Below are positions 1 through 55,513 of a DNA stretch of 55,513 nucleotides, piece by piece. Every line of letters begins with the position of its first letter. Within the stretch, counting starts at the first letter, position 1. Source of the stretch: Modestobacter excelsi (lineage in GTDB: Bacteria > Actinomycetota > Actinomycetes > Mycobacteriales > Geodermatophilaceae); NCBI RefSeq assembly GCF_005930495.1, contig NZ_SJEX01000022.1, forward strand, positions 1 through 55,513, given 5' to 3'. A program made the position numbers and the translations under genes. The notes beneath the pieces were generated by a model. It worked only from the letters and a program-made list of their open reading frames with translations, was not told the origin of the DNA and searched no databases.

Positions 1-645
1 GGGGTGGACGGGGCGGGGGTGACCGTGCACCTGCGGCTGCCCACGTCGTTCTGCGCGCCGAACTTCGCCTGGCTGATGGTGTCCGACGCCCGGGATGCCG
101 TCGTCGCGCTGCCCGGTGCCGGGCGGGTGGTGGTCGAGCTCGACGACCACCACGACTCCGACCTGATCAACCGGGGCCTGGCGGCGGACGCCGGCTACCG
201 CGGCACGTTCGGGCACGAGGCCGACGACAGCCTCGACGAGCTGCGCGCGACGTTCCAGCGCAAGGCGCACACCGCCGCCATGGAGCGGGCGCTCACCGGC
301 TGGCTGCGGGCCGACCCGTCCCGGACCGAGTCCGCGGTCCTCGACGTCACCCTCGGCGACCTGCCGGCCGGGCCGGTCACCGAGGCGCTGCGGCACCGCC
401 GCGCCGTCCTCGGCCTGCCGGTGGAGGACACCGCCCCGGTGCTGCTGGCACCGGACGGCTCCCGGCCGACGGCGCAGACCGCAGCGCTCACCCTGCGCCG
501 GGCCCGGTCGGTGCGCATCTCGGTCGACGGCAACGCGCACTTCTGCCGCGGGCTGCTGGCCACCCGCTACCCCGGCGCCGAGGGCGACCAGACCCCACGC
601 GCCGACGACACACACCCGTTGCTCCCCCTGGAGGTCAGGTCGTGA
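1..645 (+). CDS. DUF59/MIP18-type metal-sulfur assembly-like protein (5' truncated)
   Basis: The reading frame is open at the left edge, so the N-terminus is missing; GTG at 4 is only an in-window start. The visible part begins in a DUF59-like fold (VTVHLRLPTSFCAPNFAW, then an alternating hydrophobic strand VVVELDDHH). It continues into a conserved-looking helix LDELRATFQRKAH and a variable Arg/Ala-rich tail. Proteins of this kind are found beside alcohol dehydrogenases in actinobacterial propane/alkane monooxygenase loci, where a role in iron-site maturation of the diiron oxygenase is suspected. The stop overlaps the GTG of the following dehydrogenase by 4 nt, so the two are translationally coupled. 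The family assignment is moderately sure; the link to a monooxygenase is inference because those genes would lie outside the window. Confidence 0.65.
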   Translation, partial: GVDGAGVTVHLRLPTSFCAPNFAWLMVSDARDAVVALPGAGRVVVELDDHHDSDLINRGLAADAGYRGTFGHEADDSLDELRATFQRKAHTAAMERALTGWLRADPSRTESAVLDVTLGDLPAGPVTEALRHRRAVLGLPVEDTAPVLLAPDGSRPTAQTAALTLRRARSVRISVDGNAHFCRGLLATRYPGAEGDQTPRADDTHPLLPLEVRS

Positions 646-1670
646 AGGCAGTCCGCGTGCACGAGTACGGCAAGCCCCCCTCGGTCGACGACATCCCGGA
701 GCCGACGCTGCAGGGCCCGCTCGACGTCCTGGTGCACGTCGACGCGGCCGGGGTGTGCCGGACCGACCTGCACATCATCGAGGGCCAGTGGGCCGAGGCG
801 AGCGGCGTCGGCCTGCCCTACGTGATCGGCCACGAGAACGCCGGCACCGTCGTCGAGGTCGGCGACGCGGTGCGCAACGTCGCCGTCGGCGACAAGGTCA
901 TCCTGCACCCGCTGGTGACCTGCGGGCTGTGCCCGCCCTGCCGGCGCGGGGACGACGTGCACTGCGAGAACGGCGAGTTCCCCGGCATCAGCCGGGACGG
1001 CGGGATGGCCGAGCTGCTCCGCACCAACGCCCGGTCGGTGGTGACGCTCGCCGAGGGGCTGCAGCCGGTCGACGTCGCCGCGCTCGCCGACGCCGGGCTC
1101 ACCGCGCAGCACGCCGTCCGCAAGGCCGTGCCGCTGCTGCCGGCCACCGCCCGGGCGGTGGTCATCGGCGCGGGCGGCCTCGGGCACATCGGCCTGCAGT
1201 GCCTGCTGGCGATGACCCCGGCCGAGGTCACCGTCGTCGACCGCTCGGCCGAGGCGCTCGCCAAGGCCGCCGAGCTCGGCGCGCACCGGACCGTCCAGGC
1301 CGGGGACGACACGGTGGCGGAGGTGCTGGACGCGCTGGGCGGCACGGGCGCGGAGGTCGTCTTCGACTTCGTCGGCGAGCACGGCACCGAGGCGGAGGGC
1401 GTGGCGATGACCCGGGACACCGGGTCCTACTACGTCATCGGCTACGGCGGCGCGGTCGAGGTGCCGACCCTGGAGATCATCAACCGGGAGATCAGCATCG
1501 TCGGCAACAAGGTCGGCTCGTACACCGACCTCCGCGAGCTGATGGCACTCGCTGCCCGCGGCCTGGTCACGCTGTCGACGAGGACGTACCCGCTGGCGTC
1601 GGCGCTGGAGGCGCTCGACGACCTCGACGGCGGCCGGCTCCCGGGGACCCGGGCGATCCTCGTGCCGTGA
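642..1670 (+). CDS. Zinc-dependent alcohol dehydrogenase (MDR family)
   Basis: This is a 342-residue NAD(P)-dependent alcohol dehydrogenase, normal length for the family, predicted cytosolic. Catalytic zinc ligands appear in GVCRTDLHIIEG and IGHENAGTVVEVGD. A cysteine cluster for the structural zinc is visible as CGLCPPCRRGDDVHC. The Rossmann motif is VIGAGGLGHIG at about residues 173-183. The start is GTG at 642, inside the upstream stop (GTGA overlap), preceded by the Shine-Dalgarno-like GAGGTCAGG. In propane-type loci such enzymes oxidise the secondary or primary alcohol made by the monooxygenase. That substrate is inferred from the DUF59-like neighbour only; any short alcohol is possible. 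Confidence 0.9.
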   Translation: MKAVRVHEYGKPPSVDDIPEPTLQGPLDVLVHVDAAGVCRTDLHIIEGQWAEASGVGLPYVIGHENAGTVVEVGDAVRNVAVGDKVILHPLVTCGLCPPCRRGDDVHCENGEFPGISRDGGMAELLRTNARSVVTLAEGLQPVDVAALADAGLTAQHAVRKAVPLLPATARAVVIGAGGLGHIGLQCLLAMTPAEVTVVDRSAEALAKAAELGAHRTVQAGDDTVAEVLDALGGTGAEVVFDFVGEHGTEAEGVAMTRDTGSYYVIGYGGAVEVPTLEIINREISIVGNKVGSYTDLRELMALAARGLVTLSTRTYPLASALEALDDLDGGRLPGTRAILVP

Positions 1671-1675
1671 GGGGT

Positions 1676-1703
1676 GTGCGCCCCGCCCCCGGGCGGGGCG
1701 CAC
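1676..1703. terminator. Strong GC hairpin between convergent genes
   Basis: Two 13-nt arms (GTGCGCCCCGCCC and its complement) flank a 2-nt centre, six bases after the dehydrogenase stop. There is no T-tract. The symmetry means it could end transcription from both sides, the plus-strand dehydrogenase and the minus-strand ORF ending at 1725. Confidence 0.7.
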
Positions 1704-1724
1704 GCCCCCCGGCCCGAGCCGGCA

Positions 1725-2039
1725 TCAGCCGAGGGGCGGTTGCACCCGGTCGACCCGGCGCTGCACCACCAGGGCGCGCTGCTGCCGGCGGCGGCGCTCG
1801 GCGACGGCCCGGCCGAGCCCCCGCGGCCGGCGCGGGTGCCGCGCCGCCTCGTCGGAGAGCTGCTGGGCGGCCAGCAGGACGGCGGACGGGCGGGCGGGGA
1901 CGACGGGGAGGCCGACCACCACGAGGCGGTCACCGCCACCGTCGGTCACCGGCTCGGGCGCGGCCGGCAGCGCCGGACCGGCCGTCGTCGTCACCGGATC
2001 GGCGGTGCTGCCCGGCAGGGAGACGGGGACCGTCAGCAC
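1725..2039 (-). CDS. Hypothetical protein, possible
   Basis: I do not recognise this gene. From GTG at 2039 it would encode 104 residues. The first half is Thr/Pro/Ala-rich, followed by DRLVVVGLPVVPARPSAV and a strongly basic, Arg-rich C-terminus (RRQQRALVVQRR). The frame stays open upstream to 2279, but that extension is low-complexity Pro/Arg and looks like an out-of-frame reading of GC-rich DNA. The ORF converges on the hairpin at 1676-1703, which mildly supports it as a transcribed gene. It may instead be the frameshifted 3' part of one gene with the short ORF at 2059-2232. Confidence is low. Confidence 0.35.
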   Translation of the reverse strand: MLTVPVSLPGSTADPVTTTAGPALPAAPEPVTDGGGDRLVVVGLPVVPARPSAVLLAAQQLSDEAARHPRRPRGLGRAVAERRRRQQRALVVQRRVDRVQPPLG

Positions 2040-2058
2040 GGGCGGGGGTCCGAGGAGG

Positions 2059-2232
2059 TCACGGGTGCGGCAGCTCGCTGCCGGCGTCGGTGTCCGGGCC
2101 GGTCGCGCCGACCGGGCGGGCCACCAGCGGCGTCCGCTTCGGCACGTCCCGCGGGGTGGGACGCCGGGGACCGGCCCCGGGCTCGCCGGGAGCTGCTGCC
2201 GGAGCAGCGGGGGGACGTGCAGGGGTGGCCAT
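2059..2232 (-). CDS. Short hypothetical ORF, possible
   Basis: The ORF has an ATG at 2232 and 57 codons, rich in Pro, Ala and Arg (starts MATPARPPAAP). There is no convincing ribosome binding site. It ends 20 nt before the GTG of the next minus-strand ORF, in a different frame. It could be the front part of a single frameshifted gene spanning 1725-2232. Nothing in it identifies a function. Confidence 0.22.
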   Translation of the reverse strand: MATPARPPAAPAAAPGEPGAGPRRPTPRDVPKRTPLVARPVGATGPDTDAGSELPHP

Positions 2233-2307
2233 GGAGGACGCGCCGATCTCCCGAGGGGCTGGACGCCGAGCGGCGCCACTGACGACGCTACCCAGCAGCG
2301 GGCCCGT

Positions 2308-2553
2308 TCATCCGTCGACGGGCCGGTCCGGGGTGTGGACCTCGCCGAGTTCCGTCACAGCCACCACCTGGGCGGTCGGGAACAGCTCGATGGGCCGGCC
2401 CGGGTCGGCACCGTCGGCGACGGTGAGCCAGCCGGGCGGCCCGAACCGGACCACCCGGTCGACGAGCTCGACCACCACCCCGGGGAGCGCGGGGTCCCGC
2501 AGCCGGACGGTGCCGGAGTACAGGTGCCGGTCGTTGACGGTCGTGATGTCCAT
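2308..2553 (-). CDS. Small hypothetical protein (81 aa)
   Basis: Starting at ATG 2553 the product is an 81-residue, mostly beta-strand-like protein: MDITTVNDRHLYSGTVRLRD, then VVVELVDRVVRFGPPGWLTVADG and IELFPTAQVVAVTELGEV. The start has a GGAGG-type Shine-Dalgarno site just upstream. A longer in-frame extension reads as Arg/Pro/Ser-rich shadow and was dropped. The alternation of short hydrophobic strands with charged turns suggests a small folded beta domain, but I do not recognise the family. It lies downstream of the AI-2E permease gene in the same direction with a 37-nt gap and may be co-transcribed with it. Confidence 0.6.
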   Translation of the reverse strand: MDITTVNDRHLYSGTVRLRDPALPGVVVELVDRVVRFGPPGWLTVADGADPGRPIELFPTAQVVAVTELGEVHTPDRPVDG

Positions 2554-2590
2554 CGCGCCAGCCTCCTCCCGGCATCGCCCCCGCGATGCG

Positions 2591-3793
2591 TCAGGCCGAC
2601 GAGGCGGCGTCCGGCGGGGGCTCCCCGGCCGGCGGCTCGGCGTCCTCGTCGACGGCCGGCTCCTCCTCCACCAGCTCGTAGCCGTGCGCGTAGGTCTCCA
2701 GGACCGCCTGCACGGCGGCGACCACCGGGATGGAGACCAGCGCGCCCATCGGCCCGAACAGGGCCGCACCGGCGATGACCGCGCCGAAGGCCACGGCTGG
2801 GTGCACCGAGACCGTCAGCGCGGTGATCCGCGGTGCCAGCAGGTAGTTCTCGACCTGCTGGTACAGGGTGCCGAACAGCACGACCCACAGCGCGTCGACC
2901 GGCTGGTCCGACAGGGCGATGAGCGCCGGCAGCGCGATCGCCAGGTAGGTGCCCACGGTGGGGATGAACTGCGAGACGATCCCGGTCCAGATGGCCAGCG
3001 GCAGCCAGAAGGGGACGCCGATGGCCCACAGCAGCACCCCGGTCGCCGCGGCGTTGACCAGCGCGAGCACCAACCGCGACAGCAGGTAGCCGCCGGTCTT
3101 GTCCACCGCGATCTCCCACACCGTGGCGATCACCCGCTGGTGCCGCGGCGGGAACCAGGTGGAGACGATCGCCCGCAACCGCGGGCCCTCGGCGGACATG
3201 TAGAAGGCGAACAGCAGGAACGCCAGGAGCTGGAACAGCAACCCGACGAGCGAGGAGAGGATGCCGACCAGCCCGGGCGCGAGGTCCTGGACCAGCCCCT
3301 GGACCCGCTCCGACGTCAGGTTCAGTGAGTCCACGACGTCCGCGGCCCGGAAGTCGGTGTCGAACGTCCCGTTGACCCAGCGCACCACGTCGGCGACCGC
3401 GTCGGGCAGGACCGTCACCAGCTGGCTGAGCTGGTCGACCAGCAGGGCACCGAACACCGCCAGGAAGCCGATGGCGGCGGCGACGAGGCCGATCATCACC
3501 ACGCCGGTGGCCGCCCCCCGCCGCAGCCCGCGGCGGACGAGTGCCTCCACGATCGGCTCGATGCCGACGGCGAACAGCCAGGCCAGGAAGAGCAGGCCCA
3601 GGAAGCCCCGGAGGTGGCCGAACAGCCACAGCGCGAGCTGGTAGCCGGTGACGACGGCGAGCACCAGCAGCACGCCGCGCCGCAGCCACGGCGGTTCCTG
3701 CCGTGGCCAGCCCGCCGAGTCGGTGGGCGCCCGCTGCAGGACCTTGGGGACGACGGGGCTGGGCACTGGCCGCGGGCGACGCAGACCGGGCAC
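2591..3793 (-). CDS. AI-2E family transporter (UPF0118/TqsA-like permease)
   Basis: This polytopic membrane protein of about 400 residues matches the AI-2E/UPF0118 exporter family in length and hydropathy. After a short cytosolic N-terminus come paired helices (VLLVLAVVTGYQLALWLF, FLGLLFLAWLFAVGIEPIVEAL). A long amphipathic region follows (LVDQLSQLVTVLPDAV...), then the family-typical helix FQLLAFLLFAFYM and the C-terminal helices containing IWTGIVSQFIPTVGTYLAI and YQQVENYLLAPRI. The C-terminus is acidic and Pro-rich. Start GTG 3793 is chosen because GGAGAGG lies 10 nt upstream; GTG 3766 is an alternative. Family members export varied small molecules or ions, and the substrate cannot be told from sequence. 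Confidence 0.88.
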   Translation of the reverse strand: MPGLRRPRPVPSPVVPKVLQRAPTDSAGWPRQEPPWLRRGVLLVLAVVTGYQLALWLFGHLRGFLGLLFLAWLFAVGIEPIVEALVRRGLRRGAATGVVMIGLVAAAIGFLAVFGALLVDQLSQLVTVLPDAVADVVRWVNGTFDTDFRAADVVDSLNLTSERVQGLVQDLAPGLVGILSSLVGLLFQLLAFLLFAFYMSAEGPRLRAIVSTWFPPRHQRVIATVWEIAVDKTGGYLLSRLVLALVNAAATGVLLWAIGVPFWLPLAIWTGIVSQFIPTVGTYLAIALPALIALSDQPVDALWVVLFGTLYQQVENYLLAPRITALTVSVHPAVAFGAVIAGAALFGPMGALVSIPVVAAVQAVLETYAHGYELVEEEPAVDEDAEPPAGEPPPDAASSA

Positions 3794-3814
3794 GGGGCCA
3801 CCGCCTCTCCCCGG

Positions 3815-3831
3815 CGCCCCCGGGCGGGGCG
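3815..3831. terminator. Small GC hairpin
   Basis: CGCCCC and GGGGCG arms flank the loop CGGGC, between the stop of the 195-aa minus-strand gene and the start of the permease gene. It may separate their transcripts. It is weak and lacks a T-tract. Confidence 0.35.
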
Positions 3832-3837
3832 GCCGGC

Positions 3838-4425
3838 TCAGCCGCGCAGCGCGCGCACCACCCGGCGCGCGCCCAGCACCATCACAGCACCACCGGCGAC
3901 CCACGGGCCCGCCACGACCACCGGGTCGAGCACCTGGTGCCGCCGGTCGGAGCGTCCGCTGCGCGCCGTACCGCCGGCGGTCAGCTCGGTCCGCACGCCG
4001 GTCTCGGTGATCGGGTTGTCCGGGTGCAGCGAGGCGAACGACCGGAGGTGGCTGCCCCACGCGTCGACCCGGTCACCGGCGATGAGCAGCAGCCAGTGGG
4101 CCAGCCGGGCTTCGCTGAACCGCACGTAGGCGAGCCGGCGGATCGCGCCGGAGAGGCCGTGCAGCGGCTGCGCGGTGCCGAACACCGGGGTGACGAAGGC
4201 GTGCTCGATGGAGTGCTCGCGGCCCTCGGACCCGGGCTGCCGGTCGGGGAAGTCCCAGTGCGCGCCGGTGGTGCCCGGCGAGTACTGCAGCTTGGGGGAG
4301 GACGGCCGGTCGGCCGGGTCGAGGTCCGCGCCCCACCCGGGGATGCGGGCGCGCAGCTCCTCCCGGCTGGGCGGCGGGGTGCGCTTGTCGCTCACGTAGG
4401 CGCTGGGGATGTCGTCCTCGGCCAT
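3838..4425 (-). CDS. Hypothetical protein with C-terminal membrane helix (195 aa)
   Basis: The ATG at 4425 is preceded by a good Shine-Dalgarno (AGAGGGGAC). The soluble part (residues 1-150) contains conserved-looking stretches such as IPGWGADLDPADRPS, AHWDFPDRQPGSEGREHSIEH and VFGTAQPLHGLSGAIRRLAY. It ends in one hydrophobic segment (VVVAGPWVAGGAVMVLGAR) followed by basic residues, so it is probably anchored with the N-terminal part in the cytosol. It lies 14 nt downstream of a zinc alcohol dehydrogenase gene, very likely in one transcript. I do not know its function; the pairing suggests a role linked to the dehydrogenase or to the membrane. Confidence 0.75.
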   Translation of the reverse strand: MAEDDIPSAYVSDKRTPPPSREELRARIPGWGADLDPADRPSSPKLQYSPGTTGAHWDFPDRQPGSEGREHSIEHAFVTPVFGTAQPLHGLSGAIRRLAYVRFSEARLAHWLLLIAGDRVDAWGSHLRSFASLHPDNPITETGVRTELTAGGTARSGRSDRRHQVLDPVVVAGPWVAGGAVMVLGARRVVRALRG

Positions 4426-4439
4426 CGGGATGTCCCCTC

Positions 4440-5588
4440 TCAGGACGCGCTGGGCACGATGAGCGGCTTGATGCAGCCGTCGAGCTTGGCGGAGAACACG
4501 TGGTAGGCCTCGGAGATGTCCTCCAGCGGGAACCGGTGGGTGACCATCTCCCGCGGCGTGAGGTGGCCGTTGCGCACGTGCTCGAACATCCGCGGCCACT
4601 GCCGCTTCACCGGCGTCTGGTTCATCCGCAGCGTCAGGCCCTTGTTGAGCGCGTCGCCGAACTTGACCATGTTCGGGATCGGCCCGTAGGCGCCGACCAC
4701 CGAGACGGTGCCGCCCTTGCGCACGCCGTCGATGGCCCAGTTCAGCGCGATCGGCGAGCCGCCCTGCAGCTTCAGCTTGGTGCCGGTCACGTGCATGAGC
4801 AGGTTCCCGTCGGCCTCCGCGCCCACGGCGTCGATGACGACGTCCGCGCCGAGGAAGTCGGTCTGCCGCTTCATCTCGAGCACCACGTCGTCGATCTCGT
4901 CGTAGTCCCACACCTCGGCGTGCGCCATGGTGCGGGCCTTCTCCAGCCGCTCGGTGAGGTGGTCGATGACGATCACCCGGCCGGCGCCCATCAGCCACGA
5001 CGACTGCGCGGCGATCAGCCCGACCGGCCCGGCGCCCAGGACGACGACCGTGTCCCCCTCGGCGATCTCCCCGAGCTGCGCGCCGAAGTAGCCGGTGGCG
5101 GCGGCGTCGGTGAGCAGCACGGCGTCCTCGTCGTGCATCCAGTCCGGGATCCGCACCGGGCCGACGTCGGCGAAGGGCACCCGCACGTACTCCGCCTGCC
5201 CGCCGTCGTAGCCACCGGTGGTGTGCGAGTAGCCGTAGATGCCGCCCACCGCCGTGGCGTTGGGGTTGACGTTGTGGCAGTTGCTGTACAGCCCGCGGGA
5301 GCAGTACCAGCAGCTGCCGCAGAAGACGTTGAAGGGCACCATCACCCGGTCCCCGACCTGCAGGTCCTGCACGGAGGAGCCGATCTCGTCGACGACGCCG
5401 ATGAACTCGTGGCCGAAGGTGTGGCCGACCCGGGTGTCCGGCATCAGGCCGTGGTACAGGTGCAGGTCCGAGCCGCAGATGGCGGCCAGCTGCACCTTCA
5501 CGATCGCGTCGTTGGGGTGCTCGATCCGGGGCTTGTCCTTCTCCTCGACCCGCAGCTTGTACGGGCCGCGGTACGTCATGGCGCGCAT
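4440..5588 (-). CDS. Zinc-dependent alcohol/formaldehyde dehydrogenase-like enzyme
   Basis: The product is 382 residues, the length of the FDH-like subgroup of medium-chain dehydrogenases. Visible motifs are the catalytic zinc sites CGSDLHLYHG and FGHEFIGVV, the structural-zinc cysteine cluster CGSCWYCSRGLYSNC, and the NAD-binding VVLGAGPVGLIAAQ. ATG 5588 has an ideal AGGAGG four bases upstream; ATG 5580 is a possible alternative. The long insert after the cysteine cluster and the C-terminal KPLIVPS resemble glutathione-independent formaldehyde and threonine-type dehydrogenases. The reaction is presumably NAD-linked oxidation of an alcohol or aldehyde hydrate; the actual substrate is unknown. 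It forms an operon with the downstream membrane-anchored protein. Confidence 0.88.
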   Translation of the reverse strand: MRAMTYRGPYKLRVEEKDKPRIEHPNDAIVKVQLAAICGSDLHLYHGLMPDTRVGHTFGHEFIGVVDEIGSSVQDLQVGDRVMVPFNVFCGSCWYCSRGLYSNCHNVNPNATAVGGIYGYSHTTGGYDGGQAEYVRVPFADVGPVRIPDWMHDEDAVLLTDAAATGYFGAQLGEIAEGDTVVVLGAGPVGLIAAQSSWLMGAGRVIVIDHLTERLEKARTMAHAEVWDYDEIDDVVLEMKRQTDFLGADVVIDAVGAEADGNLLMHVTGTKLKLQGGSPIALNWAIDGVRKGGTVSVVGAYGPIPNMVKFGDALNKGLTLRMNQTPVKRQWPRMFEHVRNGHLTPREMVTHRFPLEDISEAYHVFSAKLDGCIKPLIVPSAS

Positions 5589-5671
5589 GGGACCTCCTGG
5601 GGAACGGCTCGACTGCTGGCCAGTGCCCCGGGCCCGGCCCGGGCAACCCCGGCGGCGGCCGCGGCCGCGGG

Positions 5672-6277
5672 TCAGGGCAGCTGCACGGTCGTGGTCACCC
5701 GCACCACCGAGGGCCGCGGGGGCACCGAGCCGAAGCCGAAGGTGACCGGTGGCCGGACCGGGGTGAGGGCGCCCAGCGGCTCGCCGTCCCAGCGGGCGTC
5801 GACCTCGACGAGGGCGTGCAGGTCCTGCACCCCGTACCACTCGGTGCGCCCGTTGCCGGCCGACCCCGTCGTCCGCAGCCCGGTGGTGACCCGGGCCGGC
5901 AGGTCCAGCAGGCCGATCCAGGCCGGCCTGCGGGCCAGCCGGGCCGGCACCGCGTGCAGCAGCCGGCCCAGCACGGGCCGGGGCCCGGTCCGGGTCCGCA
6001 GGTCCAGCGGTCCGGCCTGCACCGACCACGTCCGGTCGTCCGGCCGGGCCACGGTCACCGGCACGATCCGCACCTCGTCGAAGGTGTACGTCGCGCCGAC
6101 GAAGTCGGCGACCTCCGGGCCGGGCGCGAGCAGCACGCGGGAGCCGCCGGGCCGCTGCACCATCACGTCCGAGATCGGGCCGAGCGGGGAACGCGGCCAG
6201 TGCCCCACCACCACGCGGGTGCCCGAGACGGTGCCGAGCCCGAGGATCCAGCCGTCGAACGTCAGCCGCGTCGTCAC
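5672..6277 (-). CDS. Hypothetical protein (201 aa)
   Basis: From GTG 6277 (AGGA five bases upstream) the protein reads VTTRLTFDGWILGLGTVSGTRVVVGHW and continues through VRIVPVTVARPDDRTWSV, LLHAVPARLARRPAWIG and a C-terminal beta-rich part ending TTTVQLP. The open frame extends much further upstream, but there it is Arg/Gly/Pro-rich and reads antisense to the P450 gene, so it was cut. The strand-rich pattern with few charged helices resembles acetoacetate-decarboxylase-like or small lipid-binding beta folds, but I see no diagnostic motif and make no functional claim. It is divergent from the cytochrome P450 gene. Confidence 0.6.
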   Translation of the reverse strand: MTTRLTFDGWILGLGTVSGTRVVVGHWPRSPLGPISDVMVQRPGGSRVLLAPGPEVADFVGATYTFDEVRIVPVTVARPDDRTWSVQAGPLDLRTRTGPRPVLGRLLHAVPARLARRPAWIGLLDLPARVTTGLRTTGSAGNGRTEWYGVQDLHALVEVDARWDGEPLGALTPVRPPVTFGFGSVPPRPSVVRVTTTVQLP

Positions 6278-6379
6278 CGCCGTCCTGTATCCGGCCGCCG
6301 TGCGGCCGAACCCGGGGCGCCGCCGTGACACGGGTGGGGCGCAGGGGGTGCGTCGGTGCGCGGACAGGGCGTGGCAGCC

Positions 6380-6409
6380 TTGATCACGCTCGTCGTGCTG
6401 CAGTACGAA
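6380..6409 (+). promoter_or_regulatory. Possible P450 promoter
   Basis: TTGATC and TACGAA hexamers are separated by 18 bp, 36 bp before the P450 start, in a locally less GC-rich patch. This rests on visual match only. Confidence 0.3.
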
Positions 6410-6444
6410 GACAGCATCGTCCTCGACACCCCGGAAGGGGCAGC

Positions 6445-7836
6445 GTGTTCCGCGAATCGGTGTTCGGCACCCCGGACCGGTCGCACCGCCTGCGCACCGA
6501 CCCGACGGCCCACGGCCGCCGGCAGGGCCACCGGGTGGCACCCGCGGTCAGGGCCCGCGCCCGTGCGCTGGCCGGCCGCCTGATCACCCGGCGCATCCAG
6601 CGCAAGGGCATCGACCTGTCGGCGATGACCTTCATCCCGGAGCGCTCGAAGGTCCCCCTGCAGCGGATCGGCACCGACCCGGTGCCCCGGCTGGCCCAGC
6701 TGCGGGCCACCGACCCGGTGCACCGGCTGAGGTTCCCGTTCGACTTCCGGGTCTACCTGGTCACCGGCCACGAGCAGGTGCGTGCCGTGCTCGCCGACCG
6801 GGAGAACTACAGCAACGACATCCGGCACCTGCTGCCCGGCACCGGCCCGGGCACCGGGGAGGACGTCGGCGGGCTGGGCTTCACCGACCCGCCGGTGCAC
6901 ACCCGGCTGCGCAAGATCGTCACCCCGGAGTTCACGATGCGCCGGCTGGCCCGGCTCGAGCCGATGATCGAGCGGATCGTGGCCCAGCAGCTCGACGAGC
7001 TCGCCGCCGCCGGTCCGACCGCCGACCTCGCCAGGCTGGTGTCCTTCCCGGTGCCGTTCCAGACCATCTGCGCGCTGCTGGGGCTGGACCTCGACGACCG
7101 CGAGGCCTTCGCCCGGCTCGGTGTGCAGCGCTTCGACGCCACCGGCGGCGCCGCGGGCGCCTTCGGTGCGGTCTCCGAGCAGCGGGAGTTCCTCTTCGAC
7201 GCGGTGGCCCGGCAGCGCAAGGAGCCCGGGCCCGGCCTGATCGGCCAGATCATCCGGGACGAGGGTGACCTGATCTCCGACGTCGACCTGGCCGGGCTCG
7301 CCGACGGCGTCTTCACCGGCGGGTACGAGACGACCGCCGGGATGATCTCGCTGTCGACGATGGTGCTGCTGCGCGACCCGGCGCACGCCGAGCTGGTGCG
7401 CACCGGCAGCCGCGCCGACGTCGACCGCGTGGTCGAGGAGCTGCTGCGCCACCTCTCGGTCGTCCAGCTGGCCTTCCCCCGGTTCGCCAAGCGCGACACG
7501 GAGATCGCCGGGCAATCGCTGCGCGCCGGGGACGTCGTGCTCGCCTCGCTCAGCGGCGCCAACCGCGACCCGGCCACCGCAGGCGCCGACCCCGACGCCT
7601 TCGACCCGGCGCGGGTGCCCATCAGCGGTCACCTCGCCTTCGGGCACGGCATCCACCGCTGCATCGGCGCCGAACTGGCCCGGATGGAGCTGCGGATCCT
7701 GCTGCCGGCGCTGCTCCGGCGGTTCCCGGACCTCGCCGTCGCCGTCCCGTCCGAGCAGCTGGCCTTCCGGCCGCTGTCGTTCGTCTACGGCCTCGACGAG
7801 CTGCCCGTCCGGGTTGGCCCAGCGCTGACCGGGTAG
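6445..7836 (+). CDS. Cytochrome P450
   Basis: This is a 463-residue soluble bacterial P450, a haem-thiolate monooxygenase that uses electrons from a ferredoxin/reductase. Signatures are the oxygen-activating I-helix GGYETTAG (Thr296/Thr297), the K-helix ExxR within VEELLRHLS, and the haem loop [12 protein letters not shown] with axial Cys406. The start GTG 6445 follows GAAGGGG. The N-terminal 60 residues are basic and variable, about 40-60 residues longer than typical bacterial P450s, and could be partly untranslated if a later start is used. No ferredoxin or reductase gene is adjacent, so redox partners are encoded elsewhere. The substrate is unknown. Confidence 0.93.
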
Positions 7837-7871
7837 CCGTCCGTCGACACGTCCACGTCGAGGAGGACCAC

Positions 7872-8294
7872 ATGACAGCGAGCACTCCGGGCAGCTCGAC
7901 GGCCGACCTGGTGCAGTCCCTGACCAACGACGTCGGCGCGCTGGTGCGGCAGGAGCTGCGCCAGGCGCAGCAGGAGCTGGCCGACAAGGCCAAGCAGGTA
8001 GGCAGGGCCGGCGGGCTGCTCGGTGCAGCAGCGGTGCTCGGCACGCTGGCGGTCGGGACGTCGGGCGCGTTGGTCCTGCGGGTGCTCGAGCGGCGGTTCT
8101 CCCCCACCACGTCGGCGCTGCTGGCGACGGGGCTGTTCGGAGGTGCCGCCGGCGGGCTGGCGGTCACCGCCCTGCAGCAGCTCCGCGAGGCGGCGCCGCT
8201 GGTGCCGACGGGGACCGTCGCGAGCCTGCGCGAGGACGTGCGTGCCGCGACGGCCGCGACGCCGCCTGCGGACGGGACACCGCCGCAGCCCTGA
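7872..8294 (+). CDS. Actinobacterial Holin-X-like membrane protein (phage holin superfamily III)
   Basis: The protein has 140 residues. It begins with the amphipathic helix [30 protein letters not shown], typical of the Holin-X/DUF1469 family. Two hydrophobic helices follow ([22 protein letters not shown] and [20 protein letters not shown]) and then a polar tail. GAGGAGGA lies before the ATG. Despite the family name this is normally a chromosomal inner-membrane protein of unknown role, not evidence of prophage; no other phage gene is nearby. It follows the P450 gene by 35 nt and could be on the same transcript. Confidence 0.75.
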
Positions 8295-8315
8295 TCGGCG
8301 CGGACCGGCTCTCCG

Positions 8316-8885
8316 TCAGTGGGCGCCGGTGAGCTGCAGCTCCCGTGTCACGCGCCCGATCGCTGCGTCCAGCAGTGCCCGGACCTCCTCCAGCGAGCGC
8401 CCGGAGGTGTCGTTCCACCGGGTCAGGTCCTGCACCTGGAGCGTCCGGAGGGCGGGTGCGGGGCACCACCGGACGGGGCCCGGGTCGGTCGCCCGGTGGA
8501 GGGTGTGCCAGAGCAGGTCGAGGCTGCGCTGGGCCCGTTGCCCGCGGACGGCGGCCCGCCCCCCGGCAGCCAGGACCACCGCACCCACGAGACAGGCCGC
8601 CGGCTGCGCACCGGCACGCTCCTCCCCCGCTGCGGCGACCGCGGCGAGCGGCTGGGCGGTGAACCACGTCCCCTGCACCCAGCCTCGGCCGAGCAGGGCA
8701 CGTGCCTCGACCAGGACCTCGAGGATCCCGTGCAGCTCCGCCCGGGCTGCCGCCGTCCGGCCGGCGCGCGCGGCGGCCCGTCGGTGCTGCCGCGCTCCCC
8801 GCCGGCCGGGCGGTCCCGGGCGCGCCGCAGGGAGGGCTTCGTCGACGCCCGGGTGGACAGGGGGCACCGCGACGATGACGGTCAT
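8316..8885 (-). CDS. DUF6197 family protein
   Basis: The protein has 189 residues. The conserved part is a cysteine-containing helix (AACLVGAVVLAAGG), then LDLLWHTLHRAT, and the C-terminal signature WNDTSGRSLEEVRALLDAAIGRV, all typical of DUF6197 proteins in actinobacteria. The AGGA site before ATG 8885 supports the start, although the first 45 residues are Arg/Ala/Pro-rich and probably disordered. Function is unknown in the family. It converges with the Holin-X-like gene and is probably expressed alone. Confidence 0.7.
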   Translation of the reverse strand: MTVIVAVPPVHPGVDEALPAARPGPPGRRGARQHRRAAARAGRTAAARAELHGILEVLVEARALLGRGWVQGTWFTAQPLAAVAAAGEERAGAQPAACLVGAVVLAAGGRAAVRGQRAQRSLDLLWHTLHRATDPGPVRWCPAPALRTLQVQDLTRWNDTSGRSLEEVRALLDAAIGRVTRELQLTGAH

Positions 8886-9015
8886 GACAGGTCCTGGTGG
8901 CCGCTGGGAGGTCCGGGCAAGAACCGTAGGCCGCGTCCCGCCCGGGAGGAAGGGCCGCCGTCGCGTCAGCTCGGCTGGACGCGACCGGCGTCGATCGGCG
9001 TCCGGGGCCCCGGGC

Positions 9016-9199
9016 TCAGGGCAGCCCGGGCAGCAGCTCGTCCAGGGTGATCGGCAGCGACCGGACCCGGACGCCGGTGGCGTGGTGGACGGCTGGTGTT
9101 GCCCAGCCGCTCACGGAGCGCGTCCAGCAGCGTGGTGCGGGTGTCCACGGTGAGCCGGTGGCTCTCCCCGTCGACCCGCAGGGAGATCTCGGCGTCCAT
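9016..9199 (-). pseudogene. Deletion scar of a molybdenum hydroxylase (xanthine dehydrogenase-type) operon
   Basis: From ATG 9199 the frame encodes MDAEISLRVDGESHRLTVDT and then LLDALRERLG. That is the start of the small [2Fe-2S] subunit of xanthine/aldehyde oxidoreductases, but it stops resembling the family just before the expected cysteine loop. About 30 codons in, a different frame takes over and reads AVHHATGVRVRSLPITLDEL to a stop at 9016. This matches the extreme C-terminus of the molybdopterin-binding large subunit. In intact operons the order is small (FeS), FAD, large subunit, so everything between has been lost with a frame change. The product cannot function: no cysteine cluster, FAD or Mo domain remains. 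A run of ten G precedes the ATG. Confidence 0.75.
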
Positions 9200-9201
9200 G
9201 A

Positions 9202-9211
9202 CCCCCCCCCC
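9202..9211. repeat. C10/G10 homopolymer tract
   Basis: Ten consecutive C on the plus strand lie two bases upstream of the pseudogene ATG, so they are G10 in the position of its ribosome binding site. Such tracts are slippage-prone in replication and sequencing. Confidence 0.9.
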
Positions 9212-9382
9212 GGTGCCCGCCGGATCGCTGCTGCCCAACGCACCCCGCGGTGCCCGGCCGACGTGACGGAACCAACACGCAGGTGGACGGCGTGCGGCAT
9301 ACCGGGAGCCGAGCCGGGTACTGGCTGGCGGAGCAGGGCGGCGTACGTGGAAGAGTCGGCCCTCCCGACGACTGGACCGCCC

Positions 9383-10408
9383 ATGAGTGGCAATGCCACG
9401 CACCGTTTCCGCAACACCAGCGTCCTGACCGTGCAGACGGCCGACGCGTCGCAGGTGGTCACCTCCGACGACCTGGACGACCAGCTGGTCGACACCTACC
9501 GCCGGGTCGGGCTGCGCCCCGGCCTGCTCGAGCGGCTCTGCGGCATCCGCGAACGCCGCTGGTGGGCCGACGGCGTCACCTTCGTCGACGGCGCCGCGAT
9601 GGCCGGCGCCAAGGCGATCAGCGAGAGCGGCGTCGACCCGGCCGGCATCGGCGTCATGATCAACACGTCGGTGAGCCGCAAGTACCTCGAGCCCTCCACC
9701 GCCGTCGCCGTGCACGACGCGCTCGGCCTGCCCCGCTCGGCGCAGAACTTCGACGTCACCAACGCCTGCCTGGGCTTCATGAACGGCATGGAGCTGGCCG
9801 GGGCGATGATCGACTCCGGGCTGGTCGACCACGCGCTGATCGTCAACGGTGAGGACGCCCGGTCGGTCCAGGAGCGCACCATCGACCGGCTCAACCGCCC
9901 GGAGACGGTGGCCCGGGACGTGCTGTCCCAGTTCGCCACGCTGACCCTCGGCTGCGGCGCGGTCGCCATGGTGCTCGGCCGGACCGACCAGCACCCCGAG
10001 GGCCACCGGATGGTCGGCTCGGTCAGCCGGGCCGGCACCGAGCACCACGAGCTGTGCGTCGGCGACAACGACATGATGCGCACCGACCTCAAGGGCCTGC
10101 TCGACGCCGGGATCGGGCTCGGCGTCGACATGTGGACCGAGGCCGGCGAGGAGTTCGACTGGCACGGCGGCATGTCGCGCTACGTCATGCACCAGGTCTC
10201 GAAGGTGCACACCGCCGCGATGTGCGAGAAGTTCGGCATCGACGAGTCGCGGGTGCCCAAGACCTTCCCGACCCGGGGCAACCTGGGCCCGGCGTCGGTG
10301 CCGTTCACCCTGGCGACCGAGTCCGACGCGCTGGACGACGGCGACCGGGTGCTGCTCATGGGCGTCGGCTCGGGGCTGAACACCGCGTGCCTCGAGATCG
10401 AATGGTGA
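9383..10408 (+). CDS. oleA: OleA, thiolase-fold acyl-CoA condensing enzyme
   Basis: The product has 341 residues and is related to 3-oxoacyl-ACP synthase III. OleA joins two fatty acyl-CoAs head to head to a 2-alkyl-3-ketoacid, the first step of long-chain olefin synthesis. The thiolase triad is readable: nucleophile Cys129 in VTNACLGFMNG, His270 in YVMHQVSKVHT, and Asn300 in RGNLGPASVP. The C-terminal glycine-rich strand GVGSGLNTACLEIEW is typical. ATG 9383 is chosen since upstream in-frame codons are Arg/Pro-rich shadow; the ribosome site is weak. The stop overlaps the ATG of oleBC by 7 nt. Identity as OleA rather than a housekeeping FabH is strongly supported by the neighbouring oleBC and oleD. 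Confidence 0.92.
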   Translation: MSGNATHRFRNTSVLTVQTADASQVVTSDDLDDQLVDTYRRVGLRPGLLERLCGIRERRWWADGVTFVDGAAMAGAKAISESGVDPAGIGVMINTSVSRKYLEPSTAVAVHDALGLPRSAQNFDVTNACLGFMNGMELAGAMIDSGLVDHALIVNGEDARSVQERTIDRLNRPETVARDVLSQFATLTLGCGAVAMVLGRTDQHPEGHRMVGSVSRAGTEHHELCVGDNDMMRTDLKGLLDAGIGLGVDMWTEAGEEFDWHGGMSRYVMHQVSKVHTAAMCEKFGIDESRVPKTFPTRGNLGPASVPFTLATESDALDDGDRVLLMGVGSGLNTACLEIEW

Positions 10409-12921
10409 CCGCACCCTCCTCCGTCCCGCCGGGTCTGCCCGGGCTCGACCCCGCCTGGTCGCGGCACCTCACCGTCGCCGACGCCACCGGCACCAAGCAC
10501 GAGTGGCACCTGCTCGACAACGGGGTGACCGAACCGGTCGGCACGCTGCTGTGCGTGCACGGCAACCCCACCTGGTCCTACCTGTGGCGCCGGCTGCTGA
10601 CCGCCGCACCCCCCGGCTGGCGGGTCGTCGCCCCCGACCAGCTCGGCATGGGCTTCTCCGAGCGGCTGACCGGACCGCGGCCGCTGGCCCAGCGGGTCGC
10701 CGACCTCGGCGACCTCACCGCGGCCCTGGGCGTCACCGGCCCGGTCATCACCGTCGGCCACGACTGGGGCGGCGTCATCTCCCTCGGCTGGGCGCTGCAG
10801 CACCGCGAGCAGCTGCGCGGCGTCGTGCTCGGCAACACCGCCGTCGCCATGCCCGAGGGCGACCTCGGCCCCGCCCTGATCCGGCTGGCGCACGCCCCGG
10901 GTGTGCGCGCCGCCGTCACAGTCGGCACCCCGGTCTTCGTCCGGGCGACCACCGCACTGTCCTGGCCGTCGCTGCCCGCCGCCGTCCGGGACGCCTTCGC
11001 CGCTCCCTACGGCACGCCGGCCCGGCGGCGCTCGGTCGGCGACTTCGTGGCCGACATCCCCTTCTCCCCCGGCCACCCGTCGCGGGCGGCGCAGGAGCAG
11101 GTCGCCGCGGGGATCCGCGACCTCGACGTCCCGGCGCTGCTGATGTGGGGCCCGCGTGACCCGGTCTTCGGCGAGCGCTACCTGGCCGACCTGCGGGAGC
11201 GGCTGCCGCAGGCCCAGCTGCACCGCTTCGAGGGCGCCTCGCACCTCGTGCCGGAGGACGCACCGCAGTACGCGGACGCGATCGCGCAGTGGGTCACCGA
11301 CCTCGGCACCGACCGCAGCGCCCCGGCTCCGGCCGCCGGGCTGCCCGGGCACCCCTGGTCGGCGCTGACCGAGCGGGCCGGTGACGACTCCCCCGCCGTG
11401 GTCGAGGTCGGTGGCGGCACCGTCAGCTGGGCGCAGCTGCACCGCCGGGTCGAGCACCTGGCCGCCGGGCTCGCCGACGCCGGCATCCGCCCCGGCTCCC
11501 GGGTGGCGCTGCTCGTCGAGCCCTCGGCCGACCTCACCGCCTGCGTCTACGCGGTGTGGCGGGCCGGCGCGGTCATCGTCGTGGCCGACAAGGGACTCGG
11601 CCTGCGCGGCATGCGCGGGGCGCTGCGCAGCGCGGACGTCGACGCCGTCATCGGCAGCGCCCCCGGCCTCGCCGCCGCCCGGGTCATGCGGCTGCCCGGC
11701 CTCCGGATCGCCACCGGCCGGGTGCCGGGCGCCCGGCACACCCTGTCCGAGCTGGAGGCGCGCGGGGCCACAGCACCTCCGCCGCCGGAGTCCCCGGCCG
11801 ACGCCGACTGCGCCGTGCTGTTCACCTCCGGGGCGACGGGGCCGGCCAAGGGCGTCGTCTACACCCAGCGGCAGGCCCTGGCCCAGCTGGACCTGGTGCG
11901 CAGCACCTACCGGCTCTCACCCGAGGACCGGCTGGTCGCCGCCTTTGCGCCGTTCGCGATCCTCGGGCCGGCGCTGGGCATCGGCTCCGCGGTGCCCGAC
12001 ATCGACGTGACCCAGCCGGCGTCGCTCACCGCCGCGAAGCTGGCCGACGCAGCCGCGGCGGTCGGCGGCACGGTCGTCTTCGCCTCACCGGCCGCACTGC
12101 GCCGGGTGGTCGCCACCGCCGCGGAGCTGACCGCCGAGCAGCGGACGGCGCTGGGCCGGGTGCGGCTGCTCATGTCGGCCGGCGCACCGGTACCACTGCC
12201 GTTGCTCACCGAGCTGCGGGCGGTGCTGCCGGCCGCCGAGGCGCACACCCCCTACGGGATGACCGAGGCGCTGCCGGTCACCGACGTGACCGCCGAGGAG
12301 ATCGCGGCCGCCGGACCCGGCGACGGCGTCTGCGTCGGCCGGCCGCTGACCGGGGTCGAGGTGCGGGTCAGCCCGCTCACCGCGCTCGGCGCCGCCGACG
12401 GGCCGCTGACTGCCGACCCGGGCACGACCGGCGAGGTGTGCGTGCGCGCCGCCCACGTCAAGGACCGCTACGACGCGCTCTGGATCACCGAGCGCGCCTC
12501 GTCCCGGGACCCGGGCTGGCACCGCACCGGCGACGTCGGGCACCTCGACGACGCCGGCCGGCTGTGGATCGGGGGCCGGTTGCCGCACGTGGTCACCACC
12601 GCGGCGGGCGTGGTCACCCCGGTCGGGGTGGAGCAGCGGGTCGAGGCGCTGGACGCCGTCTCCGCCGCGGCCGTGGTCGGCGTCGGCCCGGCCGGTGCGC
12701 AGGTGGTCGTGGCCGTCGTCGTCCCGACGGCGGGTGGTCCCCGGCGCCCGGCCCTGGCCGACCCGGACCTGGCCGACGCGGTGCGGGCGGCCGCGGGGTC
12801 CGAGGTCGCGGCGGTGCTGGTCGCCCGCCGGCTGCCGGTGGACATCCGGCACCAGTCGAAGGTCGACCGGCGCGCGGTGGCCGGGCAGGCGGCCCAGCTG
12901 CTGGCGGGCGCCCGCCGGTGA
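10402..12921 (+). CDS. oleBC: OleBC fusion: beta-lactone decarboxylase + beta-lactone synthetase
   Basis: The product has 839 residues in two domains. Residues 1 to about 295 form an alpha/beta hydrolase of the haloalkane-dehalogenase-like OleB type. It has the oxyanion HGNPTW motif, nucleophile Asp121 in GHDWGG, and His281 in GASHLVPED. Residues from about 310 to 839 are an AMP-binding enzyme (OleC) with the phosphate loop LFTSGATGPAKG at 474-485, a YGMTE motif and the HRTGDVG hinge region. OleC turns the 2-alkyl-3-hydroxyacid into a cis-beta-lactone using ATP; OleB decarboxylates the lactone to the cis-olefin. Fused OleBC proteins are known in some actinobacteria (e.g. Micrococcus). The gene overlaps oleA by 7 nt and oleD by 4 nt. 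Confidence 0.93.
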   Translation: MVTAPSSVPPGLPGLDPAWSRHLTVADATGTKHEWHLLDNGVTEPVGTLLCVHGNPTWSYLWRRLLTAAPPGWRVVAPDQLGMGFSERLTGPRPLAQRVADLGDLTAALGVTGPVITVGHDWGGVISLGWALQHREQLRGVVLGNTAVAMPEGDLGPALIRLAHAPGVRAAVTVGTPVFVRATTALSWPSLPAAVRDAFAAPYGTPARRRSVGDFVADIPFSPGHPSRAAQEQVAAGIRDLDVPALLMWGPRDPVFGERYLADLRERLPQAQLHRFEGASHLVPEDAPQYADAIAQWVTDLGTDRSAPAPAAGLPGHPWSALTERAGDDSPAVVEVGGGTVSWAQLHRRVEHLAAGLADAGIRPGSRVALLVEPSADLTACVYAVWRAGAVIVVADKGLGLRGMRGALRSADVDAVIGSAPGLAAARVMRLPGLRIATGRVPGARHTLSELEARGATAPPPPESPADADCAVLFTSGATGPAKGVVYTQRQALAQLDLVRSTYRLSPEDRLVAAFAPFAILGPALGIGSAVPDIDVTQPASLTAAKLADAAAAVGGTVVFASPAALRRVVATAAELTAEQRTALGRVRLLMSAGAPVPLPLLTELRAVLPAAEAHTPYGMTEALPVTDVTAEEIAAAGPGDGVCVGRPLTGVEVRVSPLTALGAADGPLTADPGTTGEVCVRAAHVKDRYDALWITERASSRDPGWHRTGDVGHLDDAGRLWIGGRLPHVVTTAAGVVTPVGVEQRVEALDAVSAAAVVGVGPAGAQVVVAVVVPTAGGPRRPALADPDLADAVRAAAGSEVAAVLVARRLPVDIRHQSKVDRRAVAGQAAQLLAGARR

Positions 12922-13877
12922 GGGTGCTGGTCACCGGCGCCAGCGGGATGCTGGGCCGGGCCACCGCGACCGCGCTGGCCGACCGCGGCGACGACGTCAC
13001 CGTGCTGCAGCGGCGGCCGGCCGGGCTGCCCTGCCGGGAGGTGCTCGGCGACGTCGCCGACCCGGCGGTGGTCGGGGCCGCGGCGGCCGGGCAGGACGCC
13101 GTGCTGCACCTGGCCGCCAAGGTCGACGTGACCGGGCGCTGGGCCGAGTACGCGCGCGCCAACATCGAGGGCACCCGCACCGTGCTCGCCGCCTGCCGGC
13201 GGGCCGGGGTCCGCCGGCTGGTGCACGTCTCCTCGCCCTCGGTGGCGCACGGCGGGTCGGCGCTGGTGGGCGTGGGCGCCGGGCCCGCCGACCCGGAGCG
13301 GGCCCGGGGGCACTACTCCCGGTCCAAGGCGGTCGCCGAGACCGAGGCGCTGGGCGCGGACTCCGCCGACCTCGCGGTGCTGGTGGTCCGGCCGCACCTG
13401 GTCTGGGGGCCAGGTGACACCCAGCTCGTCGAGCGGGTGGTGGAGCGGGCCCGCGCCGGGCGGCTGCCGGTGATCGGCTCCGGCGCCGCCCTGATCGACA
13501 CCACCTACGTGGACAACGCCGTCGACGCCCTGGTCGCCGCCGTCGACGCACCGGCGCACGGTGAGGCGCTGGTCGTCTCCAACGGCGAACCGCGGCCGGT
13601 GGCCGAGGTCATCGCCCGGCTGTGCCGGGCCGCCGGGGTCCCCGCGCCGCGCCGCCGGCTGCCCGTCCCGGTCGCCTGGGCGGCCGGGGCCGCGGTCGAG
13701 GGGGTCTGGGCGGTGACGCAGCGCCGCGACACCCCTCCGCTGACCCGCTTCCTCGCCGAGCAGCTGTCCACCGCGCACTGGTTCGACCAGCGCCGCACCC
13801 GCTCGGCGCTGCGCTGGACGCCCCGGGTGACCCTGGACGAGGGCTTCACCCGACTGGCCGCCGCCTACGCCGGCTGA
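12918..13877 (+). CDS. oleD: OleD, NADPH-dependent 2-alkyl-3-ketoacid reductase
   Basis: The product is a 319-residue extended short-chain dehydrogenase. The N-terminal dinucleotide motif is VTGASGMLGRA. The active-site pair is Tyr133 and Lys137 in HYSRSKAVAE, with SSPSVAHGG supplying the upstream serine. The C-terminal part (LIDTTYVDNAVDALVAA, then a hydrophobic helix) follows the 3-beta-HSD-like pattern of OleD. It reduces the OleA product to the 3-hydroxyacid that OleC activates. Start GTG 12918 overlaps the oleBC stop (GTGA). Gene order A-BC-D with tight overlaps supports one transcript and probably one protein assembly, as the Ole proteins are known to form large complexes. Confidence 0.92.
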   Translation: MRVLVTGASGMLGRATATALADRGDDVTVLQRRPAGLPCREVLGDVADPAVVGAAAAGQDAVLHLAAKVDVTGRWAEYARANIEGTRTVLAACRRAGVRRLVHVSSPSVAHGGSALVGVGAGPADPERARGHYSRSKAVAETEALGADSADLAVLVVRPHLVWGPGDTQLVERVVERARAGRLPVIGSGAALIDTTYVDNAVDALVAAVDAPAHGEALVVSNGEPRPVAEVIARLCRAAGVPAPRRRLPVPVAWAAGAAVEGVWAVTQRRDTPPLTRFLAEQLSTAHWFDQRRTRSALRWTPRVTLDEGFTRLAAAYAG

Positions 13878-13881
13878 CCGG

Positions 13882-14643
13882 TCAGCCGGTCCAGGGCGGC
13901 GCGACACCCCAGCCCCAGTGCGGCACCGGCGCGTTCCGCACCACCTCGGCCCCGGGCTGGGAGTTGGTCAGCGCCAGCCGGGTGCCCCACTCCGCGTAGC
14001 CGACGAACGCCGCCCGGAACTCCGGGTCGGCCGGCAGCCCGGCCTCGTCGAGGGAGTCCAGCAGCAGGGCGACCCAGCGCCGGCGCTGCGGCTCGGTGAT
14101 CGCCTTGCCCAGGTGGTGCCCGAGCATCGCCGGGTAGCCGCCGCGCTCCCGCGTGTAGCGGTCGGGGCCGCCGAACACCTCGGCGAGCCACATCGCCACG
14201 TGCCGCGGGTGCTCGTCGTCCATGTGCGCGAAGAGCGGGCCGACGAGGTCGTCGGCGAGGACGTGCCGGTAGAAGACCCGGGTCAGCCGTTCGAGCGCCG
14301 CCGCCCCGCCCGCCCAGTCGTACAGCGTCGGCACCGACGCGCCGGGGCCGCGCACCGCCGTGGGTGCGTAGTGCCGCATCTCCTCGATGTCCCCGACGTA
14401 GGGCCGGACGGCGGCGAGGAACTCACCGAACAGCTCCCCGCCGCGGAAGCCCTGCAGGTGGTCCGCCGCCGAGGTCCAGGTGATCCGCAGGACCCAGCAG
14501 GCGGGTTCGTCGACGCTGCGGCTGAGCTCGTAGTCGACGCACTGCGGCGCGCGGGCGAGCACCCCCGCCGCGCGTGCGTAGTCGTGGGGGAACGCTGCCT
14601 GACGCTCCTCGGGCACCCGGTACCGGATGTACTCGACGATCAT
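13882..14643 (-). CDS. ABM monooxygenase domain fused to truncated haemoglobin (group II)
   Basis: The product has 253 residues. Residues 1 to about 100 are an antibiotic-biosynthesis-monooxygenase (ABM) ferredoxin-like domain (MIVEYIRYRVPEERQAAF, YELSRSVDEPACWVLRITW). Residues from about 110 to 250 are a truncated globin with LTRVFYRHVLADDLVGPLFA (Tyr B10 region), the helix E/F segment LAEVFGGPDRYT, HHLGKAITEPQRRRW (proximal His and Trp G8 region), and a C-terminal helix. Such ABM-trHb fusions are known in actinobacteria; roles proposed include O2/NO handling or haem-linked oxidation. The ATG follows CGGGAG. It is convergent with oleD (4-nt gap) and divergent from the sigma-like gene, sharing a short A+T-rich control region. 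Confidence 0.85.
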   Translation of the reverse strand: MIVEYIRYRVPEERQAAFPHDYARAAGVLARAPQCVDYELSRSVDEPACWVLRITWTSAADHLQGFRGGELFGEFLAAVRPYVGDIEEMRHYAPTAVRGPGASVPTLYDWAGGAAALERLTRVFYRHVLADDLVGPLFAHMDDEHPRHVAMWLAEVFGGPDRYTRERGGYPAMLGHHLGKAITEPQRRRWVALLLDSLDEAGLPADPEFRAAFVGYAEWGTRLALTNSQPGAEVVRNAPVPHWGWGVAPPWTG

Positions 14644-14669
14644 GTCGGCTCCCGCCGTCGGTCCTCTGA

Positions 14670-14682
14670 TTACATTGTTACA
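14670..14682. promoter_or_regulatory. A+T-rich direct repeat in divergent control region
   Basis: On the minus strand it reads TGTAACAATGTAA: two TGTAA boxes eight bases apart, 27-39 bases upstream of the haemoglobin-fusion ATG. The surrounding region is otherwise about 75% G+C. It could be the promoter -10 region, a regulator site, or both. Confidence 0.45.
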
Positions 14683-14780
14683 GGGCTGTCCGGTCAAGAA
14701 CGCCGCGGATGACGGACCATGGGGACGAACCGGCTGCCGTCCCGGGTCCGAACACCCCACCACCGAGGCGAGGAGGACGG

Positions 14781-16658
14781 GTGGACGACGTTGCCCGCTC
14801 CGTCGCCGACGGGCGGCCCGCGCTGCTGCGCACCGCGCTGCTGCTCACCGGCGACCGGACCACCGCCGAGGAGCTGGTCCAGCGCGCGCTCACCCGGGCC
14901 CGCCGACGTGCCGGCGACCCGGGGTCGGCCGTCCTGGCGTCCGTGGTGCGCGGGACGACCAGCCGGTGGGCGCGGCTCGGCCGCGCCGAGCAGGTGATCG
15001 AGACCCTGCCCGACCCGTTCCGCCCGGCCGCCGCCCCGGACCAGGGGCCCGACCTCGCCGGGGCGCTGCGCGATCTGCCGCCGCGCACCCGGGCCGTGGT
15101 CGTGCTGCGCTGGCACGACCGCCTCCCGGACACGCGGATCGCCGGCCTGCTGCGCTGCCCGGTGGCGGAGGTGGCCGCCGAGGCCGCCCGCGGGCTGGCG
15201 CAGCTGGGCCCGGCGCTGGCACCGAGCGCCTTCGAGCGGGCCGTTCCCGACGTGCCGGCCGAGCAGCGGCTGGCCGACCAGCTCACCCAGCTCACCCGGC
15301 TCGCCGACGCGCCCGGGGCGTGGCGGCTGGACCCGGCCGCCGCCGTCGCCGATGTGCAGACCCGCCGGACCGGCATCCGGCGACGGCTGGCCGGCACCGC
15401 CGTCGCGGCGCTGGCGGTGGTCGGCGTGGCCGTCCCGCTCGCCCGCTGGGCGCCCGATCCCCCGCCGACCACGGCGACCGCGCCGTCTCCCGCGCCCGCT
15501 GCCCCGACGACGCCGGCCGTGCCCAGCGTGCCGGTGCTGACCGGGCCGACCCGGGGCTCGCTGGCCGGCGACGCGGCGTTCCTCGACGCGGTGCGCTCGG
15601 TGGGCTGGGGCGCCCAGGAGGCCCCGCCGCCGGCCGACCGCGAGGTGGTCTTCGCCGCCGACACCCCGCACGGCCGGGTCGCGCTCGTGGTCGGCACCGT
15701 CCTGGAGGACTTCCGCGGCGTGTGGCTGACCGGACCGGACGGCGCGGCCGCCGCGGACCTGGCGCCGCACCTGCCCGTCCAGCTCGGCCGGGACCGCCCG
15801 CTGGCCCTGCTGCTCGGCGGCCCGGGGGACGCGACGCTGGTCGTCGTCGCCGCGCCGGGTGACGCGGTGGCGGTGTCCGAGCGGCTGATGACCGGACCGC
15901 GCGGCACCGTCGGCCGCACCTACACCCCGCTCGACGCCGCCGACGGGGTGGCCGTCGTCCCGGCCCGCACCACCAGGGCGGGCTCGGCGGTCAGCGTCCG
16001 GGTGCAACGCGACGGCCGGGAGGTCTACCGCTCCGCCGCGGACTGGCTGGGCGCGGGCACCCTCCAGGCGGCGCCGGTGACCGGGCTGTCCCCGCTCCGC
16101 CCGGGTACGCCGCCTGCCGACGGGCACCTGGTGGACGCCGCCCTCCTGGACGTCGCCGTGCCGCTCGGCGTCGAACCGGCCGGTCTGCAGCCGGACCTGC
16201 TGTGGTCGGCCGAGGTGGACCTGGCCCGGGGCACCGGCCGGGTGGCCGTCCTGGTCGCGCACAGCCCGGGCGGGGCGCTGGTGGTGACCACCTGGGCGGG
16301 GGTGGGCAGCGGCGCGGTCTCCTGCGGCGTGCAGACACCGCCCGGGACGACGGACGTGTCCACCCTGACCGTCGCCCGGATCTGCGACGTCGCCCTCCCC
16401 GGCCTCGGCCAGACCGACGACGGCCGGTGGCTGGTGGTCACCGCGCCGCCGGCCGCCGCCTCCGCGCAGCTGCTGGGCAGCCGCGGCCAGCTGCTCCGGC
16501 CGCTCCCGCTGACCGACGGCGGCACCGTGGTGCCGATGACCGACGGCGCCCGGTCGGTGCGCACGCTGGACGCGGCGGGCCGGTCGCTGAGCGAGACCCC
16601 GATCGCCCCCGTGCCGACCGCTCCGTTCGGTGACTTCGGGGCCGGCCCGGCCCGCTGA
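14781..16658 (+). CDS. SigE-type sigma factor-like domain fused to membrane helix and extracytoplasmic domain
   Basis: From GTG 14781 (AGGAGG four bases upstream) the protein has 625 residues; ATG 14709 would add 24 Pro-rich residues without a ribosome site. Residues 1 to about 45 match region 2 of actinobacterial SigE-family ECF sigma factors (PALLRTALLLTGDRTTAEELVQ). Residues 95-145 match region 4 (LRDLPPRTRAVVVLRW then LPDTRIAGLLRCPVAEVAA). After a linker, residues about 203-221 form one hydrophobic helix preceded by RRTGIRRR. A Pro/Thr/Ala spacer and a 350-residue beta-rich domain with one cysteine pair follow. The order implies cytosolic sigma-like part and external sensor. It may be a membrane-tethered regulator rather than an active sigma factor; the promoter-binding residues look degenerate. 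Confidence 0.75.
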   Translation: MDDVARSVADGRPALLRTALLLTGDRTTAEELVQRALTRARRRAGDPGSAVLASVVRGTTSRWARLGRAEQVIETLPDPFRPAAAPDQGPDLAGALRDLPPRTRAVVVLRWHDRLPDTRIAGLLRCPVAEVAAEAARGLAQLGPALAPSAFERAVPDVPAEQRLADQLTQLTRLADAPGAWRLDPAAAVADVQTRRTGIRRRLAGTAVAALAVVGVAVPLARWAPDPPPTTATAPSPAPAAPTTPAVPSVPVLTGPTRGSLAGDAAFLDAVRSVGWGAQEAPPPADREVVFAADTPHGRVALVVGTVLEDFRGVWLTGPDGAAAADLAPHLPVQLGRDRPLALLLGGPGDATLVVVAAPGDAVAVSERLMTGPRGTVGRTYTPLDAADGVAVVPARTTRAGSAVSVRVQRDGREVYRSAADWLGAGTLQAAPVTGLSPLRPGTPPADGHLVDAALLDVAVPLGVEPAGLQPDLLWSAEVDLARGTGRVAVLVAHSPGGALVVTTWAGVGSGAVSCGVQTPPGTTDVSTLTVARICDVALPGLGQTDDGRWLVVTAPPAAASAQLLGSRGQLLRPLPLTDGGTVVPMTDGARSVRTLDAAGRSLSETPIAPVPTAPFGDFGAGPAR

Positions 16659-16679
16659 GCCCTCCAGGAGCCCGGGCGC

Positions 16680-17072
16680 TCAGAAGGCCTCGCCGGTCCG
16701 CCAGGGCATCTCCTGCAGGGTCAGGGTGTTGCCGTCCGGGTCCTCGATCGAGGCGTACAGCACCCCGCCGCCGACGTCGGTGACCGCGCCGACGTCGACG
16801 CCGCGGCCCACCAGCTCGGCGCGGGCCGCCGTGATGTCGGTGACGACCAGGTGCAGGCCGCGGAGCGACCCGGGCGGCGCCTCGTAGGCGGCGAGGCCGG
16901 TGCCCAGGCCGATCGAGCAGGCCGAGCCCGGCGGGGTCAGCTGCACCACCCGCACCCCGTCGGCCGGGCGGACGTCGACGTCGACGACGAACCCCAGCTG
17001 CTCGGCGTAGAAGGCCAGGGCCCGGTCGACGTCGGTGACCGGGACCGGCACCAGTTCCAGCTTCATCTCCAT
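16680..17072 (-). CDS. VOC/glyoxalase-superfamily protein
   Basis: The product is a 130-residue single VOC protein with two paired beta-alpha-beta-beta-beta modules: KLELVPVPVTDVDRALAFYAEQLGF at the start, LRGLHLVVTDITAARAELVGRG in the middle, and the closing YASIEDPDGNTLTLQEMPW. Metal-ligand positions are partly occupied (Glu in IEDPDGN). AGAGGAG precedes ATG 17072. Members include glyoxalases, antibiotic-binding proteins and dioxygenase-like enzymes, and no specific role can be given. It lies divergent from the IclR regulator with a 75-bp gap. Confidence 0.85.
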   Translation of the reverse strand: MEMKLELVPVPVTDVDRALAFYAEQLGFVVDVDVRPADGVRVVQLTPPGSACSIGLGTGLAAYEAPPGSLRGLHLVVTDITAARAELVGRGVDVGAVTDVGGGVLYASIEDPDGNTLTLQEMPWRTGEAF

Positions 17073-17134
17073 CACGTGCTCCTCTGCACCGTGCGGCCGG
17101 CACCTCCTGGACCGGGCCCGCGAGGTGCGAACAC

Positions 17135-17140
17135 TAGGCT
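17135..17140 (+). promoter_or_regulatory. -10 element TAGGCT for a leaderless iclR transcript
   Basis: TAGGCT lies 7 nt before the GTG start and no Shine-Dalgarno sequence is present, as expected if transcription begins at the start codon itself. Confidence 0.5.
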
Positions 17141-17147
17141 GCCCGCC

Positions 17148-17966
17148 GTGCCGGACCCGGTGACCGACCAGCCCGGGCAGCCGCGCGCCGGCACGCCCCG
17201 GCCCGGGGTGCCCGCGGCCCGGCAGGTGCTGGCGCTGCTGCAGGCGCTGGCCCGGCAGCCCGGCGCGGTACCGGCCGCCGCCCTGGCCCGCGACCTCGGC
17301 CTGCCCCGGTCCACGACCTACTCGCTCCTCGCCGAGCTGGTCGATGCCGGCTTCGTCGTCCACCTGCCCGAGGAGCGGCGCTACGGGCTGGGCGTGAGCG
17401 CCTTCGAGATCGGCAGCGCGTACTCCCGGCAGGAGCCGCTGGCCCGGCTGGCGCGCCCGGTGCTGGCCCGGCTGGTCGACGCGGTCGGCCACTCCGCCCA
17501 CCTGGCCGTGCTGCACGGCCGGGAGGTGCTCTACGTCGTCGAGCAGCGCGCTCCCGGCCGTCCGCCGCTGGTCACCGACGTGGGCGTCCGGCTGCCCGCC
17601 CAGCTCACCGCGAGCGGCCGCGCGATGCTGGCCGGCCTGCCGCCGGCCCAGGTCCGGGCGCTCTTCCCGGACGGGACCGCCTTCGTCGACCGGCACGGCT
17701 CCGGGCCGCGACGGCTCTCCGAACTGCGCCGGCTGCTGGCCGACGTCCGCCGGGCCGGGCACGCCGGCGAGGACGGCGAGGTGACCCCCGGCTTCGCCTC
17801 GGTCGCCGCCGCGGTGCACGACCACGCCGCCCGGCCGGCGGCCGCCGTCGCGGTCACCTTCCCCGCCGGGGACGTCGACGAGGGCGGCCGGGTCGAGCTG
17901 GCCCGCCGGGTGGGCCGGGCCGCGGCGGAGCTGACCCGGCGGATCAACGGCCACCCGCCCGGCTGA
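17148..17966 (+). CDS. IclR-family regulator of the hut operon
   Basis: The product has 272 residues. The N-terminal winged helix-turn-helix is at about 20-85 (ARQVLALLQALARQPGAV, LARDLGLPRSTTYSLLAELVDAGFV). The C-terminal effector domain carries IclR features (LTASGRAMLAGLPPAQVRALF, and a shortened GFASVAAAVHDH). It probably senses a histidine-pathway metabolite such as urocanate and controls hutH, which begins 74 nt downstream in the same direction. A perfect 18-bp palindrome in that gap is a good operator candidate. GTG 17148 appears leaderless. An IclR gene in front of hutH is a known arrangement in actinobacteria (e.g. HutR), which supports but does not prove the role. Confidence 0.88.
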   Translation: MPDPVTDQPGQPRAGTPRPGVPAARQVLALLQALARQPGAVPAAALARDLGLPRSTTYSLLAELVDAGFVVHLPEERRYGLGVSAFEIGSAYSRQEPLARLARPVLARLVDAVGHSAHLAVLHGREVLYVVEQRAPGRPPLVTDVGVRLPAQLTASGRAMLAGLPPAQVRALFPDGTAFVDRHGSGPRRLSELRRLLADVRRAGHAGEDGEVTPGFASVAAAVHDHAARPAAAVAVTFPAGDVDEGGRVELARRVGRAAAELTRRINGHPPG

Positions 17967-17968
17967 AC

Positions 17969-17986
17969 TGTCCGGGATCCCGGACA
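17969..17986. promoter_or_regulatory. Perfect 18-bp palindrome, candidate hut operator
   Basis: TGTCCGGGATCCCGGACA is identical on both strands. It sits 3 nt after the IclR stop and 54 nt before the hutH ATG, the position expected for a dimeric repressor/activator site controlling hutH. It could also form a hairpin in the read-through transcript. Confidence 0.55.
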
Positions 17987-18040
17987 CCAGTGGCCCTCCG
18001 GCTCTGGTGACCAGGTCCCCCCAGCGTGTGCGATGGGTCC

Positions 18041-19579
18041 ATGGGCACCCCGCAGGTCGTCGTCGGCACCGGTCCGGTCTCCCCGGAGGACGTCGTCCGG
18101 GTGGCCCGGGACGGCTGGGGCGTCCGGCTGGCCGACGAGGCGCTGACCGCGATCGCCGCCAGCCGCGACGTCGTCGACGAGCTCGCGGGTGACGAACGGC
18201 CGCACTACGGCATCTCCACCGGCTTCGGCGCGCTGGCCACCCGGCACATCCCGGTCGAGCAGCGCGCCCAGCTGCAGCGCAGCCTCATCCGCTCGCACGC
18301 GGCGGGCTCGGGCCCCGAGGTGGAGCGGGAGGTGGTGCGCGCGCTGGTGCTGCTGCGGCTGTCGACGCTGGCGACCGGCCGGACCGGCGTCCGCCCGGAG
18401 ACCGCCTGCGCGTACGCCGCGCTGCTCGACGCCGGCCTCACCCCCGTCGTGCACGAGTACGGGTCGCTGGGCTGCTCGGGCGACCTCGCCCCGCTGTCGG
18501 CCGTGGCGCTGGCGGTGATGGGCGAGGGCACCGTGCGCGACCCGGCCGGCGCCCTACACCCGGCCGCCGAGGCGCTGGCCGAGGCCGGCATCGCCCCGGT
18601 GCAGCTGGCCGAGAAGGAGGGGCTGGCGCTGGTCAACGGCACCGACGGGATGCTCGGCATGCTGCTGCTGGCCCTCGGCGACCTCCGCCGGCTGCTGGCC
18701 ACCGCCGACGTCGCCGCCGCGATGAGCGTCGAGGCGCTGCTGGGCACCGACGCCGTCTTCGCCGCCGACCTGCAGGCGCTGCGCCCGCACCCCGGGCAGG
18801 CCGCGTCCGCGGCCAACCTGCGGGCGCTGCTGGCCGGCAGCGGCGTGATGGCCAGCCACCGCGGACCGGAGTGCACCCGGGTGCAGGACGCCTACTCGCT
18901 GCGCTGCGCGCCGCAGGTGCACGGCGCCGCCCGGGACACCCTCGCCCACGCGGCCGCCGTCGCCGACCGCGAGCTCGCCGCCGCCGTCGACAACCCGGTG
19001 GTCACCCCCGACGGGCGGGTGGAGTCCAACGGCAACTTCCACGGCGCCCCGGTCGGCTACGTGCTGGACTTCCTGGCGATCGCGGTGGCCGACGTGGCGA
19101 GCATGAGCGAGCGGCGCACCGACCGGTTCCTCGACGCCGCCCGCAGCCACGGGCTGCCGCCCTTCCTGGCGCACGACGCCGGCGTCGACTCCGGGCACAT
19201 GATCGCCCAGTACACTGCCGCGGGGATCGTCAGCGAGCTCAAGCGGCTCGCGGTGCCGGCCAGCGTCGACTCGATCCCCTCCTCGGCGATGCAGGAGGAC
19301 CACGTCTCGATGGGCTGGCACGCGGCTCGCAAGCTGCGCCGCGCGCTCGACGGCCTGACCCGGGTGCTGGCGATCGAGGTGCTCACCGCCGCCCGGGCGC
19401 TGGACCTGCGGGCCCCGCTCGCACCTGCCCCGGCCACCGGCGCGGTGCGGGACGCCGTCCGGGCCGCCGGGGTGCCCGGTCCCGGTCCCGACCGGCACCT
19501 GGCCCCGGAGATCGAGGCGGTGGTCGGGCTGGTCTCGACCGGCGCCGTCCTGACCGCCACCGCACTCGACCTGCACTGA
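18041..19579 (+). CDS. hutH: Histidine ammonia-lyase
   Basis: The product has 512 residues, normal length. HutH deaminates L-histidine to urocanate in the first step of histidine degradation. The MIO cofactor tripeptide is Cys145-Ser146-Gly147 in [13 protein letters not shown]; Cys in place of Ala is usual in actinobacterial HutH. Other signatures are [16 protein letters not shown] (active-site Tyr), [18 protein letters not shown] and [12 protein letters not shown]. Start ATG 18041 has no clear ribosome site but aligns with the family start. The gene opens a five-gene same-strand operon hutH-hutU-M20-hutF-hutI with short or overlapping junctions. Confidence 0.96.
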
Positions 19580-19589
19580 GGAGAACACC

Positions 19590-21248
19590 ATGGACGGCGC
19601 ACGACCGGTCCGGTCCCCGCGGGGGACGACGCTCACCGCCCGCAGCTGGCAGACCGAGGCGCCGCTGCGGATGCTGCAGAACAACCTCGACCCGGAGGTC
19701 GCCGAGCGCCCCGACGACCTCGTCGTCTACGGCGGCACCGGCCGCGCGGCGCGGGACTGGCGGAGCTTCGACGCCATGGTCCGCACGCTGACCACCCTCG
19801 CCGAGGACGAGACGATGCTGGTGCAGTCCGGCCGGCCGGTCGGGGTGCTCCGTACGCACGAGTGGGCGCCGCGGGTGCTCATCGCCAACTCCAACCTGGT
19901 CGGCGACTGGGCGACCTGGCCGGAGTTCCGCCGGCTGGAGCAGCTCGGCCTCACGATGTACGGCCAGATGACCGCCGGGTCGTGGATCTACATCGGCACC
20001 CAGGGCATCCTGCAGGGCACCTACGAGACCTTCGCCGCGGTCGCCGACAAGCGGTTCGGCGGCACGCTGGCCGGCACGCTCACCCTCACCGGCGGGTGCG
20101 GCGGGATGGGCGGCGCGCAGCCGCTCGCCGTCACCCTCAACGGCGGGGTCTGCCTGGTGGTCGACGTCGACGGGACCCGGCTGCGCCGGCGGGTGGAGCA
20201 CCGGTACCTCGACGAGGTGGCCGACGACCTGGACGACGCCGTCCGCCGCTGCCTGGACGCGAAGGCCGGCCGCCGGGCGCTGTCGGTCGGGCTGGTCGGC
20301 AACGCGGCGACGGTCTTCCCGGAGCTGCTGCGCCGCGGCGTGGAGGTCGACGTCGTCACCGACCAGACCTCCGCGCACGACCCGCTGTCCTACCTGCCTG
20401 AGGGCGTCGACCCCGCCGACTGGCACGACCACGCCGCCGCCAAGCCCGAGGAGTTCACCGACCGGGCGCGGACGTCGATGGCCCGGCACGTGGAGGCGAT
20501 GGTCGGCTTCCTCGACGGCGGCGCCGAGGTCTTCGACTACGGCAACTCCATCCGGGACGAGGCCCGGCAGGGCGGGTACTCCCGGGCCTTCGCCTTCCCC
20601 GGCTTCGTGCCGGCCTACATCCGGCCGCTGTTCTGCGAGGGCAAGGGCCCGTTCCGGTGGGCCGCGCTGTCCGGCGACCCGGCCGACATCGCCGCGACCG
20701 ACCGCGCCGTCCTCGAGCTGTTCCCCGACGACGACCGGCTGCAGCGCTGGATCCGGGCAGCCCAGGAGAAGGTCGCCTTCCAAGGGCTGCCGGCGCGGAT
20801 CTGCTGGCTGGGCCAGGGCGAGCGGGACGTCGCGGGGCTGCGGTTCAACGAGATGGTCGCCAGCGGCGAGCTGTCCGCGCCGGTGGTCATCGGCCGCGAC
20901 CACCTGGACACCGGCTCGGTGGCCTCGCCCTACCGGGAGACCGAGGCGATGGCCGACGGCTCGGACGCGATCGCCGACTGGCCGCTGCTCAACGCCCTGG
21001 TCAACACCGCCTCGGGGGCCACCTGGGTGTCCATCCACCACGGCGGTGGGGTGGGCATCGGCCGGTCGCTGCACGCCGGGCAGGTGAGCGTCGCCGACGG
21101 CACGCCGCTGGCCGCGCAGAAGCTGGCCCGGGTGCTCAGCAACGACCCGGGCACCGGCGTGCTGCGGCACGTGGACGCCGGCTACGACCGCGCCGCCGAG
21201 GTGGCGCACGAGCAGGGCATCCGCGTCCCGATGACCGAACTCCCGTGA
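19590..21248 (+). CDS. hutU: Urocanate hydratase
   Basis: The product has 552 residues, full length. It converts urocanate to 4-imidazolone-5-propionate using tightly bound NAD+. Recognisable blocks are [22 protein letters not shown] near the N-terminus, the NAD-binding [26 protein letters not shown], the cysteine-containing [21 protein letters not shown], and the C-terminal histidine-rich ISIHHGGG-like segment [20 protein letters not shown] precedes ATG 19590, 10 nt after the hutH stop. The last base of its stop codon is the first base of a perfect 26-bp palindrome. Confidence 0.96.
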
Positions 21249-21273
21249 CCGCCAAGAGCATGCTCTTGGCGGT
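21248..21273. repeat. Perfect 26-bp palindrome inside the hut operon
   Basis: The half-site ACCGCCAAGAGCA is followed directly by its exact complement, so RNA from either strand can fold into a long stem. It begins on the last base of the hutU stop codon and ends 9 nt before the GTG of the M20 gene, just ahead of that gene's GGGGAAG ribosome site. It could act as attenuator, RNA-processing or stability element. I did not spot a second copy in the window. Confidence 0.8.
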
Positions 21274-21282
21274 GGGGAAGTC

Positions 21283-22464
21283 GTGACCTTCGCCGGGATG
21301 TGGGCGGAGCTCGCGGCAATCGGGCGCGCGCCGTCCGGCGGGTACCGGCGGTTCGCCTGGACCCGCACGGACGCCGTCCTGCGGGAGTGGTTCACCGCCT
21401 CGGCGCAGGCCCGTGGGCTCGACGTCGTCGGCGACCGGGCCGGCAACCTCTGGGCCTGGACGGCGGACCCGGACGCGCACGGGCCCGGGCTGGTGCTCGG
21501 CAGCCACCTGGACTCGGTCCCGGACGGCGGCGCCTTCGACGGACCGCTGGGCGTCGTGTCGGCGTTCGCGGCGCTGGACCTGCTGCGCGCCTCCGGCCGG
21601 GCCCCGACCCGCCCGCTCGGCATCGCCTGCTTCTCCGACGAGGAGGGCGCCCGGTTCGGCGTCGCCTGCGCCGGGTCCAAGCTGCTCACCGGCGCACTGG
21701 ACGCCGACCGGGCCCGCGCGCTCACCGACGCCGACGGCACCTGGATGGCCGAGGCGATGCGCGATTCCCTGGACGTGGCAGCCGTGGGCCGGGACGAGGA
21801 GACGCTGCGCCGCGTCGGCACGTTCGTCGAACTGCACGTCGAGCAGGGCCGCTCCCTCGTCGACTTCGACGCCGCGGTCGGGGTCGCCTCGTCGATCTGG
21901 CCGCACGGCCGCTGGCGGCTGGACCTGCGCGGCCGGGCCGACCACGCCGGCACCACCCGGCTGGCCGACCGCGAGGACCCGATGCTCGCCCTGGCCGCCG
22001 CCGTGCTCGCCGCGCGGTCCGCCGCGGAGCAGGCCGGCACGGTGGCCACCATCGGCAAGCTCGCCGTGGCCCCCAACGGCGTCAACGCGATCCCGTCGTC
22101 GGTGACCGCCTGGCTGGACGCCCGCGGCGGTCGCGAGGCCGACGTCCGGGCGGTGGTCGCCGCCGTGGGGGACGCGGCCGGCGCCGAGCCGGTCGAGGAG
22201 TCCTGGACCGGGCCGACGGTGTTCGACCCCGCGCTGCGGGACCGGCTGGCCACGGCGCTGGGCACGGACGGCGTCCCCGCGCCGGTGCTGCCCACCGGGG
22301 CCGGCCACGACGCCGGCGTCCTCGCCGCCGCCGGCGTGCCGACCGCGATGCTGTTCGTCCGCAACCCGACCGGGGTCTCGCACTCCCCCGCCGAGCACGC
22401 CGAGGAGGCCGACTGCCTGGCCGGGGTCGCCGCCCTGGCCCGCGTGGTGCAGGAGCTGGCATGA
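21283..22464 (+). CDS. M20-family amidohydrolase (allantoate/N-carbamoyl amino acid hydrolase type) in hut operon
   Basis: The product has 393 residues and is a zinc-dependent amidase of the ArgE/AllC group. Metal and catalytic residues are visible: His75 and Asp77 in [11 protein letters not shown], Glu120/Glu121 in [10 protein letters not shown], His185 in ELHVEQG, and the C-terminal His in [11 protein letters not shown]. The lid domain starts near GRADHAGTT. Database names for this family would be allantoate amidohydrolase. However, its place between hutU and hutF, in an operon lacking hutG, suggests it removes the formyl group from N-formyl-L-glutamate, the HutF product. That function is inference. 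GTG 21283 follows GGGGAAG; the stop overlaps the hutF ATG by 4 nt. Confidence 0.88.
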
Positions 22465-23762
22465 CCACCTGGTGGTGCGAGTCGGCGTGGCTCGACGGAC
22501 CGGTGGACGGCGTCCGGGTGACCGAGGCGGGCGGCGTCATCACCGCTGTCGAGGTCGCGGACCCGGGCCCCGGGGACCGGCGGCTGGCCGGGCTGGTGCT
22601 GCCGGGGCTGGCCGACGCGCACTCGCACGCCTTCCACCGCGCGCTGCGCGGCCGCACGCACGACGGCGGCGGCAGCTTCTGGACCTGGCGCCGGCAGATG
22701 TACGCCGTGGCCGCCCGGCTGGACCCCGACCAGTACCTGGCGCTCGCCCGGGCGACGTACGCGGAGCTGGCGCTGGCCGGCGTCACCTGCGTCGGCGAGT
22801 TCTCCTACCTGCACCACCCACCCGGCGGCGGGCGGTACGCCGACCCCAACACGATGTCCGAGGCTCTCGTCCACGCCGCGGCCGACGCCGGGGTGCGGCT
22901 CACCCTGCTCGACACCTGCTACCTCACCGGCGGACTCGACGGCACCCCGCTGGACGACGTGCAGCAGCGCTTCTCCGACGGCGACGCCGAGGCCTGGGCC
23001 GCCCGGGTCGCCGCTCTCGCCCCGCGTCCCGGCCTGCGGATCGGCGCGGCGGTGCACTCGGTCCGCGCCGTCCCGGCCGACCAGCTGGCCACCGTCGCCG
23101 CGGCCGCGCAGGGCCGCCCGCTGCACGTGCACCTGTCCGAGCAGCCCGCGGAGAACGCGGCCGCGCTGGCCGCGACCGGCCGGACACCCACGGCGCTGCT
23201 CGCCGAGCACGGCGTGCTGGGCCCGGGCACCACGGCGGTGCACGCCGTCCACCTGACCGCCGACGACATCGCGACCCTGGCCGCCACCGGCACCGGTGTC
23301 TGCGCCTGCCCGAGCACCGAGGCCGACCTGGCCGACGGGATCGGCCCGTTCCGCCGGCTGGCCGACGCCGGGGTGCCGCTGTGCCTGGGCAGCGACCAGC
23401 ACGTCCGCGGCGACCTGCTCGGCGAGGCCCGGGCGCTGGAGGAGCACCAGCGGCTGGTCTCCGGCGAGCGCGGCCGGTTCACCCCCGCCGAGCTGGTCAC
23501 CGCGCTGACCGCCGCCGGGCACCGGGCGCTGGGCTGGCCGGACGCCGGGCGGATCGCGGTCGGGCAGCGGGCCGACCTCGTCGCCGTCCGGCCGCACTCG
23601 GTGCGCACGGCGGGCTGCGCGCCGGGCGAGCTGCCGCTGGTCGCCACCGCCGCGGACGTCGGCACCGTCGTCGTCGGCGGCCGGGTGGTCGTCGAGGACG
23701 GCCGGCACGCGCTCGGCGACGTCGGCGCGCTGCTGGCCGCGGCGATCGGGGACCTGCGGTGA
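22461..23762 (+). CDS. hutF: Formimidoylglutamate deiminase
   Basis: The product is a 433-residue amidohydrolase-superfamily enzyme that deiminates N-formimino-L-glutamate to N-formyl-L-glutamate and ammonia. Metal and active-site motifs are [49 protein letters not shown] and [15 protein letters not shown]. The N-terminal WCESAWLDG and the WRRQMY motif are HutF-specific relative to other deaminases. Its presence means the pathway goes through formylglutamate (five-step route) and needs a deformylase. ATGA overlap with the M20 gene and GTGA overlap with hutI indicate translational coupling. Confidence 0.93.
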
Positions 23763-24913
23763 GCACGCTGGTCACCGGGATCGGCGAGCTGGTCACCAAC
23801 GACGAGGCCTTCGGCCCCGGTCCGCTGGGCACGGTCCCCGACGCCGCGCTCGTGGTCGCCGACGGGGTGGTGACCTGGGTGGGTCCGGCGACGAGCGCCC
23901 CCGACGCGGACAGGCTCGTCGACCTGGCCGGCCGCGCGGTCGTGCCCGGCTTCGTCGACAGCCACGCGCACCTGGTCTTCGCCGGCGACCGGGCCGCGGA
24001 GTTCGCCGCCCGGATGACCGGCGCCCGGTACGACGGCGGCGGGATCGCCTCGACGGTGGCGGCGACCCGGGCCGCGACCGACGAGCAGCTGCGGGCCCGG
24101 CTGGCTGCGCTGGTCGCGGAGATGCGCGCGCAGGGGACGACGACCGTGGAGGTCAAGAGCGGGTACGGGCTCACCGTCGCCGACGAGGCCCGCAGCCTGC
24201 GGCTGGCCGCGGAGGTCACCCCGGAGACGACGTTCCTCGGCGCGCACGTGGTCCCGCCCGGTGCCGACCGGGCCGACTACCTGGCGCTGGTCACCGGGCC
24301 GATGCTCACGGCCTGCGCGCCGCACGCCCGGTGGGCCGACGTCTTCTGCGAGCCGGCCTCGCCGCACGCCTTCGACGGCGACGAGGCCCGGGCCGTGCTG
24401 ACCGCCGGGCGGGCCGCCGGGCTGGGGCTGCGGGTGCACGCCAACCAGCTGTCCGCCGGCCCCGGCGTGCAGCTGGCGGTGGAGCTCGGTGCGGCCAGCG
24501 CCGACCACTGCACCCACCTCACCGGCGCCGACGTCGACGCGCTGGCCGGCGGGACGACGGTGGCGACGCTGCTGCCCGGCGTGGAGTTCTCCACCCGCTC
24601 GCCGTACCCGGACGCCCGGGCGCTGCTGGCCGCCGGGGTGACCGTCTCGCTGGCCACCGACTGCAACCCGGGAAGCTGCTTCACCTCGTCGATGGCGTTC
24701 TGCCTGGCGCTGGCCGTCCGGGAGATGGCGATGACCCCGGCCGAGGCGCTGTGGTCGGCGACCGCGGGCGGTGCGGCGGCGTTGCGGCGAGCCGACGTCG
24801 GGCGGCTCTCCCCGGGCGCACGGGCAGACCTGGCGGTGGTCGACGCGCCGTCCTGGCTGCACCTGGTCTACCGGCCCGGCGTCCCGCTGGTGCGCTCGCT
24901 CGAGGTCAGCTGA
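23759..24913 (+). CDS. hutI: Imidazolonepropionase
   Basis: The product has 384 residues. It hydrolyses 4-imidazolone-5-propionate to N-formimino-L-glutamate, the step between HutU and HutF. The metal site motif is [11 protein letters not shown]. Further signatures are [48 protein letters not shown] and [15 protein letters not shown], all characteristic of HutI. GTG 23759 lies within the hutF stop (GTGA). The gene closes the operon; its last 8 nt overlap the convergent DUF72 gene. Confidence 0.95.
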
Positions 24914-25631
24914 GCAGCCCGCGCAGCTCCTCGGCGTTGCGGACGGCGTGCCCGTACCCGTCGTTGTTGAAGTAGACGTACACGTCCCGGCCGGCGTCGG
25001 ACCACTCCCGCACCCGGTCGGCCCACCAGCGCAGGTCCGCGCTGGAGTACGAGCCGGCGTACAGGTGCGTGGGGTCCGGGCCGTGCATCCGCACGTACAC
25101 GAACGGTGCGGTGGCCCGCAGCACGCACGGCAGCCCGGCGCCGCTCATCACGGTGTAGGCGGCGCCGTGCCGCTCGAGGAGCGCGTACACCGCCTCGTCG
25201 TGCCAGCTGGGGTGCCGGAACTCGACCGCCACCCGCATCCAGCCGGGCAGCAGGCCGAGGAACCAGTCCAGCCGGGCGTCGTCCCGCTGGTGGCCGGGGT
25301 GCAGCTGGACCAGCAGCACGGCGCGCCGGTCGCCCAGCTCGTGCCAGCAGGCCACCAGCCGGTCGACCCACACCTCCGGCGCGTACAGCCGCTTGGCGTG
25401 GGTCAGCCCCCGTGGCGCCTTGACCGACAGGCCGAACCCCGGCGGCAGCCGGCGCCGCCAGCTCGCGAACGTCGCCGTCCGCGGCCAGCGGTAGAAGCTG
25501 GCGTTGAGCTCGACGGTGCCGAAGCGCCGCACGTAGTGCGCGAGCCGGTCCCGGGACGGCGTGCCCGGTGGGTACAGCACGCCGTCCCAGTGGTCGTAGC
25601 TCCAGCCCGACGTCCCGACGTGGACCGTCAT
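24906..25631 (-). CDS. DUF72 (YecE-like) protein
   Basis: This 241-residue TIM-barrel-like protein has the DUF72 pattern [48 protein letters not shown] (written here in part), [37 protein letters not shown] and the end [17 protein letters not shown]. The family is widespread with no firmly assigned reaction. It starts at ATG 25631, 12 nt after the stop of the multi-cold-shock gene, so the two may share a transcript. It overlaps the hutI stop tail to tail. Confidence 0.9.
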
Positions 25632-25643
25632 GCGGCGCTCAGG

Positions 25644-26759
25644 TCAGAGCGGGTCCACCGAGTCGGCCTGCAGGCCCTTCTGGCCGGGGCTGGCGGTGTA
25701 CTCGACCCGCTGGCCCTCGTCCAGGCTGCGATAGCCACCCCGGTCGGCGATCGCCGAGTAGTGCACGAACACGTCGTCCCCGCCGTCGTCGGGCTCGATG
25801 AACCCGAAGCCCTTCTCGGCGTTGAAGAACCGGACGGTGCCCTGCCCACCACCGCCGCCACCACCGCGCGGTGCGCGCGGCGCGCGGTCCCGGTCGCGCG
25901 GGGCGCTCTGCCGGCGGTCGTCCCGGGCCGGGGGCCGGCCACCGCCACCACTGCCCAGCGGCTGCACCGAGTCGGCCTGCAGCCCGCGCTGACCCGGGCT
26001 CGCGGAGTACTCGACCCGCTGGCCCTCGTCCAGGCTGCGGTAGCCACCGTCGTCGACGATCGCGGAGAAGTGCACGAACACGTCGTCCCCGCCCTCGTCG
26101 GGCTCGATGAAGCCGAACCCCTTCTCGGCGTTGAAGAAGCGCACCGTGCCCTGCGAGCCGCCACCGCCGCGCGGAGCGCGGTCGTTCCCGCGGTCGCGCG
26201 GCGCGGACTGCCGGCGGTCGTCGCGGGCCGGCGACCGGCCCCCGCCACCGAGCGGCTGGACGGAGTCGGCCTGCAGCCCGCGCTGACCCGGGCTGGCGGT
26301 GAACTCGACCCGCTGGCCCTCGTCCAGGCTGCGGTAGCCGCCGTCGTCGGCGATCGCGGAGAAGTGGACGAAGACGTCGTCCCCGCCGTCGTCGGGCTCG
26401 ATGAACCCGAAGCCCTTCTCGGCGTTGAACCAGCGGACCGTGCCCTCGGACCCGCTCCCGCCGCCGCCCCGGCCGGCCCGCGGCGCGCGGACCTGCCGCG
26501 GGTCGTCGCGGTGCCCGCGCTCCTCGCGGGCCGGCGCGCGACCGCCGCCGCCACCGAGGGGCTGGATGGAGTCGGCCTGCGGGCCGCGGTCCCCCGGGCT
26601 GGCGGTGTACTCGACCCGCTGCCCCTCGTCGAGGCTGCGGTAGCCCCCGTCGTCGGCGATCGCGGAGAAGTGCGCGAACACGTCCTGCCCGCCGTCGTCG
26701 GGCTCGATGAACCCGAACCCCTTCTCCGCGTTGAACCACTTGACCGTGCCCTGGGGCAT
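25644..26759 (-). CDS. Four-domain tandem cold-shock protein
   Basis: From ATG 26759 (GGAG eight bases upstream) the product has 371 residues with four complete cold-shock domains at about 1-68, 105-170, 202-268 and 305-371. Each begins [18 protein letters not shown] or a close variant (RNP1 KGFGFI) and contains DVFVHFSAI or variants (RNP2). The domains end in ADS(V/I)QPL. They are joined by 30-36 residue linkers rich in Gly, Arg, Asp and Pro (for example [14 protein letters not shown]), resembling RGG-type RNA-binding tails. Ordinary bacterial cold-shock proteins are single domains of about 67 residues. It probably binds several RNA or ssDNA sites at once. The domains are near-identical at DNA level with spacings of 306, 294 and 309 nt. 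Confidence 0.92.
25644..26759. repeat. Four imperfect tandem DNA repeats of about 300 bp
   Basis: Each cold-shock unit repeats at the nucleotide level (for instance GGGCTCGATGAACCCGAA recurs with few changes near 25791, 26099, 26397 and 26699), with variable Gly/Arg linkers between units. The repeats could recombine and change domain number. Confidence 0.85.
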
Positions 26760-26858
26760 CCTGCGACTCCTGCACATCTCGACGTCCTCGGCCCCGTGCC
26801 GGAGCCGATGGCACCCATTGTCCCAGCCTCCTGCCCGTCCGTGCCGGGCGGCGGCCGA

Positions 26859-28740
<1,882 letters not shown>

Positions 28741-28757
28741 CGATCTGGCAGGAACGG

Positions 28758-28776
28758 CGCGGTGGACGCCACCGCG
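28758..28776. terminator. Hairpin after hppD
   Basis: CGCGGTGG, loop ACG, CCACCGCG: an 8-bp perfect stem 17 nt after the hppD stop codon. There is no T-tract. Confidence 0.6.
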
Positions 28777-28815
28777 GCCATGGACGCCGACCGGCCGGAC
28801 GGCCAGGCTCGGGGC

Positions 28816-28980
28816 ATGACCGACAGACTCTCCCGGCTGCTCCGCACGCAGGAGCAGCTCTGGGACCGCTACCTCACCAGTTTCGGGACGTCCGGCCGCG
28901 AGGCCCGGGCTGCGCTGGGCGAGCCCCCGCTGCGCTGGAGCGGCGGACGGCTGCGCGGGTGCGTGCTGCCGCCGTCCTGA
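28816..28980 (+). CDS. Small hypothetical protein (54 aa)
   Basis: Starting at ATG 28816 the product is MTDRLSRLLRTQEQLWDRYL followed by a Gly/Arg/Leu segment ending RWSGGRLRGCVLPPS. It has an amphipathic N-terminal helix and a possible beta-hairpin at the end. The frame is open further upstream, but that part runs through the hppD hairpin and reads as Asp/Ala shadow. CTCGGGG before the ATG is a weak ribosome site. It ends one base before the convergent amidase gene. I do not recognise the family; it is a plausible small gene, not a secure one. Confidence 0.45.
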   Translation: MTDRLSRLLRTQEQLWDRYLTSFGTSGREARAALGEPPLRWSGGRLRGCVLPPS

Positions 28981-29754
28981 TCAGCTCCGTCGGTCGGCCA
29001 GGCCCCGTCGATCTTTCAAGAACTGGAACCGGTCCCGGGTGGCGGCGACCTCGGCCGGGTCGACGTCGGCGATCACGATGGTCTCCACGCCCGACGCGGT
29101 GGCCAGCAGCTCCCCCATCGGGTCGATGATGCGGCTGTCCCCGGTGTGCTCGGTGCCGTCGCCGGCGGTGCCCACCCGGTTGCAGCCGACCACGTACGCC
29201 TGGTTCTCGATGGCCCGGGCCTGCAGCAGCGTCGTCCAGTGGTGCCGGCGCGCGCTGGGCCAGTTGGCCGGCACCAGGAAGACGTCGGTGTCCGGTCCGG
29301 TCTGCCAGAAGATGTCGGCGAAGCGCAGGTCGTAGCAGATGAACGGGGTGACCCGCAGGTCGCCGACCTGCACGGTCACCGGCCCCTCGCCGGAGCGGAA
29401 GCGGTCCCGCTCGGAGGCGAAGGGGTGCAGCTTGCGGTAGCGGTGGGTGCTGCCGTCGGGTCCGGCGAGGACGAAGGAGTTGTAGGGCAGTTCCTCGCCG
29501 TCGGCGACCTCCGGGCAGGTGCCGGCCACCCACACGTCGTGCTCCTTCGCCTGGGCGGCGAGGAACTGCGAGGACGGACCGCCCTCGGGCTCACCGATGC
29601 CCGGGGTCATCGAGAAGCCGGTGGAGAAGGTCTCGGTGAGCAGCACCAGCTCCGCGCCGGCGCCCACCGCCCGGGCCACCTGCGGGGCCAGCCGGGCGAC
29701 GTTGGCTTCCCGGTCCTCCCAGACGATGTCGTGCTGGACGGCGGCGATCTTCAA
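28981..29754 (-). CDS. Carbon-nitrogen hydrolase, probable omega-amidase
   Basis: This 257-residue nitrilase-superfamily amidase has the Glu-Lys-Cys triad: Glu41 in LLTETFSTGF, Lys108 in YRKLHPF, Cys140 in FICYDLRF. The start is the rare codon TTG at 29754, well supported by AGGAGG five bases upstream and by a 4-nt overlap with the preceding aminotransferase stop (TTGA). Enzymes with the ETFSTGF and CYDLRFP-like blocks hydrolyse alpha-ketoglutaramate or alpha-ketosuccinamate. Coupling to an aminotransferase fits the glutamine transaminase/omega-amidase pathway, in which the amidase makes transamination irreversible. Substrate is inferred from family and context. Confidence 0.9.
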   Translation of the reverse strand: MKIAAVQHDIVWEDREANVARLAPQVARAVGAGAELVLLTETFSTGFSMTPGIGEPEGGPSSQFLAAQAKEHDVWVAGTCPEVADGEELPYNSFVLAGPDGSTHRYRKLHPFASERDRFRSGEGPVTVQVGDLRVTPFICYDLRFADIFWQTGPDTDVFLVPANWPSARRHHWTTLLQARAIENQAYVVGCNRVGTAGDGTEHTGDSRIIDPMGELLATASGVETIVIADVDPAEVAATRDRFQFLKDRRGLADRRS

Positions 29755-30953
29755 CGCATCCTCCTCAACCGGGCCACGGCCTCGCCGAGGACCTCCTCAC
29801 GCTTGCAGAACGCGAACCGCACCAGGGGCCGGCCCATCGCGGCGTGCTCCGGGGCGTAGAACACCTCGGTCGGGACGGCGACCACCCCGGCCCGGTCGGG
29901 CAGCGACCGGCAGAACGCCCAGCCGTCGCCGTCGGGCTGCACCGGCCGGACATCGACGGTCGCGAAGTAGGTGGCCTGCGGGCTGATGACCGGCAGCCCC
30001 GCCTCGGCCAGCCCGGTGACCAGCAGGTCGCGGTGCTGCTCCAGGTCGTGCGCGACGTGCCGGAAGTACTCGTCGGGCAGCCGCAGCCCGGCCGCGATCG
30101 CCGGCTGGAAGGGCCCGCCGTTGACGTAGGTGAGGAACTGCTTGGCGGTGCGGACGGCGGCCACCAGCGGTGCCGGGCCGCAGACCCAGCCGGTCTTCCA
30201 GCCGGTGGTGTTGAACGTCTTGCCACCGCTGCTGACCACCAGCGTGCGCTCCCGCATCCCCGGCAACGTGGCCGGTGAGACGTGCTCGGCGCCGGTGAAG
30301 ACCAGGTGTTCGTACACCTCGTCGGTCAGCACCAGCAGGTCGGCGGCCTGCGCCACGTCGGCCAGCACCGCCAGCTCAGCGGCGGTGAAGACCTTGCCGG
30401 TCGGGTTGTGCGGCGTGTTGAGCAGCAGCAGCCGGGCCCGCGGGCCGACCGCCGCCTGCAGGTCGGCCTCGTCGAAGGTCCACGGCTCGGTGGACACCTC
30501 GCCCGAGGCGACCGGCGGCGGGCGCAGCGGCACCGGGCGGAGCACGCCACCGGCCATGGCGACCGCGGCGGCGTAGCTGTCGTACATCGGCTCGAACAGC
30601 ACGACCTCGTCACCGGGCTCGAGCAGCGCGATGAGCGCGGCGGTCAGCGCCTCGGTTGCCCCCGCCGTCACCAGCACCTCGTCGGCCGGGTCGTAGCTCA
30701 GCCCGCGGAAGCGCTGCTGGTGCTCCGCGACGGCGGTGCGCAGGTCGAGCTGGCCGGGGCCCGGCGGGTACTGGTCGTGGGCGGTGCCGATCGCCGCGCG
30801 GGCGACGTCGAGCACCGCGGCGGGGCCGGGTTCGTCGGGGAAGCCCTGCCCGAGGTTGATCGAACCGGTGGTCACCGCCAGGGCGCTCATCTCGGCGAAG
30901 ACCGTCGTCCCGAAGCCCTGCAGGCGGCTGGACAGGTACGGCGCGCGGGTCAC
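29751..30953 (-). CDS. PLP-dependent class I/II aminotransferase (glutamine transaminase K/YbdL-like)
   Basis: The product has 400 residues and is a fold-type I aminotransferase. The PLP lysine is Lys245 in VVSSGGKTFNTTGWKTGW. Other conserved blocks are INLGQGFPDEP, AGATEALTAALIAL, FEPMYDSYAAAVAMAGG, LLLNTPHNPTGKVFT, VLTDEVYEHLVF, and the C-terminal VRFAFCKREEVLGEA. These match the kynurenine/glutamine-transaminase K and methionine aminotransferase group. The start is GTG 30953, with a -10-like CAGGAT six bases upstream and no ribosome site, so the transcript may be leaderless. It is coupled to the downstream omega-amidase. Confidence 0.92.
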   Translation of the reverse strand: MTRAPYLSSRLQGFGTTVFAEMSALAVTTGSINLGQGFPDEPGPAAVLDVARAAIGTAHDQYPPGPGQLDLRTAVAEHQQRFRGLSYDPADEVLVTAGATEALTAALIALLEPGDEVVLFEPMYDSYAAAVAMAGGVLRPVPLRPPPVASGEVSTEPWTFDEADLQAAVGPRARLLLLNTPHNPTGKVFTAAELAVLADVAQAADLLVLTDEVYEHLVFTGAEHVSPATLPGMRERTLVVSSGGKTFNTTGWKTGWVCGPAPLVAAVRTAKQFLTYVNGGPFQPAIAAGLRLPDEYFRHVAHDLEQHRDLLVTGLAEAGLPVISPQATYFATVDVRPVQPDGDGWAFCRSLPDRAGVVAVPTEVFYAPEHAAMGRPLVRFAFCKREEVLGEAVARLRRMR

Positions 30954-30959
30954 GCCGAC

Positions 30960-30965
30960 ATCCTG
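30960..30965 (-). promoter_or_regulatory. -10 element CAGGAT for a leaderless aminotransferase transcript
   Basis: On the minus strand CAGGAT precedes the GTG by exactly 6 nt and no Shine-Dalgarno is present. Confidence 0.4.
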
Positions 30966-31010
30966 CCGTCTCCCGTGCCCGCCACGGCGTCCGGGCGGGC
31001 GTCCGGACGC

Positions 31011-32222
31011 TCAGACCGCGTCGACCTCGAGGTCGCCGGTCGCCCGCTGCACGGTGCCGACGACGATCACCGCGACCAGCAGGGCCGCCAGCGCCCCGAC
31101 GACCACCACCGCCGGCAGGTCGAGCACGAGGTCCAGCGCGGCGAGCGCCGCGGCCAGCACCGGCCACCACCACCCGTGGCTGCCACCGGTCGCCATCCCG
31201 CTGTTCCGCACGCTGACCGACGTCAGGTACAGCGCCACCCCACCGGCGAGCAGCACCCGGGTGCCCAGCGGCACGTCGCCCTGCCCGCTCTCCAGCACGG
31301 CCAACTGGATCCCCGCACCGATCCCGGCGAGGGCGAGGGCGACGGGCAGCTGCCCGAAGACGTACACGTCGTGGGCCCGCTCGCTGCGCTCGCCCCCCGC
31401 CTCGGCCAGCAGCCGCCTGGCGCCGGCGCCGGCCAGGTCGAAGTGGCTCCACCACAACCCGGCGGCGAGCAGGAACGACACCGCGCCCACGGCCACCGCC
31501 TCGGCCGTCCAGTGCGCCTCGTACAGACCGTGCGCCACCGCGGCGACGGACTCGCCGAGCACCAGGATGACGAACAGCGCGAACCGCTCGGGCAGGTGCT
31601 CCATGTGCAGCGGGACCCCGGCCGACGCCGCCGTGGCCCGCAGCGGCGCGACGACCTCCACGGCGACGGCCAGCCCCCAGAGGACGAAGCAGACCGGCAC
31701 GGGCACGACGATGGACACCGCCCACAGCACGGCGCCGACGGTGAAGGCCACCAGGTAGGTGCGGGCCAGCGGCCGCGCCTCCTCGACGTGCCGGTGCACG
31801 CGGCCGTACTGCAGCAGCAGCACCACCCGCAGCAGCACCTGGCAGCCGGCGAAGAGGGCCGGCCGCCCGCCGGTGGCCTCCGACGCCGTGGCGGCCAGCC
31901 CGACCACCGCGGCCATGCTCGCCAGCTTGAGCAACCGGAAGACGACGTCGTCGTGGTCGAAGCGGTTGGCGTACAGCGTGGAGCTGACCCAGGCCCACCA
32001 GACGGTGGCGAACAGGCCGGCGAAGACCGCCACCCCGTGCGCGGACACGTCCTCGCGGAGGGCGCCGGCCAGCTCGGCGACGACGAGGACGAAGGCCAGG
32101 TCGAAGAACAGCTCCAACCGGGACGCCGTCCGGTCCTCACCGGTGGTCAGGCTCGGTGGCCGCACCAGCCCGGCGGAGCGCACCGCGCGGAGGGACCTGC
32201 GGACAGCGCCCGGGTCGGCCAT
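31011..32222 (-). CDS. Low temperature requirement protein A (LtrA)
   Basis: This 403-residue integral membrane protein has about ten to twelve hydrophobic helices. The LtrA family start is recognisable: ASRLELFFDLAFVLVVAELAG, followed by FDHDDVVFRLLKLASMAAVVG and LLRVVLLLQYGRVHRHV. The conserved mid-protein motif is HLPERFALFVILVLGESV. The C-terminal third carries SERAHDVYVFGQLPVALALAG. LtrA was named in Listeria for growth in the cold; its biochemical role is unknown. It starts at ATG 32222, with GGGAG close upstream, and stands alone between the NmrA-like gene and the aminotransferase. Confidence 0.93.
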   Translation of the reverse strand: MADPGAVRRSLRAVRSAGLVRPPSLTTGEDRTASRLELFFDLAFVLVVAELAGALREDVSAHGVAVFAGLFATVWWAWVSSTLYANRFDHDDVVFRLLKLASMAAVVGLAATASEATGGRPALFAGCQVLLRVVLLLQYGRVHRHVEEARPLARTYLVAFTVGAVLWAVSIVVPVPVCFVLWGLAVAVEVVAPLRATAASAGVPLHMEHLPERFALFVILVLGESVAAVAHGLYEAHWTAEAVAVGAVSFLLAAGLWWSHFDLAGAGARRLLAEAGGERSERAHDVYVFGQLPVALALAGIGAGIQLAVLESGQGDVPLGTRVLLAGGVALYLTSVSVRNSGMATGGSHGWWWPVLAAALAALDLVLDLPAVVVVGALAALLVAVIVVGTVQRATGDLEVDAV

Positions 32223-32231
32223 CTCCCTGCC

Positions 32232-33089
32232 CTACCCCCGCGGGGCCTCCCTCACCACCTCGGCGAGCGTCCGGGCCGGGTGCCCGGTCAGCTCGGGCAC
32301 GGCCGCGCTGACGGTCGCGAGCTCCCCCGCGGCGATCGCGGTGTAGGTGGAGACCCAGGCGTCGACCTGCCAGTCGGGCGCGCCGTAGGAGGCCCGCGAG
32401 GCACGGGCCTCCTCGAGGGTCTCCGGCTGGTACCGGACCTCCCGCCCGGTGACCGCGGTGATCGTCGCCGCGGCCTCGGCGAGGGTCAGCGCCGCGGGGC
32501 CGGTGAGATCGTAGGTCGCCCCGGCGTGCGGCGCCGGGTCGCGCAGCACGGCGACGGCGGCGTCGGCGATGTCGTCCTGGGCGACCGCCGCGACCCGCCC
32601 CTCGCCCGCCGGGCCGCGGATCACCCCGTCCGCGCCGACCAGCTGGGGGAGGAAGTCGGCGTAGAGGGAGTCCCGCAGGAACGTCGCGCGCAGGCCACGC
32701 GCACGGATGTGCTCCTCGGTGGCCCAGTGGTCGCGGGCCAGCGTGAACGTCGCGTCGGGTGCGGCACCCTGGAAGGAGACGTAGACCAGGTGCTCGACGC
32801 CGGCGGCGGCCGCCGCGTCGACGAAGGTGCGGTGCTGCCCGAGCCGGTCGGGGTGCTCGGCAGCCGACACCATCAGCACGACCGGGCTCCCGGCCAGGGC
32901 CGCACGCACCGCTGCCCCGTCGTCGTAGGAGGCGACCGCCACGGTGCTGCCCGGCAGCTCCGGCGCCCGCGCCGGGTCGCGGACCACGAGCCGCTGGGGC
33001 ACTCCGGCCGCGGCGAGCCGGCGGGCGATGCGCCTGCCGAGCTGCCCGGACGAGCCGGTGACGGTGAGGGGAGGAGGGAGGGACGTCAC
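32232..33089 (-). CDS. NmrA-like NAD(P)-binding protein (quinone reductase/SDR-a type)
   Basis: The product has 285 residues. The dinucleotide motif is at the N-terminus (LTVTGSSGQLGRRIARRL). LMVSAAEHPDRLGQHRTFVDAA and LVYVSFQGAAPDATFTLARDHWATEEHIRARG follow, typical of QOR2/NmrA-type atypical SDRs that lack a classic YxxxK pair. The C-terminus (WQVDAWVSTYTAIAAGELATVS, TGHPARTLAEVV) is also family-like. Such proteins are NADPH-dependent quinone reductases or redox sensors. GTG 33089 has GAGGA seven bases upstream. It is divergent from the PfkB kinase gene with a 75-bp gap. Confidence 0.88.
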   Translation of the reverse strand: MTSLPPPLTVTGSSGQLGRRIARRLAAAGVPQRLVVRDPARAPELPGSTVAVASYDDGAAVRAALAGSPVVLMVSAAEHPDRLGQHRTFVDAAAAAGVEHLVYVSFQGAAPDATFTLARDHWATEEHIRARGLRATFLRDSLYADFLPQLVGADGVIRGPAGEGRVAAVAQDDIADAAVAVLRDPAPHAGATYDLTGPAALTLAEAAATITAVTGREVRYQPETLEEARASRASYGAPDWQVDAWVSTYTAIAAGELATVSAAVPELTGHPARTLAEVVREAPRG

Positions 33090-33152
33090 GGTGCGATCCT
33101 CGTCGATCGCGCGGCCGGGCACGATCGGCCGACGCACCGGCTCCCTTCCTGG

Positions 33153-33158
33153 CAGGCT
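33153..33158 (+). promoter_or_regulatory. -10 element CAGGCT for a leaderless pfkB-type transcript
   Basis: CAGGCT lies 6 nt before the GTG of the sugar kinase. No ribosome binding site is visible. Confidence 0.4.
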
Positions 33159-33164
33159 CACGGT

Positions 33165-34196
33165 GTGGTCACCCCGACGTCGAGCAGCACCTCTCCGGCC
33201 GACCCGTCCCCCGCCGTCCTCACCGTGCTGGGCGAGCTGGTCGTCGACCTCATCCCCGACCGGTCGGCCGACGCCGGCCCGGAGGGGACCGCGCCGCGGT
33301 TCGTCGCCCGGCCCGGCGGCAACGCGCTCAACGTCGCCGTGGCAGCCGGCCGGCTCGGCCAGCCGGTGCGACTGATGGCCCGGTTCGGTCGCGGGCCGCT
33401 GGCGGGCAACCTGCGCCGGCACGCCGAGCTGTCCGGCGTCGACCTCGACGGCGCGGTGGACTCCACCGACCCGGTCAGCCTCGCCGTCGTCGGGCTGGCC
33501 CCGGACGGCTCCGCCGACTACGGGTTCCACGTCCTCGGCGCGGCCGACTGGCAGTGGACCGACGCCGAGCTGGAGGCCGGGTGGTCGGCCGACTCCCGGG
33601 CGGTGCACGTCGGGTCGATCTCCAGCTGGACGGCGCCGGGCTGCGAGCCGATCGCCGCCCTGGTCGAGCGGCTGCGGGCCGGTGGGACGGCGCTGGTCAG
33701 CGTCGACCCCAACATCCGGCCGATGCTCGCCGAGGGGTTCGGCAACACCGCCGCCGACGTCCGCCGCCGGCTCGACCGGCTGGTCGCCACCGCCGACGTG
33801 GTGAAGGTCAGCGCCGAGGACCTCGCCTGGCTGGAGCCGGGGACCACCGACCTCGACGACGCGGCCCGCCGCTGGGCCGAGCGCGGACCCGCCGTGGTGC
33901 TCCTCACCGACGGCGGCGCACCCCTGCGGGTGGCCCGCCCCGGGGGCCGGCTGCGGCACCTGACCCCACCGGCCGTGCAGATCGTGGACACCGTGGGGGC
34001 CGGCGACTCGCTGGCCGCCGGCTTCCTCTCCGGCCTGCTCCGGTCCGGCGTCACCGACCGCGCCGCGCTCGAGCAGCTGACCGACGAGGCACTCGAGCCG
34101 ATCGTGGCGGAGGCCGCCCTGGTCGCCGCGCTGGCCTGCACCCGGGTCGGCGCCGACCCGCCGACCCGCGCCGAGGTGGACGCCGCCCGCAGCTGA
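33165..34196 (+). CDS. PfkB-family carbohydrate kinase (fructokinase-like)
   Basis: The product is a 343-residue ribokinase/PfkB kinase. The sugar-binding half has VLGELVVDLIPD, FVARPGGNALNVAVAAGRLG and ARFGRGPLAG. SVDPNIRP and VVKVSAEDLAWL follow. The C-terminal signature DTVGAGDSLAAGFLSGLL contains the anion hole and catalytic Asp. The first 17 residues are Ser/Thr/Pro-rich and variable. Bacterial relatives phosphorylate fructose, 2-keto-3-deoxygluconate or nucleosides; the pattern is closest to fructokinases, but substrate cannot be fixed. The GTG start seems leaderless. Confidence 0.88.
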   Translation: MVTPTSSSTSPADPSPAVLTVLGELVVDLIPDRSADAGPEGTAPRFVARPGGNALNVAVAAGRLGQPVRLMARFGRGPLAGNLRRHAELSGVDLDGAVDSTDPVSLAVVGLAPDGSADYGFHVLGAADWQWTDAELEAGWSADSRAVHVGSISSWTAPGCEPIAALVERLRAGGTALVSVDPNIRPMLAEGFGNTAADVRRRLDRLVATADVVKVSAEDLAWLEPGTTDLDDAARRWAERGPAVVLLTDGGAPLRVARPGGRLRHLTPPAVQIVDTVGAGDSLAAGFLSGLLRSGVTDRAALEQLTDEALEPIVAEAALVAALACTRVGADPPTRAEVDAARS

Positions 34197-34225
34197 GCAG
34201 GTCAGCGGGTCAGCAGGTCAGCGGG
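34196..34225. repeat. 14-bp direct repeat at a gene end
   Basis: AGCAGGTCAGCGGG occurs at 34196-34209 and 34212-34225 (16-bp period), just after the kinase stop; the second copy includes the stop codon of the convergent hydrolase. It looks like a local duplication and leaves several stops stacked after the hydrolase reading frame. Confidence 0.8.
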
Positions 34226-35138
34226 CCGTCGGCTCCGGCGGCAGGTCGGCGAGCCAGCCGAGCACGAGGGCGGCCAGCTCCTCGGGCACCTCCAGCTGCG
34301 GGGTGTGCCCCACGCCGGGCAGCTCCGCGTAGCGCCAGTCCGGGTTGCGGGCGGCGACGTCCCGGGCGTTGTGCACCGACACCAGCCGGTCGCTGTCCCC
34401 GTGCACCAGCAGCACCGGCGCGTCGATCGCCGCCATCGCCTCCCGGTAGCGCCGGGGGTCGGCGAGCACGCGCAGCAGCGAGCGGGCCGCGGCCAGGAAC
34501 GCCCGGTCCATGCCCGCGACGTCGCGCCGCTGCTCCACCAGCGCCACCGAGCGGTCGACCAGCGCCGCCGGGACGGTGGCCGGGTCCACACCGCAGAGCC
34601 GGAGCATGTCCAGCACCTGGGTGCGCGCCCCGGCCCGCAGCCGGCGTGCCCGCAGGGCGTACTCCCCCACCCCGGGCATCGCGTACGTCGCGAAGGTGAG
34701 GCCGACCAGCGGGTCGGGGCGCCGGAGCGGGCCGGGGACGGCGGGGTCGAGCAGCACCAGCGCGCGCACCAGGTGCGGTGCGGCCGCCGCCGTCAGGATC
34801 GAGATCATCCCGCCCATCGAGTTCCCCACCAGGACCACCGGGGGCCCGGCGACCTCGCGGAGGAACCGGTCCAGCACCGCCACGTTGGCCTGCACGGTGG
34901 CCCGGCGGGTGCCGGGCTCGCTGCCGCCGAAACCCGGCAGGTCCAGCGCCAGCACCCGGGCGTGCGGCGTGAGCAGCGGGGCGAACAGGTCCCAGTTCAG
35001 GTGGGAGCCGCCGAGCCCGTGCACCAGGACGACGGTCGACCCGTCGGCGGCACCCCCGTGGTCGACGACGTGCACCGGCCCGCCCAGGTCCACCGTCCGG
35101 CCGTCCCCGACCGTCCCGTCCGGTCCCGCATCCGTCAT
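34218..35138 (-). CDS. Alpha/beta-fold hydrolase
   Basis: The product has 306 residues. The oxyanion strand is VVLVHGLGGSHLNWDLF. The nucleophile elbow is GNSMGG in VVLVGNSMGGMISIL. Acid Asp lies in LLVHGDSDRLVS and the catalytic His in LPGVGHTPQLEVP. The cap domain spans about 140-230. It belongs to the broad esterase/epoxide hydrolase/C-C hydrolase group with a Ser nucleophile; no specific substrate is visible. ATG 35138 has GGAG upstream. It is 98 nt downstream of the SDR gene in the same direction and converges on the kinase gene. Confidence 0.9.
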   Translation of the reverse strand: MTDAGPDGTVGDGRTVDLGGPVHVVDHGGAADGSTVVLVHGLGGSHLNWDLFAPLLTPHARVLALDLPGFGGSEPGTRRATVQANVAVLDRFLREVAGPPVVLVGNSMGGMISILTAAAAPHLVRALVLLDPAVPGPLRRPDPLVGLTFATYAMPGVGEYALRARRLRAGARTQVLDMLRLCGVDPATVPAALVDRSVALVEQRRDVAGMDRAFLAAARSLLRVLADPRRYREAMAAIDAPVLLVHGDSDRLVSVHNARDVAARNPDWRYAELPGVGHTPQLEVPEELAALVLGWLADLPPEPTAR

Positions 35139-35236
35139 CGCTCCGGGTCTCCCCCCGCCGGCGCCCCCGCTGACCGGTGGACTCGCGCCCCCAGTCTGCG
35201 GTCGGCCCCCCGCGGTCGCGATCGGCGGGTGCCCGC

Positions 35237-36007
35237 TCAGCTGGTGAGCAGGCCGCCCTCGACCGGCAGCGTGGTGCCGGTGACGTAGCCGCCCGCGTCG
35301 CTGACCAGGAACACCAGTGCCGCGGCCAGCTCCTCCGGGTTCCCCGGCCGGTTCATCAGCACCCGGCCCAACTGCGACTCGAGGTAGCCCTCGGCGTAGC
35401 TGTCGGTCATCTCGGAGGCGAAGAACCCCGGGGCCAGGGCGTTGACCCGGATGCCCTTGCGACCGGTCCACTGCTGGGCCAGGTCGCGGGTCAGCCCGAT
35501 CAGCCCGGCCTTGCTGGCGGCGTAGGCGGCCTGCGGCAGCCCGGCGGTGGTCAGCCCGAGGATGCTGGAGATGTTGACGATGGAGCTGCCCGGCAGCATC
35601 ACCCGGCCGCAGGCCTGCGCCATCCAGTAGCAGCCGTTGAGGTTGACGTCGATGACCGAGCGGAACTGCTCCGGGGTCTCCCGGGTGGCCGGGACGGCGG
35701 TGCCGACGCCGGCGTTGTTGACCAGGACGTCGACCTTCCCGAACTCGGCCACGGCCCGGTCCACCAGCGCCTGGCAGTCCTCCGGCACCGACACGTCGGT
35801 GCGCACCGGGACCGCCCGCCGGCCGGCGCGCTCGACCGCCGCCCGGGTGTCGGCCAGCCGGTCCTCCCGCCGGGCGGCGATCACCACGTCGGCACCGGCC
35901 TCGGCCAGCGCGCGGGCGAACACCGCACCCAGCCCCGAGGAGGCCCCGGTCACGATCGCCACGCGGTCGTCGAGGGAGAACATGTCCAGGATCCTGCGGT
36001 CCGCCAC
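35237..36007 (-). CDS. Short-chain dehydrogenase/reductase (FabG-like)
   Basis: This 256-residue classical SDR has cofactor motif [16 protein letters not shown], the NNAG block in [15 protein letters not shown], catalytic Ser in IVNISSILG, and YAASKAGL with Tyr and Lys. GTG 36007 is preceded by GCGGAGGAGCAGG; Met at 35983 is an alternative. The RREDRLADT segment after strand two, with basic residues, suggests NADP preference. It diverges from the acyl-CoA ligase that leads the PHA-synthase genes, so a 3-ketoacyl-CoA reductase role is possible but unproven. Confidence 0.9.
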
Positions 36008-36153
36008 GGGTACCTGCTCCTCCGCCACCGAGGGGGTCCGGCCCGCTGCCGGACGGTGTCCCGTCGATCTCCGGAACGCTATCGGGGATGTGCGGTAGAT
36101 CACCGCCCGGGCGGGTAGGCGGGGGGCCGGTACCCGAGGGGGAGAACTCGACG

Positions 36154-37659
36154 ATGAGCAACCTGGCACAGAACCTGCTGGACACCGCGGAGCGGGAGGG
36201 CGACCGCACGGCGCTGCGGATGGACGAGGCGTCGCTGACGTACCGCGAGTTCCGGGACGCCGCGTTCCGCGTCGCCGCGGGGCTCCGGGCGCGCGGCGTG
36301 GAGCCCGGCGACCGGGTGGGCATGGTCCTGCCCAACGTGCTGGCCTTCCCGGTGGTCTTCTACGGCGCACTGCTGGCCGGCGCGGTGGTCGTGCCGATGA
36401 ACCCGCTGCTGAAGGCGCGCGAGGTCGAGTACTACCTGGAGGACTCCGGGGCGCGGGTCGTCGTGACCGGTGAGCAGGCGGCGGCCGCCGTCACCGAGGC
36501 CGCCGGCACGGTGGGGATCGACGCGGTGACCGTCGGCGCCGCGTTCCCCGAGGAGCTCATGGGCCCGGCCGGCGAGGTCACCCCCGCGGTCGAGCGGGCC
36601 GACGGGGACACCGCGGTGATCCTCTACACCTCCGGCACCACCGGGAAGCCCAAGGGCGCGGAGCTCACCCACGCGGGGCTGGGCAGCAACGCCCGCACCA
36701 CCGAGGAGACCCTGCTGGAGGCCACCCCGGACGACGTGGTCATGGGCTGCCTGCCGCTGTTCCACGTCTTCGGGCTCACCTGCTCGCTCAACGCCGGGGT
36801 GCTGGCCGGCGCGTGCCTGACGCTGATCCCGCGCTTCGACGGGGCCAAGGCGCTGGCGGTCATCGAGCGCGACTCGGTCACCGTGTTCGAGGGCGTGCCC
36901 ACCATGTTCTCCGCGATGCTGCACGCGCCCGACCGCGACGGCGTCGACGTCTCGACGTTGCGGCTGTGCGTGTCCGGCGGGTCGGCGATGCCGGTGGAGG
37001 TGATGCGGTCCTTCGAGGAGACCTTCGGCTGCATCGTGCTGGAGGGCTACGGGTTGTCCGAGACCTCGCCGGTGGCCGCGTTCAACCACCCGCACGCCGA
37101 GCGGAAGCCCGGGTCCATCGGCGTGCCGATCCGCGGCGTGGAGCAGCGACTGGTCGACGACGACGGCAAGGACGTCGCGGCGGGCGAGGTCGGCGAGATC
37201 GCCATCCGCGGCGAGAACGTGATGAAGGGCTACTGGCAGCGGCCCGAGGAGACGGCGAAGGCCATCCCGGACGGCTGGTTCCGCACCGGCGACCTGGCCC
37301 GGCAGGACGAGGACGGCTACTACTTCATCGTCGACCGCAAGAAGGAGATGATCATCCGCGGGGGCTACAACGTCTACCCGCGGGAGATCGAGGAGGCCCT
37401 CTACGAGCACCCGGCGGTGGCCGAGGTCGCCTGCATCGGGATCAAGCACCCCGAGCTCGGCGAGGAGGTCGCCGCGGCGGTCGCCCTGAAGCCCGGCGCC
37501 AGCGCCGACCCCGACGAGCTGCGCGACTTCGCCAAGGCGCGGGTCGCGGCGTACAAGTACCCCCGTCACGTGTGGCTGGTCGACGCGCTGCCCAAGGGCC
37601 CGACCGGCAAGATCCTGCGCCGTGCGGTGGAGGTGCCCGCGCAGGAGGGGACGCGATGA
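36154..37659 (+). CDS. Long-chain fatty acyl-CoA ligase
   Basis: This 501-residue AMP-binding ligase activates a carboxylic acid to its CoA thioester with ATP. The phosphate loop is [18 protein letters not shown]. The adenine site is [12 protein letters not shown], the hinge region [24 protein letters not shown] (in part), and the catalytic C-terminal lysine is in [13 protein letters not shown]. The family signature [15 protein letters not shown] is present. GAGGGGGAGA precedes ATG 36154. The stop overlaps the start of the PhaE-like gene by 4 nt, so this ligase probably feeds hydroxyacyl-CoA or fatty acyl-CoA to the downstream synthase; that link is inference. Confidence 0.93.
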
Positions 37660-38054
37660 CGGAGTCCCCGCTGTGGCGTCAGGCCTACGACGCCGCCGAG
37701 CGCCGGGTCACCCCGCACGCCGACCGGCTGGTCCGGACGCCGTCCTTCGCCGTCGGCACCGCCGTGCTGCGGCGGGCCCAGGCGCTGGCCCGCAGCTCGG
37801 CGGAGGGCGTCACCGCCCGCGCCTGGCACCTGCTCAACCTCCCTGCCGGCAGCGACGTGAGCCGGCTGCGCACCCAGATCGGCGCGCTGGACCGGGAGGT
37901 CCGGCGGCTAACCGTGCAGCTGGAGCTCGAACGGCGCCGGCCCGCCGCACGTCAGCCCGACGCCGAGGAGCCCCATGCCGAACCTGCCGACCCCCCAGAC
38001 GGTGCTGGACCGCGTCCGGCGCGACGTCGAACGCAACGCCCGGCGGGCGCGTAA
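37656..38054 (+). CDS. PhaE/PhaR-like small subunit of PHA synthase (132 aa)
   Basis: The protein has 132 residues, overlapping the ligase stop by 4 nt and the phaC-like gene by 80 nt. Residues 1-55 are a mixed helical part. Residues 59-95 read [20 protein letters not shown] then [17 protein letters not shown]. This is the pattern of the conserved C-terminal end of PhaE/PhaR (Leu-Pro, three residues, Asp/Glu-Val, then a leucine-heptad coiled coil), the helper subunit of class III/IV PHA synthases. The rest is a Pro/Ala/Arg-rich disordered tail. PhaE is usually about 350 and PhaR about 200 residues, so this would be an unusually small member. The assignment rests on this motif and on the PhaC-like partner. 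Confidence 0.6.
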
Positions 38055-39075
38055 CGGCATCCGGCTGGCCGCCGGCGCCGACCGCCCGGGCGTCGGCCAG
38101 ACCCCGAAGGACGTCGTCTGGCAGCGGGGCCGCACGCAGCTGTGGCACTACCGCAACGACGACGTCCGGCACTCCCCACCGCTGCTGGTCGTGTTCAGCC
38201 TGATCAGCCGGAGCTACATCCTCGACCTGACCCCGGGCAACAGCTTCGTGGAGCAGCTGCTCGCGGCGGGGTTCGACGTGTACCTCCTGGACTGGGGCGA
38301 GCCCGACGACCGGGACGCCCAGAACCAGCTCGAGGACTACGTCGACGACTACATCCCAGCCGCCGTCGCCCGGGTGCTGGAACGGTCCGGGACCGAGGAG
38401 CTGACCATGGTCGGCTACTGCTTCGGCGGGGACCTCGCGCTGCTCCACGCCGCGCACCACCCCGACGCGCCGGTGCGCAGCCTCACCGTGCTGGCCACCC
38501 CGGTCGACTTCCGGCACCTGGGTCCGCTCGCCGACGTGTTCGCCTCCGGCCGTCTGGACGTCGACGACGTGGTCGACAGCGCGGGCAACGTGCCGCCGCA
38601 GGTCGTCCTGCAGGGGTTCAAGGCGCTGACCCCGGTGGCCGAGGTGACCCGGTACGTGACCCTGTGGGAGCGGCTGTGGGACGACCAGTACGTCGCCGCC
38701 TACCAGGCGATGACCGGCTGGTCGGACGACCACGTGCCCTTCCCCGGCGCCGCGGCACGCCAGACGGTGCGGATGCTGCTGCGCGACAACGGGTTGCTCA
38801 CCGACCGGCTGGTCCTCGGCGGTGACACCGTGCACCTGCGGGACGTCACGCTGCCCTTCCTGACGGTCCGGGCGACCCGGGACCACATCGTGCCGACCGC
38901 CGCGACCGCCCCGCTGATCGACCTGGTCGGTTCCGCGGACAAGCACGAGCTGGCTCTCGACGCCGGGCACATGGGGCTGGTCGTCGGCCGGACGGCGGCC
39001 CGGACCACGGTGCCCACGATCATCGACTTCCTCCGCCGGCGCAGCGACGACGTCGGCCGGGCGAGCGCCTCCTGA
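37975..39075 (+). CDS. phaC: Class III-like polyhydroxyalkanoate synthase catalytic subunit (PhaC)
   Basis: The product is a 366-residue alpha/beta hydrolase-fold acyltransferase. The lipase-like box contains cysteine rather than serine: GYCFGG, Cys149. The other triad members are Asp303 in TRDHIVP and His332 in GHMGLV. These spacings nearly equal the Cys149/Asp302/His331 triad of the Allochromatium class III enzyme, and length is close to the class norm (about 355). Further PhaC features are LLVVFSLISRSYILDLTPGN, VYLLDWGEPD and LEDYVDDYI. The start is firm: GAGGAG four bases before ATG 37975, even though this creates an 80-nt overlap with the small-subunit gene. It polymerises hydroxyacyl-CoA into storage polyester. 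Confidence 0.85.
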   Translation: MPNLPTPQTVLDRVRRDVERNARRARNGIRLAAGADRPGVGQTPKDVVWQRGRTQLWHYRNDDVRHSPPLLVVFSLISRSYILDLTPGNSFVEQLLAAGFDVYLLDWGEPDDRDAQNQLEDYVDDYIPAAVARVLERSGTEELTMVGYCFGGDLALLHAAHHPDAPVRSLTVLATPVDFRHLGPLADVFASGRLDVDDVVDSAGNVPPQVVLQGFKALTPVAEVTRYVTLWERLWDDQYVAAYQAMTGWSDDHVPFPGAAARQTVRMLLRDNGLLTDRLVLGGDTVHLRDVTLPFLTVRATRDHIVPTAATAPLIDLVGSADKHELALDAGHMGLVVGRTAARTTVPTIIDFLRRRSDDVGRASAS

Positions 39076-39080
39076 CGCCG

Positions 39081-39100
39081 GCGCGCCGTGCAGGGCGCGC
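39081..39100. terminator. Hairpin after the phaC-like gene
   Basis: GCGCGCC, a 6-nt loop, GGCGCGC, starting 6 nt after the stop codon. It has no T-tract and lies immediately before the TetR promoter. Confidence 0.55.
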
Positions 39101-39104
39101 ATGT

Positions 39105-39133
39105 TTGCAGTTCGTGCACGATTCGGCCACGAT
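39105..39133 (+). promoter_or_regulatory. tetR promoter (TTGCAG - 17 bp - CACGAT), leaderless
   Basis: The -35-like TTGCAG and -10-like CACGAT are separated by 17 bp, and the -10 lies 6 nt before the GTG start, so the mRNA would begin at or near the start codon. Confidence 0.5.
39106..39118. promoter_or_regulatory. Inverted repeat overlapping the -35, candidate TetR operator
   Basis: TGCAgttcgTGCA has self-complementary TGCA half-sites separated by 5 bp, directly over the proposed -35. This is the usual arrangement for TetR autorepression. Confidence 0.4.
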
Positions 39134-39139
39134 GAGCCG

Positions 39140-39727
39140 GTGACGTCGGGGCTGCGCGAACGCAAGAAGCTCGCCACCCGGCTGGCGCTGCACGAGGCCG
39201 CCCTGCGGCTGGTCGCCGAGCGCGGCCTCGAGCACGTGTCGATCGAGGACATCACCGCCCGGGCCGACGTCTCCCCGCGCACGTTCTTCAACTACTTCGC
39301 CTCCAAGGACGACGCGGTGGTCGGGCTGGACCCGGCGGCCGCGGCCCGGCAGGCCGAGGCGTTGATCGCCCGGCCGGCGGGCGAGCCGGCCGTCACGGCG
39401 ATGCGCGCGCTGGCCCGCGACCAGGCGACCGAGATGGCCGAGGACCGGCAGCTGTGGCCGCTCCGGGTGCAGGTCATCGAGGCGCACCCGGCGCTGGTCG
39501 GCCGACTGGTCGCCGCCTTCGGCGAGTCCGACCGGGTGCTGGCGGCGGCGATCGCCGAGCGCACCGGCACGCACGTGGACGACGTCCTGCCGATGCTGCT
39601 GGCCGCCGTGGCCGCCGCGGCGATGCGCACCTCGCTGCACCGCTGGTTCGCCAGCGACTTCACCGCCTCCCTGCCCGACCTCGTCGACGAGGCCTGGGAC
39701 GCGGTGGGCGCCGGGCTGCCCGGCTGA
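39140..39727 (+). CDS. TetR-family regulator
   Basis: The product has 195 residues. The N-terminal helix-turn-helix is GLRERKKLATRLALHEAALR then VSIEDITARADVSPRTFFNYFASKDD, a standard TetR_N domain with the RTFFNYF recognition region. The C-terminal ligand domain is helical (about 80-195). GTG 39140 is chosen as start because it fits the family N-terminus and the upstream promoter; an upstream ATG in frame would run through the promoter. The gene directly precedes a drug-exporter-type MFS gene (75-nt gap), so it most likely represses it and responds to a toxic ligand. Confidence 0.9.
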   Translation: MTSGLRERKKLATRLALHEAALRLVAERGLEHVSIEDITARADVSPRTFFNYFASKDDAVVGLDPAAAARQAEALIARPAGEPAVTAMRALARDQATEMAEDRQLWPLRVQVIEAHPALVGRLVAAFGESDRVLAAAIAERTGTHVDDVLPMLLAAVAAAAMRTSLHRWFASDFTASLPDLVDEAWDAVGAGLPG

Positions 39728-42250
<2,523 letters not shown>

Positions 42251-42254
<4 letters not shown>

Positions 42255-44479
42255 CGGGCCGCCTCCGCGGCCGCCATCAGCCGGTCGAGCTCCGCGGCGG
42301 GGATGGCGGAGCCGAAGTCGGCCGTGAACCGGCGCATCGGCATGGACCCGATCATCTGCAGCATCCCCTCGTGCATCTCCGCCGCGCCGTCGGGCATCGT
42401 CGCCAGGAAGCCCTCGAGCAGCTGCGGGCCGGCCACCGGGTGGGCGAACCACTCGGCGACGGAGGACTGCATCGTCAGCTCCGGCACGAGGTCGTCGCCC
42501 GCCAGCGTCACGGTCCGCTCGTCGAGGACGTCGGCGGCGCTGGCGCCGACCTGCACCGTGTACTCCCCCGGCGCGACGACCCAGTCGTGCTCCCGGACGT
42601 CCCAGTAGGCGAAGGCCCGGCGGTCCAGCTCGAACGCCACCGTCGTCGACTCGCCGGCGGCGAGGGACACCTTGGTGAACGCCCGCAGCTCCCGGGCCGG
42701 GCGGCGGACCGGGCCGGCGGTCGTGGCGACGTAGACCTGCACCACGTGCCGGCCGGCCCGCTCGCCGGTGTTGGTCACCGTTCCGGTGACCGTCGCGCCG
42801 TCGGCACCTCGGGTGCGGACCTGCAGGTCGGCGGTCTCGAACGTGGTGAAGCTGAGCCCGTGGCCGAACGGGTACCGCACCGGCTGCTCGGCGGTCTCGA
42901 AGTGCCGGTAGCCGACCATCACGCCCTCGCCGTAGCGGACGTGCCCCTGCTCGCCGGGGAAGTTCAGGTACGACGGGGTGTCCTGCAGCCGGAGCGGGAT
43001 CGTCTCGGCCAGCCGGCCGGAGGGGTCGACCGCGCCGGTGAGCAGGTCGGCGAGCGCGCTGCCGCCGGCCTGGCCGAGCAGGAAGCCGGCCAGCACGGCG
43101 TCGACGTCGTCGTGCCAGCCCTCCAGGGAGACGACGCTGCCGGCGGAGAGGACGACGACGGTGCGCAGGCTGACCGCGGCCACGGCCCGGATCAGGTCGA
43201 CCTGGGCGGCGGGCAGGTCCAGGGTGGTGCGGTCGAAGCCCTCGGACTCGTCGGACTCGGCCAGCCCGGCGAAGACGACGGTGACCTCGGCGCCGCGGGC
43301 GGCGGCGAGCGCCTCCTCGCGCAGTGCCGCCGCGTCCCCGGAGCCGTCGAGGGTGAACCCGGGGGCGAAGGTCACCTCGACCGACTGCTGGAGGGCGGTG
43401 AGCGCGTCGTCGACCCGGGTGGCGTTGACGTGCGAGCTGCCGCCGCCCTGGAAGCGCGGGGTGCGGGCGAACTCGCCGACCACGGTGACCCGGGCGCCGG
43501 CGGCCAGCGGCAGGGTGCTGCCGTCGTTCTTCAGCAGCACGGCGCAGCCGGCGGCGAGTTCGCGGGCCAGCGCGTGGTGGGCATCGGCGTCGAAGCCGGC
43601 CGTGGGTTCGCCCACCAGCCCGGCGAGGGCGGCGACCCGCCGGACGCTGCGGTCGACGACCGCCTCGTCCAGCCGGCCGGCCCGGACGGCGTCGACGACG
43701 AGGGCGTTGCCGGCGCCGGAGTCGCCGGGCATCTGCAGGTCCAGCCCGGCCTCCAGCGCCGCCACCCGGTCGTCGACCGCGCCCCAGTCGGAGACGACGA
43801 CGCCGCGGAAGCCCCACTCCTCGCGGAGCACCTCGGTGAGCAGCCAGTGGTGCTGGGAGGCGTAGACGCCGTTGACCTTGTTGTAGGCGCACATCACGGT
43901 GGCCGGCCGGGACCCGGTGACCACCCGCTCGAAGGCCGGCAGGTAGATCTCGCGCAGCGTCCGCTCGTCGACGTCGGCGCTGACCTGCATGCGCTGGGTC
44001 TCCTGGTTGTTGGCCGCGAAGTGCTTCACCGAGGCGCCGACGCCCTCGCCCTGCTGGCCGCGCACGTGGGCGGCGCCGAGCACGCCTGCCAGCAGCGGGT
44101 CCTCGGAGTAGTACTCGAAGTTGCGCCCGCCCAGCGGCGACCGCTTGATGTTCACCCCCGGGCCCAGGACGACGGGGACCCCGATCGCCCGGGCCTCGAC
44201 GCCGACCGCGGCACCGATCCGCTCGGCCACCTCGGGGTCCCAGCTGGAGCCGACGGCGACCGCGGGCGGGAAGCAGGTGGCCGGGACGCTCTCCAGCAGC
44301 CCGATCCGGTCGAGGTCGCCCTGCTGGCGGCGGACGCCGTGCGGCCCGTCGGTGAGCACGACCGACGGCAGCCCGGCCTCCTCGACCGGCGGGGTGGACC
44401 AGAAGTCCTGGCCGGAGAGGAGCTGCACCTTCCGCTCGAGGGGCAGCGCGGTCGGGTCCGGCGGGGTGGTGGCGGTCAC
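42251..44479 (-). CDS. Glycoside hydrolase family 3 beta-glycosidase
   Basis: The product has 742 residues. The GH3 N-terminal barrel contains LTDGPHGVRRQ, LGPGVNIKRSPLGGRNFEYYSEDP and ASVKHFAANNQE. The nucleophile is Asp231 in GVVVSDWGAVDD. The alpha/beta sandwich domain follows (VTVVGEFARTPRFQGGGSSHVN). The C-terminal fibronectin-like domain follows the PA14-less layout (PFGHGLSFTTFE, GERAGRHVVQVYV). It lacks a signal peptide. Start GTG 44479 has GGGGA upstream. Likely activity is beta-glucosidase, beta-xylosidase or related exo-cleavage of imported oligosaccharides; specificity within GH3 is not readable. Confidence 0.94.
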
Positions 44480-44576
44480 TCCCCGATCCTGCCGACTGCT
44501 CCGTGTCCCGGTGAAGCCGCTGCCATTGACCGGCAACGCACTCGGCTCCGGGGATGCCGCGGGTCACAGTGCCCTC

Positions 44577-44690
44577 GTGACACCTGCGCCGTACGACGAC
44601 CTGAGCGCCGAGCTGCGGCTGCCCGGGAAGGTGCGCCTTCCCCGGCTGCCGCAGACCCGACCACGCGATGACGACCCGCCACCGTTCTGA
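44577..44690 (+). CDS. Possible 37-aa small protein
   Basis: The ORF starts at GTG 44577 and encodes VTPAPYDDLSAELRLPGKVR and a basic, Pro-rich end (PRDDDPPPF). It has no ribosome site but is followed directly by a hairpin at 44691-44707. Coding potential is uncertain and function unknown. Confidence 0.25.
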   Translation: MTPAPYDDLSAELRLPGKVRLPRLPQTRPRDDDPPPF

Positions 44691-44707
44691 CCCGGCGTTC
44701 CGCCGGG
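44691..44707. terminator. Hairpin between the two glycan operons
   Basis: CCCGGCG, loop TTC, CGCCGGG: a 7-bp perfect stem about 95 nt downstream (minus strand) of the GH43 stop and immediately after the small plus-strand ORF. Confidence 0.5.
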
Positions 44708-44802
44708 AACCGCAGGAGCGCCACGATCCGCGCGCTACCGGGTCGCCCCCGTCGGCGACGACACCGAGGCCGGTCCGGTCGACGTCGCCCGTCTCACCAC
44801 GG

Positions 44803-46332
44803 CTACTGCTCCGAGCCCGCGTACCCCAGCTCGGCGAAGGTGACCGTCCCGTCGACGGCGTACAGCCCGAGGACGCGACCGGTGAAGGACACCGCGGCCT
44901 CGGCGGTCCAGTGCCGGCCGTCGAGTTCGGTCAGCTGCACCTCGTCGTCCCCGCTGACCGCGGTCAGCCGGATGCGGTCGCCGCCGAGCGCCTTCGGGTC
45001 GAATCCGGTCGGGGGTGGGGACATCTCCATCCGCAGCTCCACCTCGCCGGCGGGGAAGGTGTGCTCCCAGGTCTGGGTGAGGCCGGTGACGACAGCTCGT
45101 GCGGTCACGGTGACGTGATCGCCGTGACCGCGGGCCTCGAGCTCGAGGTGCTGGGCCTCGGAGTACCGCGCGGCGAGCCCCCCGGTGCCGCGGCTGGCGT
45201 CCACCCGGGTCGAGATGGTGGCGGTCAGGTGCCGCTGCCGGCGCCCCAGGAAGCAGGGGGCGGTCGCGTCCAGCGTCGAGCCGTTCCCGGTGATGGCGAG
45301 CCGCCCGGGCGTGGCGGTCAGCGAAGCGACGTCGGCCGGAGTCCGGCGGACCCCCAGCCACCCCGGGTCATCCAGCGCAGCCGGGTCGGTGAAGTCGAAG
45401 ACGACCTCCTCCACGCCCAGGCGGGGCGCGAGCTCGAGCGGAGCCGGCAGCGGCCAGTCGTCGACCCACTCGACGTCGGTCAGGAAGGTCTCCCGACCCA
45501 GCGGGGAGAACGCGCGGGTCAGACCCAGCGGCCGGACGCCGAGGAGGACCAGCGCCGAGCCGCCGTCGGGGGTGGCGACCAGGTCGGCGTGGCCGGTGTT
45601 CTGGACCGGCCGCTTGGTGCCGCGGGCGGTGAGCACCGGGTTGGCCGGACACGGCTCGAACGGCCCCTGCGGAGAACGGCTGCGGGCGACGCTGACGGCG
45701 TGACCGCGCTCGGTGCCACCCTCGGCGATCATCAGGTACCACCAGTCACCGCGCCGGTGCAGGTGCGGGGCTTCCGGGAACATCGAGCCGGTCCCCGACC
45801 ACAGCGACCGGGGCGGCTCCAGCGCCGTGCCGGTGTCCAGGTCGACGCGGACCTGCTGGATGCCGTGGTGGGCCCCGATGTCCTCCCCCGTCGTGCCCAG
45901 ACCGGAGTAGGTGACGTAGGCAGTGCCGTCGTCGTCCCAGGCCAGGTCGGGGTCGATGCCGTCGATCCCGTCGATCGTCGTCCCGTCGCTCCACAGGCCG
46001 GCCGGGTCGGTGGCGGTGAACACCACGCAGCCGCGCGGGCTCATCGCGACGGTGACGATCACGTGGAAGACGCCGTCGCGGTACCGGATCGTGGGTGCCC
46101 ACACGCCGCAGCCGGTGACGACGCCCTGGATCTCCACCTGCTCGGGGCGGGTGGCGACGTTGCCGATGTGCGTCCACTCCACCAGGTCGGTGCTGCGGTA
46201 CACCGGCATCCCGGGCAGGTACTCGAACGTGGACGTGACCAGGAAGTAGGCGCCGTCGGCGAACACCACGCTGGGATCGGGGTTGAAGCCCGGGATCAAC
46301 GGGTTGGGACGGACGGGCATGCCGGTGGTCAT
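44803..46332 (-). CDS. Glycoside hydrolase family 43 (beta-xylosidase/arabinofuranosidase type), copy 1
   Basis: The product has 509 residues. An N-terminal five-bladed propeller carries the three GH43 acids: Asp in IPGFNPDPSVV (base), Asp in GIDPDLAWDDDGT (pKa modulator), and Glu in MFPEAPHLHRRG (acid). VQNTGHADLV is also typical. Residues from about 320 on form a C-terminal beta-sandwich (LTATISTRVDASRGTGGLAARY, LTELDGRHWTAEAAVSFTG) as in exo-acting beta-xylosidases. No signal peptide is present. ATG 46332 overlaps the stop of the GH2 gene by 4 nt. A clear paralogue lies at 50561-52048. Confidence 0.93.
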   Translation of the reverse strand: MTTGMPVRPNPLIPGFNPDPSVVFADGAYFLVTSTFEYLPGMPVYRSTDLVEWTHIGNVATRPEQVEIQGVVTGCGVWAPTIRYRDGVFHVIVTVAMSPRGCVVFTATDPAGLWSDGTTIDGIDGIDPDLAWDDDGTAYVTYSGLGTTGEDIGAHHGIQQVRVDLDTGTALEPPRSLWSGTGSMFPEAPHLHRRGDWWYLMIAEGGTERGHAVSVARSRSPQGPFEPCPANPVLTARGTKRPVQNTGHADLVATPDGGSALVLLGVRPLGLTRAFSPLGRETFLTDVEWVDDWPLPAPLELAPRLGVEEVVFDFTDPAALDDPGWLGVRRTPADVASLTATPGRLAITGNGSTLDATAPCFLGRRQRHLTATISTRVDASRGTGGLAARYSEAQHLELEARGHGDHVTVTARAVVTGLTQTWEHTFPAGEVELRMEMSPPPTGFDPKALGGDRIRLTAVSGDDEVQLTELDGRHWTAEAAVSFTGRVLGLYAVDGTVTFAELGYAGSEQ

Positions 46333-48740
46333 CGTGCCTCCACGGAGACGGTCACCGGCGCGCACCCGTCCGCCACGGCGGTCAGGGTGATCACACCGGG
46401 GCCGGCGGGCCGGACGACGGCGAGCGCGCGGCCGTCGAAGGTGGTGTGCACAGCGTCGAGGTAGGACTCCTCGGTCGCCGGCGCGGCGCTGCCGAACCCG
46501 GCGAGCGCTCCCGGCCCGTCCACGGACACGGTCACCTCGCGGTCCCGCCCCAGGAACACCGTGCCCTCGGCGTCGGTGAGCGCGAGGTCCACGTACGCCA
46601 GGTCGGCGTCGCCGGCCCGGATGACGCCGCGGTCGGCGACCGCCGTCAGCTGCACCGGCCCGGACGCCGACCGGAGCGAGCACCGGCCGGTCTCGGCACC
46701 GCCGCTGCGGCCGACCGCGGTCAGCTCGCCGGGGGCGTAGGGCACCTCGAACTGCGCCCGGAACCGCTGGGCCTCCCCTGCCTTGGCGGTGCCCAGCGAG
46801 CGCCCGTCGAGCAGCAGCTCGACCTCCTCGGCGTCGCTGTAGACCTCGACGGTCAAGGGTGTGCCCGCTGCACCGGCGAAGCTCCAGCTGCCCACCGAGT
46901 CGGTCCACGCCCACGGCGGCGCCGTGGTCTCCCGGCCCGACCGCTCGGGCCGCACGACCGCGAGGTAGGGGTCGCTGCGCCGGCCGAACACGATCTCCCG
47001 GTAGTAGGACGCCGGCCGGCGGTGGCCGGTGACGTCGATGTCGCCGCACCAGGCGAGCAGCCACGGGTAGGGGCCGGCCAGACCGCGTGCGTCCGGGTCC
47101 TCGACGTCCGACGTCCGACCGATGCCGGCCTCGCCGAGGTAGTCCCACCCGGTCCAGGTGAAGTCGCCGATGACGTGCGGGTTGTCCTGCACGAGCCGCC
47201 ACAGCCGGTCGATCTCGGCGGCGAAGGTCTCGCTGCCCACGACGACCCGGTTCGGGAAGGTCGCCCGGTCGGTCTCGTAGCGGGCGTCCATGTAGTTCAT
47301 GCCGGCCACGTCGAGCACGGCGAAGGACTCCGCGGTGCGCCGGCCGACCAGCTCGGAGCCGGACAGCTCCCGCATGAAGCCGCCCATGTTCGACAGCATC
47401 GTGTTGATGCCGCCCTCGGCGGCCGCGAGGTCGGCCGTCGCCTCACCGATGACCGCGAGGGCACCGTTCACCCCGTTGGTGACCAGCCGGGTCGGGTCGA
47501 GCCGGCGCACCTCCTCGGCCAGCCGCCGCGACCACAGCGCGCCGTGCGGGGTGCCGACCTCGGGGATCTCGTTGCCGATCGAGTACAGGACGACGCTGGG
47601 GTGGTTCACGTCCTTGGCCACCATCGCCGCGACGTCGCGCTGCCACCACTCCGGGAAGTCCAGGGCGGCGTCGAAGTCGGACTTGCTCTCGGTCCACATG
47701 TCGGTGAGCTCGTCCATGACCAGGACACCGAGCCGGTCGCAGGCCTCCAGGGCCGCGCGGCTGATGGGGTTGTGCGAGCTGCGGACCGCGTTGAACCCGG
47801 CGGCCTGCAGCAGCTCGATCCGGCGCTCGTCGGCCCGGTCGACGGTCGCCGCGCCCAGCACCCCGTTGTCGGAGTGGATGCAGGCGCCCCGGAGCAGCAC
47901 CGGCTCACCGTTGACCCGCAGGCCGCGGACCGGATCGACGGAGAGCGTGCGGATGCCCACCGTGACCGTCTCGTCGTCGACCGGTCCGTTGCCCTCGTGC
48001 AGCGTCACGGTCGCGGTGTACAGCGACGGGGAGTCCGGCCCCCACAGCGCCGGGTCCGGCACGACCAGCCGCTGCCGCACCACCGCCGGCTGGCCTGGAC
48101 GCACGCTCACCGGCGCCCGGTCACGAGCCACCACGTCGCCGTCGGGGCCGCGCAGTTCGGTGACCGCCTCCACCGTCGCCATCCGGGGCCGGTCGTTCTC
48201 GACGGTGGTCACCACCTCGACGACGGCGAGGTCGCGGTCGGCGTCCACGGTGGTGACCCGGACGCCGTCCCGGGCGACGTGCAGCAGCGGGCCGACGACG
48301 AGGTGCACCGGCCGGGTGATGCCGGCACCGGCGTACCACCGGGAGTCGGCGGAGGAGCGGCAGACCACCCGGACCTCGTTCTGCTCGCCGTACCGCAGGT
48401 GGTCGTCGAGGGCGACGGCAAAGCCGGTGTAGCCCGTGGCCCAGTGCCCGGCCAGCGCGCCGTTGACGTAGACCATGGCCGAGCGGTAGACCGCCTCGAA
48501 CTCCAGCAGCCAGCGCTGTCCGGCGGCCTCGGCGGGGACGTCGAAGAGCTTCCGGTACTCGTGCACGCCGCCCGGGAAGTAGCCGGACGCGGCGCCGTGC
48601 GCCGCGTCGCGCGGCTGCCCCAGGGTCGCGTCGTGCGGCAGCGTCACGTCCTGCCAGGGTGCGGCGGCACCGACGATCTCGGCGAAGGAATTGGCGTGCC
48701 GGCGGGTCGACCAGCCGGCGGTGAACGGGGTGCGGCGCAT
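46329..48740 (-). CDS. Glycoside hydrolase family 2 (beta-galactosidase type)
   Basis: The product has 803 residues. Domain order is the GH2 sugar-binding jelly roll (WQDVTLPHDATLG, GYFPGGVHEYRKLF), the immunoglobulin-like domain, the TIM barrel and two C-terminal beta domains. The barrel contains LRGACIHSDNGVLGAA and RSSHNPISRAALEACDRLG. The acid/base is Glu391 in VVLYSIGNEIPEVG and the probable nucleophile Glu504 in VVVGSETFAAEID. There is no signal peptide. ATG 48740 has AAGGA upstream. Exo-acting beta-galactosidase is the likeliest activity, fitting galactose side chains on rhamnogalacturonan. It is the first gene of the operon with GH43 copy 1 and diverges from the SDR gene. Confidence 0.93.
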   Translation of the reverse strand: MRRTPFTAGWSTRRHANSFAEIVGAAAPWQDVTLPHDATLGQPRDAAHGAASGYFPGGVHEYRKLFDVPAEAAGQRWLLEFEAVYRSAMVYVNGALAGHWATGYTGFAVALDDHLRYGEQNEVRVVCRSSADSRWYAGAGITRPVHLVVGPLLHVARDGVRVTTVDADRDLAVVEVVTTVENDRPRMATVEAVTELRGPDGDVVARDRAPVSVRPGQPAVVRQRLVVPDPALWGPDSPSLYTATVTLHEGNGPVDDETVTVGIRTLSVDPVRGLRVNGEPVLLRGACIHSDNGVLGAATVDRADERRIELLQAAGFNAVRSSHNPISRAALEACDRLGVLVMDELTDMWTESKSDFDAALDFPEWWQRDVAAMVAKDVNHPSVVLYSIGNEIPEVGTPHGALWSRRLAEEVRRLDPTRLVTNGVNGALAVIGEATADLAAAEGGINTMLSNMGGFMRELSGSELVGRRTAESFAVLDVAGMNYMDARYETDRATFPNRVVVGSETFAAEIDRLWRLVQDNPHVIGDFTWTGWDYLGEAGIGRTSDVEDPDARGLAGPYPWLLAWCGDIDVTGHRRPASYYREIVFGRRSDPYLAVVRPERSGRETTAPPWAWTDSVGSWSFAGAAGTPLTVEVYSDAEEVELLLDGRSLGTAKAGEAQRFRAQFEVPYAPGELTAVGRSGGAETGRCSLRSASGPVQLTAVADRGVIRAGDADLAYVDLALTDAEGTVFLGRDREVTVSVDGPGALAGFGSAAPATEESYLDAVHTTFDGRALAVVRPAGPGVITLTAVADGCAPVTVSVEAR

Positions 48741-48955
48741 GGCCGTCCTTCCATCGAGGGCACGAGAGGGAAGCACGCGACGGATGGCGTCCTGGCTGGA
48801 GCGCCCCATGCTGACGCGGGTCCCGGCTCGAGGCGACCGGCCGTCCGCTGGGTCGCCGCCAGAGCCCGCGGACCGATCCTCCGCGATCCGCACGTCCCGG
48901 CGACACCGGTGTGCCGGTGGATGGCAGCAGGTCTCCGACGGATCGCGACGCCCGC

Positions 48956-48961
48956 CAGACT
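48956..48961 (+). promoter_or_regulatory. -10 element CAGACT for a leaderless SDR transcript
   Basis: CAGACT lies 6 nt before the GTG start. No Shine-Dalgarno is present. Confidence 0.4.
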
Positions 48962-48967
48962 GCCGAC

Positions 48968-49720
48968 GTGAGTGGACGACTGGCAGGGAAGACGGCGCTG
49001 GTCACCGGGGCTGCGGCCGGCATCGGCCGAGCAGTGGCCGACAGGTTCGTCGCCGAGGGAGCACAGGTCGCCTACGCCGACCGCGACGCCGCCGGCGCCG
49101 AGGCGGCCGCCACGGCGTCGGGCGGGCGGGCGGTGCGCATGGACGTCACCGACGAGGACAGCGTGGCCGACGGTTTCGCCGAGCTGGCCGAGGCCGGCTG
49201 GGTCCCCGACGTCGTGGTCGTCAACGCCGGCGTCCAGCTGTTCGGGCAGGACGCCGAGATCGCCGACCTGGACCTCGACGTCTGGCGGCGCACCCACGAC
49301 GTGAACCTGACCGGCGCGTTCCTGACCATCAAGCACGCCGTGCGGGCCATGCTGACCGTCGGTGGCGGGTCGATCGTGCTCACCGGCAGCCCCACCGCGA
49401 TCCGCGGCGAGGGCGCGGAGTTCACCGCCTACGCCTCGTCGAAGGCCGGCATGCTCGGGCTGGGCCGCACGGTCGCCGCTGCCTACGCCCGCCGCGGCAT
49501 CCGGGTGAACAGCGTCGTCCCGCCCTACACCGAGACCGGTCTGGTCAGCACCATCACCGACGATCCCGAGGCGCGGGCCGCGATCGTCGGCCGGATCCCG
49601 ATGGGGCGGGCCGGCACGACCCGCGACCTCGAGGGCGTGATGGTGTTCCTCGCCAGCGACGAGTCGGCCTTCGCCACCGGCGCGACGTTCGCCGTCGACG
49701 GGGGCATGACCACGCTCTGA
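48968..49720 (+). CDS. Short-chain dehydrogenase in the glycan locus
   Basis: This 250-residue classical SDR has cofactor motif VTGAAAGIGRAVADRF, an acidic YADRD after strand two (favouring NAD), VVNAGVQLFG (a variant of NNAG), catalytic Ser in IVLTGSPTAI, and YASSKAGM. The C-terminal FATGATFAVDGGMTTL is standard. It is the only plus-strand gene of the glycan locus and diverges from the GH2 gene. Its neighbours include an alpha-L-rhamnosidase, so an aldose 1-dehydrogenase role (for example L-rhamnose or D-galactose) is possible but not shown. Confidence 0.9.
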   Translation: MSGRLAGKTALVTGAAAGIGRAVADRFVAEGAQVAYADRDAAGAEAAATASGGRAVRMDVTDEDSVADGFAELAEAGWVPDVVVVNAGVQLFGQDAEIADLDLDVWRRTHDVNLTGAFLTIKHAVRAMLTVGGGSIVLTGSPTAIRGEGAEFTAYASSKAGMLGLGRTVAAAYARRGIRVNSVVPPYTETGLVSTITDDPEARAAIVGRIPMGRAGTTRDLEGVMVFLASDESAFATGATFAVDGGMTTL

Positions 49721-49733
49721 CCCGGCCCCCGGC

Positions 49734-50564
49734 TCAGCCGGTGCGGCGCTCGTGCAGCCGCAGCCGGGCGAGCAGGTCGGCGACCAGCAGCCGGACGTCG
49801 ACGTCGGTGTAGACCCGGCGGGTCGGCGAGCCGGTCCACGTGCTGGAGGCGTCGTCCAGCGCGGTGACCAGGACCGGCGGGCTGTCACCCAGCGGCCACA
49901 CCTCGCCGAGCTGCACGAAGTCGGGCAGCGGCAGCTCGAGGAAGCGCTGCCAGAGCCACGCGCCCAGCCGTCCGGCGCCGCCAAGGTCGTGCTCCAGCTC
50001 GGCGACCGAGTACGAGCACCGGCGGTAGGTCTCCAGCGGGAACTGCCAGACCGGGAGCTCGCCCCGACCCAGCACCTCCTCGGCCGCCTGGAGGTCGGTG
50101 TCCCGGTTGTACTCGTCCGCGTCGGGGTCCAGCGACCCGCCGATCCACACCAAGGTCAGCCGCCCGGCGATGTCCGGGGCCTGCCGCAGCGCCTGGGCGA
50201 CGTTGGTCAGGGGGCCGGCGCAGACCAGGAAGAGCGGCAGCGGGTCGGCCCGCCGCGCCTCGGCGACGATGGCGTCCGCGGCGGCCGACGTGGTGTCGCC
50301 CCCGCCGATCGGGACGTCGCACCCGGCGGCCACGACCGGCCGGTGGGTGCCGACCAGGTCGACGAGCTCCTGGGCGAGCCGCGCGCCGGCGGCGGCCGTG
50401 CCCGCGGGCGGGCCGAAGACAGGGCTGTTCTGCGAGCCGGTCACCGCCACCACCCGGTTTGCCGGGCTGAGCAGGTGGTGGGCCAGTGCCACCAGCCCGT
50501 CCGGGTCGCCGGCCCAGTCGTTGTCGATGACGACCCGGCAGCGTTCCGCGATCCGCAAGCTCAT
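49734..50564 (-). CDS. Nucleoside hydrolase-like protein in the glycan operon
   Basis: This 276-residue protein has the nucleoside hydrolase fold pattern: an N-terminal Asp-rich loop (VVIDNDWAGDPDGLVALAHH), a strand with AVTGSQNS, the central PLFLVCAGPLTNVAQAL, LVWIGGSLD, and a C-terminal VYTDVDVRLL. The usual DTDPGxDD calcium loop is altered to DNDWAGDPDG, as in a divergent subgroup often found near carbohydrate genes. ATG 50564 overlaps the stop of GH43 copy 2 by 4 nt, so it is translated with the glycosidases. It may cleave another N- or O-ribosyl/furanosyl bond rather than nucleosides. Function is uncertain. Confidence 0.8.
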   Translation of the reverse strand: MSLRIAERCRVVIDNDWAGDPDGLVALAHHLLSPANRVVAVTGSQNSPVFGPPAGTAAAGARLAQELVDLVGTHRPVVAAGCDVPIGGGDTTSAAADAIVAEARRADPLPLFLVCAGPLTNVAQALRQAPDIAGRLTLVWIGGSLDPDADEYNRDTDLQAAEEVLGRGELPVWQFPLETYRRCSYSVAELEHDLGGAGRLGAWLWQRFLELPLPDFVQLGEVWPLGDSPPVLVTALDDASSTWTGSPTRRVYTDVDVRLLVADLLARLRLHERRTG

Positions 50565-52048
50565 GAGGTGTCCTTCCCGGAGTAGGTGGACGAGCGGACG
50601 ATGAGAGAACCCGACGAGCACCAGACGCCGGCCAGCCGGCCGGTCATCCCGCCGGCGACCTCGGTGGAGACGTAGCGGCCGTCCAGCCGGCCGAGCTCGG
50701 TGAACTCCCCGTCCACGACGACGCCGGCCAGCAGCTGGTCCGGACCGAGCGCGGTCGAGGAGAAGTGGCCCTCGTCCGGCACCGCGCGGATCTCCAGGGT
50801 CACGTCACCGGCCGGGACGTCGGCCGAGCCGAGCACCGAGCGCAGCCCGCCGACCTGGGCCACCGCCCGCACCGTCCCACCGGACAGCTCCAGGTCGAGG
50901 TGGTGCCGGCCGTCCATCCGCATCGACAGCCCGCCGACGCCCCCGCTCGCGTCCACCACCGCCCGCACCGAGCAGGTCAGGTGCTCCTGCCGGCGGCCCA
51001 CGAAGGCCCGGTCCTCGGATGTGGGGTCGTCCGACGCCGGGTGGGCGTCCACGGCCTCGAGCCGCCAGCCACCGTCGGTGCGGGTCAAGACGTCGGCCGG
51101 GAACCGGCGGGGCGAGACCCAGGAGACCGGCAGCTCGTCGCCGGTCAGCTCCTCGATCGACACGGGGCCGGCGGCCGGCGCGAGCCAGGCACCCAGCCGC
51201 GGCCAGCCGTCGACCCACTCGACCTCGGCGGCGAAGGTCTCCCGGCCGAGGACGTGGAACTGGGGGCTGGTGCCGCGGATCCGGACACCGTGGAAGACGA
51301 TCGCCCAGCTGCCGTCGGGTCGCTGGACCAGGTCGGCGTGGCCGGTGTTTTGCACCGGCGACTCGACGCCTCGGTGGGTGAGCAGCGGGTTGCCCGGGCC
51401 CGCTTCCCACGGCCCGGACGGCGAGGGCCCGCGGGCGATCGTCACGGCGTGGCCGCGCTCGGTGCCGCCCTCGGCGATCAGCAGGTACCACCACTCGCCC
51501 ACCCGGTACAGGTGCGGGCCCTCGGGGAACCGGCCGCCGGTGCCCTGCCAGAGGTGCTGTCGCTCGGTGAGCGCCGCGCCGGTGACCGGGTCGACGGCCT
51601 GCTGCACCAGCCCGGCCGGGCCACCCGCGCCGAACCCGGCGTAGCTGACCAGCAGGGTGCCGTCGTCGTCCCAGGCCAGGTCGGGGTCGATGCCGCGCAC
51701 CTCGGGAAGCCGCACCGGCTCCGACCACTCCCCCAGCGGGTCATCGGCGGTGACCAGCGTCTGCCAGCCACCGTCGGCGAGATTGGTGGTGATCATCCAG
51801 AACCGGCCGTCGTGGTGGCGGATCGTGCACGCCGTGATGCCACCCGACCCGGGGGCGGCCGAGACGTCGAGCTGCGGCGGCCGGGCCAGCACGTGCCCGA
51901 CCTGCTCCCAGGAGAGCAGGTCGGTCGACCGGAAGAGCGGCACACCGGGGGCGTACTCGAAGCTGGAGTGCACCATCCAGTAGGTGTCGCCGACCCGGCA
52001 GATGCTCGGGTCCGGGTGGAAGCCCGGGACGACGGGCGTGAGCGTCAC
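50561..52048 (-). CDS. Glycoside hydrolase family 43, copy 2
   Basis: The 495-residue protein has the same architecture as copy 1. Base Asp lies in VPGFHPDPSICR, Asp in GIDPDLAWDDDGT, and acid Glu in RFPEGPHLYRVGEWW. IAEGGTERGHAV and VQNTGHADLV are shared with copy 1. The C-terminal beta-sandwich is LTCSVRAVVDASGGVGGLSMR to TGRLAGVWCSSG. There is no signal peptide. GTG 52048 overlaps the GH78 stop by 4 nt (GTGA). The many shared long motifs indicate duplication followed by divergence, probably giving different linkage or sugar preference (xylose versus arabinose). Confidence 0.93.
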   Translation of the reverse strand: MTLTPVVPGFHPDPSICRVGDTYWMVHSSFEYAPGVPLFRSTDLLSWEQVGHVLARPPQLDVSAAPGSGGITACTIRHHDGRFWMITTNLADGGWQTLVTADDPLGEWSEPVRLPEVRGIDPDLAWDDDGTLLVSYAGFGAGGPAGLVQQAVDPVTGAALTERQHLWQGTGGRFPEGPHLYRVGEWWYLLIAEGGTERGHAVTIARGPSPSGPWEAGPGNPLLTHRGVESPVQNTGHADLVQRPDGSWAIVFHGVRIRGTSPQFHVLGRETFAAEVEWVDGWPRLGAWLAPAAGPVSIEELTGDELPVSWVSPRRFPADVLTRTDGGWRLEAVDAHPASDDPTSEDRAFVGRRQEHLTCSVRAVVDASGGVGGLSMRMDGRHHLDLELSGGTVRAVAQVGGLRSVLGSADVPAGDVTLEIRAVPDEGHFSSTALGPDQLLAGVVVDGEFTELGRLDGRYVSTEVAGGMTGRLAGVWCSSGSLIVRSSTYSGKDTS

Positions 52049-54663
52049 TCGTGCCCACCGAGGAACGGGTTGACCGGCAGTTCGACCCGGGTCGGCGCCG
52101 CTATGGTGCAGTCGAAGCGGTGCCGGCCCGAGCCGGCCTCCACCAGGCCACTCCCGTCGGGCAGGGCCACCTCCGCCGTGGTGTTCGGCGGCACGGTGAC
52201 GTCCAGCGTGAACGCCGTCCCGTCCAGCGACCAGGACAGGGCCGCCGTCCCGTACGGGGTCTCGTGCGTGGCCGCCGCCGAGGTGATGCCCGGGCCCGGC
52301 TGCGGCGCGAAGCGCAGCCGCCGGTAGCCCGGCGCCGCTGGCGCGAGGCCGGCAACGGTGCGGTGCAACCAGTCGGCGACCGAGCCGAGGGCGTAGTGGT
52401 TGAACGACGTCATGTCGCCGGGGTTGATCGAGCCGTCGGGGAGCATCGAGTCCCAGCGCTCCCAGATCGTCGTCGCGCCCATCGTCACCGGGTACAGCCA
52501 CGACGGGTTCTCGCGCTGCAGCAGCAGCTCGTAGGCGGTGGCCAGCTCGCCGGCGTCGGTCAGCGCGTCAGTCACCAGCGGCGTGCCGAGGAAGCCCGAC
52601 GCGATGTGGAACCCGTCCTTGAGCACCTGCTCGGCCAGCAACTGCCCGGCGTGCCCCCGCTGCGCGGGCGTCAGCAGGTCGAACTCCAGGGCCAGCGAGT
52701 AGGCGGTCTGCGAGGGGTAGGACACCCGCCCGCTCGGCGTCACGTACTCCCCGCGGAACCGCTCGGCGGCCCGCTCGGCGAGGTCGGCGAACCGGGCGCC
52801 GTCCCGGCCGAGCACCTCGGCCGCCTGCGCGACGGTGCGCGCCGAGCGGGCCAGGTAGGCGGTCGCCACGCACTGCCAGGGCGTCCGTGCCGCGGCCGGG
52901 TCGTCCGGCGGCGCGGCGGCGTCCAGCCAGTCACCGAAGGAGAACCCGCCCTCGGGGAAGTCCAGGTCGGCGCCGGCCCGCGCCGCGAAGACGTCCATCC
53001 AGGCGGTCATCGAGTCCCACTGGGCGGCCAGCACGTCCGCGTCCCCGGTGCGCTGGTACAGCACCCACGGGACGACGACGGCGGCGTCGCCCCAGCCGAC
53101 CTCGGCCTGCTGCGGGAACGGCATCAGCTCCAGGAACGGGACGTACATCGGCACGAGGCCGCCGTGGTCGGTCAGCTGCTCGACAGCCAGGTCGGTCAGC
53201 CAGGAGCGGAGCATGCCGGCGGTGTCGTAGAGGAACGACGCGGTGGGCGCGAACACCTGCAGGTCACCGGTCCAACCCAGCCGCTCGTCACGCTGTGGGC
53301 AGTCGGTCGGGACGTCGAGGAAGTTGCCGCGCATCCCCCACACGACGTTCTCGTGCAGCCGCTCGACGTCGGGGTCGGAGCAGGCGAACGTGCCGGTGCG
53401 CCGCAGGTCGGTGTGCACGACGACGGCCTCGAGCGCGTCCGGCGTGAGCTCGCCCGGCCAGCCGGAGACCTCGGCGTAGCGGAAGCCGTGGAAGGTGAAG
53501 CGCGGCTCCCACGTCCGCGGGCCGGTGCCGTCGAACACCACCACGTCCGTGGCGTCGGCGGCCCGCAGCGGCCGGGTGCCCAGCTCGCCGTGCTCGAGGA
53601 CCTCGGCGTGTCGGACGGTGATCGTGGTGCCGGCCGGGGCGTCGGGCAGCGAGAACCGGATCCGGCCGACCAGGTTCTGGCCGAAGTCGACCAGCGTCGC
53701 GCCGGACGGCGACGTGCTGATGGTCTGCACGGGCAGGACCTCGGTGCGCCGAACCGGCGGCCCGGTCGGGGCGATCAGCGTCCCGACGTCGAGGGACCCG
53801 GTCTCGACGGGCGCCCAGTCGGCGTCGTCGAACGACGGCGTCGACCAGCCCGGCAGGGCGCGGGTGAAGTCGACCGTCTCGCCCTTGTAGAGGCCGGCGC
53901 GGGTCAGCGGGCTGGGTGCCGACCGCCAAGAGCCGTCGCTGCTCACCGTCGTCCGGGAGCCGTCGGGGTGCTCGACCTCCAGCTGCACGAACGCGCCGGT
54001 GCGGTCGCCGTACCAACGCCGCTTGCCGGTGAAGCCGAGGTACCCGGCGAACCAGCCGTCGGCCAGGTGCACGCCGATGGCGTTGGCGCCCTCGGCGACC
54101 AGGTCGGTGACGTCGTACGTCTGGTACCGCAGCCGGTGGCGATAGCTGGTCCAGCCGGGGGCGAGCACCTGGTCGCCGACGACGGCGCCGTTCAGCTCGG
54201 CCTCGTAGACACCCTGCGCGGTCGCGTACAGCCGGGCCCGGACGACGGGCCGGTCGAGCACGAACTCGCGGCGGAGCAGCGCGGCCGGCTCCTCACCGGC
54301 GTCGGCCGGGAGCACCGGGTGGACCAGGGTCGCCGTCCAGTCGGCGGGGTCGAGCAGGCCGGCCTCGACGACCGAGTCCTCGCTCCACGCCGACGGCTGG
54401 TCGCTGTCGGTGCCCCACACCCGCACCCGCACGGTCCGGCGCTCCCGGCTGGTCAGCGGCGGCGCGCCCCACGGCACGAGCACCGACTCCTTGCTCTCGA
54501 TGCGGCCCGAGGTCCAGTCGCCGATCTCGAGTTCGTACGCCGCCTGGCACCAGTCCGGCAGGTCGGTGCGGGAGACCCACGACAGCCGGGGCGTGGTCTC
54601 ACCGATGCCCAGCTGCTCACGGTGGTGCTCGATCGTGACCGGATCGACCGTCAGGTCGCTCAT
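52045..54663 (-). CDS. Glycoside hydrolase family 78 alpha-L-rhamnosidase
   Basis: The product has 872 residues. An N-terminal fibronectin-like domain (residues about 8-100, PRLSWVSRTDLP, YELEIGDW) precedes the rhamnosidase N domain (LRREFVLDRPVVRARLYATA, ELNGAVVGDQVLAPGWTSY). The (alpha/alpha)6 barrel follows with the catalytic region DVPTDCPQRDERLGWTGD (general acid Glu), then MGATTIWERWDSMLPDG with the second Glu. A C-terminal beta domain closes the protein. It lacks a signal peptide. It releases terminal alpha-L-rhamnose from oligosaccharides or plant glycosides. It overlaps both neighbours by 4 nt, so it is part of an esterase-GH78-GH43-nucleoside hydrolase operon. Confidence 0.95.
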   Translation of the reverse strand: MSDLTVDPVTIEHHREQLGIGETTPRLSWVSRTDLPDWCQAAYELEIGDWTSGRIESKESVLVPWGAPPLTSRERRTVRVRVWGTDSDQPSAWSEDSVVEAGLLDPADWTATLVHPVLPADAGEEPAALLRREFVLDRPVVRARLYATAQGVYEAELNGAVVGDQVLAPGWTSYRHRLRYQTYDVTDLVAEGANAIGVHLADGWFAGYLGFTGKRRWYGDRTGAFVQLEVEHPDGSRTTVSSDGSWRSAPSPLTRAGLYKGETVDFTRALPGWSTPSFDDADWAPVETGSLDVGTLIAPTGPPVRRTEVLPVQTISTSPSGATLVDFGQNLVGRIRFSLPDAPAGTTITVRHAEVLEHGELGTRPLRAADATDVVVFDGTGPRTWEPRFTFHGFRYAEVSGWPGELTPDALEAVVVHTDLRRTGTFACSDPDVERLHENVVWGMRGNFLDVPTDCPQRDERLGWTGDLQVFAPTASFLYDTAGMLRSWLTDLAVEQLTDHGGLVPMYVPFLELMPFPQQAEVGWGDAAVVVPWVLYQRTGDADVLAAQWDSMTAWMDVFAARAGADLDFPEGGFSFGDWLDAAAPPDDPAAARTPWQCVATAYLARSARTVAQAAEVLGRDGARFADLAERAAERFRGEYVTPSGRVSYPSQTAYSLALEFDLLTPAQRGHAGQLLAEQVLKDGFHIASGFLGTPLVTDALTDAGELATAYELLLQRENPSWLYPVTMGATTIWERWDSMLPDGSINPGDMTSFNHYALGSVADWLHRTVAGLAPAAPGYRRLRFAPQPGPGITSAAATHETPYGTAALSWSLDGTAFTLDVTVPPNTTAEVALPDGSGLVEAGSGRHRFDCTIAAPTRVELPVNPFLGGHE

Positions 54664-55513
54664 GCCAGCGCCTCCGCCAGGTGGTCCACGGTCAGCGCGA
54701 CGAGGGCATCGACATCGTCGTGCCCGTCGAAGATGTGCTGCGCTCCCTCGACCGGCACCAGCCGGGCCTCGACCCCCGCGGCGGTCAGCGCGGCGTGCAG
54801 CTGCTCGCTCTGCGCGTAGGGCACCACCCAGTCGGCGGTGCCGTGCACCAGCAGGAACGGGGGCGAGGCCGGCGTCACATGGGTGATGGGGCTGGCATCG
54901 GCCAGCGCGGCGCCCGTGAGCCCGCGGGTCAGGTGCTCCTCCGGCGGTGTGGCCATCTCCGGCGGCAGCTTCGCCGCGATCTGCGGCGGCAGCTCCATCC
55001 GCGGCATGGTCGTCAGGTCGGCCGGGCCGTACCAGTCGACGACGACGTCCACCGCGCTGGATGGGCCGACGACCCCGTGAGTGCCCTCCAGGTCGGGACG
55101 GTGCGCGGTCAGTCCGACGAGGGCGGCGATGTGCGCGCCCGCCGACTCACCGGCGACCGCCATCCGCTCGGTGGAGATGCCGAGTTCGTCGGCGTGCGCC
55201 CGCAGGTAACGGACGGCGGCCTTGGCGTCGTGCAGCTGCGCCGGGAACGGCGCCTCGAGCGCGTGCCGGTAGTCGATGGTGGCGACGGCCAGGCCCGCGT
55301 CGACCAGCGCCTGGAAGAGCTGGTCGGGCCGCAGCGTCTCCGGCAGGTACCGGCGGTCGCCGAACATGAACCCGCCGCCGTGCACCCAGACCACCACCGG
55401 CGCGGGCGGCCCGGAGGGCACCCACAGGTCCAGCTGCAGCGGCCGGTAGCCGACCGCGACGGCGTAGGTGACGCCGGCGACGTGCCGCACCCCGTCGTCC
55501 CGCAGGGTGGGCT
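54660..55513 (-). CDS. Alpha/beta hydrolase esterase (BD-FAE/hormone-sensitive lipase-like), 5' truncated by window end
   Basis: The frame is open at the right edge; at least 284 codons are visible, and GTG 55490 is only an in-window start. The oxyanion motif is VVWVHGGGFMFGDRRY. The nucleophile elbow is AGESAGAH, the acid Asp is in HGTADWVVPY, and the His in EGAQHIFDGHDD. This is the HGGG-type esterase pattern, as in bifunctional carbohydrate and feruloyl esterases. The stop overlaps the GH78 ATG by 4 nt. In this locus it probably removes acetyl or feruloyl groups before glycosidase action; specificity is inferred. Confidence 0.85.
   Translation of the reverse strand, partial: PTLRDDGVRHVAGVTYAVAVGYRPLQLDLWVPSGPPAPVVVWVHGGGFMFGDRRYLPETLRPDQLFQALVDAGLAVATIDYRHALEAPFPAQLHDAKAAVRYLRAHADELGISTERMAVAGESAGAHIAALVGLTAHRPDLEGTHGVVGPSSAVDVVVDWYGPADLTTMPRMELPPQIAAKLPPEMATPPEEHLTRGLTGAALADASPITHVTPASPPFLLVHGTADWVVPYAQSEQLHAALTAAGVEARLVPVEGAQHIFDGHDDVDALVALTVDHLAEALA

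Follow-up and report, generated by a model that had tools for sequence, protein, structure and literature searches.

A fused remnant of a PaoABC-like molybdenum hydroxylase operon beside oleA in Modestobacter excelsi

Relation to the PaoABC aldehyde oxidoreductase

The closest described system is the periplasmic aldehyde oxidoreductase PaoABC of E. coli (PDB 5g5g, 5g5h), which has the same three subunits as the intact operon of Modestobacter altitudinis 1G4 (G006; operon contig C89, stretch L063), the copy on which the identity of the lost enzyme was judged. According to two reports, the small subunit PaoA of E. coli carries a Tat leader (PMC3958847) and the gene of PaoD, a member of the XdhC family, closes the E. 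coli pao operon (PMC3909100). In the window, by which we mean the whole stretch of 55,513 nucleotides that was analysed, DNA of the soil bacterium M. excelsi, the corresponding operon is dead, unlike the E. coli system. Deletion-fusion pseudogenes, which represent gene loss by one short-homology deletion, offer the second comparison. Here as there, truncated end genes are joined at a few shared bases, the interior is gone and sister species are intact; nothing is different in kind, and the scale (3.4 kb, a whole enzyme) is unremarkable. The case is a clean, ordinary gene loss and touches no open question of general importance. It does provide a very clean snapshot of the one-step loss of a multi-subunit enzyme, in which the ends, the join and the intact arrangement are all readable. 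In a literature search, no paper treating xanthine dehydrogenase in Modestobacter was found and, going by titles, none on gene loss in Modestobacter genomes.

The three genes of the G006 operon have the Pfam domains Fer2/Fer2_2, FAD_binding_5/CO_deh_flav_C and Ald_Xan_dh_C/MoCoBD_1/MoCoBD_2, corresponding to [2Fe-2S], FAD and Moco subunits. PaoABC was the best PDB match for each of them (E 2.1e-61, 7.9e-82 and 2.2e-141), with the aldehyde oxidase 5y6q nearly as close for the large subunit (E 9.8e-140). Four cysteines of the PaoB insertion, which we take to be the site of a [4Fe-4S] cluster, are aligned in G006 (C-x9-C-x8-C and a later cysteine, compared with 5g5g chain B), and Glu660 of the G006 large subunit is aligned with residue 692 of 5g5h chain C, presumably the catalytic glutamate; this position falls inside the deleted part. 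Xanthine dehydrogenase was rejected as the lost enzyme, as the PaoABC structures were best for all three subunits. An earlier note on this DNA had spoken of the xanthine/aldehyde dehydrogenase type, and of that description the molybdenum hydroxylase remains, but as a PaoABC-like enzyme and not a xanthine dehydrogenase.

Several hallmarks of PaoABC were missed by the G006 copy. Its subunits stayed below the NCBIfam equivalog cut-offs (PaoC 639 bits, cut-off 1180; PaoA 255 bits, cut-off 322). No leader of the E. coli type was seen on the small subunit, where the alignment begins at residue 6 against chain residue 63, and an upstream GTG start that adds 29 residues brings in no hydrophobic stretch, as judged by eye. 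Finally, there is no XdhC/PaoD gene on the operon contig, XdhC_CoxI being found in G006 on contig C113 only; a gene of the XdhC family is present elsewhere both in G006 and in the window's own genome. Since the cut-offs, the leader and PaoD are all missed, the term PaoABC-like is used here and not strict PaoABC. Judged from the G006 sequences, the lost enzyme is PaoABC-like, being closest to the aldehyde oxidoreductase of E. coli, and is predicted to have oxidised aldehydes, and this strain and M. altitudinis 1G4 are likewise predicted to differ in aldehyde oxidation.

The scar and its junction

The features of the locus, in window coordinates, are as follows.

8316..8885, minus strand: DUF6197 gene, flank; neighbour of the operon in G006, G007 and G008 (Pfam PF19698, E 7e-17; synteny)
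8966..9199, minus strand: 77-aa reading frame made by the deletion, with the PaoA start and then out of frame (ORF reading)
9016..9093, minus strand: surviving 3' end of the gene for the molybdopterin (PaoC-like) subunit, final 25 codons and stop, in the other frame (tblastn, NCBIfam)
9091..9093: junction GGC (as read on the plus strand); relatives with the intact operon have it at each of the break points (alignment; overlap at 92-94 of two DNA matches)
9091..9199, minus strand: surviving 5' end of the gene for the [2Fe-2S] (PaoA-like) subunit, its first 36 codons with the start codon (DNA alignment, NCBIfam)
9202..9211, minus strand: G10 tract, 2 nt before the start codon of the remnant paoA (sequence and alignment)
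9383..10408, plus strand: oleA-type ketoacyl synthase III gene, flank; divergent from the lost operon (NCBIfam NF006720)

On the minus strand the ATG at 9199 is followed by MDAEISLRVDGESHRLTVDTRTTLLDALRERLGNTS, the end derived from the [2Fe-2S] subunit, and then, in a different frame, by AVHHATGVRVRSLPITLDELLPGLP, the end derived from the molybdopterin subunit, with a stop at 9018-9016. Profile positions 51-81 of 218 of NCBIfam PaoA were matched by the 5' half (E 9.1e-8), and positions 708-732 of 735, the very end of NCBIfam PaoC, by the 3' half of 25 aa (E 2.6e-5); in a Pfam search neither half gave a match. By tblastn against window 8886-9382, residues 673-697 of G006 PaoC were found at 92% identity (E 3e-12), and across window 9091-9223, upstream bases counted in, the DNA is 92.5% identical to G006. 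The scar thus retains the first 36 residues of the small subunit and residues 673-697 of the large subunit, and since it keeps these end residues only, the cluster cysteines, the FAD subunit and the active site are lost. It was suggested in the earlier note that the start of a small subunit is fused to the end of a large subunit in another frame, and both the NCBIfam PaoA and PaoC matches and the two-piece DNA matches given below agree with it. The 5' remnant does terminate before the first cluster cysteine, as that note had it, but the number of small-subunit codons is 36 and not about 30. Window 9016-9199 was in this way confirmed as what is left, in fused form, of a molybdenum hydroxylase operon of three genes. 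The G10 tract lies where the alignment has GGGAGG in G006 and GGGGGG in G007, and may reflect decay, a slippage-prone tract or a sequencing error.

Intact operon in relatives and origin of the scar

In a DNA search of window 9000-9260 against 59 genomes (own, genus, family and order), matches reaching E 0.001 were obtained in 45, often short and weak ones. The stronger matches were split in two pieces that meet at query 92-94 and lie about 3.4 kb apart in the target; in G006 the pieces were 1-94 (E 2.4e-37) and 92-224 (E 2.7e-50). Together with the matches to both profiles, these two-piece matches indicate that the scar is real and beyond chance. When 16 stretches from relatives were compared for the operon site, a complete three-gene operon was found between the DUF6197 gene and oleA in G006, G007 and G008, all of the same genus, as had been predicted, and neither of the contrary outcomes looked at (no hydroxylase at the site; halves with no subunit match) occurred. 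Among the examined stretches the DUF6197 gene was found only in these three, with a partial match in G008. In G006 the small (L063 6795-7301), FAD (7298-8314) and large (8311-10404) subunit genes overlap at their ends, and the two ends of the scar are homologous to the first and last operon genes of the relatives, in agreeing order and strand. Window 12-29753 (29.7 kb) runs collinear with C89 of G006, with 92-94% identity, and across that stretch the operon is the sole difference larger than about 300 bp, smaller ones being present. One of the features of the G006 copy is a segment of some 190 bp upstream of the intact operon (L063 6558-6774), which is missing in the window, in G007 and in G008.

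The gene name oleA was taken over from the earlier note; the gene scored 446 bits with NF006720 (cut-off 285) and is 99% identical in G006. That note had also drawn attention to the position of the loss beside the olefin genes, and the adjacency is real, but a functional meaning was not borne out. In the oleA tree, which rests on one gene only, the window and G006 form a pair with a support of 100, with G007 and G008 outside, which places the loss after the separation from the G006 lineage, whose sequence differs from the window by about 8% here. The loss had been called recent, and this holds in the sense of after the G006 split, but not as a date from substitutions. Counting as window-only those changes in which the window alone differs from G006, G007 and G008, with base 9093 counted in both parts, we found 3 in the 182 columns of the scar. 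Elsewhere the counts were 4 of 1023 for oleA, 20 of 1209 for the P450 gene, 85 of 3484 from oleB onward and 12 of 527 for the DUF6197 gene. As the intact copies have 3 (G006), 5 (G007) and 16 (G008) changes of their own in the same 182 columns, the scar is not evolving visibly faster; the few changes fit a young scar. Dating the loss by substitutions was rejected, the changes being too few, and no claim about rates is made.

Compared with G006 and with G008, 3,426 bp are missing from the window, and compared with G007, 3,429 bp. One event therefore fits the loss of a small-FAD-large operon, as had been proposed, but at this size and not at about 4 kb. We propose that the ancestral lineage carried, divergently from oleA, an operon of three genes encoding a molybdenum aldehyde oxidoreductase of the PaoABC-like type, and that a single deletion of 3,426 bp, by the G006 measure, would have joined paoA codon 36 to paoC codon 673. 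This would have removed the remaining paoA with its cluster cysteines, the whole of paoB and nearly all of paoC with the active-site glutamate, and the remainder would be a non-functional scar. It is possible that the deletion came about by end joining at a chromosome break, Ku and LigD-type proteins being encoded (Ku with one match in the own genome, LigD polymerase with three, two of them above the cut-off), or by replication slippage at GGC; faulty repair of a broken end, or else slippage, probably lies behind the deletion. When 20,000 pairs of points some 3.4 kb apart were drawn at random in the G006 stretch, 8.7% of them had at least 3 bp in common, so that the shared GGC is only a weak hint to the route of repair. 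The loss may have been tolerated because other molybdenum hydroxylases remain. That the scar arose from a PaoABC-like operon by one deletion, in the manner proposed here, we consider almost certain.

Since the genome is a draft of 178 contigs, a collapse or chimeric join might have produced the same picture, with the operon still in the strain and skipped by the assembly. Such an error would need a repeat of about the length of an assembler word, whereas the longest string common to the break-point neighbourhoods (60 bp on each side) has 8, 6 and 7 bp in G006, G007 and G008, respectively, and these strings do not lie at the break. A skipped operon would moreover be expected on another contig, yet the own assembly, rated 100% complete, has no close match. 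With L063 6904-10323 as query, 27 matches were obtained in the own genome, and the one with the best E-value was a paralogous small subunit (73% identity over 210 bases). With the G006 large subunit there were 11, the best at E 9e-26 and 30% identity, with 29-39% identity among the matches listed (7 of 11). As these matches are only paralogous, other molybdenum hydroxylases remain in the genome, and the absence of the missing DNA elsewhere in the own assembly argues against misassembly. Misassembly was rejected, as the break points offer no repeat that an assembler could have used and the rest of the assembly holds no close copy, and we regard it as very improbable.

It is also conceivable that the fusion made a functional small gene or a regulatory element, as the start codon is kept and the PaoA part has hardly changed, its one window-only change being at a third codon position. 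Codons are counted from 9199 for PaoA and from 9093, 106 bases further, for the PaoC remnant, and because the two frames differ, the PaoA frame continues beyond the join to a stop at 8968-8966, giving an open frame of 77 aa. Past the join, however, what this frame reads is the PaoC end, and then the sequence following it, out of frame, and no Pfam family was matched by it at E 0.001. Of the three window-only changes, two fall on first codon positions in the PaoC end, and the tract preceding the start is unlike that of the relatives. A functional scar thus seems even less probable than misassembly. The remaining reading, that the relatives gained the operon by insertion and that the window is the ancestral empty site, could draw on genus members in which the operon is not beside oleA, such as G010, G012 and G020, but an empty site would not hold the ends of the first and last genes in correct order and orientation, joined at GGC, and the probability of this reading is close to nil.

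Distribution in Modestobacter and a second loss

The distribution of the operon was surveyed in 23 genomes of the genus, own included, with the G006 large subunit as query. In 14 of them the large subunit was found at close to full length with at least 80% identity. Partial matches at 55-63% were found in G002, G011 and G015 (each at most 80% complete), and in six genomes (the own genome G000, G003, G014, G017, G018 and G019, the last 70% complete) the best match was 30-34% identical. In 9 of the 14 the operon adjoins oleA or nearly so, directly in G006, G007, G008 and G016 and with one P450 gene between in G001, G005, G009, G013 and G021. It lies away from oleA in the fetched stretches of G004, G010, G012 and G020, and in G022 (67% complete) a close oleA was not found. 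The large subunits of G020 (L073), G010 (L074) and G012 (L075) are 87-89% identical to that of G006, compared with 81-83% for those of G016 and of the G005 group, and the oleA tree does not put these three genomes nearer to G006; horizontal transfer or relocation is possible.

In the oleA tree G018 is grouped, with a support of 100, with G001, G005, G009, G013 and G021, all of which have the operon; the pairing of G018 with G009 has a support of only 66. G018 is without L070 7425-11183 of G021 (BLAST bounds), about 3.76 kb spanning the operon, and a separate gap of 1.1 kb lies about 370 bp from this deletion (G018 site L138 12680-13112). Its break coincides with the paoA start or falls no more than some 60 bp from it, in a part where identity fades out, and no PaoA remnant was found in the G018 stretch at E 0.05; the same threshold gave no operon remnants between the P450 gene and oleA in G014 and G002. 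The window, used as positive control, gave a PaoA match of E 2.5e-22 with 64% identity over 69 columns, an E-value that is flattering, as the match extends past the join. The small-subunit remnant (45 aa) gave no match at E 1e-5 in a tblastn search of a plasmid collection. The loss in G018 is a different deletion, independent of that in the window, and the two losses show that the operon is dispensable in the genus. Two deletion events do not establish a hot spot, and we think it rather unlikely that the operon is repeatedly shed in Modestobacter by independent deletions with a promoter-side break at or just inside paoA, the locus being deletion-prone or selected for loss.

Elsewhere in the window, the minus strand at 25644-26777 encodes a protein of 377 aa that comprises four cold-shock domains in tandem (Pfam CSD, 4 stretches, E 4.6e-108). 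Bacterial cold-shock proteins usually have one domain. The gene is a tandem repeat of 294 bp in 3.6 copies, and a repetitive array of G006 C89 is aligned to it as well.
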